Part shown: positions 1-64,000 of the stretch, piece by piece
Position numbering within the stretch: position 1 is the first letter of the stretch
Layout of the letters: the number at the start of each line of letters is the position of its first letter
NCBI GenBank assembly: GCA_019096195.1
Contig: JAGTXK010000178.1
Coordinates: forward strand, 124,001 to 188,000
DNA: 64,000 nucleotides
Direction of reading: 5' to 3'
Source: Boletus sp. NGJ
Taxonomy: Eukaryota > Basidiomycota > Agaricomycetes > Boletales > Boletaceae
Notes under the pieces: generated by a model
Databases searched by the model: none
What the model was told of the DNA's origin: nothing
The model's input: only the letters and a program-made list of their open reading frames with translations
Position numbers and translations under genes: made by a program

Positions 1-1
1 A

Positions 2-175
2 ACTCCGCAACCGTCGACCCCGCCTGCCTCTACTATCGCGTTCTCCTCATCCGGTGCTCCACCCAGTGCTGCTCCTAGTATTGTTGAGCAGGTCGAACTG
101 CTGAGGGCCGAGGTGGCTCGTCTCCGCGATCTGCACGAGGCACCCCCAGAATACTCTTTGGGAGGGACAGATTGA
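2..175 (+). CDS. C-terminal end of an unrecognised protein (partial)
   Basis: An open frame enters from the left edge and stops with TGA at 173-175, giving 57 residues. It is Ser/Pro/Ala-rich at first, then has a short heptad-like helix (EQVELLRAEVARLRDLHEA) and ends in PPEYSLGGTD. A Ser/Pro-rich stretch, a short coiled coil and a PPxYS-like tail are common at the cytoplasmic ends of basidiomycete single-pass membrane proteins, but the upstream part is missing so this is only a guess. Codon use and CpG content look like a living host gene. The promoter and start lie outside the window. Confidence 0.6.
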   Translation, partial: TPQPSTPPASTIAFSSSGAPPSAAPSIVEQVELLRAEVARLRDLHEAPPEYSLGGTD

Positions 176-419
176 TTACCTTACCGACTCTGTACAGCCC
201 CCGGCCCCGTAACACGTACTGTCGTTCATTGCATGGATTCAACGTTAAACAGTTGTAGTTTAATAGCGTGTTCTCGTATACCATATGCTTACTTTATAAT
301 TATGGAGGATGAAGCTTGAGCTTCAGGTTACCTAGGTGATATGTGCTGTAGTCTGGTGACCGACGGTTGCCTTATGCAACCTCTTTTAGACGGGCTGGTA
401 CCAGACTAGCCGTAAGTTA

Positions 420-1247
420 CAGCCGTTTGCAAAGCGATGCGGAAAACACATTTGAGAATTCGACTCGTCGGAAACTGCCGGGGTAGGACCCCGAACTCAT
501 CCAAGCCAAGATGCTGACTCGGACCACCACTAGCCCCACCATGCCAATTCATGCCGTGCCCAACGACACCAAAACACACATTCCTGCCCTTTCTCTTGAT
601 GGCTACACCGTAAAAGAGATATGTGGGCTTCTTGGCATCAAGAAAACACTTGTATATAAGACTCTTGACTTCTACAGAAGGTTCAGCATTGTCTACAACC
701 TGCATACATACTCTCGCATTGTCGGGCACCGTTGCATCCTCAGCACAACAGATATTTTATTTATTCAAAATGTGGTTCAACATCACAATACAATTTATCT
801 TGATGAACTCCAACACCAGTTGTGGGAGAAGTGCAATGTATATGCAACAGTCTCTACTCTTTCCCATGCTCTGAAGTGCCTCCAGCTCACATGAAAAATG
901 ATATCTTTCTCTGCTGCTGAGTGGAATGACGAGTTGCTGTCATTGATGGAAAATTGCAGTTCTTTGATTTTGACGGACTTCTCTTCCTTTGATGTCGACA
1001 CTTGGCCCTTAGTAGATGCCTTTTTCTTGAGGAGGGAATAGACAGTAAGGAAGATTGTAAATACATGGAGTTCCTTGGATTCACAGGCTGGAGACGGTGG
1101 CAGCATAGTGGATATGGTACAGGTCACAGTCAGTCACAAGTAGCTAATTGCGCACACATAGGCTAGGCACAACCGGGGTCCTACTCTGGCAGTTTCCGAC
1201 GAGTCAAATTCTCAAATATGTTTTCCGCATCGCTTTGCAAACGGCTC
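420..1247 (+). mobile_element. Internally deleted Tc1/mariner-like element with long TIRs
   Basis: Imperfect terminal inverted repeats of about 74 bp pair 420-493 with 1174-1247. Both contain AGCCGTTTGCAAAGCGATGC and GTCGGAAACTGCC, with only a few mismatches. Each end is flanked by the dinucleotide TA (418-419 and 1248-1249), the classic Tc1/mariner target duplication. The interior holds only the N-terminal DNA-binding part of a transposase. The DDE catalytic region is absent, so the copy is non-autonomous. It lies 64 bp upstream of the amine-oxidase remnant. The ends are still well matched, suggesting a fairly young insertion. Confidence 0.85.
511..894 (+). pseudogene. N-terminal helix-turn-helix fragment of a Tc1/mariner-type transposase
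   Basis: This 127-residue frame carries the basidiomycete Tc1/mariner N-terminal pattern: LDGYTVKEICGLLGIKKTLV reads as a helix-turn-helix. It is followed by YKTLDFYRRF, a second subdomain with the TDILFIQNVV...IYLDELQHQLWE pattern, and TVSTLSHALK. In family members this paired HTH binds the terminal repeats before a DDE/D nuclease domain. Here the frame stops after about 127 residues. The next 280 bp keep only a trace of continuing homology (SAAEWNDELL at about 905-935), so the nuclease half has been deleted. The start chosen is the first ATG in frame; the true start could be the ATG at 541. Confidence 0.75.
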
Positions 1248-1313
1248 TAATGCAATGAACGACTCAACGTGATGCACACATTTCACTGTTAGTTCCATCT
1301 TCATTTTCAACAG

Positions 1314-2345
1314 AACAGTAATTTCACCTATGAAGGGTTTTCAGATGTCAACGAGATGTGCATCGACCAGCGAGGATTCGCATATATTGCCCAGGCGGAA
1401 GCAGCAGAATTTCTACAACCACAACAGGTAATCTATAACGAGACCGTCTACCTCACCGAATATAGCGAACACAACGTCACGGTGCACACCACCAGTGGCC
1501 TGACGATCACTACTGATCACGTTTTGTGCACGTTCAGCGTCCGAGTCTTGCAAAATAGCGATGTTGTGTTCCAACCTCCCTTGCCCGAATGGAAAGTCGA
1601 GGCCGTCAACAACATTGAAATGGTTAGCCGTCCGTCGTGATTAGGTCTGGGTACTTGGATACTTACCATGTCTTAGGCTACCTACACGAAGATTTTCCTT
1701 CAATTCAACGAGACCTGGTTCCCGACGGAGGTATGCCCCTCACCACGCTGTAACAATATCTTTTTACCCGGATCTGGTCTTTAGATGGGATTATATGCAG
1801 CCGAGTAAAGAGGAAAGTATCCCATTTGGCAGAGTATTCTTCCCAGGTTCTGGTATCCTCTTGGTCACGGTCACTGTAGTTAAATACCGCGCCTACGAAA
1901 AAAAAAAGATCATTGCGCTCATAGCTCTCTATACGTCGAGCAGCTCACTCTCGCCCAAGTCCAGTCGGAAGTCATGGACGTTCTCCAAACCATGTATCCC
2001 ATCATCACCCTCCCCCAGCCCGTCGATTTGTACTTCCCGATCTGGGGCGTCGAACATTGAAGCTGTTCCGAGACTCGTACTCGAACTGGGGACCGTCCTA
2101 CGTCCCTGCGCACTCGGAAAACTTGAGAGCGACGTTCAATGACCACCTTTGGTTCGCTGGCGAAGCTACCAGCGTGCTGTACTTTGGTGCGTCATTCCCT
2201 CTCCGAGTCGCTCGCTCCACTGATGCGATTTTTTTTTTTTCGTTCCCGTTCCCATTCCCGTTCCCCAGGTTTCTTACAAGGCGCCTACTTTGAGGGCTCG
2301 AGTGCTGGCTCTGACATTGCGGCGTGCATCCAAGGAAAGGCAAGT
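1314..2345 (+). pseudogene. Flavin-containing amine oxidase, 3' half (decayed)
   Basis: The sequence matches the C-terminal half of fungal FAD-dependent amine/polyamine oxidases as I remember them. Exon 1 begins after a TTTTCAACAG acceptor and encodes NFTYEGFSDVNEMCIDQRGF and AAEFLQPQQVIYN. Further exons give TYTKIFLQFNETWFPTE, MGLYAAE, the C-terminal FAD-contact block LWFAGEATS, and FLQGAYFEG. Introns are recognisable at about 1621-1676, 1730-1784 and 2187-2268. The copy is broken: an in-frame TAA follows MGLYAAE near 1804, a block before FFPGSG is missing, and there is a further stop after the PIWGVEH stretch. The catalytic N-terminal half is absent here. A matching N-terminal half of the same family lies at 34.4-35.2 kb on the same strand, in the wrong order to be spliced to this one. 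Confidence 0.85.
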
Positions 2346-2678
2346 TGCCAACGCCCCTCGCGTCACGATCTCGATAAACGCTCAGCCATATCCGAGCATG
2401 TTGACGTCGTAATTGAAATGTGGCGGCTCGTCCTGGACTCATGTATGTATCACCGTTGTCCATGATTGTACTTTTGGACCGGCATGTCGAATTGACGTTG
2501 ACAGGGGTGTCGCTGCTCTCAGCAAAGGAATGAGTTGACCACGGTGTTCCAGAGTGAAACCCGATACCGTACGAGTGTTAACTGCGCGAGATTCTCCCCA
2601 ATAAACAGCCGTACGCACACCCCACTTCTATTACTACACGTAAGGGTAGTAGAACGGAACAAAAGCAAAGACACGACG

Positions 2679-5136
2679 TCACTGCACTTCCTTCACTTCC
2701 ACGACCGCTTCTACCTTTTTATCCACCAAAGATCCACTGCTCCCATCATCCTTGTCCAGGTTCGGCACAGGCCCAGTGAACCAGCGCACACCGCCGTACA
2801 CGGGGAAGTAGTACCAGACGAGCGAGAGCGAGAGCACACCGCCCAGAACAACGACGGTGTAGTTCATGCTCCCTGTGCTCGTCTGTGGCGTAGTGGGGAA
2901 GAAGAAGACGATGTCCATGAACGCCATGAAGCTGACGGAGATAATGCCGACGGGGAGACTCTGAGACATGGGATCAGCTTCGTTCCCAATATTGGGGAGG
3001 GAGAGGGACTGACAAATATGCCGAGGTTGAACGGTCCAGGCTTGAAGTTGTTTTTGAAGATGAACCTCGATGCGATTGGAATGGCGTATGCAACGTAGAG
3101 CCCAGCGACAGAGATTGCAAAGACGGCATCGATAGCCTCGGGGCCCGCGAGCGCAAGCAGGCCTAGGAGGGTGGAGATCATGACGACGAAGCAGACGGTA
3201 TTCACAGGTGTGCCGGTGAAGCTGTTCATGCGGTACAGGATGCTTGAAAGCGGAAGGGCACCGTCACGAGAGAACGCAAAGGATTGACGCGACGCAGCGA
3301 GGACCTAGAATAAGGTATGAGAGTGCACAGAATACGTGCGCAAATAGATCACCATGCTGGATCCCATCATATATCTGACCATAAGATAAGCATAAGGGGA
3401 TACGGATGGGCTAAACAAGCACTCACTGCCCAAGGACGACGAATGCCCATAGGATCAGGGTGCAATTTTGTCCAAAGCTGTTCAAAAAGATATATGCCAT
3501 TGGTTGAGGGCTGCTTATGAGACTTGTGAGGTCGGTTCCCATGCAGAACGTAAGGGAGATATTGATCGCTAATTTTCACCATCAGGACGTGAATAGTTGC
3601 GATCAGGTGCCAATGCCCACCCCAACCAAGTACACCGGCTATACCAACTGCACTGACCTGCACGAATTAGCTCAAGTGATGGAAAGCAGACGGTACACTC
3701 ACGATTGCCCACGGCACGGCGGTCGTTGCATTTGAGGCTTCTTCACTAATGTGGACACTCGAGTCAAATGAACCTAAACAATTCAGTCGGTACAGTCGAC
3801 ACGTTCCACCTGTGGGAGAGCGAAAAAGATACCTATCGTCCAGAGAGGGGCAAGGAAGGAGAGGATAAATGCATAACCGCTCGTCCAACCATTGACTAGG
3901 CGAGGGGAGTTGGTTAGAGAGCGAGAACTGATAAGGAGGACCAACAATTAGAGAAGTTCCCCAAGGCGAAGCTGGCAGTATTCATATATTCCTTTTGGGT
4001 AGCAGCTGGAAGACCGATGATGACAGCGAAGCAGAGGCTGATAACGTGAGTCAGTACTCCAACTTCACAAGCTGGGAACGCCACAGAAGACCGGAAAGCA
4101 TGGGGCACTGGAAAGATTGTTACCTGATAGTCGAATTGAGACACTCACCATAAGTTGAGGATGATATAGAGATTTTGTAGTCTCGCGAGGATGGCAGTTC
4201 CAAGAGAGCAAACGATGCCATGAGAGAAGAGTACTGCCACATAGATCCCGCTGTATAATGTCAGTAAGGCGAGAAACAGAAGAGGGAGATATGGGGGGAG
4301 ACACGAATGAAAACGTACAAGGTCTGCTGCTGTGTAGCAACAAAGTTCTGGTTGCTGATATTAACTGCTGCGGCAATCTGGACAGCGCAACCCCAGTCAA
4401 TGGAGGCTGAAAGCAATACACGACATGTCATGAAGTCCATCGAATGCACTCTGAATGAGATGAATAACCCACCAACCGATGCAATGGACCCGATTGTATT
4501 TGAATCTGATGTGATTGTAAACTGGCTGTAAGGTGCATCCACAGTTTGGACGTACAACCAACGATCCAGGAGAGAAGGTTTCGGCACCGAGGTGATGACA
4601 AAGAATGAGTCCAGAAGTAGAGCTATATCACACATTGTTGATCTCGTTGGGCTGGGGAATGTGCGATAGTGGGACTCACCCCACCAGAAGTAGGTGCTGC
4701 GGAACCAAGCTCTGCCATGGACATTGCAACGCAGAGGATAAAAAGGCTTGCGACCGCCCACTGGATATAGATCAGAACGGGGTAGCATGCTATTGAAAAG
4801 GCAACCAGCAACTCAAAGATTGTACGTACGCCCCATACCATTGCGGAAGGACCACCATTCGAAAGGGAATAAGTGAGGACAGAGCTGTGTGTCACCAAGG
4901 TGAGCCTTGTCGTGCGAATGAACACTCTAGTCGAGCTACTCACGCAATCGACGGAAGCAAGCCAATGATGCTAAAAGCAACTCCAAAGAGCTACGAATAC
5001 GCGTCAGTCTGTGATACTGTAGAGGGTAAGTTCTAATCACCTCTAGCGGAGTGAAGGCCCTCTTAAATTCCTGTTTGTAACCGAGCTCGGCAAGGACCAC
5101 CTCGTCGGCTTTGTCGACTGTCTGTTTGTTGGTCAT
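2679..5136 (-). CDS. Amino-acid/GABA permease of the APC superfamily (UGA4-like), multi-exon
   Basis: A membrane transporter of the amino acid-polyamine-organocation superfamily, likely moving amino acids or GABA across the plasma or vacuolar membrane. The start ATG at 5136 opens MTNKQTVDKADEVVLAELGY and then KQEFKRAFTPLE (exon 5041-5136). Following exons give LFGVAFSIIGLLPSIA (4944-4990) and SVLTYSLSNGGPSAMVWG (to 4884). Further on come WAVASLFILCVAMSMAELGS, the family block LYFWTHSLSSPRCRNLLSWI, SFDSSVHISEEASNATTAVP, and a C-terminal membrane region ending YFPVYGGVRWFTGPVP and TGA at 2679. I see about a dozen short introns with GT-AG ends and no lesion in any exon I could follow. Exon edges in the middle are approximate. 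Its promoter is 5137-5541. Substrate is inferred from the family only. Confidence 0.92.
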
Positions 5137-5541
5137 GGTGTGGAGGAGAGGAAAGGTGACAATTTATTGCTTTTATCCCCACTGGCATGGGAACGGCAAG
5201 AAGCAGCAAGATCAGTTGAGTAAGCACGCGATCCATCGGTCCACGTCCTTCTAGAGATTGTCGATGGTGAGAGGTCATCGTAGTGATTAGCCAATACTTG
5301 CAACTATTTGTGAACTCGGTGCAATCTTTGGAGTAGTAGGAACGACCAGGGGCGGGGAATGTTCTTGAGACAAGTCGAGCGTACAGCGAATTCTGATGCT
5401 ACCCTCTGCTGGGCAATAACCGCCAGGTTCAAATCAGGAACACGGACACTAACGTGCGTTTGTTAGGTGATTACATAACATTTTCACAATACACAGAAAG
5501 CGTTATGTAAGCACAGTGGGATGTGCCTGCAAGGACGGATC
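5137..5541. promoter_or_regulatory. Permease upstream region
   Basis: About 400 bp between the permease start and the hAT element. It is CpG-containing and has no ORF of interest. It presumably holds the permease promoter, but I see no convincing TATA box or operator. The last eight bases (GACGGATC, 5534-5541) are the left copy of the hAT target duplication. Confidence 0.5.
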
Positions 5542-6681
5542 TAGTGCACGGTAAAATAAGACAGCGCTCTGACTTAGCTGGTTAATTTACGCACCCAACC
5601 CCAGAGTGCAATTTTGACCTATGTAAATTTACGCTAATTGACATGAGGGTAAATTTGCGCTAATTAACAGGTAAAATTGGGAAAAGAGGGCGAATTTGGG
5701 TAAAATAGTGGCAAGCCGCTAGTTGTCCCAGTCAGAAGCCTTCCGGGACTGCTTTCGGCAACGTTTTGGTGAGTACCGATTGTACTATTGTTGGCTTTGA
5801 TGCAGTAAATGACTGGGAGCGAAATTTGATACTGTCATCAAGAACATCATGGAAAAAAGGTGAAGAAAGATCAAGATCATCACGACCGAGTATCAACCGT
5901 GTGCGCTCAGCATACACAGCTGCCCCTCGTAAGTTTTGCTTTGTATTGTCAAGCCAGCGGACACCATCGTCAACTGGCAGTCGTGTTTGTGACATCTTCT
6001 CACCAGTTTCATCGCCAGGTTCAACATCCGAATCAGAGTCTTCATTCAGGGCATAGGCTGGAGGTTGAGGATCAAAGGGTCGTGGTTGTGGGGGAGGGGG
6101 TCTGGGCACCAGCAGGTCTTCGTCTAGATCAGACACTTTCCGCTTGTAACTTGAGAGGGTTGCCTCGATGTCTCGCCAATGTACAACTGGTTTGTAGGGT
6201 TCACTTTGTTGCTAATACTCATGAGTTATGAGAATGAATTGAAATAAATGTTCAAACATACATCAGGCTTGTAATGATGCCATTGACGAATTTTAATATG
6301 ATCTTGTAGTGTCCCAATTCCTTGAGAACTGCGGCGTGGTGAGTTGAGCCATGTAATGGTTGACATTGTCCGTTCATCAGCCATGGAGACAGGAATGACA
6401 GAGAATATTTTGATGGCCAGAGCCTGTAAGACACTCCATGATAGGTCCATACTAATTACGACTGAAATTTTCTGACATCTGGGTTCTCAATACCGTAGCC
6501 CCACATCCGATAGCGCCGGAGTCCAAAATAGGCAGGAACATAGGCTGATAGGACAAGTTCTTAATCTACCTTAATTAGCATCCCACTTCGACGGTTGGCC
6601 AAAATCATGGTCAATTAACAGTCAATTTACAGGGTAAATTTACCTGCGTAAATTAGCACCCCCCTACTTTACCGTGCACTA
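5542..6681 (-). mobile_element. hAT element, internally deleted, with 8-bp target duplication
   Basis: The termini are inverted: TAGTGCACGGTAAA at 5542 and its complement ending at 6681. The flanks carry a perfect 8-bp duplication GACGGATC (5534-5541 and 6682-6689), diagnostic of hAT transposition. Subterminal regions on both sides hold repeated motifs of the type GTAAATTTACGCTAATTGAC and GTAAATTTRCC, the usual transposase-binding clutter of hAT ends. Only the C-terminal part of the transposase remains, on the minus strand. The element sits directly at the left edge of the duplicated CHAT segment. Confidence 0.9.
5732..6450 (-). pseudogene. hAT transposase C-terminal (hATC dimerisation) fragment
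   Basis: The upstream exon (6450 down to about 6255) encodes LAIKIFSVIPVSMADERTM and STITWLNSPRRSSQGIGTL, the hATC dimerisation pattern of basidiomycete hAT transposases. A short intron (roughly 6210-6255) leads to a second exon with YKPVVHWRDIEATLSSYKRK. It continues as an acidic, proline-rich tail (LVPRPPPPQPRPFDPQPP) to a stop at 5732. The BED zinc finger and the RNase H-like catalytic core are missing, so the fragment cannot be an active transposase. It fits as what is left of an autonomous parent inside the element. Confidence 0.75.
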
Positions 6682-6689
6682 GACGGATC

Positions 6690-7638
6690 CCAGCGTTTTC
6701 CCAAACTACGACGTCAAATCAAGTTCGGTCAGACCAGATGGATTCAAAAGGTACTTGTCTCGTTCTACTGGCGCGGACAGTGGTAAAATGATGTACCTGC
6801 CAGTTGATCAGTTGCATTCACGCGCGGAATCACCTGCCGCCAAGTTTAAGCAAGCAGGTGGGCCCAATTACCTCGCCGACGCAATCGTCCTCGATCGCGA
6901 AGCACTAGAACGTTGCACACCCGACCATCCTGAGTGATATATCTCCTTCAATCAGCTCGGAATTCATCTAAGTGATTGTTATAACCAGCCGGGGCGATGA
7001 CGGACCTGGAAAAGGCTATTGTCCTCGACCGAGCCGCACTGGCGCTTCGCCCACTGGGGCACCTAGCTCACTCAACATTTTTGGGCAACCTCGCAGCTGA
7101 TCTCTACAATTGGTACAGTCACCTCGGGGCGATAGAGGACCTCAACGAGGCTATTGTCCTCATCCGAGTTGCACTGCTGCTTCGCCCACCGGGCAATCTC
7201 TACATTTCATCTTATACCCCAACCCTCACTGCCTTCATTCGTACTAGACGTCATGCTCCCACACATTCTGCATCCAGTAGGAAACTGTTTGCATATCCCC
7301 CGGCGTGTCATACGATTGTCGGGGACGAGAACAGTCAGGATGAGGTGATGCAACTCGCGTCGGCGATGCAGTTCGCCGGTTTCCGTTCTGTGATCGGGAC
7401 AATGTGGGCTGTGGACGATGCTCAGACGAACGAGATCACGTCGGTGTTCTACGAGAACATGATAGACGAGTGTGGTTGTCTGGATTATACCCGTGCTGCA
7501 TTGGCGCTGAATAGGACGATGACGATGAAAAAATTGGCGGGTGTACCATTTGATCAACGGATCTTGTATGTACATCTCGTTTCGCTGTCTCGCTCTGTCT
7601 CGCTAGTGCTTTGCTTTGCTTATACTCGCTATTTCTAA
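6690..7638 (+). pseudogene. CHAT-TPR protein, copy 1 (internally deleted pseudogene)
   Basis: A shortened duplicate of the CHAT-TPR gene at 30.8-33.3 kb. The TPR part keeps AKFKQAGGPNYLADAIVLDR and two units of the EAIVLDR.ALALRP type. It then jumps straight to YISSYTPTLTAFIRTRRHA and again to PACHTIVGDENSQDEVMQLA. Compared with copy 2, two blocks are lost: most TPRs plus the linker, and the segment between SSRKLF and the catalytic Cys region. The second deletion removes the His motif (HLACHG), so no active CHAT protease could be made. There is also a stop in the TPR region near 6936. CpGs are largely retained, unlike in the flank right of 9390. Confidence 0.85.
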
Positions 7639-7927
7639 TGCACACTATTATGTGGCTACCTCCATATACCCACATGGGATGTGATTGTGCAGGTATGTGG
7701 CGCTTGTACTCGACACTCGACGGTCCATCGCACATAAATGCAGGATGATGTACGTATGTGTTGATCTGATCTGTCCCCAGTATTACTCTGCAGAATGAAC
7801 TGATGAGAACGATGCTAGTGTGATCTGTCCATGTGAGACCAACTTGTCACCGTCACCTTACCTACTGCTGCTGGGAAAATGCTGTACCACACGACCTACC
7901 ATGTCAATGTTGGTGCACGACATGCCA

Positions 7928-9390
7928 CATCAGTAAATACAGGATTTCATCATAGTGCTCATAGTGCCATAGTAGTTTCATAGATAACTCATAGTATTCA
8001 TAGTATCCATGATATATTCATAGTGTGCATAGTATCATAGTATCATAGTACCATAGCATTTCATAGTGTTCATAGTGTTCATAGTGTCATATAGTGTTCA
8101 TAGTATCATAGTGTCATAATACCATAGGATTTCATAGAATTCATAGTACATCCATAGTAGTCATAGTTATAGTAGTAATTTTAAGCTAATCCCAATCCTA
8201 ATCCTAAATCAAAAGTATACAAAAAGTGTAGTCAAAGGTGTAGTCAAATGTTGTACAAAAAGTGTAGGAAAGAGTGTAACCAACTGTCCAGTGCTGTCCG
8301 GTACTAGACAGTAACATAGTGCTCATAGTGAGGGTCCAACTGGATAGTGGTTTGATAGTACTATGATAGTGTCTCATAGTCTGTTTATAGTGTGGTCATA
8401 GTATTCTCATAGTACTTTCATAGTGGTCATAGTATTCCCATAGTATCTCATAGTGTGGTCATAGTGATGCCATAGTATACATAGTGCTTCCATAGTGGCT
8501 TAGCAAATCTAATTCTCATTCTAATTCTAATCCAATTTCAAGCCAATTCTAATTTTAAATTCAATCAAATATTAATTCTACTAATTCTAATTCTAATTCT
8601 AATCCCAGTCCCAGTCCCAGTCCCAATCCCAATCCCAATCCTAATGATTTACAAAGTAAAGTGTTGACTTCATGTAATGAGTAGAGAAGGATAAAATTAA
8701 GAAACAAGAGAGTGTGGGAAAGTTTTTGAAGTCTGGCTTGTTTATATAAGAATGGTGGCACAAACAATGTCCGCTTTTTTAATACTGAGGGTGGGAAAAT
8801 GGACTTGGATATTTTTTGAATGTAGGTCTACGCTTTTGGTACACTTTGTGACCACACTTTTACTACACTTTGGTGTGCACTTTTGGTACACTTTTGGTAC
8901 ACTTTGTTTGCTACACTGTACTACACTCTGCTACACTTTTGTTTGCTTTTTGTTACTACACTTTGTTTGCTATACTTTTGCTACATTTGGTGCGCATTTT
9001 TGCTACACTATATTACACTCTTTCCTACACTTTTTGTACAACATTTGACTACACCTTTGACTACACTTTTTGTATACTTTTGATTTAGGATTAGGATTGG
9101 GATTAGCTTAAAATTACTACTATAACTATGACTACTATGGATGTACTATGAATTCTATGAAATCCTATGGTATTATGACACTATGATACTATGAACACTA
9201 TATGACACTATGAACACTATGAACACTGAAATGCTATGGTACTATGATACTATAATACTATGCACACTATGAATATATCATGGATACTATGAATACACTT
9301 TCAATACTATGATACTATGAATACTATGAGTTATCTATGAAACTACTATGGCACTATGAGCACTATGATGAAATCCTGTATTTACTGATG
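7928..9390. mobile_element. Fold-back element rich in CATAGT repeats, copy 1
   Basis: The arms 7928-8279 and 9013-9390 are near-perfect inverted copies. The outermost bases are CATCAGTAAATACAGGA and the complement. Each arm has three sectors: CATAGT/CTATGA words, a short GGATTAGGATTGGG run, and TACACTTT words. The middle (8280-9012) is a second, different half-element with the same three-sector design. It includes seven CCC tracts with 3-nt spacers at about 8604-8641 and a TATATAA box near 8747. A second, rearranged copy lies at 59204-60860. There it shows that the complete unit has CATCAGTAAA at both ends. No transposase is encoded, so it behaves like a non-autonomous DNA element of unknown superfamily. 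Confidence 0.8.
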
Positions 9391-10640
9391 TAGAAATCAA
9401 GACATTGATTGGTAAAGTAAGGGGCACAGGGATATCACACACAGGTATGAGAGAGAGGCAAAGAGATGGGAGCATGAAAGACAAGGCAATAATCCCATGA
9501 TAGTTCTGCATTACACACCTGGTCATGTCATAGTAAACCACCCTGCAGTGCCTTGGTAATACAAGCATGTGATTGAGTGAAAAGACTCAGTCCCAACCAT
9601 ATCCCAACCTGTCTGAAGAAAAAAAACAGAGTCCAAGATGTGTTGAATTATCAAGTCTAAACCCAAGAAGGGAAACTTGGCCAATGACACTGTACGACTC
9701 GTAACACACCTGCGGGATGAGCGCTGTCCTGATATCCACCTTGGTAAAGAGGAAGAGGATGTGAAGATGGTACAAGAAATCGGAAATTTGCAGGTGGGAG
9801 TTCGACGCCCACATAAGCTTAGTCTATGAGGATCAAACGCTGCGGATGAACGGAATGCGTATCATGGTCGTTAATTTATAGGCCTTGCCAAACCAAACTG
9901 CCGATCTGAGAAATGGTGCGTGGAAGGCCCGCGAGACAGTCGACGTCTTGTGGAGTTGAGTGCGTCTTTTTTTGCTCGAAACAAATCAAGATTATGATAC
10001 GTGACAACCACGCTGTGTCCATGATTTCGGCCACTCTGGCGATCCGCAATTCTTTTCGAGCCTGCAGAGAGAAGCCGCTTCTGCAAGACAAATGTGAAAT
10101 GTTACCGCTTGGCAACTCTACCATGAGCCATTGAGAACTGCGACTGGAGCGCAGCTAAAGGAGATTAAGGGTCGATGGCCACGTCGGATTGCTTCCACTT
10201 CGAGAGTCGCCCAGAACCTGTTAGAGCCTCGGCTAAATTGGCAAACGGGCCGTCAATACTGCCCTGATTGCCTGTCCTAGAAGCAGGCTCGATCGATGCT
10301 CAAATGTCCACAGTCCGGGCTGATCAGAATTTGCATAAACATCCCCCAGGTCTGATAGGTGTCTGGACTCCGCACATGACAATACTCGAGGGGCCAAAAT
10401 GGGAGATGTGAAGGGAGGGGAACAGACATTGGAGTTTGATGATCTTGCTCCATTTGAGTATCTCAATTAGTTTTGAACTAAATTCAATGCTGAGCTGTGG
10501 GATATGTGTCAGTTGCCAGAACATGAGGAATGGCACAATCCAGGTGCATGTGAATGCACAGTGGGGTCCAGAATGGTCATGAAGTGCTGATTTCATCAGC
10601 AAACATGCAAAAAATCTGAAAAGTCTTACAGTAAGTATCT
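9391..10640. other. Intergenic stretch with end of segmental duplication
   Basis: 9391-9690 is the CpG-stripped right flank of the duplication. From 9690 to about 10320 the sequence regains CpGs. A 41-codon open stretch around 9716-9838 (RDERCPDIHLGKEEEDVKMV) resembles coding sequence, but has no visible partner. From about 10330 a plus-strand frame with GGEQTLEFDDLAPFEYLN and ELWDMCQLPEHEEWHNPGAC is interrupted by stops, and I do not recognise it. No RNA gene is seen. Confidence 0.4.
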
Positions 10641-10664
10641 TATACATTTGAAATAAGGTCTACA

Positions 10665-11410
10665 ATGTAAGTAATATTCAGAAATTGTCTTATTTCAGAC
10701 ATGTTGATTGATGAAATAAGGGAATCAGATAGTAGATTAAACAAAATTATTAGTTGAACAGTTCATCAGCTGATTGAGATCATTTAGTCAATAAGATGAA
10801 CAAGTATATCAGATTACTGGATCCATCAGATAAGTAATACTCAGAAACTATCTTATTTTAGACATGTCAGTTTATGAAATAAGAGAATCAGATAGTCAGT
10901 TAAACAAGACTATTAGTTGAGCAGCTCATCAATTAATCCAAATCATTCAGTTATTAAAATGAAACAAGCAGATCAGACCATAAGAAATTTAGATTTCCAA
11001 ATATAATAAGAAAAGTAGAGAACCACAAGACCACTATTCTAATAGTTCATTCAGCCTTTAATATAAACAAGCACACCAGATAACCAGAGTGTCAGAGACT
11101 TTAAGAAATTCAGAGACTTGTGTCAAATAGTTCATCAGCTAATTATGATTATTCAGCCCTTAAGATAAACAAGTACACTAGATTACCAAAGTATCAGAGA
11201 CTATAAGAAATTAGAATCTTAGATTATTAGAAAGTTAGGGTTTCAACCATTAAGATAAACAAGTAACATTAGAAAAGCAGAGAATTAGATCAAAGAGACC
11301 ACTAGTCCAACAGTCCATCAGCTATTTAAGATTAATAGATACATAGATTATTAGAGCTTCAAATTTCTCAGACTTCTCAGACTTTTTAAAAACTAAGATC
11401 CATTGGATGT
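10665..11410. repeat. Degenerate AT-rich tandem repeat, about 165-bp period
   Basis: The block AAGTAATAYTCAGAAAYTRTC, followed by a TTATTTYAGACATGTYR core, occurs at about 10668 and again at about 10832, so the unit is near 165 bp. Shorter related words (CAGATAACCAGAGTGTCAGA, AGATTACCAAAGTATCAGA) continue to 11410 with decreasing order. It is very AT-rich, lacks CpG and has no ORF. It looks like an old satellite. Confidence 0.6.
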
Positions 11411-11429
11411 TTAAGATCAAACAGTCCTT

Positions 11430-12590
11430 TAGAAAGTCACCACCACCTCAGGCTACTACTTTTTTCAGCCCTTGCTCCCTCATCATCTTGCTCCTCCCTC
11501 TCCATATACTCAGGCTGTTTCTTGAACTCCTGCTTCTCTTCTTCTCCATTTTCTGAGTCCTTCTCATAGCATATGGCCCTGGCAGAAGGTTCTCCATTCT
11601 TGCTTCCAAATGACTGACCTCTAATCTGATAAACCCCCATATATGGAGTGGCACCTTCTAGAATCTTCTTTCATCCTCTATTTGACAAACAGTCAACTGA
11701 TTCCATTACCTCATTGATAGCATGACTCCATAAGGAACCTGAGAACTATGCTCCATCATGAACAAGCCTACCAGTGGAATACTGAAGAAGTATCTTTTTA
11801 ACCTAAAGAAATATTAGATAGGTTATTGATAAAGGTGTTGGACTTACAACTACAGTAGCCAATGCAAGAGCTGCACTAGGCCTCCTACCTACTGGCTCTT
11901 GTAGGCTTTGAAGAGAAACATGTTGAATGATCTCAAGATGATAGACAAAGGTCTTCAAGATACATTCATGAAGAAAGGAATTCTTTTCTCTCTGCAAAGA
12001 AATGAATAGAATCTAATGAAAGGAATGATACACTTACAGGCTTTGAAGAATTAGTGTCATCGATATCCTTTCATATATAGGGAGGGGTAAGTGGTTGCTT
12101 CTCCTGTAGCTTACCATCTCCATCAACAGACTTGTCAGGTTTTGGAACAGCCCACTTTACATAGGCTGCTCAATCCTCAACAGTCTGAAGCTCCTGGTAC
12201 TTGTTGAAGAAAGTTTTGACAACCTTTTCTGCCTGAGTGGCAAATCCATTTCACCACTCATAGATTTATTGTTGCATCTAATACCTTATGTAGCAAACAT
12301 TCATGCACAACAGGGAGATATACCAGATATGGAACAGAATCATCTTTATGCCCAACATTCCAAGAAATATTAAGAAAAATCTTATTTCAAAGTTGTTGCA
12401 TTAGAAGAATTTCATTATCAATGGTCCATGGCTCATCATATATAGAAACATAGTCCAACCATAGCAGGAGAAATACTTCCCACCACTCCCTCAATGAATG
12501 AAAGGGCAGGTCTTCATTATGGAAAGTTCATGCTTTGTTTTTCTTGCAATGTTGGGTATTCTTATTGTTGCTTTTATCATTGCAATCAGC
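11430..12590 (-). pseudogene. Degraded Agaricomycete repeat-associated gene of unknown function
   Basis: Minus-strand fragments in several frames share one order: FHSLREWWEVFLLLWLDYVS and IYDEPWTIDNEILLMQQL near 12500-12400, then GHKDDSVPYLVYLPVVHECL. Next come ECILKTFVYHLEIIQHVSLQ and GRRPSAALALATVV at 12000-11850, then FSGSLWSHAINEVMESVDCL. Last is ATPYMGVYQIRGQSFGSKNG with an acidic, charged C-terminus ending near 11437. I remember this order from hypothetical proteins repeated in many Agaricomycete genomes, without a known function. Several stops and frame changes show it is dead. It lacks CpG, consistent with old methylated repeat sequence. Confidence 0.5.
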
Positions 12591-12594
12591 TCAC

Positions 12595-13168
12595 AGGAAG
12601 TTTTGACTTGGATCCTAGTGGGCAGACACCATAGCCATGGAGTCATTGCTGCTATGGTGGTTTAATGTCCTTAGTTGCAGAATGGCCGCAATCACCAGAG
12701 ACATCTGGTGATTATGTATATACTGTAGTAGGATATATAGACTATAATGCACATTCCATCGTCATCATCTGAGTCATGATTGACTTGCATGTGATTCTGA
12801 GTTGGATGGGCAGATGTTATAGCTATGGAGCGACTATTGCTATACTCATTCAATGTCCTTGGTTATGGAGTGTTGGAAGCATCTGTTTGTTACATAGTAG
12901 AAGATACAGACCATAATGTACAGCACTTACCATTGCACTGCCATCATCTGAGTCATGATTGACTTGCATGTGGTTTCAAGTTGGATGGGCAGACACTGTG
13001 GCCATGGAACAATCAACAGTTGCCATCATTGGGGGCATCTGGTGGTCATATAGTAGTAGAAGACCTGAACCATAATGCACAGTACTTACTGCTGCATCAC
13101 CATCATCTGAGTCATGATTGGCTTGTGTGTGGTTTTAAGTTGAATGGGCAGACATTGTGGCCATGGAG
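12595..13168. repeat. Tandem repeat, about 3.5 units of 160-181 bp
   Basis: The segment CATCATCTGAGTCATGATTG recurs at about 12762, 12942 and 13101. Each is followed by ACTTGCATGTGRT, GGRTGGGCAGACA and CCATGGAG. Units differ by indels. CpG is nearly absent. The last unit is cut at about 13169, where the gypsy fragment begins. Confidence 0.75.
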
Positions 13169-14470
13169 CAGTATCTCTGTGCATATGCCGGGAAGAAACA
13201 AAATGACTGGGTCGAATGGTTAAAATTAGCCCAATTCTCTCACAATAACACCGTCACTACGGCTACCAGAGAGATTCCCTTCAAAATAACAAGAAACTAC
13301 ATACCGCAAATGGGTTTTGAAGGGCATCTTATGGGATTTGCAGACGAAATTGGGCGTAACCATAAAGATATTGAAGAAGCGCTGGAAGCTACATGCAAGA
13401 GGATGATCGCCTCTTCCGATAAAAAACAATCTACAGCACCTGAATATTCTATTGGCCAGCAAGTCTGGCTTTCTACAGGTAAATTAAAACTCCCTTACAC
13501 GGCGAAAAAGCTTACACAGAAATGGATCAGCCCCTACGTCATAACTCGGGTCCTTTCCGACGCTGTAACTCTCAAACTTCCTAATTCAGTTCACATACAT
13601 CCTACTGTGAACATCTCTTGCGTTAAACCCTATAAAGAGACGCTGCCTGGTCAGCCTAAATCTTGACCTGACGCGATTGAAATTGATGAAGAAGGAGAAG
13701 AGTAGTTCGAAGCAGAGTTTATTGCTGCTTCTTGAATGAAGCATGGCAAATTAGAATATTTAGTTCACTGGAAGGGTTACGATGAAACAGATCGTACACG
13801 GGAGTCCGACGAAATTTGCAACACTGCACCGAATGCAGTAAAGGATTTCCATTCAAACAACCCTTCCACACCATGCAAGCTTCATGGTTTATCAGCATCA
13901 GCATTCACTTCATTATTTATTCCATACGAAAACTTCACCGAAAATGAAAAAACAACGACTTGTCTGGAATACAAGTCCTAAAGAGGGGGTAGTGTTATAA
14001 ACTCATACTTTTTCTAACTTTTCATACACACATTTACTTTTCATTTTCTTTAACTTTTATCTTCATCAGTCACATGACTGTGCATGTGACCATGGGAACA
14101 CATCACATGATAGGTCTAGAATCTATGACATCATATGACGTCACACCTCATGTGATCCACGACCTTTTAATTACCATTCTTCTTACATAGCCCCATTAAT
14201 CTCCGCTTTACTATATATAGTAATTTATCACATGCACTGCCTGGTCCATGCGCACTTCCCTCATGTATATAAACTAGCACTTGACGACTGGACTCCCCAG
14301 TCGAATCCACTTGTATACTTCCTCCAACAACCCACTAGCTTTGGCCAAGTGCCATCATAGGGTTGGGAATTGTACGGACTAAGACTCCCCACCTCATTCA
14401 TTGAGCCAGGACTTGTGTTACCTGCAAGTAGTTCCGAGCCTTGTGGTCTTGTTCCGAAAGATTCATAACA
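13169..14470 (+). mobile_element. Ty3/gypsy LTR retrotransposon, 3' remnant with 3' LTR (fossil)
   Basis: Family: Ty3/gypsy, chromodomain lineage. Parts seen, in order: the C-terminal end of integrase (EQYLCAYAGKKQNDWVEWLK, then LPYTAKKLTQKWISPYVI), a short chromodomain-like stretch (KLEYLVHWKGYDE), a purine-rich tract at 13981-13992, and the 3' LTR 13993-14470. The 5' LTR, gag and most of pol are absent; the left edge is cut at a tandem repeat. The body is broken in several places. It still carries many CpGs, so it is younger than the CpG-free repeats around it. Confidence 0.85.
13993..14470 (+). repeat. 3' LTR of the gypsy element
   Basis: 478 bp, beginning TGTTATAAAC and ending GATTCATAACA, preceded by the polypurine tract. 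It contains a CRE-like palindrome TGACGTCA (14136-14143) and TATATA boxes near 14212 and 14263. A solo copy of the same family lies at 52441-52921. Confidence 0.85.
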
Positions 14471-14475
14471 CATAC

Positions 14476-15000
14476 TGTCAGTCACATAGAATTGGCTTCC
14501 CAACTCATTTGTCTTTGCAGCCATTTCTGTGTGAGGAACTTGCTTTGTCATCATTCCAGAACCTGTTTGATAACTCAATTGAGATTGGGGGCATTTAGAC
14601 ATGAAGTGAGTGCATATCTTTGACTTCAATTGTATGGGATTGACTTGGACTTCTCGACTCATTTGTGTTCATAGCCATTTGGGGGTAAGGGGGTTGTTGT
14701 ATTGTCATTCTGAAACCTGTCCAACAACCATTGTTAGTGATCAAAGGTGTTTGAACATAAAGTGTGTGGTATTGACCTCCCAACTCAATTGTCACCCCAG
14801 CTGTTTGTGCATGAGGTGTTTTTTTTTGTCATTGAGGGACCAGGTGGAGCCCGTGCTTGGCCTGCTTGAAGTGTCCTTATAGTATGTAGCTTGTGCTCCA
14901 TTTGTGCAATTTGCTCAACTGCTTTGAGGTTTTGAGAAGTATTCTTTGCCAGTTTCTTACTCAAGGGTTTGTTCACCTGTCAAGACAATGTTGGAAGATC
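14476..15000 (-). repeat. Tandem repeat of about 145 bp within a degenerate minus-strand frame
   Basis: Three units are visible, anchored by CCCAACTCATTTGT/CTCGACTCATTTGT/CCCAACTCAATTGT near 14497, 14662 and 14780. On the minus strand a frame reads NLKAVEQIAQMEHKLHTIRT then GQARAPPGPSMTKKNT and short repeats, with stops between units. I do not recognise the protein. The gypsy LTR ends just to its left, so it may have been cut by that insertion. Confidence 0.45.
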
Positions 15001-15399
15001 TGAAAGGCCTGGGTGAGTCTTCTTATTGCTGGCTTGAGTCTGTATGGGCATAGTTTAATATGTATGACAACCATGAACAGTTGTCAAGCAAGACAAGAAA
15101 GCACAAGTACCCACAAACAAGAACAATTGTTGGGACTTTAAGATTTACAAATACAAATTCCCATGCTGACACAGCACGAAAGTACCACTTTCACAGCCAC
15201 ATTGAATTATAATACAAATTATTAGTTACTACTACAGATATTCTCAAGTTGTAATGTCTTCATATTAACCTCAAAAATTCTTTTGTGTCAATCCAATAAA
15301 TAACCAGTGCCAGAAGGGCTTTCATTCACTTAATGGCTTTACCCACCACAAAAATACTGACCATGCTCATGCTAGGCAATAATCTCAACCTTATCAACA

Positions 15400-18300
15400 T
15401 CCATATATTGATGTTGCTCATTCTGCTGAGCCACATCTTGAATCTGATGATGAGCTACCAGAGGGTGCTTTTTCTATGAATCATCCAATCCTTGATGGTA
15501 AGGCAACTTGTTATTTGAATATTTATCAACTACTAATACACATTATAAGGATCACCTTGTAATCTTGATGGTGAACCTCTTCCTGATGGTGAACCACCTC
15601 TTTCTTGTTCTATTTCTGCTGCATCTACATTCAAATGGACTTCATTTGAAGATCATGCTTATTTTGAGCTTTCTAATCTACTATTTCATCGTGCTTAGAT
15701 GTCTGCTGGGCACATACAGAAACTTATGGATGTCTGAGCAGCATTGAATATGGAAGGTTCACCTCCATTTTCAAATCATCTATTGATTCTATCAAGGAAG
15801 GTGATGTACCTTGGCAGAGCTTTACTATTCAACATTTGGATGCTGAATCAGCCAATGCACCATCTTGGATGCAAGCTGAATATGAGGTTGTATTTCAGTC
15901 TTCCAAGAGTATTTTACAACATCAAATATCCAATCCAGAGTTTAAGGACCTGTTTGACTATAGTCCACACTTGAACTTTGGAGAAAAACATGAGCATCTT
16001 TGGAATAACTTTATGTCTGGTAATTTGGCATGGAGACAATGTGTTTGTGTTTCTATTGACATTATTCAATTCTGTATTGCTTACTATTAAAAATCATCTA
16101 TTAGAATGAACTGGCAAATAATGCAGACAATCATGGAGCAATGTTTGTTTCCATTATTTTGGGAAGTGACGAGACAACAGTTTCTGTTGCCACTGGTAAC
16201 AATAAATACTACCCTTTATATATATCAACAGAGAATGTGCATAATAATATGTGACATGCTCATGGAGAGGCAGTTAGTTTGCTAGAATTTCTAGCAATTC
16301 CTAAAGATTAGTTGCTAATATATCCATATAATGAAAAAACAAGCTAATATTTTACTATTTCAACCTGAATATTACTATTCTAGCTGATTAACAGTATCAA
16401 AAGGACCTTCAATTGCGTGAATTTTGATGGCATATCTTTCACACATCCCTTGCTACTATTTTCACTACTATGAAGACTTCAATGGAAACACCTAAAGTAA
16501 CTTTATGTTCTAATAGTGAAACAATCACTGCTGATACCACCTATATATTAGCAATCCCATCTACACTTTCACACTACCTATAGACAATACACTCGCCTAC
16601 CTTCACCAATCTCCATCCTGACCTCACCCCGCATACACCTAGAGTAGTCACTCATCGTATCCTCCCTCATATGATACAACACATGACTGTATACACCTAC
16701 GTACACTTTCACTAGTAGTACCCTCGTCGTACCCGTTACACCTACAACACCAAGTAAAGCCTAACAGCTAACCCAGCACTCACCGCCACAAGTACAGGCC
16801 CGTATGCCTATAAACTACACCCCACCTGTAGACAGTACCTGATGTAGCGCTCGGTACTCTACACCGTGACATGCCTGATGCAGTGCTTGGCATTCACACC
16901 AAGGATACTAATCAGGAGTTCACCTTCAGATCCCCAAATCCTCCGCTTGACCCCCAATTCCTGGCTCACGCCATAGATCATCCCACACACTGCCAAGTAC
17001 TAATCAAGCTCATGCTAGATTAACCCCTAGACATAGACAAGATCCAATCTATCACCCAATATGATCTCATCTCGATACCAGATCCAACGATCACCCTATG
17101 CAACGCCTTACACGTTACCTTTTCATTTCTTCTTTCATTCTCATCTCCATTCCTATCTATTAGCTCCTTTGATATATCACAATGTAGCCGTGTCTAGAAT
17201 GCTCTGGACTATATTTCACTTACATGCATATACCACACACATCTCATCCCATCATTTCTCCCTTTCGCTATTAGACACTAACATTTCCTCGTTCCTGTGA
17301 TGTTATACCCAGTACCTACAACGTCATAGCATAGCACGGTCCGTGCACCACTATTGGTAGTATATAAGTAGCCAGTAGAGTACCATGTTTCGTTTAGTCT
17401 TGAAATTGCCCTTCTCTCTGTTGCATATTGCTTTAGTTAGCAACACTTCAGATATTGGGTTTAGGTTTCTTCTTTTGTTTATTGCAAGTTCCTTTCAAAT
17501 AGACACTATTGATGTGCTATTTATGGATTTGGTCTATATATTGCAGATTATCCAGAGCAATGTCTTTTATGTTGCATTGTTCAAGGATGGTGTCCTAGGT
17601 ATGACATTATAAATTTTTTAATAGTAACTGCTAACTTTTGATATGAATTCTTACTACTAGATGTTCAGCTGATCACAAACATCTTGATACAAGCATAAAT
17701 GCTTTTTTGCATTCTTACCAGCATACCACACTGGTGATGCAAACACTAGCATCTACAACTTTATGGAAAGAATATAAAATAGTTGATGGAATATTAGTAT
17801 GTGCAAACTAAGTTTTATAAAATGATCTATATATTTAATATATTATTTATTAGCCATTTACTGCAAGCTTTCCAAGGGCCAACATCCATGAGCTTATTGC
17901 ACCTGATTTGCTCCATCAAATTATCAAGGGAACTTTCAAAGATCATATTATATCTTGGATTGAGCAATATCTTCAAAATACCTTTGGTGAAGTTGAAGCT
18001 AAGAAAATCTGGACTGATATTGATTGTTGGTATGTTATTACTATATCAATTAGAGATATTTGATATACTGAAAATTTTATGGTATTGCTGTAGTATATCC
18101 TTTTCCTGGTTTGTGACATTTTCCTCAAGGACATGGATTTAAACAATGGACAGGCAATGATTCCAAGGCTCTTATAAAGGTATATATATTTGTTTTCATT
18201 TAGTATACTCTAGGACTGAAGATTTTATACAAGGTCTTTTTGCCTGCCATTGTAGGCTATATACCTAATCAAATAATCCAAGCTATCACAGCTTTTCTTG

Positions 18301-19440
18301 GTTTTTGCTATCTTGTTAGACAGTCTTCCCTTGATGAAGATGATCTAGTGGCAATAGATCAAGCAACTGAGCACTTTAAAACAGCTTGGACCATTTTCAT
18401 TGATCTTGGTGTCTATCCAACTGAAATATCCATTCCTTGTATTTATGCCATGCAACACCACAGAGAGCTTATTAAAGAATTTGAAGCTTCCAATGGATTA
18501 TGTTATGTTCATCCATCACAGAGTCCAAACATATATGAGCAGTCAAAAATCCTTTGAGAAGCTCTAATAAACACAATGCTCTTACATGAATACTGCTTAT
18601 CAATCAGTGCCTCAACAAGCTTATTTAATTTTGTGCTGAATGACATGTAAAAAAATTACTGGATGGACCTCTTGTTTCTCAAACCATGGAATCTAATTCC
18701 TCATTGATGGATATCAGCCTTAAAGATGGACAGGAGAAATATAGAGATGATCAGATATTGGATGATGTGAAAGAAAGTGAAGAGAAATCTCAATCTATAG
18801 TGGAATTATCAACACCAAGTATTGCTTTTATTTTGATTTCCTATTTAAAATATGCTTACTATTTATAACTTTCAGCACCATGTTGTAAATAAAATCTTGA
18901 AGTGATTTCCCAAGCCATTGGAATTCCCTCACTTTCTAAACTTGTGACACAGTTTCTATATGATCAACACAATTCTAATGCACCAATCTCTGGCACTGAT
19001 GTTGATCTTTCATCTTGCCCAAATTTTCAAGGTGGTGTTTATACCCATCACTCTGCATTTGCAATCTTCAATGCTTCCAGTGATATTTGTGAAACAAATG
19101 GAATGCAACATCAAATTATCAGGGCTACTCCATCATGGCATAATGGAGCTGCCTGGTATGATTGTGTTTTTGCAGAAAACAATCCTACACAACTCATGGC
19201 CTTTATGTGGTTCAAGTGATTCTTTTTTTTCTTTTTCATTTAGAAATGTGAATTATCCATATGCACTTGTTTGTTAGTTTACACCCATCAGTGATACACC
19301 TGATCCAAATACTGGCATGTAGATGGTAGAGCCAGAATTTAATGAGGATGGTGAGTGTGTTATTTCCATTATTCATCTTAATAGCATTATGCGTTCTGTA
19401 CATCTTATAGGAGTTATGGCCAAGATCCTGTTCCTCTACC
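15400..19440 (+). pseudogene. Plavaka-type transposase (degenerate, interrupted)
   Basis: Fragments follow the Plavaka order. NAPSWMQAEYEVVFQSSK and DLFDYSPHLNFGEKHEH lie at 15840-15990. HGAMFVSIILGSDETTVSVA, the conserved block around a probable catalytic Asp, is at about 16130. IADYPEQCLLCCIVQGWCPR follows the LTR at about 17550. FPRANIHELIAPDLLHQIIK and DHIISWIEQYLQNTFGEVEA lie near 17870-17990. GYIPNQIIQAITAFLGFCYL is at 18250, IGIPSLSKLVTQFLYDQHNS at 18917, and WYDCVFAENNPTQLMAFMWF at 19155. The last recognisable block is a VEPEFNEDGECVISIIHL stretch at about 19330. Many stops and frame changes make it inactive. Introns of the living family probably account for some frame changes. Confidence 0.8.
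16517..17497 (+). repeat. Solo LTR (981 bp) inside the Plavaka element (fossil)
   Basis: Ends TGAAACAATCAC...GTTCCTTTCA, flanked by a perfect 5-bp duplication AATAG (16512-16516 and 17498-17502). It carries many CpGs although the host element has almost none. A second copy of the same family, at 54499-55482, is roughly 85% alike by eye. A TATATAAGTAG box lies near 17360. No internal region is present, as expected after LTR-LTR recombination. Confidence 0.85.
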
Positions 19441-19459
19441 TCTTCTAATTCTCTAACTG

Positions 19460-20880
19460 CCTTTCATGTCTATTATGTTAACAAATTTTCTGACTATTAT
19501 GCCTCTCAAAATGTATTTTAATAGTACCATTTTGGTGTACTGTATATTAGTGATCGTGTGGGAAATCCTTGCTATTACCTATAAATGGCTTGACAAAGAA
19601 GAAGGTTGAACAAACAAAATATATCTTGGATTTATACTAGGAGATTGATATAGTTCTTCAAGTTGGGCAATATATACAAGATAATTTTCTAGTATCTATT
19701 TGTGATTCACTAGTATGATTCTTATTCTCTTACTCATCACATAGGTTCTTTTCAATATCTTCATTGCCTTGAGGATCATATTCATGCTCAATTTAATATA
19801 AAGAAGTAGAAATTCAACTATAGTTCCTTAAAGTCTTCTTTTAGGACTATGTTCCAAAATGCTAATAAGAAATAATTGAGGGCTAAAGAGACTCTAGCAG
19901 GTGAAATTATGAAAAACAAGACAACTAAAGCTAATATAGTTATATAGATAATAGCTGATTTGTTGGCTAAAGCTGGCAGCCCATAGTAGTTGCAACTACA
20001 GCAATATTACTAGTATCTGTAGCAGTCTTTTACTGGCAGTTCAACATCCAAGTGATCATATACTTACTGGTCAAGCCTATGATGCTCCAACCACCAATAA
20101 AATAGCATGATTTTTAATCATTACATGTCAATTTTTATATCCTTGTGCTATTTTTTTTATTGTCCAGGAAAAGTTTGTTTATACCCTGACTAAAAAATAT
20201 ACTATATTACTTTGCCAGTGTTAAGGAGATGGTCTTCCAGGGCTTTGGCAGTCCACTTGATAAAGTTATCCTCATATTAGAATGAAAATTGCCCCCTAAC
20301 AACCATTATCATTCCCTTCCAACCCAACAGATACTACTCTTTCAATATCCATCCCCTTGAATTGTTGGATTGCATCTTTGCATAGCTGGGAATTCCTTCC
20401 ATTCAAGAGAAAATGGCCCATACCATTCCACCACAGCTGTTTCCATGTCCAATGTGATCCTTATAAGATATCTCTCACATTCTTCTTTTTGTAGAATCAC
20501 AAAGAGCCAATTTTGTCTGTTGTGCCAGAGTTGGCAGACATGGAATTGAGCTATGTACATCCATGAAAGCCTTGAATATCTTGGATCTAAGTAAGTCCAG
20601 GTAATTTCCAGAGTAACTTCAGTCACTCATTTACCCCTGTAGCATGCTCCAAGTCCTTGCTGGTGTCAAAGCCAAACCCATCTCCAATGTACTCCCTAAA
20701 GACCTCGCAGTGGTTATCATCAATGTTCTCTCTGACATGCCCACATACATGCTTGCAGTTTACTCTTGCCACATTCCTGCTGCCATCAAACACTGTGTGA
20801 CTTTTTTTCCTATCCACAACATTATGCTTGCCACTCACTGCATGAATCTCACATGGTTTATATGTCTAATTTTTTGAAAG
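19460..20880. other. Unrecognised AT-rich sequence
   Basis: 19460-20025 looks like the 3' end of the Plavaka element. From 20340 to 20880 there are open frames on both strands (plus: LPKDLAVVIINVLSDMPTYM; minus: HNRQNWLFVILQKEECERYL), none matching a family I know. CpG is nearly absent. It is probably more decayed repeat sequence. Confidence 0.3.
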
Positions 20881-22080
20881 TTATTGAGTCCAAAAAGGTT
20901 GGTTTATTTGACAATCTAATTGTTTGAAAACTTACAGCTCCGAAACACCTAAATCATCTGAAAGTCTAAATATTTTATTGTCTGGCTCTCTTAAACGTCT
21001 GATTCTCTGAATGCTCAAAGGTCTGAAATGTCTAAATGATCTGAATAACAAGTCATATCAATGTGTCTTGTTACCTTACTTTCTTATAAGGTCTTAAATA
21101 TCTAAAGGTATGAATGTCTGAATATTTTAGTTTCTGGCTATTCTAAAGACTCTTAAATGGCTCATTTTCTAAAAGTCCATGGGTCTGAAATGTCTAAATC
21201 ATCTGAACATCTGAACATCTGAATATCTTATCGGTCTACTGTCTTAAATGTTTTTATGTGTCTGATTCTCTGAAAGCCCAAGGCTCTGAAATGTCTAAAT
21301 TATCTGAACATCTACACATCTGAATATCTTTTGGGCATACTGTCTTAAATGTTCTTGTATGATTGTCTGAAAGTCCAAAGATCTCAAGTATCTGAATATC
21401 TGAATACTAACTCTTTGAAATGATCTTAAGTGTTTAATATTCCAAGAGTATTGCTAGAGATTGTTGTGTGTATATGTGTAACTCTTGTTTAGAAACATAT
21501 AGTATGTAGAATCTTGGTCTTGTCTTAGTGGTCCAGTCACTTAACTGAAACCCATGCCCTGTACCACCAGAACTTGACCATGCACATTCATCAGATAATG
21601 TGCACTAGGAGTATAATGGATTCATAGGATTGCTCATACATACTAGCAATACTAATAATGATGCAATCAGAATAAGCAATGTGATGTATGTGATGAAGAG
21701 AGAAAACAAACAGTGCAAAGAAATGATGGTAGCATAATCATACACATAGCATACTTGAGAAAAATTGAAATAAAAATAAAAATAAAAATAATTAAGGGGG
21801 AATGTACTTATAAAGATGCCAAGTTCAATTTTAAATACAGACTCTAATGTGTTTCCCACAGTTGTTTGCCAGTTGAGAGGAAAGCATGGTGATGAGGATT
21901 TCCTATACTAAATACTTACTCTCTGAAATGATCTGAAATGTTCTTATATGTATATCTGATTTCTGAAAGTCCAAAGGTCTTAAGTATTTGAATATCCAAA
22001 TATCTAAAGATCTAAATACTCATTCTCTAAAATGGTCTTAAGTGTTTAATAGAATATGCAATTCCAATTATCTAAGCATT
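20880..22080. repeat. Degenerate array of TCTGAA/TCTAAA words
   Basis: Words such as GTCTGAAATGTCTAAAT, ATCTGAACATCTGAATATCT and GATTCTCTGAAAGYCCAAAG recur every 20-120 bp from 20930 to 21450 and again from 21900 to 22050. There is an ATAAAA run at 21768-21790. Larger units (for example 21130-21240 against 21245-21340) are imperfect tandem duplicates. It has no coding potential and resembles an old satellite. Confidence 0.55.
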
Positions 22081-22848
22081 CTTACAAGTCTTTTTTAAGA
22101 AATATTCCTAAAACAAGATATACAAGTTCAATTTAGACTTTTCAGAATATTTGCATGTTTGCTGATGTTGTCAAGCAGACGAGCAGCAATGACTTGCCTA
22201 CCATTGCCACATCGCCTGGGTGTTATCATGAGTGGTAAGATGTATGTCAGAGATGAGGCTGGGGATAATAAACTTGAGGACATTATGTCTGTCATATGGC
22301 TGGACTATTTTTGAAACATAATCAATATTTGAATGTCATACATTGCATGGCAGATAGGAAAGCTTTGAAGTTTGAGCTAATTTGGAGAGATTGTATCAAC
22401 ATCTGGCTTTAGAGTATCATGTAGAGCCTACCTTGGCAGTGGCAGTCAATTCTTCATTCCATTTGATGGTTTCATTGAGGTGATCTGCTCTATGTTGGGA
22501 GTCAAGAGCTGGTTACTGAGTTGTTGAACTCTGAGACACACAATTTCAGCATCTAATAAATGCAGATATTAGCAACACATGAGTCAAAGTGCTAATCAAC
22601 ACACAAAGTGACTCAATTTATTTTTTGAGAACAGTCTTTTTCAACTTCATGCACTGCATGGCCTGCTCAGGAAAAATCTGTAGTAGTGAACAAAAGGGGT
22701 TTGTAATTAGGAAACTGTCTTATACAGCAGGATTTGACACAAGTAGACTTACAGTACATTGTCACAGTAGGACAAAGGAAGGATAGCCATTAACTGCATG
22801 CAAGATGCATGCCTCATGACCTCTCTGATTCAAATTGCTTGTGCATCA
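22080..22848. other. No recognisable feature
   Basis: AT-rich, CpG-poor unique-looking sequence with no open frame that I can match and no repeat structure. It ends at the left terminus of the large Plavaka/CACTA-like element. Confidence 0.4.
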
Positions 22849-23004
22849 TATTACAGTTGATATGCTCACAATGCATAAGGTCAGGACCCTCAAAAATCTA
22901 ATGCATTACCATGGTTATGCAAGACAGCAATGCATGATAGAGTGTGACTTATCACTGTCACAACTTATCCTGGGCCTTCAACTATGCTACCTCATTAGAT
23001 GTAT

Positions 23005-23660
23005 CTATCCAAAGTTGTTTGTTTCACATTAAATTCCTGTCTCCATAAGTGTGTGCAAAAATGACACAGCTGCTTCAATAACTCAAAGATGTCCTCAGCC
23101 TCAGCATACTCCAACACCACCCCTGCATGTTGCTTGCATAATATCATTGCCTAAACCTTTGTGACACATGGCTTCAGGATATCCTCTTTGCCTGAGTCAA
23201 TCTTGATGACCTCGCCCCTTGCCACAGCCATCTCATGGTGCACAACATCTACAATCTCTTCCTCACCTTTCTCACCACCCATGAAAATCTCCATTTTCTT
23301 GACCTCTTCAGGAGGATCCAGCACATCATCCACAGCTGGTAGGATGTTGAAGATGTAGTTTTGTGCTTTGAGGTCTTTGATGGATTGGATGAGTTCATCC
23401 TCTACTGATTTGAGTTGGAAGTCCTTTGAGCAGAGTGGAATTCAGATTTTGAGTCCTGGTCAGTATATGGCTGCTTGCTCAAGAGGTTTAATGGCTGTTG
23501 AAGCAGCCTGAGCATCTCCCTTGGCATTCATAACAGCCCAAAGGACTGGTCGCCAGTCTGCATCAATGAAATGGCCACTGAGATGGGCTTGAAGGCAAAT
23601 TTTGACATTTGGTAGTGAGAGGTCTGTTGTTGCGAATTGGTGGATAATCTTCCACACAAG
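23005..23660 (-). pseudogene. Degenerate C-terminal region of a repeat-encoded protein
   Basis: The minus-strand frame reads WKIIHQFATTDLSLPNVKIC, then DADWRPVLWAVMNAKGDAQA. It continues with ILPAVDDVLDPPEEVKKMEI, EEEIVDVVHHEMAVARGEVI and a tail LCHFCTHLWRQEFNVKQTTL ending near 23005. I recall this combination, with an acidic stretch and a final KQTTLDRYF-like tail, from C-termini of basidiomycete pogo/CENP-B-type transposases. No DDE core is found upstream, so it may instead be an accessory ORF of the Plavaka element. Two in-frame stops are present. Confidence 0.45.
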
Positions 23661-24049
23661 AGAGTCAGCACATCAGTAAAATTACATGCATCTTCATCAG
23701 CAAAAATCCCAAAGGCTACTCTAGCCTATGTTGCATATGTAACATTGGTTGCACCCATTAACATCCCCCTATAACACAGTACTATGTAGTGTTGATAATT
23801 CCTACAATGTATTATGGTAGTGTGCTGTTACATAAGAGTCAGCAGCAACATAGTTTGCTGTAGTCACTCATCATGATTCACCATGTAGCTCTATATGATC
23901 TGTAGCACATGATAGACATCAGTCAAATAAATGAATCAGCCAGAAATACTATATTTAACAATGTAGTTGAGACATTGTAATAATACCCGCACTCAATGTT
24001 GTTGAAAACATCAGCGTTCGATTCGGTGAACAGTTCTATATGATATCTA

Positions 24050-26225
24050 CTATGCAGTCAAAAATTTCACTGGCTCACTCTTCAACCCACTCGTCTACTC
24101 ACTCACCCTCTGAATCATTATTGGAAAAGTGGTCAAAATTCCTGCCATTCTCTACCTGCTCATCTCCTGAGTCCATGTTGTCAGATTCCTCAGCATTGTC
24201 CTCTGGCTCCGTGTTGACAAGTTGGTCAGTAGCACCTCTCATAGCCTTGTACTCATTTATAGCATTCAGAAAAGCATGATTGGATATCACTTTCCTAGGT
24301 TTGGCCACTTGAATCCCTGGATTCGTGACACCGGCATGCACACTGGCCATAGCTAGGATCAATGACATCGACTGCAAAATATAATTGACTTACCGGCCAT
24401 TGCTATAGACTTGTCAGAGTAGTTTGGAAAGCAGTTGTATCAAATCTGTCATGGTGTTGAATTCCATGAGTGAAGCCAAGTGGCTCTTGAAGATGCCTAA
24501 GTACTCATGCTCTTTGAACACAATCATTTCGCGTACACCTGACTCCTATTCGTTGATAGCACACTTGATCTGTTCTTTGTAATGAGTAACACAGCCTTCA
24601 TATAAGTCAAAACCTACAGCAGTGATGGTGAGCACAAATCCCATGATGGGAAAAGGAGTGTAGTATTTTGACCATTGAATGCTATCGTCACCCTTGTTCT
24701 TAAAGAGCACAGCATTGATCACTTGCTGGATAGCAGGTGTCATGTATACACCAGCATGTTCATTGAGTGAATTGCTGCAGATCTTCTCACATTGGTAAGC
24801 ATGGACAGCAGGGGATCAAGTAACACGTACTCAAAATATGAATGCTGAGTCCCATTTCAGTTCCAGGAATAGTGCTCAATTATGCTCAATTGCGTTGTCA
24901 TCTGTGCTGGTATCGAATCCATACACAGCTGCAACAACAGTACAGGCCTTCGACTTGAATTGGCCATGTAAATGAGATGTGCATGTGGTGATCTGATACA
25001 GCAAAAGTCACTCTGCCATAATATGATCATTATATATAATAAGGAAACACTCACAAGCTTCAGGACCACCATGTCATGCAGAATATTCACTTGATGGTGG
25101 CCACAGGCCTTATCCCAAGCTGCTTTGGCCCACTCAATCTCTTTAACAGGTGGCACATATGGATCATTAGAAAACAAGGTCACACAGTAAATTCTGATCA
25201 CTGTCTGAATGACACTTCACATTCCTATGTCATAGTCAGCAGCCTTAGCATGTATCTTGCTTGTGGGGTCAGTGGCACCTGTGGTCTTTAGATTCAGCAC
25301 TGTATGATTATTGGGCTTAACCTCATCTGTCAAGACTGCAGGGTGACCCATGTGCTCTCTCAGTGATGGGTCCATATCTTCATCCATGTTGTCCTGAATC
25401 TGTAGGGTTTGGTTCTCATCATCGAGGTTGAGATCATCCAGCTGAAAGCTGACAACTTGACTTTTACTGCCAGTTGATTACAAACTTTAGTGTGGTGTGA
25501 AAATAAAACTAGGTTGTTAACTTATGAGGGATACAGTGAAGATCCCCACCTGCATGCCCACTTCTTGGGGGGACTTGTCTCCATGACATTAAAATATGCT
25601 TTCTTGTGTCTCAGTGTGTTTAACTTGATAGCCTGGGTGGGCATCTGCCCAAGCATGCCTGTTGCAATCACAAACTATTCACTCATTAGCGACTATAGCT
25701 TAGACTGAGATCAGTGTTTACCTGCAACTCAGAGTCCAGATCTGGAGTTTGGTTGTTGACAGTACCAGTGGCAGCATGGGCCAGCTTCGTAGGCAGAGCA
25801 GGCTTAAGGCCAAGCATGCCCCCTGTCTTCACAGACTAGCCACTTGTTAGTAAAATAGATTGTACATAGCTTACACTAACCATTGTATGCTTATTGACAC
25901 TACTAGCTTGGCCAGACGACACTGGTGGTACTCTGTCCTGGCAGATCATTAGTGGTGCTGTGAGCATGGCAGGGCATGTGGTAGAATTGGTAGCATGAAC
26001 ACTCCTAACTGATCTCATTGTAAACTATGCAAGTGTTAGAAGTATATTAATCATGGCTGTAGTACATACCGCGTTTTCCGAATCCACATTGGGTCTTGCC
26101 GCTTGGCCTTGGATTGGAGTCTTTAATGTTGCAATCATGAATGGATCCATCTCAGCTGCCTTACTCATTTGCTCACATTTGCGGGCCAATGTCTTGTGCT
26201 GAATTGCTTTTTCTTGCACCTGATG
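24050..26225 (-). pseudogene. DUF6532-like gene carried in the Plavaka element (degenerate)
   Basis: Read from 26225 downwards: a helical N-terminal piece (MQEKAIQHKTLARKCEQMSK), a low-complexity Ser/Thr/Pro part, then PYVPPVKEIEWAKAAWDKAC at about 25150. Further on are INAVLFKNKGDDSIQWSKYY and FPIMGFVLTITAVGFDLYEG (24700-24600), and a C-terminal acidic tail (NTEPEDNAEESDNMDSGDEQ). The block with a basic KNK-type motif, YYxPxP and an LTAxxFxxxE-like helix matches my memory of DUF6532, a domain confined to Agaricomycetes and often found next to transposons. Function is unknown. The gene is divergent from the transposase and broken by stops, some of which could be intron sequence. Confidence 0.5.
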
Positions 26226-26727
26226 CTCAGATACATGTTTAGTGTGTTCATTCTCATCTGCAATATGTATGAGAAGATGAGTTAATCAGTTGAGAGCTGT
26301 GCCATCCCTACCCATCATTACCTGCACCTTCCTTCTTACTAGGCCGGCACATATGCCCACGGCTGGATTCAGTCCTAGACACTTGGTTCTGAGGTGCATC
26401 ACTGGTGGGAACTTGGGGCGACATCAGCACAGCACTGTTATCGGGTTGAATGTGGCAGTTAGTAGGCTGCTCAAAGGATGGGGAAGAAGAATGAGGAACA
26501 AAAAAAAATTGAAATCTACATTAATAAGATAGTGACAGCCGGCAGAGATTTAGGGTCAAGTACTAGAGAATGGAGACCTGGAATGGAGACCTTGATAAAA
26601 TGAAGACCTTAGCGTTCAGTTCAAAGGCTTACACTGCATCACCAACTAACCAACATGATCATGATACAGTGATGAAACTTTGCAACCATGATTTTCCTCA
26701 GACTCTTCTGTGTCATTTCTTACCATG

Positions 26728-29700
26728 CCTCGTCTCACCCATATTCATACATTCATGTGCAACAAATGTGGCTACTGCAGCCAGGTATTCCCAATGCTGA
26801 CAGCTGTACAGTGGCATATCAGTCATTCACCATGTTGCCAAGCAGCAACACTGCGAAATGCTGCTCATCAACACACTACAAGAAGTGATCCACTAGCAAC
26901 AGGATATCAGGATGTTGAAGCACACTCTGTCAATGAGGATGGAAACTATACTGACAATGGCAATCCCAAATTCGATATGGATCTTCAGGCTGATGCCAAC
27001 CCACTAGCAGGTCATGAGAAGGGCCTGAATGGCCTAGATGATGAAACGAGTCAAAGATATGCATACGAGTTTGATGAACAATGTGCCGCTGATGTCCTTG
27101 AATCAGCGAAAACTGTGTTTGAGTTGATGGAAGACTTACAAGAGACATCTGGGCAAGGTGCTTATGCCCCATTTGCAGACCACAGCAAATGGAAATTGGC
27201 CAATTGGCTCATGAAAAATGTGAATCAATGGGCAACGGACAAGTTCCTTAAACTACCAATCGTGAGTCACATTATTCAATCCAGTAAATAGCACTTATAA
27301 GTTATTCCTGTATGTAAACATGTGAGTGGACCCGACCAACCTACAAGAGCACACACTCGTTCATGAAATTGATTGATCAGCTTCCTACTGGCCCAGAATG
27401 GCAGTGTGAGCTGGTACATGTACATAGTGATGTGGGCAAAGAGGCCAGAGACTCAGATGCTAGAACTTGAAGATAAGGGCCAGAACAACAAACTTGAGGG
27501 TGAAGCAGACTCCAAGGAGCTGAAGTTGTGGTTGTGGGATCCTGTGGCCTGCATGTGGGAGTTAATCAGCAATGTAGCATTCAAGAACGAGATGGCATAC
27601 ACACCTGAAAAAGTATTTACCAACTCCCATACACAGACACAGTAGTTTGACGAGATGTGGACTGGCGACTGATGGTGGGAAACCCAGGTAAGTCCCTGTG
27701 AGATGTCTTGTCAGTGATATATATTGACAGAAGAATATTAGTCCTGGTTGCCAGCAGGGGCCACTGTGTCGCCTGTCATCCTTGCCTCTGACAAAACTGA
27801 GTTATCGTGGTTCAAGGGGGACAAAGTGGCTTGGCCAGTGTATCTTACCATTGGCAATATTTCAAAACATATATGTCGTTGGCCTGCACATCATGTGTCG
27901 ATCTTGGTGGGGTACTTATCTGTTTCAAAGCTTGAAAGCTTCGAAAACAACTCAGTGGCCAGATACCACCTCTTCCACTATTGTATGAGGTGGCTTGTTC
28001 AGCCTCTTGTAGCTGCAGGCCAGGAGGGAGTTGAGATGGTGTGTGCTGATGGGTTGATCAGGCGAGTATACCCTGTACTCACAGTGTTTATTGATGACCA
28101 TCCTGAACAGTGTTTGGTTGCATGTTGCACCAAAAACTGGTGTCCAAAGTGTCATGTGCCAGCTAACCAACATGGCACCCCCTCCGAATTTCTGTCTTGC
28201 AATCAAGCACACACAACTCATGTACTCCAAGCGTAGGCATCAGGAGAATATCCCCACAAGTTTGTCACTGAAGGCCTGCGCCCAATTTTCTCACCATTCT
28301 GGGCAAATCTCCCTCACTCCAACATATTCACCTGCATTACCTCAGATATACTACATCAGCTCCACCAAGGCATTATCAAGGATCACCCCAAGAAGTGGTA
28401 TATGGCCATCGTGGGCAAGAAGATATTTGATAATTGGTTTCAATCAATGTCATTCCATCCAGGGCTGTGACATTGGAAGGACGGGATTTCCAATGTCAAG
28501 CAATGGACTGGCACTGACCACAAACAGCTCCAACAGGTTTTTGTATCCGTGCTTGTCAGTACACCAAACTTCGATGTCATATGGGCCAGTTGTGCGCTAC
28601 TGGATTTTGTCCATCTTGCACAATACCATTCCCATACCAATGACACTTGACAGGCATTACAGAATGCCCTCAATGATTTCCATGCTTTTAAAGATGTTTT
28701 TATCAATCTTGGGTGTCGCAGTCATTTCAATATACCCAAGCTTCACTTGCTGGTCCACTACATCAAGTCAATCTGGCTGTTTGGTAGCCTTGACAGTTTC
28801 AACACTGAAAATTCAGAGTGCCTACACATCAATTATGCCAAGAAGGCCTATGCTGCTACTAATCAAAAGGACTATACAATACAGATGACCAAATGGTTGG
28901 ACCGGCAGAAAGCCATTATATGGTTCAACTCGTATCTAAGGTGGCATGAGAGTGGTTACACCACTCATGGGTTGGATGACGCAAGTGGTAATGACATGGA
29001 TAATCTGATTCCTGAGGCTAATGGAGCCTCATAACTGCTATCATATCATGTTGCATGCCATCCTCATTTGCCAAAGAGGACAGCATAGTTTCTGATTCAG
29101 CACCACAGTGCTATCGCATTTGTGGAAGCTTTACAAAGATTTCTAGCTAACCTTCCCACTTCAGAGCCTCAGGGGTTTGAACCAACACTCCATGACCGCT
29201 TTGACTGTTTCAGCAATGTGCGGATTCCTCTCCAACCTCTCAAACATCAACATCATGATCTATCTAACAACAAGACAGCGAGAATATGCTCCCATCCAAA
29301 ACATGCTAATGGCCCTCGCAAGCCTCCCACACCAGTGTGGTATGACACCATTCTGATACAGGTCAATGAACAAGGACACAGGATGGGGGGGCTTCAAGAT
29401 AAGCAAATCATCTCTGAATGAAATTGAAATATTAAATGATATTGAATGAAGGACTGCGTGCGGCTGAAGTCCGAGTTATATTCAGACTACCACCTCATCT
29501 CAGTCATTACCCACACCCGCTCATCTACATGCACTTGTTCAAGCCACTTCGTGCATTTGATGACACCATCAAAATGTTCTATTTTGGCCACTCGACATGC
29601 AACCACATTCCTACGTGGTGATCATGCCAATCACTGGTCTTGTCCAACCCTGTCACCTTGTTCCCTGATTTCCAAGTGGTGCAATTGACCCTCGCTGGTG
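26728..29700 (+). pseudogene. Plavaka-type transposase with N-terminal C2H2 finger
   Basis: Begins with PRLTHIHTFMCNKCGYCSQV and FPMLTAVQWHISHSPC, a C2H2-like zinc finger. Next are an acidic linker, FDEQCAADVLESAKTVFELM, WKLANWLMKNVNQWATDKFL, and after an intron ELKLWLWDPVACMWELISNV. The core is at 27750-28220: LPAGATVSPVILASDKTELS, WPVYLTIGNISKHICRWPAH, MVCADGLIRRVYPVLTVFID and CTKNWCPKCHVP. Later blocks (LDRQKAIIWFNSYLRWHESG at 28900, DRFDCFSNVRIPLQPLKHQH at 29190) continue to about 29700. Most of the length is open within exons, with some frame changes. It is better preserved than the copies at 15.4 and 60.9 kb, but I cannot call it active. Confidence 0.8.
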
Positions 29701-30437
29701 TTGTGGGGACAGTATGAACACGGTGGATACTTTCTTTTTGAACAGGTATATTAATATATGTACATTTGAACAATACAGAGTGCATGGGGGTTAAGTAAAT
29801 AGACTGGTTGTTGTCGTTGTCATTGGTAGTCAACATTGATCAATTGGATTGTTCATGTCACGTATTTACTTGTTATTGTCATGGCAGGTGGTTACTGTAG
29901 TTGACGTAGGAATGTGATCAGGCATGTCTGATGACATTGATGATAGTAGTAATGTAATTATGGCATGTGCTACTGCCACTTTTCCTTTTTGCAGATGTTA
30001 ATCTGTCTTATTCAGCTTATTGACTTGCACAACATTTTCAAATCTGACACAGAAACAAATTCTAAGCTTCATTTTGTTGAAAAGTAAAATAGTTTGATTG
30101 TAGTTGATGTTTCTTATGTTCTGGAACACATGATCATGGTATTGAATATATTTTGCAATTTGACAAGCAGAATTAGCTACAATAAGCCAGATTAAGACAT
30201 GTGTAATTTTACTGATGCATGCAGGGTTGTTGATTGGGATGATGAGGGTAAGTTGACGTTTGTCCACCCTGGTAGTTCCATCATAATGCATATGTACCTA
30301 CAGCTACTCAATGCATTATGCAATATGCATTAACTCACTCATTTTGGCTGGGCCCAACATGGGACCCCCCAAAAAGCAATGCAATATGACAGATATGCAT
30401 TACTTCCATATGCATTATGAGCATATCAACTGTAGTG

Positions 30438-30826
30438 GCAGTCTTGTCGTTCGATCCAGTTGTGATTCTCGACCCATCCGGAGGTGATTTTTTTTGGTGG
30501 TGCAGGTCCAACTTCCCATCCCCGTCCCTCGTTTTTTTACCCGCATCGGGATTGTGCTAGTACGTTTCAAGGCAGGTACGCTATATTAGTGTGTGCACCC
30601 TTTCCCACACCCCCCGTCCTAGACATTGAGACTTATCCACGACATTCCGCAATCCGTGAATAAGGATGAGACCGCGAGGAGGTTTCCATTGAGTGAACGA
30701 GTGGTTCATTCAGAGGGTGCAGTCGGCCTTTCGAGAGCCGGATTTCATGTTCGCCCGACAAAGAGTCCATTGCAGTGGAACCTCTGCATTGTTGCCTTTT
30801 TGGACCTGACCCGCTCACACAACATT
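30438..30826. other. Upstream region of CHAT-TPR copy 2
   Basis: About 390 bp of CpG-rich sequence between the transposon end and the duplicated segment. It contains poly-T runs (about 30486 and 30532) and a GCTATATTAG box at about 30579-30588. It has no counterpart at copy 1, whose equivalent position is the hAT element. It is a likely promoter, but no specific site can be supported. Confidence 0.4.
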
Positions 30827-33800
30827 CCAGCGTTTTCCCAAACCACGATGTCGAATCAAGTTCGGTCAGACCAGATGGATTCAAAAGGTACTTGTCTCTT
30901 TCTGCCTGCGCGGACAGCAGTGAAATGACATACCTGCCAGTTGTTCGGTTGCATTCACGGGCAAAATCCCTCGCTGCCAAGTTTAAGCAAGGAGGTGGGA
31001 CCAATTATATCGACGAGGCGATCGTCCTCGATCGTGAAGCACTAGAACTTCGCCCACCCGGTCATCCCAAGCGACATCTCTACTTGGATCTGCTCGGAAT
31101 TCATCTAAGTGATCGTTATAACAAGCTCGGGGCGATGACGGACCTGGAAGAGGCCATTGTCTTTGACCGAGGCGCACTGGCGCTTCGCCCACCTGGGTAT
31201 CTAGGTCGCTCAATCTCTTTGAACAACCTCGCAATACATCTCTCCATACGGTACAAGCAACTCGGGGCGATAGATGACCTCAACGAGGCCATTGTCCTTG
31301 ACCAAGCCGCACTGGCGCTTTGCCCACTGGGGCACCCAGATCGCTCGATGTCTTTGAACAACCTCGCAGTTCATCTCTCCGATCGGTACGAGCAGCTCGG
31401 GACGATAGAAGATCTCAACGAGGCCATTGTCCTTAACCGAGGCGCACTGGCGCTTCGCCCACCGGGGCACCCAGGTCGCTCGATGTCTTTGAACAACCTC
31501 GCAGTTGATCTCTCCAATAGGTACAAGCGGCTCAGGGCAATAGAGGACCTCAACGAGGCAATTGTCCTCGACCGAGACGCACTGGTGCTTTGCCCACTGG
31601 GGCAACCAGGTCGATCGGGCTCAATGAACAACCTCGCAGACAACCTGTGTACTCGGTTCACGAGATTGAGTCAGTTAAAGGATAAGGAAGAGTTATTCAA
31701 TCTCTATGCTCAGCTGGCACATCCGCCCTCAATGGTAACATCCACCGATCTGTCTGCCGCTAGATCATGGATTCGTGTCGCTGAAGATTTCTACCATCCC
31801 ACAACGCTTCTAGCCCATCAAACATGTCTTCACTTACTTCGCCACTCTACCACCTCTACCCCAACACCACACTGTCCTCAAGGGTATCACGTCCTCGCTT
31901 GCAGTCGACGCGTTCTCAGCTTGTCTTCGCAATCATGCTCCCAGAGATGCAGTCGTGCTACTGGAACAGGGTCGCGGCGTCTTTTGGAGCCAACTCACTC
32001 GCCTCCGTTCCCCACTTGATGATGTCATTGCATCTGACCCGAGAGGAAAGATGTTGGCAGACGAGTTCACACAGCAGACCCTGCTAATTCGTATTGCCCT
32101 TGATTCACCTGGTCCAGATCAGCATGATCGGGTGTGCCGTCTCAACATTGAATTGCAAACACTCGTCACCAGAATCCGCGAGTTGCCTGGTCTCTCCCGT
32201 TTCCTTCTACCCCCGCTCTTCCGCAATCTCCGACAGGCAGCCCGTGACGGCCCTGTCATCATTGTGAATGCGAGCGAGTATGGCTGTGATGCTCTCGTTG
32301 TCCTAGTCGACCGACCAAATCCCGTCCACATTCCATTATCAATCACAAAGGAAGGTGTCCGAGAGCTGTCATCGGAGCTCGGTACGTTGACTGTGCGTGC
32401 AAAGTCGATGGACGTGACGAGAGATCTCGGCGTCTTTCTGCGGGAACTCTGGGGTGAGGTTGTTTCCCCGATTGTGAACTTCCTCCAGACAGTACTTCCA
32501 TCTTAATCGCGCATCTGGTGGTGCCCCACCGCCGAGTTCACTCTTCTTCCCCTCCACGCCGCCGGTCCATACAGGAAGGGCCAACAGAACCTCGCCAATC
32601 TCTACATTTCATCTTATACCCCAACCCTCACTGCCCTCATTCGTGCTAGACGTCACGCTTCCACACATTCTGCATCTAGTAGGAAACTCTTCGTTGGTAT
32701 AGGTCAAGCGAAAGCCATGGGCGAGAGTGAACTTGTTTCGGTCGGCGCCGAACTGGCCAGCATTGAGCAGCGCGTCAATGGGCTTGCCACATTCATGCAC
32801 ATCGAAGGTCAAGAGTCCTGCGTCGCCAGGGTCACGGAGGAACTTGGGAAGAACGAATGGGTCCACCTTGCGTGTCATGGTATCCCAAATCGCAACCAGC
32901 CATTCAAATCTGCGTTCGCTCTCCACGACGGACACTTCACGATCGAACGGATCAGTCGGTGTGAACTAGAGAACCCCGAGTTTGCATATCTCTCGGCGTG
33001 TCATACGACTGTCGGGGACGAGGACAGTCTGGACGAGGTGATGCATCTCGCGTCGGCGATGCAGTTCGCCGGGTTCCGTTCTGTGATCGGGACGATGTGG
33101 GCAGTGGACGATGCTCAGACGAACAAGATCACGTCGGTGTTCTACGAGAACATGATAGACGAGCGTGGTCGTCTGGATTATACCCGTGCCGCATTGGCGC
33201 TGAATAGGACGATGACGATGAAAAAGTTGGCAGGTGTACCATTTGATCAACGTATCTTGTATGTACATCTCGGTGCCTAGTTACATCTTATATCTTCGTT
33301 TCACTGTCTTGCTGTCTTGCTAGTGCTTTGCTTTACTCGCTGTCTGTCCGCAATGCATACTATTATACACCTCGTATATACACGCATAGGACGTGATTGT
33401 GCAAGGTACGTGGCGCTCGTACTCGACGCTCGGCGGTCCATTGCACATAGACACACAATGACGTGCGTGTCCCCCGCGCACGTTTGAAAGCTGGATACAC
33501 GGCATTGCTTTGAGGAATGAACCGGGTGCAAGGACGCCAGTCCGTCTGAGACCACGTCACCTTACCGTTACAAAGGAATGCCGTACCACACGACCTACCA
33601 TGTCAACGTATGGTGCACGACACCCCGAAGAAAGATCTGGCTGAAATATCAAAAGAAGGCGTGTCCTTCACGCATCCTCCAACTCCACCTTCGCGGGCCA
33701 CATCGAAGGTAGAGAGAAAAAATCTGGTGCACAAGTGTGCACAGGAACCAAGACATTGGTAAAGTAAGGGGCACGTAGATACCACACGCGGGCATGAGAG

Positions 33801-34041
33801 AGGGTCAAAGAGAGCGGAGCGTGAAAAAGAACTTGGGATGACTCGGACTGCCATGATAAGTTGGCTACACACCTGGTCACATCAAATCACCCTGCGGCGC
33901 CTCGGGAATACGAGCGTGCGATTGAGCGAAAAGACTCGGTCCCGGCTGTATCCTGGCCAACCTGTCCGAAGAAAAAAAAACAAGGAGTCCAATGTGAGTT
34001 GAGTCATCGAATTTAAACGGAAAGGCAACTCGATCGGCGAC
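30827..34041 (+). repeat. Segmental duplication, copy 2
   Basis: Collinear with 6690-9690 (see there). This copy has no fold-back element. In its place, between GTGCACGACA (33622) and CAAGACATTG (33751), it has about 130 bp not found in copy 1. It keeps full CpG content across the right flank (33750-34041). Confidence 0.85.
30848..33280 (+). pseudogene. CHAT-TPR protein, copy 2 (near full length, disrupted)
   Basis: Tetratricopeptide units of about 48 residues repeat five times (31000-31650), each with SLNNLAxxLSxRYxxLGAIxDLNEAI and LDRxALALxPxGHPGR signatures. A linker follows (FWSQLTRLRSPLDDVIASDP), then the C-terminal CHAT domain. CHAT is a caspase/separase-like Cys protease fold: the His motif WVHLACHGIPNRNQPF is at about 32860-32910 and the Cys motif FAYLSACHTTVGDEDSLDEV at about 32980-33040, ending RILYVHLGA. 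The frame shifts once between the TPRs and the linker (about 31805-31830), and an in-frame TAA stands at 32504-32506 before a RIWWCP block. Both catalytic residues are intact. The start is unsure: the ATG at 30848 is not in frame with the TPRs unless an intron lies at about 30887. Such genes are strongly amplified in Agaricomycetes; a role in regulated cell death is inferred from the fold only. Confidence 0.88.
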
Positions 34042-34389
34042 GCGTTGCAGATGACGGCGTTCGAGTGGAACAACTGAAGGTGAGAAATTCTATTAGAAAT
34101 TGATTTGGAAAGTGTCTCGTGCTTGTCGAGAAGAACTCGCGGATCGGAGGCAGATTTTGGTCGCTAGGCTATCTGGGAACTAGTACTGGTATGGGCCCAT
34201 GAATAGCACCGTTGCACGCCGTCAGTATAGTCTGAGCCCGTCAGCCCAGTTTTCTGGGACAACACCATAAACAACAACCAGTTTGAGAAGAGCCCAAGGT
34301 AACGTTATTTCATTGAAACTCAAATTCCGGGGCTGAGTCGCCATTCTATCGTTCAGTTTCGCTTTGGGGGGTAGTTGGGTTCAAGTTGC
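33281..34389. other. Downstream region of CHAT copy 2 and upstream region of the amine oxidase
   Basis: 33281-34041 belongs to the duplication and has no supported ORF. 34042-34389 is unique and probably holds the promoter of the oxidase fragment. The sequence is CpG-rich. No RNA gene or terminator-like hairpin is evident. Confidence 0.4.
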
Positions 34390-35172
34390 ATGACAAGCGG
34401 TGAGTTTCTGCTTCGCTTCCTCCTCTCGCCCATTATATAAAAATCCCTGGTCGTCGTCTTCTGGGCCCCTTCTCTACCGTTCTGACATACTTCTTTCCAG
34501 AGCGCCGTCTCGTTTTGCTCTGCTTGGACTATTGGCTACCCTCTCAGGTGTATTCGCTCAGAATACAAACACGACTACCCTCAGGCATACCACCGTCCTT
34601 ATCCTCGGCGGCGGTCTGACGGGTGTCATTGCGGCTCGGAACCTTCACGAGCAGGGCATCGACAACTTCATTATCCTTGATGCCAAGACCGAGTTGGGTG
34701 GCCGAATGAGTCCCAAGCCGTTCGGTGTGGCTGGTGGACAAGTCGTCGTCGAGTTAGGCCCAAACTGGGTTCAGGGAACACAGCAAGGCGATGGTCCTGT
34801 GAATCCCATCTGGACATTGGCACTCAAACATAATCTCAGTATCGTCTACAACGACCTGTACGGAAACGTTAGTGTGTGTATCCTTTTACCCTTTAGAAAT
34901 GTGTGCTCATGGGTCCTAGCTACTTATGATGGCAGTGTTTACAACTACACTGACGTGTTCAACAACGTAGTCGATAATTTTGCTCAGGCCACTGTTGTTG
35001 CAGGTATATCGAGCTTCCTCCTCTATCTTGGACGCCCCATGATCGTCGCGAACTAGCCTCGCGGTTAGAAGAAGGCGAAGTTGATCTGAGTCTAAGATCG
35101 GCGTACGGTCTCATGGGTATCAGTCCAAAAACACCACAAGAGGATGCTAGCGACTGCTACCAGATTGACTGG
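34390..35172 (+). pseudogene. Flavin-containing amine oxidase, 5' half (truncated)
   Basis: Exon 1 is 34390-34399, with an ATG and MTS. A 103-bp intron with GTGAG and TTCCAGAG ends joins it to a signal peptide (APSRFALLGLLATLSGVFAQ). The Rossmann FAD-binding motif follows (TTVLILGGGLTGVIAARNL), then the conserved TELGGRM and VVELGPNWVQGT. Two more introns (about 34870-34938 and 35004-35055) lead to YTDVFNNVVDNFAQATVV and SRLEEGEVDLSLRSAYGLMG, and the homology ends at DCYQIDW (35172) with a normal GTAAGC donor. No lesion is seen in this half, but the expected next exon is missing. The substrate-binding and C-terminal FAD-contact parts are absent, so no enzyme can result. It was likely a secreted amine or polyamine oxidase. 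Compare 1314-2345. Confidence 0.88.
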
Positions 35173-36266
35173 GTAAGCAACACTTGCCTTGTACATAGAC
35201 TTGGCTAATCCGTTCATCAGGAATGCAAGTCATATCATATCTTCTGCGGTGGTGGAGGCTAACGAGTTCGATTGATTACCACTCGATGCAGATGCACAGT
35301 CGCCGGAGTATTCCCAAGTACTATCCAAAATCGGTGATCGAGGCATTTGCTGCACAGGCATTGGAGATCGGAAGAGGTAGGCATTATCCCGGTAAGAGCG
35401 ACAGATGCTTGCCAAAAAGCCGGTTTCCAGGTGATGCTGCAGGTAGGATGAGCAAGAGAAGATATCTGCGGACAGCCAATGTCGCTGTGTCAAGTACTGC
35501 TCGGATGTTGAATAAAACAAAAACCTACCCACGGACTCACGTTCTAGGGAATGTCGTCAAGTGATAATTCACAATTGTGACAATTGTCAGTATCGCAAAG
35601 GGAATCGTGTCACCCATCGGGGAAGCACTTTCAAAATATTTGATAGAGGATTGGATGAGGACATGCTCACCAAAACAAAGTATGCAACGCCATTACCTCG
35701 AACGTAGCCTATGCAGCACGTCCAACACCACCGGTCGGTTCAGCGGGTCGCTGGCCATCAACGCCGTGATATCAATGAAGAATGTGGGATCAGAGAGTTA
35801 ACAACGTGTCGACCGTCTTCCCACAGGACCGAATGTCGGAGCGACTGGCATTTTAATCGTCTCCGGCGTAGGCTATGTATCGCCACCGCATCGTCCTTCA
35901 TGCCAACCACGTCGCGAGATTTGCGCTCGGGTTCCCAAGATCGATGATCTAAAGGGATTCAAAGGAATGAGGACACTGAAGTAAGGATGTGCTAATTTAT
36001 GCTTTGGCATAAATGCAAGACCTTCTACACAAGTTGTTTGGCACCACTATGTGTAAAGGAATAAGAAAAAAACTCGTCGAATGGGTCTTGAAGTGCTCCG
36101 GTTATGCCGGCCGGTTGCCGGTAAGCCCGTCGACCAGTTTGGACTTGTTTACATTTTGAGCACGTTGTAAATTTTTGGGCATACGCCGTCGATACGCCGA
36201 GCGAGTTTATCGTCGAAGTTCAAAAGGTCAAGATCAAGGTTCAAGCCAACCTTGGAGGGTGAATAA
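35173..36266. other. Unrecognised sequence with short coding-like stretches
   Basis: CpG-rich. A stretch near 35257-35380 reads LPLDADAQSPEYSQVLSKIG and DRGICCTGIGDRKR in one frame, after a stop. Others at 35577-35790 and 35710-35940 are short. I cannot join them to a known family. 36000-36266 is the likely fibrillarin promoter; I see no distinct TATA box. Confidence 0.3.
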
Positions 36267-37507
36267 ATGGCATACGGTACGTTTCCCTCCTTTTGTACTT
36301 TTTCGCGCATTGTTCACTCTTGTCACCTCGTGTCGCATCGGTGTTCCAGGCGCATCAGGTAATCGCGGTGGATTTGGAGGGAGAGGTGGTGGTGGGCGTG
36401 GCGCCCCGAGAGGGGGCGGTCGTGGCGGTGGTCGTGGTGCATCTCCCAGGGTCCTCCTTTCCGTATCTTGGATCTTACTTGCGACATAGGTGGTGGTGGA
36501 CGCGGCGGTGGCGTGCAAGGTCGCGGTCGAGGTGCTCCAGGTCGTGGCGGCGGCGGCGGTCGAGGCGCATGGGGAGGTGGTCGCAGCGGTCGAGGCGGTG
36601 GTGGTGGTCGCGGAGGCGCCAGAGGCGGAGCCAAAATCATCCTCGAACCGCATCGTCACCCTGGAATCTTCATCGCCAAAGGCAAGGATCACTTGTTGGT
36701 CACCAAAAATCTCGTTCCGGGGGAGAGCGTGTATGGGGAGAAACGGATTACGATTGAGGGTGCAGTGGAGGATACCAAGGTGGAGTATCGGGTATGGAAT
36801 CCATTCCGGAGTAAATTGGCGGCGGGTGTGTTGGGTGGGATGGATGATATTTACATTGCGCCGGGGAAAAAGGTGTTGTATCTGGGTGCTGCGAGCGGTA
36901 CGAGTGTGAGCCATGTCGCAGATATCGTGGGCCCCGTGCGTATTTTCGTTGCGTTGTCGCTCGTGTTGCTGAACGTGTCTTCGTGCTCCATAGGAGGGTG
37001 TTGTATACGCGGTCGAATTCTCACCTCGATCAGGTCGAGATCTGATTAACATGGCCAAAAAACGGACAAATGTTATCCGTGAGTAGACTCCATTGTGGTC
37101 GGTATTAATCTACTGAGAAATGGGACACCAGCCATCGTCGAGGACGCTCGTCTACCAAACAAGTATCGCATGCTCATCTCGACTGTCGACGTGATTTTCG
37201 CAGACGTCGCTCAGCCGGATCAAGCGCGTATTGTCATCCACAATGCGCAGTATTTCCTCAAGGATGGCGGTCATGTTGTCATCTCTATAAAAGCGAGTTG
37301 CATCGACTCGACAATCGCACCGTCTGCCGTGTTCACGCAAGAAGTGCAGACTCTCAGAACCAGCAAACTCAAGCCTATTGCTCAAATTACGTTGGAACCG
37401 TACGAACGTGACCATGCGATGGTGACCGGTAAGCCCGACACGCTCAGATCTGGATTGCGGATGCATAATTGATTCCGCATGCAGCGCAGTACCTGCGCCA
37501 CCAGTAG
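36267..37507 (+). CDS. NOP1: Fibrillarin, box C/D snoRNP 2'-O-methyltransferase
   Basis: The nucleolar methyltransferase that, with snoRNA guides, 2'-O-methylates pre-rRNA and glutamine-methylates histone H2A. The start is ATG 36267 (exon MAYG, intron 36277-36349). A Gly/Arg-rich GAR domain follows ([14 protein letters not shown]..., residues about 5-90), split by a small intron near 36451-36488. The conserved core begins [23 protein letters not shown]-binding motif I is [20 protein letters not shown]; after an intron comes [20 protein letters not shown]. The catalytic K-D-K-E set is represented by the E of AVEFS, the D of [11 protein letters not shown] and the K of [11 protein letters not shown]. 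The last intron lies at about 37432-37484 and the end is QYLRHQ, stop 37507. All exons join in frame with GT-AG introns; it appears functional. Confidence 0.95.
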
Positions 37508-37821
37508 GGTGGTGAGTTTAGGGCTCAGATCGAGTCAGACTTGGCGCACTTTATGGCTCTTTGTTGTTACAAAAAGCTGCTGTTCATACATATGTTGTCT
37601 GATATTGTTCTCGCGCTGGAACATTTCTCTGTTATGAGGGCTGTGGCCTAAAATCAGATATGGCAAAGGCTCCACGTGTAACATTTTCAGTGAAGCGACC
37701 TAACAATCACGACGACAAGTCGGTATCCAGCGTACAATTACACCTACACCAGTCCCGCCAATTCCATCCTCTCCGCAGAAATAGGTTCCACGAGCCTGAC
37801 AGAGGTGGAGCAAAATAACTG
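37508..37821. other. Short intergenic region between fibrillarin and the O-mannosyltransferase
   Basis: About 310 bp with no ORF or repeat; it must hold the fibrillarin terminator and the PMT promoter. No specific element can be supported. Confidence 0.4.
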
Positions 37822-40800
37822 ATGAAGCCACCCCAAGTTGAAATAAATTTTGGTACCCCACCCGGCACGTCGCCGCGAACGTCATCCGACTTTGAAGAGA
37901 TTTCGTACCCTTTTCAACCCACACAACCACATCCTTGGGCTACCTCGACCACCCAGCACGAAGAGACTTTGCCTCTGCATTACATGGCCGAGGACACGTC
38001 AGCGAGACGACGCATTGCGAGAGGACCGGGAAGTAGCGGGGGCTTTATGAGTGGGGACGAACAGGAAAAGGAGTCGCAGTACGACGACGAAGGAAAGGAT
38101 GTGTATTCCAAGCAAAGGCTCGCAACAGGTCGAGTCAATAGCGGGCGGATACATAAACCGTATTCACCGCCGCCAACGTCCATCGTACGTCCCACCAACG
38201 TGTTTGTCTCCGCAGCACCCCCAGCTGACTGACGAGGAACCACCACTAGACCGAATTCATCCAACAAAACTCGGAACACGTTCCACCCGCGGTGTACACC
38301 CTCCTCTCCTGCTGGACGCGCTTTCATAAAATCGGGCTCGCGAACATGGTGGTCTGGGACGAGGCCCACTTTGGCAAGTTTGGGTCGCACTACCTCAAAC
38401 GCGAGTTCTATTTCGACGTCCACCCGCCGTTGGGAAAGATGCTCGTTGGGCTTGCTGGGCTCTTGACAGGCTATGACGGCAACTTTGATTTCAAGAGCGG
38501 AGAGGCGTATCCCGATAGCGTACCTTATGTGGCCATGCGCGTGATCGTGGCAACGTATGGTATCGCGCTCGTACCCCTTGGATGGTACACTGCCGTGGAG
38601 CTGGGTATGAGCCAATGGGCGTGTCATTTGGTCGCACTCATGGTGTTATGCGGTATGTTGTCTGTATTCTTGCTGATCTGATCGTTGACATAATCGATAC
38701 GGTTCCTCAGACGTTGCATGGCTATGCATTTCACGGTTCATTCTCCTGGATTCGATGTTATTATTCTTTACCTTTACCACGGTCTTTTTCCTCACCAAAT
38801 TCCATAATCAACAATATCAGTGAGTTGGTGGTGTCATTTGTATGGATGGTTCAGAAGAGCTCACGCATGTGTTGTGCAGTCCGTTCTCTTTCGACTGGTG
38901 GATGTGGCTTACCCTGACGGGTGTCTCGATTGGTTGTGTGACAAGGTGAGTTGGTTCTCGTTGTGTTTGCATCAATCAAATGATCATCTCGACCGCACAG
39001 CGTCAAATGGGTGGGATTCTTTATCACCGCCGTTGTGGGTCTATATACGATCGAAGACCTCTGGGAAAAGTTTGGCGACTTGCGAATGTCCACTGTAAGG
39101 CAACAGCGCATATAGACCACTAATTCCCTACTGACGCTCTGCTTCGCAGCGCGATCAACTACGCCACTGGGCAGCACGAGTTTTATGTCTGATCGTCCTC
39201 CCCATCCTCGTCTACATGACCTTTTTCAAAATACACTTTCTCATTTTGAACCACACGGGCCCTGGCGATGCACAGATGAGCTCGCTCTTCCAGGCACACC
39301 TGATCGGCAATGACTTTCACAACAACCCGCTCGGTTCGTGTGACGTCGTGCTTTGATAGCGTGACTGTGCTCACGCGACAACATACATTAGAGATCGCGT
39401 ACGGTTCCAAAATCACGCTCAAGAACATGGGCTGGGGTGGTGGCCTGCTCCACTCGCACGTTCAAACGTACCCGCTCGGTTCCACACAACAACAAGTGAC
39501 TTGTTATCACTACAAGGACGATAACAACCATTGGAACGTCCTTCCGTCCTGGGATGAGCCCGAACACAATCTGAATGACCCACTCAAGTATATTGGCCAT
39601 GGCGATGTCATGCGGCTCCAACACGCACCGACGACACGAAATCTCCACTCACACCCAATCCCCGCGCCCGTCACCAAACTCAATCACGAAGTCTCTTGTT
39701 ATGGTAACACGACCGTTGGAGATATGCATGATAACTGGGTGGTTGAGATCGTGGACGATATCAATCAAGGCAGCCGTGCCCATGTCAGCCGCGTGCATTC
39801 GCTGACGACCAGATTGCGGTTCCGACACCAAGCGCTCGGATGTTATCTGTCGGCCGCCAACGCTGTCTTGCCGCAATGGGGTTTCAAACAGATAGAAGTC
39901 AGTTGTGTTCCAGAGAACGATCCAAGTAATGCGCATACATACTGGAACGTGGAGAGTCACTGGAACGATCGACGTACGTATAGCGTGTTCTTGTGCGGGG
40001 TATCCTTCTGACGTCCTTTCAGTTTCCCCGGGCAACATGAAACTATACAAGTCGCCGTTCCTACGAGACTTTTGGCATCTCAACGTGGCGATGATGACGT
40101 CCAATAATGCACTCATACCAGACCCAGACAAGGAGGATATTCTGGCGTCGAGTCCGACGGACTGGCCATTCATGCGGTTGGGTTTGCGGATGTGTGGGTG
40201 GGGCGATAACCAGCCGAAATATTATCTTTTGGGCACGCCGATCATCTGGTGGGGTGGTTCTGCGAGCATCATTGGGTCCCTCTTGCTACTGGGACTTTAT
40301 TTGTTCCGCCAACAGCGTAAATACGTCGACATGGACGCGCGTGAGTGGCTCCGTTGTTTAGTGCCTATATGCGTCGTTTGACAGCGGTGACAGATGGGTG
40401 GGGTCACTTTTTGTATGTGGGCAAGATCGCGTTTTACGGCTGGTTCTTGCATTACGGTGCGTGGCGAGTGGTCAAGGGTTCGGTTGCATCTGATGCAAGC
40501 GCTCGATAGTCCCGTTCTTTATCATGGGCCGCGTAACCTATATCCATCACTACGTGCGTGCTCTACCTCTTTTTGTTTCCCTCGCTGAGATCCCCTTGTA
40601 CAGCTCCCGACATTGTATTTTTCGGTATTGATGTTTGCCCACATTCTCGATCACTGTATTTTCTCGGCTCGGTGGAAGGACCGTACGAAGCGCGTCGCGT
40701 TTGGTGTCGTGGCGTTTTCGATCGTGGCCAACTTTTGGTGGTTTAAAGGGATGGCCTGGGGGATCGAAGGCCCGATCAACGAGCACTGGGGTTTGCTGTG

Positions 40801-40896
40801 GAGAAAGGTCAGTGTTTTTTTGTCCTCGACTCGCTCTGGTGGTGCGGTACTAATGGTGATCTCGTGCGACAGACGTGGAATATTTATAATGCATGA
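37822..40896 (+). CDS. Protein O-mannosyltransferase, PMT2-like, with frame disturbance near the N-terminus
   Basis: An ER multispanning enzyme that transfers mannose from dolichyl-phosphate mannose to Ser/Thr of secretory proteins. It has a disordered N-terminal tail (37822-38215), then the catalytic first luminal loop with the DE pair: VVWDEAHFGKFGSHYLKREF, then DVHPPLGKMLVGLAG. Next are TM segments (ILLDSMLLFFTFTTVFFLTK), the MIR domains (LHSHVQTYPLGSTQQQVTCY and LNHEVSCYGNTTVGDMHDNW), and C-terminal TMs with PTLYFSVLMFAHILDHCIFS, ending RKTWNIYNA, stop 40894-40896. About nine short introns join in frame. The MIR wording points to the PMT2 subfamily. The oddity: between about 38215 and 38300 the frame changes twice and the first TM segment looks shortened. 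That means either a young pseudogene or base-call/assembly errors, because everything downstream is intact. The 3' end is duplicated at 41.5-42.3 kb. Confidence 0.9.
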
Positions 40897-41550
40897 GAGC
40901 ATGAGGTGTGGACGAGCATACTATATCATATAGATTGAACGAGCAGGACGGCATGTGGTGACTCGATAATTTCGTTCGTCTGGACTTGGTCCCAATGCAA
41001 TGTCACTCTTCTCCTATGTGATCGATCGGTCGATTCAATCGCACTGATCTCCCAGACGACGTTCACTGCCCTCGATGACAGGGCAAATTCGAGTTAGTGT
41101 CAATATTTGTCTGCGTGATAACGCTAACTAGTTGACGGAGAACACGAGCGCATAATGACCTAACAAGTTACAGCAATCAGTAACGAAGCATGACACAGCA
41201 CACTATATCTCACCTCAGCAACTGAGGCGCGCTTTCTCTACGAACGAGTTTCGAGTGTCCCCCGAAGCCCCGGCCCAGATTCAAACAAAGATCAGCGTTG
41301 ATCGACATTTTGTCGAAATGAAACAAATGATGGGATCGTCCTAGCGCGAAGCAAGTATGCGAACGTACAAGGACCGGGGGGGGGGATGCATGAACACGAG
41401 ATCAACAGCATCTGACGTACGGTGGTATTCGTCGCTCTGGGACTGACAGCTCGCGAGGCGAAAAGGTCCAAATGGGGAAAGACAGCGTCTCTATAATGCT
41501 CGCGGAAGGGCTCCAGTTGTGACAGGCCCGGTCATCGCAGAACGATACAC
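40897..41550. repeat. Downstream flank of PMT, first unit of a tandem duplication
   Basis: CpG-rich non-coding sequence. It is the right part of a unit running from about 40110 to 41550, repeated at 41551-42340. It contains a G10 tract near 41376. Confidence 0.6.
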
Positions 41551-42340
41551 TCATACCGGATCCGGACAACTTGAAGGAGGATATTATATTCTGGGGTCGA
41601 GTCCGGGACTGGCCGTTCATGCGGTTGGGGTTTGTGGATGTATGGGCGGGGCGAAAATTAGCCGAAATATTATCCTTTGAAACGCCGATCATCTGGTGGT
41701 GTGGTTCTGCGAGCACCACTTACTGGGACTTTATTTGTTCCGCCGACAGCGTAATTATATCGACATCGACATGGACGCGCGTGAGTGACCGTTGTTTAGT
41801 GACTACACCATACAGATTGGACGAACAGAACGGCATGTGGTGACTCGATTCGTTCGTCTGGACTTGCTCTGAGAAATGCAATACCACTCTGGTTCGATTC
41901 TAGAATTTTGGCTGCGAGTTCTTTTTTTTTCACTGCGTGGTAACGCCAACTAGTCAATAGAACATAACATACAAGCACATAACTGACCTAGTAACGAGCA
42001 CGGCAGTAAGTGACGAAGCTTAACAAAGTACTATATCTCACTTCAGCATAGTTGGAGGGGAACGAGCGCACAAGTTTCAAGTGGCCCGCGAGCCCCAGCA
42101 CAAATACGAACAAACATTAGCATTGATCGACAAAATGAAACAAGTGATGGGATGACTGGGTGGTCGTGCAGGCACGACCGGGCAGCGAATAGCAGGATCC
42201 ATGACATACAAGATATTAGCAACAGTCACGGTATGGTTCTGACATGTGGTCACTAGTACTGTTGGCAACCCTGGGTTGGGGGAAAGTCCAAATGGGGAAA
42301 GACAGTGTCTGGAGAAGGGGCTCCACTGCAACATGCCAAC
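41551..42340 (+). pseudogene. Tandem partial duplicate of the PMT 3' region
   Basis: 41553-41800 repeats a late PMT exon (IPDPD...KEDI, DWPFMRLGF, TPIIWWCGS) about 1.44 kb after the original at 40110-40345. The copy then skips the last exons: after the GTGAGTGACCGTTGTTTAGTG stretch it resumes at a position equivalent to about 40915. It runs through the downstream flank to about 42340, which matches 41401-41550. It cannot encode a working product. CpGs are partly retained. Confidence 0.85.
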
Positions 42341-42924
42341 AAGCTTGAAGGGCTGTGAGGTAGGTAAGTCATGACCATTCATCACAGCCTGTAGTAGAGT
42401 GGGACTTACTCAAAGGAGACCTATTTAGAGTCCTTCAAATGGGAGGTGTTCCTGCAGGACCAATGAGGCATCCTCATGAGTATGATAGGAAAACATTTCA
42501 GTTTGAGTCAAGTTACATGGGCAGGTCTTTTGTGCATCAAGTGACTTCTGGCAACTGTTGTATGGGCTTGCCTTGTCACAACAACAATTATTATAGGCAC
42601 AGCATGATCACAGTGGTCAGGCTCTTGCTGTGTCCTGAAAGAATAACCCTGACACTGAGGGAAAGAAAATCATATGTAAGATGTGACCATGCCCATGATG
42701 TTAGCATTACAAGTGTGACTGTCACTGCTATCACCACCATATCTTTTCACTGGCATTGTGCTGTCACTGGCATTCAGTGCCTATATGCCATTTGCCTATG
42801 ATAAACATGGCTCACTCTTATCCTACTCATACAAAAAATCATAAAGACTGAAAACGTTGCTGGTGTTGAACAAGTTGCAGCAAAATTTTGAGCAATTCAG
42901 CTCAGCAATGACACTATGCTGCAG
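42341..42924. other. Unrecognised sequence upstream of the CACTA relic
   Basis: A 120-codon open frame at 42439-42801 (begins MGGVPAGPMRHPHEYDRKTF) matches nothing I know and has no partner. CpG content drops sharply here, marking the border of the repeat block. It may be the 5' region of the CACTA element. Confidence 0.35.
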
Positions 42925-45900
42925 GTGATTCTAGCAGTGATATTCAACCCTCTGAGGTAGTCCCCACTGAATCTAAAGATAACTCACACCTTCCGCCTGA
43001 TCAGCTTGAAATTCCTTGCTTTGAGCCAGATATCCGAGGTCAGTTCTTTTTTTATCATGGTATGCCCTCTCTTAAGCTTCCTACAGTAGATGCAGTAATG
43101 GATGCTACAGACAATCTGAACATGAAACATGGAACAATATACAAGTCCTTCAATGAAGACTCGACAGAAAACACTATGTCATTCATATCTGTGGAGAGTT
43201 CTGATGATGAAGGTGAACATTATTGGAGATGGGTTGACAATGAAGATTTAGATGGCAGCTTGGTTGATGATAAGGTCCTTCTTGAGGAACTTGCCCTGAA
43301 TGGACTGCTTTGGTCTAAGCAGGACTTATATGATACAGGTACATCATCCACCTGGTACTTTATATTCTGTCATATTAAATTTTGATGTAACCAGTAATGT
43401 TCTCACTGATGAAGACCATAACAACATTTGCGCATTCAACCTTCTTATGAATAGTGGTATATCCCAGAAATCATTCAACCACATGTGGTTCATATTTTGC
43501 AACCAGCTTGACATCTCTTCTCAACACATCATATTTCGCAGGATGGTGATTTTAGCAGGAGTAAAGCCAGTACTATATGATTGCTGTCCTTCGTCACGTG
43601 TTACTTACACCACCAAGTATGCATATCATCAATCCTGCCCATTCTGTGGAGAACATCATTTCCAGCTGAATGGAAAACCACACTGCCAATTTGTCTACTT
43701 TCCCCTTATTTCCCGTTTGCAAGGATTTTTTTGCAGTCCTACAATGATTGACTTGATGTCATATCGGGACCTCTATCGCATCAAGCCAGGAAGCATATCT
43801 GATGTCTTCAATGATAATCACTACAAGTGTCTTTTACGACACCATGTCATCATTGATGGCAAGAAGCTCAAACACTGCTACTTTCCTAATCCCCATGACA
43901 TCACTCTTGCTCTAGCCACAGACAGCTACTTACTTGAAAAGTGCCGATGTGGGGGACCATCAGCCACCCCACTTCTTCTTCAGAACTATAACCTGCCACC
44001 CCAGATATGAACTTATCTTCACAATATCATTTGTGTTGGAATTATTCCAGACCCACATCAACCAAAGGATTTTACCTCCTTTCTTGCCCCTCTTGACGAT
44101 GAATTGACAGAGTTGGCCTATGGTGTCCCTACCTTTGATGTGAAACAAAAAATGCAATTTGTCATGCGTGCATACATCATCTTTAAGCTCGGTGACATTG
44201 TAGCAAGTGAAAAGTTTCTCAATATAAAGGGCCACAGTGCAATCTTCCCATGCCACTCATGCAAAATAAAAGCTGTTTGTGGATCAGAAAAAATCCACTA
44301 TGTTCCTCTCACTCCTCCTAATGGCAATTCTATACATGCACACTGGAATCCAGATGACCTTCCTCATCAACACCACAAAGAGTTCCTTGGTACTTGCCTA
44401 CAGCTCAATTCAGCCAGAACAAAGGCAGAAAAAGCAAGAATTGCAGAAGAATTAGGAATCAAGGGATATCCAGCTCTGTCTCATGTTGGGTCCTTAGATT
44501 ATGCTTGATCTGTTCCCTGGGAATGGTTCCACCTCCTGCTTGAAAACATTATACCAAATCATGTAGCCTTGTGGACTGGATGCTTCAAGGGATTGAATAC
44601 CAGTCATGAAGAGTATCAAATTGCACCTGGCATCTGGGATGTGATTGGAGCAGAGACTGCATCTGCAATTCAGCATATCTAAGTATCATTTGTTAGTGTT
44701 CTCAGCAACATTGCCACAGACTGGTCACACTTCACTGCTGAGTCATGGTGCTTCTGGTTTGTTTACCTTGCTTCGAAACTACTTGATGGTCACTTTCTGA
44801 AGAAGAAGTACTATGATCACATGTGTGAGCTTGTTGAAATCATGAAGATATGTAATGCTCCAATTTAGCATCACCACTTCAAGTGTTGATGATATCGAAC
44901 AACAGCTTAAAAGTTGGGTGTGGGATTATGAAAGGTGAGCATTTATCTCGCCATCCATCATCATTGTCTAATGTTCAATGTTCACTCTAATACTAGATAC
45001 TACTATCAGTTCAATAAGGACTGACTCTCAGCTTGCATGCTCATGATCCATGGCCTACTACATCTTGCAGAAGATATCAGATATTGTGGGCCTGTATGTA
45101 TGATATGGACTTTCTTTGTGGAATGATTCTGTGGGAAGCTTCAGTGCACCCTATGATTGTGGGTACAACCATGGAGCAGCCTAGAACAGTCTTTACATCA
45201 GGCAATATGTTTGAAGCAAATTTCGCTTCACTACAGTGTGGCAGATGAGTTAATGCAGCCCAACGATCACTTGGATGATGGACCAGTGGGACATGAATAT
45301 ACTCTAGATGAATGTGAGTGAACTTGTCTATGATACACTTTATCTGACATTACTTCACCAGATCCAAATCATGCTCTTTGTCCTCCATATACCAACCTTT
45401 CAGACATTGATCAGACACTGCAAGATTGAATTGCAAATTACATTGGTCAAGTACTTGGAAAGCACCACTCAGAAGTGAAGAAACACCTACTATCTCCATC
45501 ACGATCAGTAGGGAAATTGAGAATACGAAATGGTGGTGACTCGTTCGAAACAAAACAGGTGTCTCGGAGGTTAGGTGTCTTGGAGTGAAGAAATTGTTAT
45601 GTTAGGGTAAGAATCCATTGTACCCACTGGCAGCATGACTAAACTGATCTTACTGCTGCTGTACTAGTATGAAGTTGTCTATGGTACAAAAAACAACTTT
45701 ACCATGTCCATCCACTATGGTGACCTCAAGAGGATCATCATCATAACTATCCCTTTCAATGAGTTCTTTGGCAGCCTCTCTAGTCAAATACTTGCACTTG
45801 CTTTGGTCGTCCCATGGAACACAGATGGTGAAGTAGCCTTGAAAGAGAATATATACATGACAACTTGTAAGGTACCCATTATCACTGACATTCAGAGTCT

Positions 45901-46036
45901 CAAGGCAGTGATTGGGCTGGTAGAGACACATGGAAGATGGGGTGTTATCGATCATATTCCAAGTGGAGGTACAGAAATCTTTAGAGGTGAGGGAGACTTG
46001 GAGAATACTCTAAGTGATGATAACTATGATATGTAG
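42925..46036 (+). pseudogene. Tnp2-type CACTA transposase relic
   Basis: Blocks in family order: DQLEIPCFEPDIRGQF (43000), FRRMVILAGVKPVLYDCCPS (43540), YHQSCPFCGEHHFQLNGKPH (a Cys/His cluster, 43625), FVYFPLISRLQGFFCSPTMI, and YRIKPGSISDVFNDNHYKCL. Then QNYNLPPQI and GIIPDPHQPKDFTSFLAPLD, MQFVMRAYIIFKLGDIVASE, and GHSAIFPCHSCKIKAVCGSE. Then WEWFHLLLENIIPNHVALWT (44520), DWSHFTAESWCFWFVYLASK, and a C-terminal KAVIGLVETHGRWGVIDHIP (45900). This is the Tnp2-like lineage common in Agaricomycetes. Long stretches are open, but stops at several points and CpG loss show it is inactive. I could not find CACTA termini. Confidence 0.8.
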
Positions 46037-46153
46037 TAATGATCCATATGCCATATTCCTAACCAATTTTCAAGTCTGTCTTTGCAAGCAGTTTTTGGTG
46101 ACATAATCAATCACATGAGTATATTATCATCTGACATGCTAACCTTAGACTCT

Positions 46154-46425
46154 CACCAATGCGACACATCTTCCTGTCTGTGTATCACTGATCACTGTGC
46201 TTTCCTGTCTGCATTGGTGAGATCTGCTCTCCTGTCTGCATTTCACTGACATAATGTGCTCCCCTCAGGATCTCCTATCCATGTCTCTGAGTCACTGACA
46301 GCGACATGCTCTCCTGACTGCATCTCACTGACATGATGCACTCTCCTGACCACGTCTCACTGACACAACACATTCTCCTGACCATGTCTTACCAACACAA
46401 TGTGCTCTTCTATCTATATCAATCA
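46154..46425. repeat. Minisatellite, unit about 35-45 bp
   Basis: Repeated words CTCCTGTCTGCATYTCACTG, ACATGATGCACTCTCCTGAC and CACGTCTCACTGACACAACA run through about seven imperfect units. The flanks (46040-46153 and 46426-47310) show no gene. Confidence 0.7.
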
Positions 46426-47311
46426 TGTCCAGAATCAAGACAAATCAAATGAAGAACAAGAAGCCACCACTAAACAATAACTTTGGAAGAATCATAACAG
46501 ACCTTAATTCAACCTGGGTAAAGCATAAGCATATGTGAGAGGTTTGGTTTGATAGTTGCTACTGACACATCCAACAGGTAAAGAATGTGCCTGGGAATAC
46601 CAGCATGAGAAGCATCATCACCAGCAGAAGTATAATATGATTCCTAAGCCCCCAGGATGTTGTGGGTGGCGCAAGGATGGATATCAATTGATAGAAGCTA
46701 TGGGGCTGTTGGACTAAAAGTGATGTTACTATTGACTACTAGTAGGTGTATCTTTCTCTGCATCTCTTGATCGCTGATGATAGCTACAAAGCAGCTTGTT
46801 TGAAGGCTTACAATCAGATATCTTGACACAAGTTGTATGCTTTCTTGGCAAACAGATAAGATGCTTGTTGAGAAAGTTATTCACAAGGTGAGTACAAGCA
46901 TATATGCACAGTAACCTCCATATATGCATGATTGGTGGACAATTTCACACAGGTGCAGTTCAAATCTTGAACATTAAGCAAGTATGAAGGTGGCTGGGCT
47001 GTTTAAGACATAATTGCCTAGTATTTACACAACATTCATGCAAACGAGTCACAGAGTAATAAAGTAAAAGATTGCTATTGCACAACATACATATGTATAT
47101 ACACTAATCCATGACAACCAGAAGAAACAAGGGTCACACTTGAAGAAATGAAAATGCAAAGCTATGTGCGCTAATTCAGACTTGGATGGTTTGAACTCTA
47201 GATTAAGGTCGAGAACATGCTCATTAGATTCAGGCTCCTCAAACTTGAGCTCCAACTTAGGTTCAAATTTGGACTCCAACAAATCTATGAAATCTGACTC
47301 TTGAGGATTCC
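46426..47311. other. No recognisable feature
   Basis: AT-rich, CpG-poor, with no convincing ORF or repeat. A minus-strand acidic frame at 47049-47342 (LESKFEPKLELKFEEPESNE) is simple-sequence-like and is not called as a gene. Confidence 0.4.
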
Positions 47312-48850
47312 TTGTCCAAGTCTGAAGATGAGTCAGGTCCATGGTTAAAGAAGCAGAAACTTGATAAAAACAAGAAGCCTAGTCATCAACCAGCCAGGAT
47401 GCCTTCAAAATCAAAGTTGCTGATTGCTGGGAGTATTCAGGCAAGTTATCAGGCAAAGAAGAGAGTGTCATCACCATCTTTGTTGGAAAGTGAGGCAGAT
47501 GAAGATGATGTACCCACATACTCAAAGAAGATAGGGATCACATCTAAGCTGAACTGTTCCTAATTGGTGTACATAGAGTTTGGGACTGCCAGCCCTGAAC
47601 CCAGCCAATCATGATCATCGGTGATTGTCCCATGATCATATTCATCACAACTGAATGCCCAGGAATACCAATAGCAGGAATAGGATCAAGCTCCTTCCTT
47701 CCATGGAATCAAACAAAGAGAGAAACAGAGATGAGACAAAAAAAATTGAGCAACACAACAACTTCCCAGTGATCATAGCTCAGACTCCTTCTGCACTGCA
47801 TTACTGATTGATTTGCAGAGTCAGAGGTTAAGGACATATGGCAAACACTCTCAAAATGAGCCAAGCTCAGTGAGGGATTGACTCACCTCTGTAAGTAATC
47901 TACTTTCCACTGGCTGGCAACAGCACAATTGATGCCCATTCTCTTGGCATATGCCAAGATCAACCTGAGAAAGGATATCACCAATATCGACATGGATACC
48001 ACATTTAAGGTATCAACTTAGACCCTATAGATTACAATTGGGATGTTGACCAGCTCATTAACAAATACTACTTCAACTCGACACTTACTGATGCAAACTC
48101 CACCAGGCCAACTCGAGCTTCCCTACCCAAGATTACCAAGACAAACCAAGCTGCTGCAGTTGCTGCACATACAAACACTGTCAATCAAGCATCTACGAAG
48201 TGCTGGCCTAGACTGCCATTGGGTTCCATTGGTGGCTCTGGCTCTGAGTCAGAATCTGGGGAGGAGCTGCTGAAAGCAATCACCACAACAAACCTTGTCC
48301 ACCCAGCTTCTGGATCTGTGGATGTCATCAAAACATACTCCGATCTCTCTAATCTGAGTGATGATGAATCTTCAACGAACTAATTTCCCAATGGCAGCCA
48401 ATGCCCTGGTCTCCTTTGTAGGCAGGATACAGTATACCTGCTACACCCAACCCTGAGCTTGCAGCCTTGCTGGAAATGTACACAAAGATGTACAGAAGGT
48501 ATGGTTGTGACTCTGTCCAATGATTGGCAATGGATATTTGTGTTTTCGTCACTCGGGAGCAACTTAAAGTCAAGGCATCTGCATTGACTTTGAAGAACAA
48601 TTGGCCAGCATCAGCAAGCATCAACTGGAAGGCCATTCCTCACCACATCATTGCAATGCTATCTCAACTCTCAAGAATCATAATGAACCGGGAAGCACAA
48701 GAAAAATTGTACATTTGAAAGCAGTTCGAACTCTATCTTACTGAGGATGGATGAGACATGAACAAATTTTCACGGATTGTCCCTGGAAAGATACCAGGGA
48801 GGAGTAAGATGGCGAAAAATGCTCACACAGGATAGTAAGTTGTATTATAA
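47312..48850 (+). pseudogene. Unrecognised repeat-associated ORF remnants
   Basis: An 83-codon frame at 47312-47563 is lysine/serine-rich (KKQKLDKNKKPSHQPARMPS, then VSSPSLLESEADEDDVPTYS), like a nuclear, disordered protein. From about 48030 another frame reads YNWDVDQLINKYYFNSTLTD, SIGGSGSESESGEELLKAIT and TYSDLSNLSDDESSTN. Near 48560 are LTLKNNWPASASINWKAIPH and HHIIAMLSQLSRIIMNREAQ. All look like pieces of one Ser/acidic-rich protein, but I cannot name it. It could be a second ORF of the CACTA relic. Confidence 0.3.
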
Positions 48851-51800
48851 CCCAAATGCCATGAATTATCCAATAAGTACTGATGATTCAGTTATGGGAC
48901 GAAGGGTGGTGCCATCATCATGAGCATACTACTTGGTCTTTTCCCAATGACAAAAACTCCTAAAGATGGATTTGAGCTGCTTCCTTACTAACATTCCTTT
49001 GATTACTTTTTAGCCCCATACATTACAGTAACTCTCATTGCTCAAGATAATAGCATTTCAATTGTGAAAGGGTATCATCTAATGAAGCAGAGTGCCAATG
49101 CTGGATCCCTACTGAACGTGGAGAGGAATGGTGATGGTGAGCTCAAGGAGATATTCTAGAATAATGTGCTTGCTTTTGGAGCACACTGGCCATCAGTTCA
49201 ATCAACCAGTTGGAGCATAGGTGGCAATAATGACTTAGATTCAATCAACAGCGCCACTGCCGCCCTTCTCAGTTTGCAGGTGACTTGGAGCAGATTATTT
49301 CTTCTTTATACTATATCATGATTTCTATTCCTATAGACTGCATCATGTCCACAACCAACTATCTATTATTTAGAAGCCCCAAGCTTATCCTGATTTCAAC
49401 ACTGCTTCAACCACTCCCATGTCGCAAGCTCCTTGGGGGGGTGTTGTTCAGGAGGCAGTTTATTGTATTTTGCTTTGAAATGTTATCAATTAACAGATCA
49501 ATCTTTGGATCAAAGGTTATGCAGGCCAATAAGTGTGACAATGGGCAGGTCAACAGAACAAGTTCTGCAAACATGCAGAACAAGATGGTGGACATATATG
49601 AGATCGGTAATTCACAGCCCCAAAAGAAGTGTGCATCAAAGAATAGCCAGAAAGTGTCAGCGGGAGAGAGCACAACAAAATCATATGTTTGCCCCCATGG
49701 TTCTTATTGCTATTGTCAACCCAACTTACAAATTCCATAGGCCAAGAAAGCTCATGCACCAACCAAGGCTCTGCATCACATCTAAAGATGATATTGGCAT
49801 CATACTCTGTATTTTTCCCTTTACACTCTTATCTTGAAGGACTAGTTCCATTTGACTCTCGCACTCCATCATTCTGATAAACATCAAGTTGCTGTATACC
49901 CTCTTGCTCCAAGTCAACACCAAGGATCCTCATGCATTGTATTGTACTGATTGATCACTGCAGCCTTACCCATGTATCTAGCATAATGTGATGTCCATGA
50001 TTCATTGCTAACTGTATGGCTTGAGAGTTCCAATGTCACCAATCATAAGCTCCATGACAACTATATATTGGTGACACAGGGATTGGAGATCATGAACAAT
50101 GCCATTTTGATTTATTGCTAAGTGTATTTGACCAAATGGACAAAATCATCATTTTGGGGCAGTAATGCCAATGGAGAACACAGACAATGTCAATGGCATT
50201 TACTAGCAAAAATGAGCACACAAGTGACATCCAGTGTCATTGATTCAAAGTGATTAGCAGTGATTGAAAGTAACTTTAGCAATGTCCATATGCACTTTCA
50301 TCAATGGTAACAAGTGTTTTTTCTTCCCTCAGTGCTGAACCATCAAATGTGGACTTGGAGGACATGGAAGTGGAGTTTCCACTGGTGGGCTCAAGTAATT
50401 GTCTATGAACAAATCTGGTGGGGGGGAAGGACTCCACTGGCAAATGGTGTGTCTTTTTCTCTACTGTATCTATCTTTCATTGACAGGCCTTGCTATCTTG
50501 TAGTCAATTCCTATGAATGTGAACTTGGGAATGTGCAAATGTGGTGATTTTCAAGGTGATCTTGTTGCTGATTGAGTTATGAATGTGAAGCATGATTTAT
50601 TTGATCAAGAGGGCTGGACCATTTTGCAAAAAAAAAAAAAAAAAAAAAAAATCAAAGCATATCATGCTGGCTTGATAAACATTGCCTGCAGACTTTTTTT
50701 GTTTGACTTTCACCATGGCACTGGTGTGTCATATTTGTTGTGAGGAAACAGTGTTGCCCACTTGTTGAGAGGGAAAAAAGCTTACATTTCACTGGTGATA
50801 TGCATAACAACCTATAGGGGTGCACAGACTTTCACACCATCTTGAGACCAAAGGCACAGATAGATGAAATCTAGTGTTGCCTCAGCTTAGCTTCTGACTT
50901 TTGCAGCTTTAATATCAGCTTTTTTTGTCTAGCATATCCATTTCTTCATGGACTGTGATGCTTCTAGTGAATGAAATGTAGCCTACTATCGAATCTATTA
51001 GATGGAAAAAGAAGTCCATGAATTGACTTAGCCATTGATGTACTAAGTCCAAAAGAGCATTAGGGTTAAGCATTGGCTTCATTAAAGCTGAAGAATAGCT
51101 TAAAGAGAATAACTCCTGATTGGCTGGTCCAATTTATATAATTCTTTCTTGATCTACTGTAATAGCTATCATCAGAAACCACATTTCTATTCATAATATA
51201 TAGAGGTCTATAATAAAATGGATGAGATAAAAAAATTTAGCTTGAAGCTGCAGCAACACTAATGAAACCTTGTGGGTAGGAAATCTTATCTTCTAACCTG
51301 GTGTCTGTGGACATGTTGCAAAAAACACATTGCATTGTTTAAAGTTTCTGGTATGCATGAAACAATGAAAAAAAAAGGGTGAAATTGAAATGCACATAAA
51401 AAATGAAATACATAAATGATAGAAACATACACCACCTTCACCACCCTCCTATCTGTGTTTCTTCAAACCCACTCATGCAACACTCAGATGACAGGTCCAA
51501 CAGAACCACCCTCATATATGACACCTACACTGATTGTCATGATGTGTGGCCCTTTGAGTGTGTTTTTGGAGTGTGTGACACAGATAGTGTCAAGATTGAG
51601 GGTATGGAAATCATGAATGGGCTCTAGCTCAATACTTTCCAGGTCTGTATTTGAGTGAGTGTCTGAAGCAGAGCCCAAATCTAGTTTTGAAGGTGATGTG
51701 ATATTTTCTTGAGAAAGTTAATACACTTCAGGTGCATCTATGATAGCAATGGCATTTGCCAGTCATTAATCTCAAGTCAAATGCATATCTGGGAAAATGA

Positions 51801-52160
51801 AATCAAGCATGAGGCATGAGTATATACAGTGACATGTGTTTGAAGGGAGTTCATGTTGGAGGGGGGAAAAGAGGAAAAGATGCCAGCAACATACCAGTAA
51901 CCTAAGATTACCACACTGTCACACTCCACCATCCCATGCCCCTGGTGACCATATTAACTGTGGCTCTTCAGCTGACTTGACCTGCAAGTTACTCCTCCTG
52001 GCTGATTGCCATCCACTCCTGCCTTGTAACCACTGCAAGGCAATCAAGCTTAACAATAATAAACAACTTAAATGCATCCAGAAAAAGTCCCACCGGATGA
52101 TGAAGCAGTAGTGCAAGGGGAGTGTGCCAAAGAATTTGGCAGAGGTATGGTTTAGCTTTT
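48851..52160. other. Decayed repeat sequence without a supported gene
   Basis: Contains a 151-codon open frame at 49285-49740 with no similarity I recognise, and a 24-base poly-A tract near 50627-50652. There are dispersed AATGCCAATGG/TGGCATT words at 50100-50300 but nothing else with structure. CpG is almost absent, suggesting old methylated repeats. Confidence 0.35.
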
Positions 52161-52164
52161 TCTA

Positions 52165-52312
52165 TGGTGTCATGGCCTTGTCAATTGTGGCCAACTTTTG
52201 GTGGTTTAAAGGGATGGCATAGGGGATTGAAGCCAATTGATGAGCATTGAGGGTTGTTGTAAAGAAAGGTGAGTGTTATTCCTTGACTTGCTTTTGTGTT
52301 GACATTGATGGC
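52165..52312 (+). pseudogene. Dispersed fragment of the PMT penultimate exon and intron
   Basis: Matches 40708-40856, including GTGGCCAACTTTTGGTGGTT, TAAAGGGATGGC and the following intron donor region. The CpGs of the parent (for example TCGATCGTGG, GATCGAAGG, ATCAACGAGC) appear here as TG or CA. It lies alone within repeats, 11.5 kb from the gene. Confidence 0.8.
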
Positions 52313-52440
52313 AAGATCCACACATCCTCCATCAACAACTGGTGGTTTTACAGTTCATTGAGCTTAGTCAGTAGCAGTGTTGGGAGTGAAATAGATGATG
52401 TAGGATCATAAAGCCTCTTTAGTTGCTCGCAATATGAATT

Positions 52441-52921
52441 TGTTATGAACCTAATGGAATCACAATCACAAGGCTCGAACGATGCTTGCAGGCTACACAG
52501 GTCCTGGCTCAATGGATGAGGTGGGGAGTCGTAGTCCGTACTATGCCAATCCTACAATGACCAGAGTGGTCAAGGCAAGGGGTTGTTGGAGTAGAATACA
52601 AATGGATTAGACTGGGGATTCCAGTTGTCAAAGTGCTACTTTATATATGTACAGGAATGGTGCACAGACCAAGCAGTGCATATGATAATTTACTATGTAT
52701 AGTAAGACAGAGATTAACAGGGCTATGTGAGAAGAGTGGAAATTAAAAGGTCATGGATCACATGAGGTATGATGTCAGATGACATCATAGGTTCTAGACC
52801 TTGTCATGTGATTGTTCCCATGGTCATGTGCACAGTCACGTGACTTGTTGTGAAAATAGTTCAAAGAAAAGAAAGTAAGTGTCATTTGTGAAAAGCTTTG
52901 AAAATATTCAATATCATAACA
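52441..52921 (-). repeat. Solo LTR of the gypsy family seen at 13.99-14.47 kb (fossil)
   Basis: 481 bp, ends TGTTATGAAC...ATATCATAACA (plus strand), flanked by a perfect 5-bp duplication GAATT (52436-52440 and 52922-52926). On the minus strand it aligns with the LTR at 13993-14470. Its CRE-like site reads TGACATCA where the other copy has TGACGTCA. Conversely it keeps CACGTG where the other has CACATG, so both copies have lost CpGs independently. Confidence 0.88.
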
Positions 52922-54498
52922 GAATTGAACTTGCAAATGGCACTCATAATAGTGGGCTGTCATTTCATGATTGCCTTCCATGTTTGTTGATGGAGTTTTG
53001 TCCCTGAAACAATTTGCACCAAGATCAGAAGCCTTGTGGCACTACAAAGATCCAATTATTATCTAATGCTTGCTGTGCTCCACCAACCACTTGATCTAGT
53101 TTATCCCATTTGAAGGAACTTCCAATGGCTTGTTTTCTGATGTTGATTTTCAAGTCCCACATCAAAAGGTGGATCTGTATGAAATCAAAACTGATGCCTT
53201 TGAGTTTGGAAAATTTGTCACAAACATTAAGGAATGCATAGAAAGCATCTACCTTCATCATCAAGCAGTCATATGTCCATTCCAGACTGCCCAGTGTGTC
53301 CAGCATGTCATCAGAGACATTCTCCTTCCTTATGGTAGTTTTCACACCCTGAATGGTCCTGATGGTGGTGTCAATGTCAGCTTGAAGCACCAAAACAGCA
53401 TCAAGTTCTTTCTTTAGGCATGCTGGTGCATCTAGTAATCATCACAGTCACATACAATGTAAAACACTGAGAATAAAGAAACAATGTATGAGCTCGAATT
53501 GACAATTGGAACTCCTTCTGAGAAACCCATTGGGCCCTGAGCTCCTTGATAGGGACTTCACAGTCCACAATCTGATCTTGTGCCACTTGGCCTTGCTCTT
53601 GCACTCCACACTGAAGCCTCTGTTTAATCCACTCCCCCAAATCATCTCACATCTCTACTTCAATTGCCATGGCTTGACAATCAATCAATCAAATTCATTG
53701 TTGTCACTAATTTAGTTCTATTAGTGTTGAGTGCATCAATGTTGCAGATCTTACTGAGGGGGAGCATTTCGATTCCAATCAATTTAATCAAACATGACCA
53801 AAGATATTTGGTACCTTTGCCATCTGAGAGGCCTAGACTGACCACCATGCACAGATTATATGTGAGCTGGCAAGTCCACTCATAACCATATGCATGCATT
53901 GCAATCATGGTGAAATAGAGATGTGACATGGTGTATTGGGGAAATATGTATATCATACTAACATTTTCAGTATTATGTTGTGACAATGAATGGATGACTT
54001 ACCAGTGAAAGAGATCATTCAATGACACATCCAATATCATATAGAGTGACCACTGTGGCCTGGGACAGCAACAAAGTGAAGAGATGGTTAACAAGTGCTA
54101 AGACATACTTCTGCTGCTCTCCAGGCAAGTCTATGTTTGCAAAGAACAATGGTATGTCATGGTGGCAAATCAGCACCATGAGGCCTGTGTCATTGAAGCT
54201 GTCCATGGAAGCCTTCTGCTTCTTCCCATCAGCAGCTTCATAGGAGGTTTCACAAGAGTCAATCACATTGTCAGGCACCACTGGCTTGTGGGTTTTGTGT
54301 GGTTTCTTCCTTTGCTTCTTAATATGTGTGCCCATTTCATCAACCTGCCATTTAGAAAAAAAGTATCCTGGTTCATAAAATGATGGGCTATCACCAGCAG
54401 ACCAGTGATGGTGATGATGGAAATTTCCATCTGTAGTAACATGGATATTGCCACCATCAGCAGTTGACCTATCAAAAATGGTTTCTCTAAAGCATGTT

Positions 54499-55482
54499 TG
54501 AAAGGGACTTGCAATGGACGAAAGAAAGAACCTAAACCCGATATCTGAAGCATTGCTAACCAAAGCAATATGTAACAGAGAGAAAGGCAATTTCAAGACT
54601 AAGTGAAACATAGTACTCTACCGGCTACTTATATACTACCGATAGTGGTGCACAGACCGTGCTATGCTATGATGTCGTGGGCACTGGGTATGACATCACA
54701 GGAACAAGGGGATGTTAGTGTCCAATGGTGAAAAGGAGGAAACGATGAAATGAGATGCATGTGGTAGACGCATGTAAGTGAAATGTAGTCCAGAGCACCC
54801 TAGGTGCAGCTGCATGTGATGTATCAAAGGAGGCTAATAAATGGGGATGGAAACGAGAAACAAAAGAAGAAATGAAAGGGTGATGTGTAAGGCATCACAT
54901 ATGGTGATCGTTGGATCTGGTATCGAGACGAGATCGTATCAGGTGATAGATCAGGTCTTGTCTATGTCTATGGGTTAATCTAGCGTGGGCTTGATTAGTA
55001 CTTGGTGGTGTGAGGGATAATCTATGGCGTGAGCCAGGGATTGAGGGTCTAGCGGGTGAGTCGAGGATCTGGAGGTGAGCTCCTGATTAGTACTTGTGTA
55101 GCGTACCGAGCACTGCATCAGGTACATCTATGGGCCTTGTGTGGATACCGAGCGCTGCATCAGGTATGTCCATGGGGTGTGGCGGTTTAGAGGCGTGCGG
55201 GTCTATGCTTGTGGCGATGAACGCTGGGGTTTAGTCATGAGGCTTCTTGGTGTCGTAGTTGTAACGGGTACGACGAGGGTACAGCTAGTGAAAGCGTACG
55301 TGGGTGTATGCGGTGTATGGTATATCATATGGGGGAGGGTACGATGAGTGGTTACTCTAGGTGTATGCGAGATGAGGTTAGGATGGAGTTTGGTGGGAGT
55401 AGGCGAGTGTATCGTCTATGGGTAGTGCGAAAGTGTAGGTGGGGTTGCTAATAAATAGGTGGTATCAACGGTGATCGTTTCA
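54499..55482 (-). repeat. Solo LTR (984 bp) inside the KDZ transposase (fossil)
   Basis: Same family as 16517-17497, opposite orientation. Ends TGAAACGATCAC...GTCCCTTTCA (minus strand), flanked by a perfect 5-bp duplication, ATGTT on the plus strand (54494-54498 and 55483-55487). CpG-rich, in contrast with the KDZ sequence on both sides. Confidence 0.88.
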
Positions 55483-55766
55483 ATGTTGGACATTGTTGGA
55501 TGAGAATAGATGCACAGCTTCTAGGGGTAAGTGGTTGCTTGTAGGAGGTAGAAACTTTGGAGGTGGAAGCAGGTGTAGGAGTGTTGTGCATGGCCATTGC
55601 GGGAGAGAGGTGGTGGGCATTGTGGATTGCAATCACTGAATATGTGTGCAAGGAGTTGAAATTGGTGTGGTCAGGAGGGCTTGGGTTTTTGTAACCCTTA
55701 CACAATCACAACAGGCTTGAGGGCAGCCTCAATTCTCTGGTTCACTTCCACCTGGAGAATGTCATA

Positions 55767-58311
55767 CGGTTGAACCCCTTGTAACCCATGCCCTATATAA
55801 TCCATAACCTCTTGTAACCCATATATTTTTGAAGTTTCCGAGTTGATATGCAGGAAATTCTAACCATATTCTATATCCCATATCCCATGGCCAACTGGAT
55901 GGGTCAAAATCCATATGTTTCAGCCAGATATTGTCAGTATATCTCTAAATTAGGAATAACTGTTATATAATTAATACAAACATGTCTCCAATGTGGTAAC
56001 TTCAATCCAACTCTCCAGCACATTCCCATCACTGTCATAATGAAATCCATTAATGTTCTAAAAAAGGGGCTGCAGAAGCTTCAGAATGAGACTTGAGAGT
56101 GAAAAGCCTCACTTGAGGCCATATTAAAAACCAATCAGCCAATTTTGGGGGTGGATGAAAAATGGCTTGATACAGTTGGAAATTTGATTGATGAAGTACA
56201 TCTGGTTGACAAGTTGGTTACAACCAAGGAGTATGAAAGGGCTATTGAGCAATTGGATTTACAAGAGCAATCCATTGTTCAGAGGCTGACAGATCTTGGC
56301 AGTGGGCATGCTGCTCCATTAAAAAAGCACAAATGTATGCATATTTTTTTAATCTGTATTGGACCTCAAACAAATGAGCTGGAAACAATAACAGGCCCTA
56401 TGCCAGGTGATGACACCATGAACGCTAGGAAAACACAAGCACCCAAACTCCAAAGGAAGGAGAATGCAATACTTGAACAACAGATCAAGGTGCTTAACTG
56501 ACATCACAACAATGGGGCAAATCAGACACAAACAGCCAAACATTTCAATGAAATCAACCCATCTCTTCTATTAACACAGCCGAAAATGTCAGAGTGGCTG
56601 AAGAAAGAATCTAGATGGCATATGGAGCATAATGCCAACTCAGGCTTGTCTTGTTCGGTGAAAAGAATATGTCAGACACTGCATCCAGAGATTACAGATA
56701 TGCTGGACCTCTGGGTCTCAAAGGCAATGTCAGATAACATCTTGCTGACTGGCAAGATTCTTTATCAGAAGTGGAGATCATTTGTCAACTATGTTAGAGT
56801 GCCAGCAGACAACCAACTCAGCTTGAGCAATGGCTGGCTAGCTTGGTATAAACTTCATATGGGCTTGAAGCAGGTGAAATGGCATGGTGAGGCAGGCTCC
56901 ACAAACCAAGAGACTGTTCAGGAGGAGCAGTTATGAATTCAAAAACTAGTGAAAAGTGGTGGATACAAGTGATGTGACATCTTCAATGCTGATAAGACTG
57001 GTTTGTTTTACAAGTTCATTTCATTCAATTATTTTTGAATTTGTCACAAATCTCAAATAAATAATATAGAATGCCACCTGATCATGGGCTTTCTAGCAAG
57101 CAGCTTTCTGGTGTCAAAGGGAGAAAAACAAGATTGATATATTTATTCATGATGAATGCAGATGGCTCAAAGAAACTGATCCCATTGATCATTGGGAAGG
57201 CAAAGAAGCCTTGTGCATTCAAAAACAAGTCAGCAGAGCAACTTGGTTTCAGCTATTGTAATAATATAAAGGCATGAATGACCCCCTCGATCTATCAGGA
57301 GTGGTTGAAAAGTTGGGATGTCTCACTTAGAAGAAATGGTTGAAAAATCTCCTCCAGGACAACTTCTCAGATCCTGTTGTGTCAGACACTCTCACCAATA
57401 TCTGTGTTGAAAACATTGAACCAAACCTAACAGCACACATTCAATCAAATGACCAAGGAATCATACACTGTTTTAAGGCCCACTACTGTGCCAAGTTCAT
57501 CAATTGTACCATTGATTTCTATGAATCTGGTGTTACACCATCTCAGATCTACAATATTGACCAGCTTGAAGCAATGGAGCTTGCTGATGAAGCCTGGAGT
57601 GAAGTTAATATAACAACCATTCAAAACTGCTGGAATAAAACTAGAATTCTACCTGAAGCAGACCACAAGATAGACACAGTCAAGTCATCCTCCCCAATCT
57701 CTTCTCTTGTTCATGCCACTTGCTCTGAATTTGATGCAAGCCAAGAAAGATGTTGAGCATGCTCTTGATGCCCTTGAGTTATCCAGCACTGCAACCAAAT
57801 GAATCTTGCAGAGCTGCTGAATCCAGCTGTTAAGACTTACAATCTCTTTGATGCAATGGACCAGGACATATATGAGATGGAGGTGAAGAAGCTACAGGAT
57901 GCTAAGGATTCACTGGGATCAGCCAACAGTGTAGAAAATAGTGCACACGGTGACTTAGACAAACCTGTTGACATCATTCTAACATGCAGCAAGGTACTGC
58001 AGGCTGCTTGGGATCTGCAGAAATATGTTGAGGGACTCAACACTGCTTATGCTAGCAACTTCACAGTGATGTTGCATGCATTTGAGTAAGAAACACATGC
58101 CTTGGGAATGCAGAAAATGAAGGAGACAAAGATAACTAGTTATTTTACCTTGAGAGACTAACTTCGACTTGGAAACCAATATAGCTAACTTAGAATATGC
58201 AATGATATTTTTCCAGGTGTTATTGGCCACTGATCATGAAACACATAGCCTCTCATATCCCATACCTTATGGCCTAAACCAGGGGGGCATGGATTATAAG
58301 GGGTTCAACTG
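55767..58311 (+). mobile_element. Pogo/Tigger (CENP-B-like) transposon, 2545 bp, with both TIRs
   Basis: The left end is CGGTTGAACCCCTTGTAACC. The right end is the inverse of CAGTTGAACCCCTTATAATC. The inverted repeat continues as CATGCCC. Both sides are flanked by TA (55765-55766 and 58312-58313), as expected for this superfamily. The insertion lies in the KDZ transposase codons for W-Y-D, at a TA. The internal transposase is disrupted. Confidence 0.9.
56145..58175 (+). pseudogene. Pogo/CENP-B-like DDE transposase (disrupted)
   Basis: CENP-B-type HTH region: QPKMSEWLKKESRWHMEHNA, CSVKRICQTLHPEITDMLDL and KWRSFVNYVRVPADNQLSLS (56580-56830). The DDE superfamily nuclease follows: first Asp in CDIFNADKTGLFYK (56975), GVKGRKTRLIYLFMMNADGS (57110), second Asp in LLQDNFSD (57345), third in NLTAHIQSNDQGIIHCFKAH (57425). 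Then come PSQIYNIDQLEAMELADEAW and NCWNKTRILPEADHKI. The C-terminal region ends MKETKITSYFTL (58155). An upstream piece at 56145-56330 has a helical KLVTTKEYERAIEQLDLQEQ stretch. All three catalytic Asp are visible but lie in different open segments separated by stops, so the copy is dead. Confidence 0.85.
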
Positions 58312-59111
58312 TACCACTGAATGGCAGATCCCAGGCTGTGTTGGAAGGGTTTCTGGATTGCTGCTCCCTGTATTTCAATTAAGTGCAATTCAAGTGTAGT
58401 GATAGATAGGCACATATATTCTTATTAACGATTTGAAACCCACGCCAAACATAGTGTGTATATAGTGTGGAAGCAAGTGCATTGATGACATCACATAACC
58501 ACTCAAAGAGTGCTTGATAGAATGCCAGCAACTTGATAGAGACAGCCATATGAGGCTGAGATGGAGCAGTGGGGAAAAAACCAAAATGAAGGAGCATCTG
58601 AGCCACCATTGCACACTTGCAGCTCGTGACATCAATAGTAGTAAAATCTGAATGATGTTAGGGCTTCTAAATGGAACCAGGATGGCATACACTTACAGTT
58701 AAAATGGAGAGCAAGTAGTTGAGTAGATTTGTGCAGGCAGCTGCCAATCTGGCAGAGGGAGATGGACTGTGGGTTTGGTGCCAGTGGTTTCCCAAGCATT
58801 CTGGACATATAGTGCAAATGGGGCAAAACAAGAATACAAATGACATCCTTCCAGTTTGCATACAAATGTTTGGCAGTTGCATCAGAAAGGACACATTGGC
58901 ATGACTTTGCAGTTTGTGTTTCGGATCCATGGCTTGAATTGTGAGCTTCCTGGATGGTCTGTTTGTGAGCATCATGGATGATTACCTCTGGTTCAGCATC
59001 GCTAGGAATGTATCAGCAAATCCATGATTTTGCCACAGTGCCACAGTGGCTACAGTTGAGGTCAGGCACTAACAATATTTGTCTTATAGCAAAATTAATC
59101 ATTTTTGGTGT

Positions 59112-59204
59112 GACTGTACAGTGGGGACCTAAGTATACCACTGTAAATCACTATGCCACTGTACAGGCAGTATAGTGGTACAGTTAGGTCCCCACTGCAC
59201 AGCC
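59112..59204. repeat. Miniature hairpin element at an inversion breakpoint
   Basis: About 93 bp. The left arm is GACTGTACAGTGGGGACCTA with more, and the right arm is the inverse, beginning GGCTGTGCAGTGGGGACCTA. Arms are about 33 bp with a few mismatches around a short loop. It resembles a MITE. It lies precisely where the fold-back element is broken. Confidence 0.6.
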
Positions 59205-59820
59205 ACCAAAGTGTAATAAAAGTGTAGTCACAAAGTGTACCAAAGAAGTGTAGACATACACTCAGAAAAACAAAATCCAAGTCCATTTTCCCACACTCAG
59301 TGTTCAAAAAGCGGACATTATTTGCCAATGTTTGTGCCACCATTCTTATATAAACAAGCCAGACTTCAAAAACTTTCCCACACTCTCTTGTTTCTTAATT
59401 TTATCCTTCTCTACTCATCACATAAAGTCAACACTTCACTTTGTAAATCATTAGGATTGGGATTGGGATTGGGATTGGAACTGGGACTAGGATTAGAATT
59501 AGAATTAGAATTAGAATTAGTATAATTAATATTTGATTGAATTTAAAATTAGAATTGGCTTGAAATTGCATTAGGATTAGGATTATGATTGCTAAGCCAC
59601 TATGGAAGCACTATATATACTATGGCATCACTATGACCACTATGGAAGTACTATGAGAATACTATGAGACACTATGACAGACTATGGCCAGACTATAAAC
59701 AGACTATGAGACACTGTCATAGTACTATTAAACCACTATCCAGTTGGACCCTCACTATGAGCACTATGTTACTGTCTAGTACTGTCCAGCACTAGACAGC
59801 TAGTCCTGTTTTTACTGATG
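59204..59820 (-). mobile_element. Fold-back element copy 2, half B (inverted)
   Basis: The inverse of 8280-8855 in copy 1: TACACTTT words, TATATAA (59347), a GGGATTGGGATTGGG run (59455-59490), TAGAATTAGAATTAG, then CTATGA words. The end carries a hairpin (CTGTCTAGT/ACTAGACAG) and the terminus CATCAGTAAAAACAGGA (complement of 59804-59820). Confidence 0.8.
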
Positions 59821-60405
59821 CTCCTACTCCTGGCAGTCAGTGAATGGGGCATAAATGCCTTGTTCTGCTGGCTCTTGTGAGTCTTTCATTGCTTTGAAAG
59901 AAGTCTTTGCTGATTCTAGGACCTCTGCAGCAGAACCTTCATCATAATCATGTATATATCATTGGTTGACCAGATTATCAATGTCATATGGCTGAGATTT
60001 CTTGCCAGATAGATCAGTGGTAGGAGCAGCAATGCTACCATCATGGTTGCCTGAATAACTCTCCCACCTAGCTGCCTCCATGAGATTATCAGGTGGGTCA
60101 TCCTGGATGGGCAACTCATTGTGCCCAGCATTTTTGCTGACATGGTGCACTGCCACACTCTGCAGGGCTTGCACTTGGCAACAAGGAGAATGGCCAATGT
60201 GCTATCATACCCTGCTCATTGTCAGGAATCCCTGGCCATAGCAGGTGCACTGATATTGCATGGAATTTTGGAACTGTTGACTCAGTGGCGCGTGGGTCAA
60301 CAAGAAGAATGAGACGAAAACCTACATTTACCAATCCGTAAGCTTAGCAGTGTTCAGTTAGTAATACCATGTGATGCATCTAACAAAATCTTAGGGTTTC
60401 CATTC
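59821..60405 (-). pseudogene. N-terminal part of the Plavaka transposase, inverted relative to the rest
   Basis: On the minus strand, near 59960, is SGKKSQPYDIDNLVNQ. It is followed by YDEGSAAEVLESAKTSFKAM and a IYAPFTDCQE stretch ending at 59821. This corresponds to FDEQCAADVLESAKTVFELM and GAYAPFADHSKWKLANW of the copy at 26.7 kb. The remainder of the transposase continues on the plus strand from 60861. The 60340-60405 part has no recognisable coding. Stops are present. Confidence 0.75.
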
Positions 60406-60411
60406 CACCAT

Positions 60412-60860
60412 TGTGCATTTTTGGTACACTTTTGGTACACTTTGTTTGCTACACTGTACTACACTCTGCTACACTTTTGCTACATTTGGTGTGCATTTTT
60501 GCTATACTGTACTACACTCTTTTTGTACAACATTTGACTACATCTTTGACTACACTTTTTATACAATTTTTGACTACACTTTTTATATACTTTTGACTTA
60601 GAGATAGGATTAGAATTGGAATTGAGATTGAGATTGAGATTGGGATTTGGATTAGCTTAAAATTACTACTATGAATATGACTACTATAAATGTACTATGA
60701 ATGCTATGATACTATGACACTATGATACTATGAAGACTATGAATATACTATGGATACTATGAATACACTTTCAATACTATGACACTATAAATACTATAAG
60801 TTTTCTATGAAACTACTATGGCACTATGAGCACTATGATGAAATTCTGTATTTACTAATG
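60412..60860 (+). mobile_element. Fold-back element copy 2, half A
   Basis: Matches the right arm of copy 1 (8874-9390), with a shorter TACACTTT sector. It runs GTGCATTTTTGGTACAC, the GATTGAGATTGGGATTTGG run, CTATGA words, and ends TTCTGTATTTACTAATG. The flanking AG at 60861 pairs with the AG next to the other terminus (complement of 59821-59822). Confidence 0.8.
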
Positions 60861-63500
60861 AGTTAGCCAAGTGACTTACTATAAGCATGAATCAACATGC
60901 AACCAATGAATTGCTGATTGTAAGTGATGTTCAATCAGGAACTTGTAGAGATAATGAAACATGTAATATGCAGACCTGGGAACAGACTCAACCAAGCTAT
61001 AAGAGCTCACATATATTCTTGAATGTGTTAGATCAGCTTTTGACTGGGCATGAGTGGAAGTGCAATCTTGTATGTGCTTGTGGCAACACAGATTATCTTG
61101 GAGAGACAGGAAATGCATAGGAAGGTGAGGTCAAAGAAAATGAAGTTGAAGGCAAGGAGTTGAAGCTCTGGTGGCGAGATCCAGTGGCCTGTGTGTAGGA
61201 ATTAATTGGCCATGCAGCATTCAAAGACAAGATGGCATATGCATTAGAGAAAGTCTATATGGACCATCAAGGACAAACTTGGTGATATGACAAGATGTGG
61301 ACCACAGATTGGTGGTAGAAGACCCAGGTGAGTTCCTGTGAAATCTGCTTTTGGAGATGCACCTTGACAAATTTATTAGTTGCAGTTGCCAGCAGGAGCA
61401 ACAGTGTTGCCCATCCTCCTCACCTCTGACAAGACTCAGTTGTTTAGATTCAAGGGTGATAAGGTTGCATGGCCCATCTATTTAACTATAGAGAATATTT
61501 CCCATCATATTTGTTGTCAGCCTGCCCGCCATGCTTCAATACTGCTGGACTGTCTACTAGTTTCAAAGCTTGACTCATTTGAGAAAACATCTGTTGCTGG
61601 TTACCGCCTCTTCCGCTATTGCATGAAATGAATAGTTGACTCACTTGTCATGACCGGATTGGAGGGTGCCAAAATGGTCTGTGCTGATGGGCTGGTAAGG
61701 CAAGTCTACCCCATCCTTGCCACATTCATTGGCGATCACCCAAAGCAATGCTTGATTGCATATTGTGCAGAAAACCACTGTCCAAAGTGTCATGTGCCTG
61801 CTGATCAATGCAGTGCAAATTCCAAATACCCACCTCGTGATCAGGCATAAACTACACATGTACTCCGAGCACAAGCGGCAAACAAATATCCCCCTGAATT
61901 CATCACAGAGGGCCTTTGCCCCATCTTCTCCCCCTTCTGGGCCAAGCTCCCTTATTCCAACTTTTTCTGTTGCATGACCTCAAACATACTGCACCAGCTC
62001 CACCAAGGGATCACCTCAAGAAGTGGTGCATAGCAATTGCAGGCAAAAGGGCCTTCAACGCTCAGTTTCAGGCAACACCATTTGATCTGGGACTCTGACA
62101 TTTCAAGGCCAGGATTTTGCCAATCAAACAGTGGACTGGTGGTGACCACAAGGAACTTGAGTAGGTTTTTTTGACCACACTGGTGGGTACAAAACCAAAC
62201 ACTGACATGTTTCAAGCCAGTAGAGCACTGCTCAACTTTGCCTATTTAGCACAATATCTTTCCCACACCAACAACACTCTCCAAGCTTTACAAAATGTGC
62301 TGAACACCTTCCATAGGCTCAAGGATGTTTTCATCCTTCTCAGATGTTAGAAGCATTTCAACCTTCTGAAGCTCCATGCACTTGGTCACTATGTTGACTT
62401 GATTCAGCTCTTTGGCAGCCTTAATGGCTTCAACACAGAGAATTATGAGTGCCTTCACATTGACTACACCAAGAAGGCATATGCAGCGAGCAATCACAAG
62501 GACTACAAAATACAGATGATAAGGTGGTTGAACTGTTGGATATTCATATGAGGGTGGTAGTACAGCCACAAATTACATAATCATATGGTACTTAGAAACC
62601 TTTGTACCATAGGTCTTCTCTTCAGTGACTACACTAAAGACTACAGTCTTCTACATGAACTGGCAGGAAGCCATGTCAAGATTTAGGGTATATTTAACCT
62701 GGAATCACTCCTTAACTACTGTTGGGTCAGATGATGACCATAGTGATGATACTGACAACTCATGTGCTGACGCTGAACTGGCAATACATGTGCAGGCATA
62801 TCACATCACACAGCACTCTCAATTTTCAAAGAGGACAGTGCAGTTCCTGATTCAGTTTCAGGGTGCAATAGGATTTGTAGATGCATTACAAGCATTCATT
62901 ACAGACCTTGCCCCCAGACAACAAATGACTTTCCAACCTACTATCCATATTGACTGTTTCAGCAATGTTCAGATTCCCCTCTGGGCACTCATCTATTCAT
63001 CTGGCAATGAGATGGCAAGAATTCACTGACATCCAGAATGTACAAATGGCCCTTGCAAACCTCCTACACTTACACACTATGACACTGTCCTGGTGCAAGT
63101 TGATGTGATGGCTCACAAGATAGGCAGGTTTCATAGTGAGTTAAACCTTGTGTACACATACATAAAACCCAGATTTGATTGATTTTAATCTATAGGACTC
63201 TGTGTGGCTGAGGTTCGAGTTGTCTTCATACTACAGTACCTCCTCACCTTGGGAATTATCCTCATCCACTCGCATATATTCATTGGTTCAAGCCACTTTG
63301 CACCTTTGACAACAACTTGCAAATGTTCCATTTGGGCCATTCAACTTGGAATCACTTGCCAAACACTGCAGTAGTGCCAGTCATGCATTTGATGCAACCC
63401 TGTCATCTTGTTCCCTGGTTTCCAAGTGGGGCTTTGAATTCTTGTTGGGTTTGTGGAGACTCAGGCAGCACTGACTTTTTTTCTTGAATAGGTATATTGA
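60861..63500 (+). pseudogene. Plavaka-type transposase, C-terminal four-fifths
   Basis: Starts mid-protein with ELAK.LTISMNQHATNELLIV and LDQLLTGHEWKCNLVCACGN. It continues ELKLWWRDPVACV, LPAGATVLPILLTSDKTQLF (61385), WPIYLTIENISHHICCQPAR, MVCADGLVRQVYPILATFIG and CAENHCPKCHVPADQC (61770). Then comes a decayed middle, VYLTWNHSLTTVGSDDDHSD (62690) and HIDCFSNVQIPLWALIYSSG (62945), to the 3' end near 63500. It is collinear with 27190-29730, same subfamily. Many stops and frame changes; CpG-poor. The transposon ends were not identified. Confidence 0.8.
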
Positions 63501-64000
63501 TTTATGCACTTTTAAACAGTACAGGGAGCATGGGGTTGTCTAAATTCTACTGTACCCAAGATGAGCCTGCCTTCCTTGGTATACTACATGTGGGCACTGA
63601 TGCCATGTTTGATCAGCACATCCTATCAGCACATTCTCATTCTGGTTGTCGCAAAATCTCAACAACCACAATAGTGTTGGAATACAAGCATGCCCACAGT
63701 CACTAGCATCTGCCTCATTTTGCTACATTGTGCATACTGTATGCCATGCCACGTCACCTTTCATTCTATCCTTTCAATATCCATTGTATGCAGGAAGATA
63801 GTACCCTACACCACCCTTTGCTTTCCATTTTACTGATACATTTATATAGAACTCCCAATGAGTTACTGCTCCCCTCAGTCTGTTGTACCACATGACAACT
63901 GAGTTATTGTTCCAGCCATTGCATATCTGTTATATTTCCACAGCAAAATCTTACAGACAATAGTGTTGGTAGCACACATCAAGATATCTATTAGACTGTG
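63501..64000. other. No recognisable feature
   Basis: AT-rich sequence to the window edge, without a supported ORF. It may be the 3' non-coding part of the Plavaka copy; the window ends before any terminus. Confidence 0.4.

Follow-up and report, generated by a model that had tools for sequence, protein, structure and literature searches.

Small inversions can arise by end joining, and their junctions then carry short overlaps. The fold-back-like Drosophila transposon Galileo generates inversions when copies of a single element recombine ectopically, according to the available portion of its description (PMC4168063). PlavakaB, a member of the CMCT clade, has CATCA..TGATG ends and is flanked by 2- or 3-bp target duplications, again as given in part of the published account (PMC12730594). 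In the available extracts of the literature on inversions linked to MITEs, palindromes and fold-back elements, no comparable fungal case was found. Here, we describe a rearranged region in a 64,000-bp stretch of DNA from Boletus sp. NGJ (the window), which is part of a 274-kb contig (C31) in a 32.8-Mb genome. Judging from one assembly of one strain, the region very probably derives from a Plavaka copy that was hit by another element and then suffered two breaks, loss of ends and rejoining in reverse orientation.

Right of position 59,000, the window contains, in order, part of a fold-back MITE, termed F (59011–59206, plus strand), the first half of a ~1.07-kb element with CATCAGTAAA ends (59204–59820, minus strand), the upstream part of a Plavaka transposase gene (59821–60413, 593 bp, minus strand), the second half of the element (60412–60860, plus strand) and the remainder of the decayed Plavaka copy (60861–64000, plus strand). 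A sequence-only reading of this region had placed the N-terminal part of the transposase on the minus strand between two element halves, with the remainder of it starting at 60861 on the plus strand. Both placements are confirmed: the upstream part is inverted, decayed with stops and ~85% identical at the DNA level to three other Plavaka copies (C82, C109 and C75), and the remainder starts at 60860/60861. The same reading had explained the whole arrangement by a single inversion of 59204–60411. The core of that explanation, namely the element, the AG duplication and the gene order, stands, but the flip is not clean and DNA was also lost.

In C82, C109 and C75, the two transposase pieces adjoin on one strand, without the element; the C75 copy is missing some 25–30 bp beside the insertion point. 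The comparison took in these three copies, with more distant Plavaka matches at 65–76% left out. The C82 peptide is continuous through the insertion site and is matched by both sides in the window, including the peptide at the inner end of the inverted piece, with two tryptophan codons that are now stops. When the window flanks are compared with this empty site after un-flipping, AG is found on each side of the element: the first copy at 59821–59822 (minus strand, CT on the plus strand) and the second at 60861–60862 (plus strand). These flanks were read by eye from the sequences; the automatic alignment had the flank bases out of register. The three element-free copies and the AG on both sides support the claim that the flip returns the transposase to one strand with an AG target duplication.

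Of five stop-free plus-strand pieces, three, from 61380–62033, matched Pfam family PF18759 (E values of 6.3e-21, 9e-19 and 1.2e-9), and there was no Pfam match on the other two or on the inverted piece, which is therefore assigned to Plavaka by DNA similarity. A 6547-bp Plavaka element elsewhere in the window (23671–30217, plus strand) has the corresponding transposase stretch uninterrupted. Dating by divergence was uninformative, the inverted and non-inverted Plavaka parts being about equally far (82–87% identical) from the three copies. Comparison with Plavaka copies (L037, L038/L041 and L040) gave 134 transition columns versus 16 others and no invariant CpG in 59821–60411, and 225 versus 26 with one invariant CpG in 61385–62533; all 27 changes private to the inverted piece are transitions (438 columns compared). 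This pattern, which comes from these copies and has no genome-wide control, would fit RIP-like or methylation-driven decay. Farther right, the window copy aligns with the C109 copy up to the contig position equivalent to window 64116, where the two diverge just after CATGAGTACAATA. This split is another insertion or deletion, in either the window or the C109 copy.

To compare the element with its relatives, we reversed 59204–60411 computationally and compared the resulting element, by alignment, to 27 loci (L010–L036), which are the best matches to its first half besides the window among the best 40 of 220 candidates. The restored element has a match in all 27 loci, across the restored joint in 26 and from end to end in 17; the single locus that does not cross the joint (L020) has a gap at that position. 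That the window's order might itself be the normal form had been raised earlier, and copies with this order were absent from the 27 loci: none aligned across either junction with 20 bases on each side, and each raw junction sequence occurs only once genome-wide at ≤3 mismatches. The joint reads GGTGCGCA in 16 of the 27 loci and GGTGTGCA in six; in the remaining five it is either different or not visible. The restored window joint agrees with the GGTGTGCA form, provided that a TG present in both Plavaka and the element is counted only once. The proposed break inside the element is thereby borne out, the halves 59204–59820 and 60412–60860 joining on the flip. A scenario with no inversion at all, in which two halves of the element and a piece of Plavaka inserted separately, would suit a region that is a nest of repeats, but chance would then have to yield a full element, an AG on either side and collinearity of the gene upon one flip, which makes this explanation scarcely credible.

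Another copy of the element in the window (copy 1, 7928–9390) had been named as the model for the restored order. The joint itself is well represented, as the 26 loci show, but copy 1 is compound: it has the un-flipped order, its outer ends lack a 2-bp duplication, and its alignment with the flipped element consists of one block (element position 26 to the end, 80.5%) plus smaller blocks, some of them inverted. Of the two regions suggested for alignment with the reversed segment, 8855–9020 lies in copy 1, and 27130–27250 belongs to the uninterrupted transposase of the 6547-bp Plavaka element.

The flip was also expected to turn two CATCAGTAAA ends outwards. The element is indeed restored end to end, but its second end is TTTACTAATG, i.e. 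CATTAGTAAA, with one mismatch to CATCAGTAAA. With mismatches allowed, CATCA..TGATG termini are present in the ~1.07-kb element, and the window copy has one CATTAG end. Target duplications of 2 bp flank 13 of the 20 clean-ended loci and 3-bp duplications none; the other seven of the 27 loci are without a clean pair. Genome-wide, CATCAGTAAA occurs 216 + 206 times, compared with 20 + 15 times for the reversed pattern, so the 32.8-Mb genome contains several hundred such ends. The element and the MITE have ends of one type, as would be needed if a transposase had paired ends of two elements and inverted the intervening DNA. Both breakpoints lie deep within elements, however, away from the ends, and we rejected such aberrant transposition, which we consider highly improbable, on account of this internal position.

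The left junction (59203–59213) lies inside a motif common to F and the element. Read on the strand needed for the junction, the motif on the F side is CACACCAAAAGTG in two of four copies examined, with close forms in the others; on the element side it is CACCAAAGTG, following CA or CG depending on the copy. MITE and element have 7–9 bp in common at this point, again depending on the copy. The junction in the window is CCACCAAAGTG, two bases short of either parent motif, and an overlap of only 3 bp (CAC) is also compatible with it if one substitution is allowed. Overlaps of 3 bp are common (6.5% of position pairs), while pairs within shared 9-mers make up 0.018% and pairs within shared 7-mers 0.10% of all, for one MITE copy versus the window element. 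Between MITE and element, the longest shared words measure 10–11 bp and are not all at the junction, so the left overlap is suggestive only. One of them, ACCAAAAGTG(C), overlaps the junction motif in the MITE and lies elsewhere in the element; further 10-bp words are away from that motif in both sequences. The proposal that the junction motif is the site of the longest common words was withdrawn, as the word comparison does not show it. At the right junction (60412–60413), TG is common to Plavaka and the element, a 2-bp overlap. From their sequences, the look of both junctions suggests end joining.

A simple flip does not account for all of the DNA. The C82 and C109 copies extend 473 and 487 bp, respectively, further upstream than the right breakpoint, and part of this stretch is present in C75. 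A simple flip would place it to the left of 59204, where the left arm and centre of F are found instead. The ~475–490-bp stretch had no match in 57001–64000 nor elsewhere on the contig, and a genome search with it returned only C82, C109 and C75, a lack of further matches that is not proof of absence. In addition, the right arm of F is absent from the window, so at least ~0.1 kb of the MITE was lost; ~475–490 bp of Plavaka was lost as well, if the copy was whole, because the stretch was not found in the window. With neither the Plavaka 5′ stretch nor the MITE right arm found, a clean reciprocal inversion is rejected. We infer that the Plavaka 5′ loss and the inversion took place in one event. 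It is possible, if unlikely, that there were two steps, first a deletion that fused MITE and Plavaka, then an inversion with a break at or close to that junction: a loss is required to account for the MITE arm and the Plavaka stretch that are missing, and nothing dates that loss. This order of events needs two independent breaks at one place, however, and a single event would be simpler. The missing sequence also bears on an assembly error, in which a palindrome and a repeated element caused a false join. Both breakpoints fall within repeats, and each raw junction is found once in the genome, both of which speak for such an error. Yet the window is without N, one flip accounts jointly for the element, the AG and the gene order, and sequence is missing rather than repeated, all of which renders an assembly error improbable.

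F has ends of the form CATCAGCAAATCC..., here TATCAGCAAATCC, is truncated at the left breakpoint and matches copies in C73, C11, C63 and C28. Three copies are whole, measuring 375 bp (C73), 359 bp (C11) and 276 bp (C63), and all three have CATCAGCAAA ends and 2-bp duplications. Their palindromes extend over most of their length, giving F its fold-back character, and their arms are 86%, 88% and 100% identical, respectively (C28 was left out, its right end not having been found by the script). The sequence-only reading had noted a 93-bp hairpin repeat at the left breakpoint. A hairpin is present there (59109–59207; as the centre of F, 59110–59206, with 36-nt arms that are 86% complementary; z of −4.81 for 59010–59260), the sole one in 64 kb in a scan for 24-nt arms with ≤3 mismatches and a spacer of ≤80 under a low-complexity filter, but it is the left arm and centre of a second element, F, with its own CATCAGCAAA ends. 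Because the whole MITE is palindromic, any cut in the right arm leaves a hairpin that stops at the break, and we dropped this feature as evidence of cutting there. The copy close to the beginning of contig C63 (L062:244–519) is a 276-bp palindrome with 138-bp arms that are 100% alike, probably a young fold-back MITE. In the window, around ten bases of the three whole MITE copies are missing at 59095–59112, near the mirror position of the break; this gap may reflect slippage or be a trace of the rearrangement event.

The most likely history would begin with the entry of a ~1.07-kb non-autonomous element with PlavakaB-type ends into the transposase-coding region of a Plavaka copy, where AG would have been duplicated. 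Later, a break would have occurred in the fold-back MITE to the left of the Plavaka copy, or beside the MITE, and a second one mid-way in the inserted element, freeing the segment between them. On the left side, the right arm of the MITE and, most simply, everything to ~475–490 bp inside Plavaka would have been lost. The remaining ~1.2-kb segment would then have been rejoined in reverse, with the short MITE/element motif on the left and the 2-bp overlap on the right. Two double-strand breaks followed by end joining, with or without microhomology, would produce these junctions, and the palindrome may have been the weak spot for breakage. We regard it as rather doubtful that palindromic PlavakaB-type MITEs are repeated break sites in this genome and that the motif CACCAAA(A)GTG, common to them and longer non-autonomous elements, steers repair into inter-element inversions.

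PlavakaB-like ends are present on the ~1.07-kb element, the fold-back MITE, a ~245-bp MITE and the 6547-bp Plavaka element. The last has CATCAGTAAAATTACA ends with CA on either side, and PF18759 (E = 2e-59) on its open frame 27742–28236 links CATCAG ends to Plavaka. The MITEs of ~242–246 bp have ends closely similar to those of this element. The ~1.07-kb element and the fold-back MITE resemble PlavakaB, as far as the partial account goes, in having such ends and 2-bp duplications (PMC12730594), but would differ in being non-autonomous, a status suggested by size alone. A connection of the ~1.07-kb element to a PlavakaB transposase would lie in the ends that it has in common with the 6547-bp element. 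In the stretches covered, no CATCA..TGATG ends of the broken Plavaka copy itself were found around the C82 and C109 copies or in the window, where its 5′ part is missing. Given the ends of the MITE and the element, both sequences joined on the left stem from elements with CATCAG ends, the type published for PlavakaB (PMC12730594). By the same ends, an older Plavaka gene was entered by one PlavakaB-type element, and the other breakpoint holds a second such element.

The short overlaps and the loss of ends liken this locus to small inversions formed by end joining, from which it differs only in the fold-back MITE at one end. With Galileo, in the available part of its description, it has in common a fold-back element at an inversion breakpoint; it differs in that two different elements with 7–9 bp in common are involved, that DNA was lost, that the junctions are non-reciprocal and that the segment measures 1.2 kb (PMC4168063). 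At the two junctions, which are F/element and Plavaka/element, the Galileo-type signature of a single element present in inverted copies at either breakpoint, with reciprocal hybrids, was not found. The kind of event is ordinary and already known; this example is new, and it leaves general views as they were. It provides a readable case of the small-scale scrambling of nested transposons, in which a single flip combined with a loss accounts for a gene that is broken and switches strand, and, through their ends, it connects several of this genome's non-coding repeat families with PlavakaB transposons.
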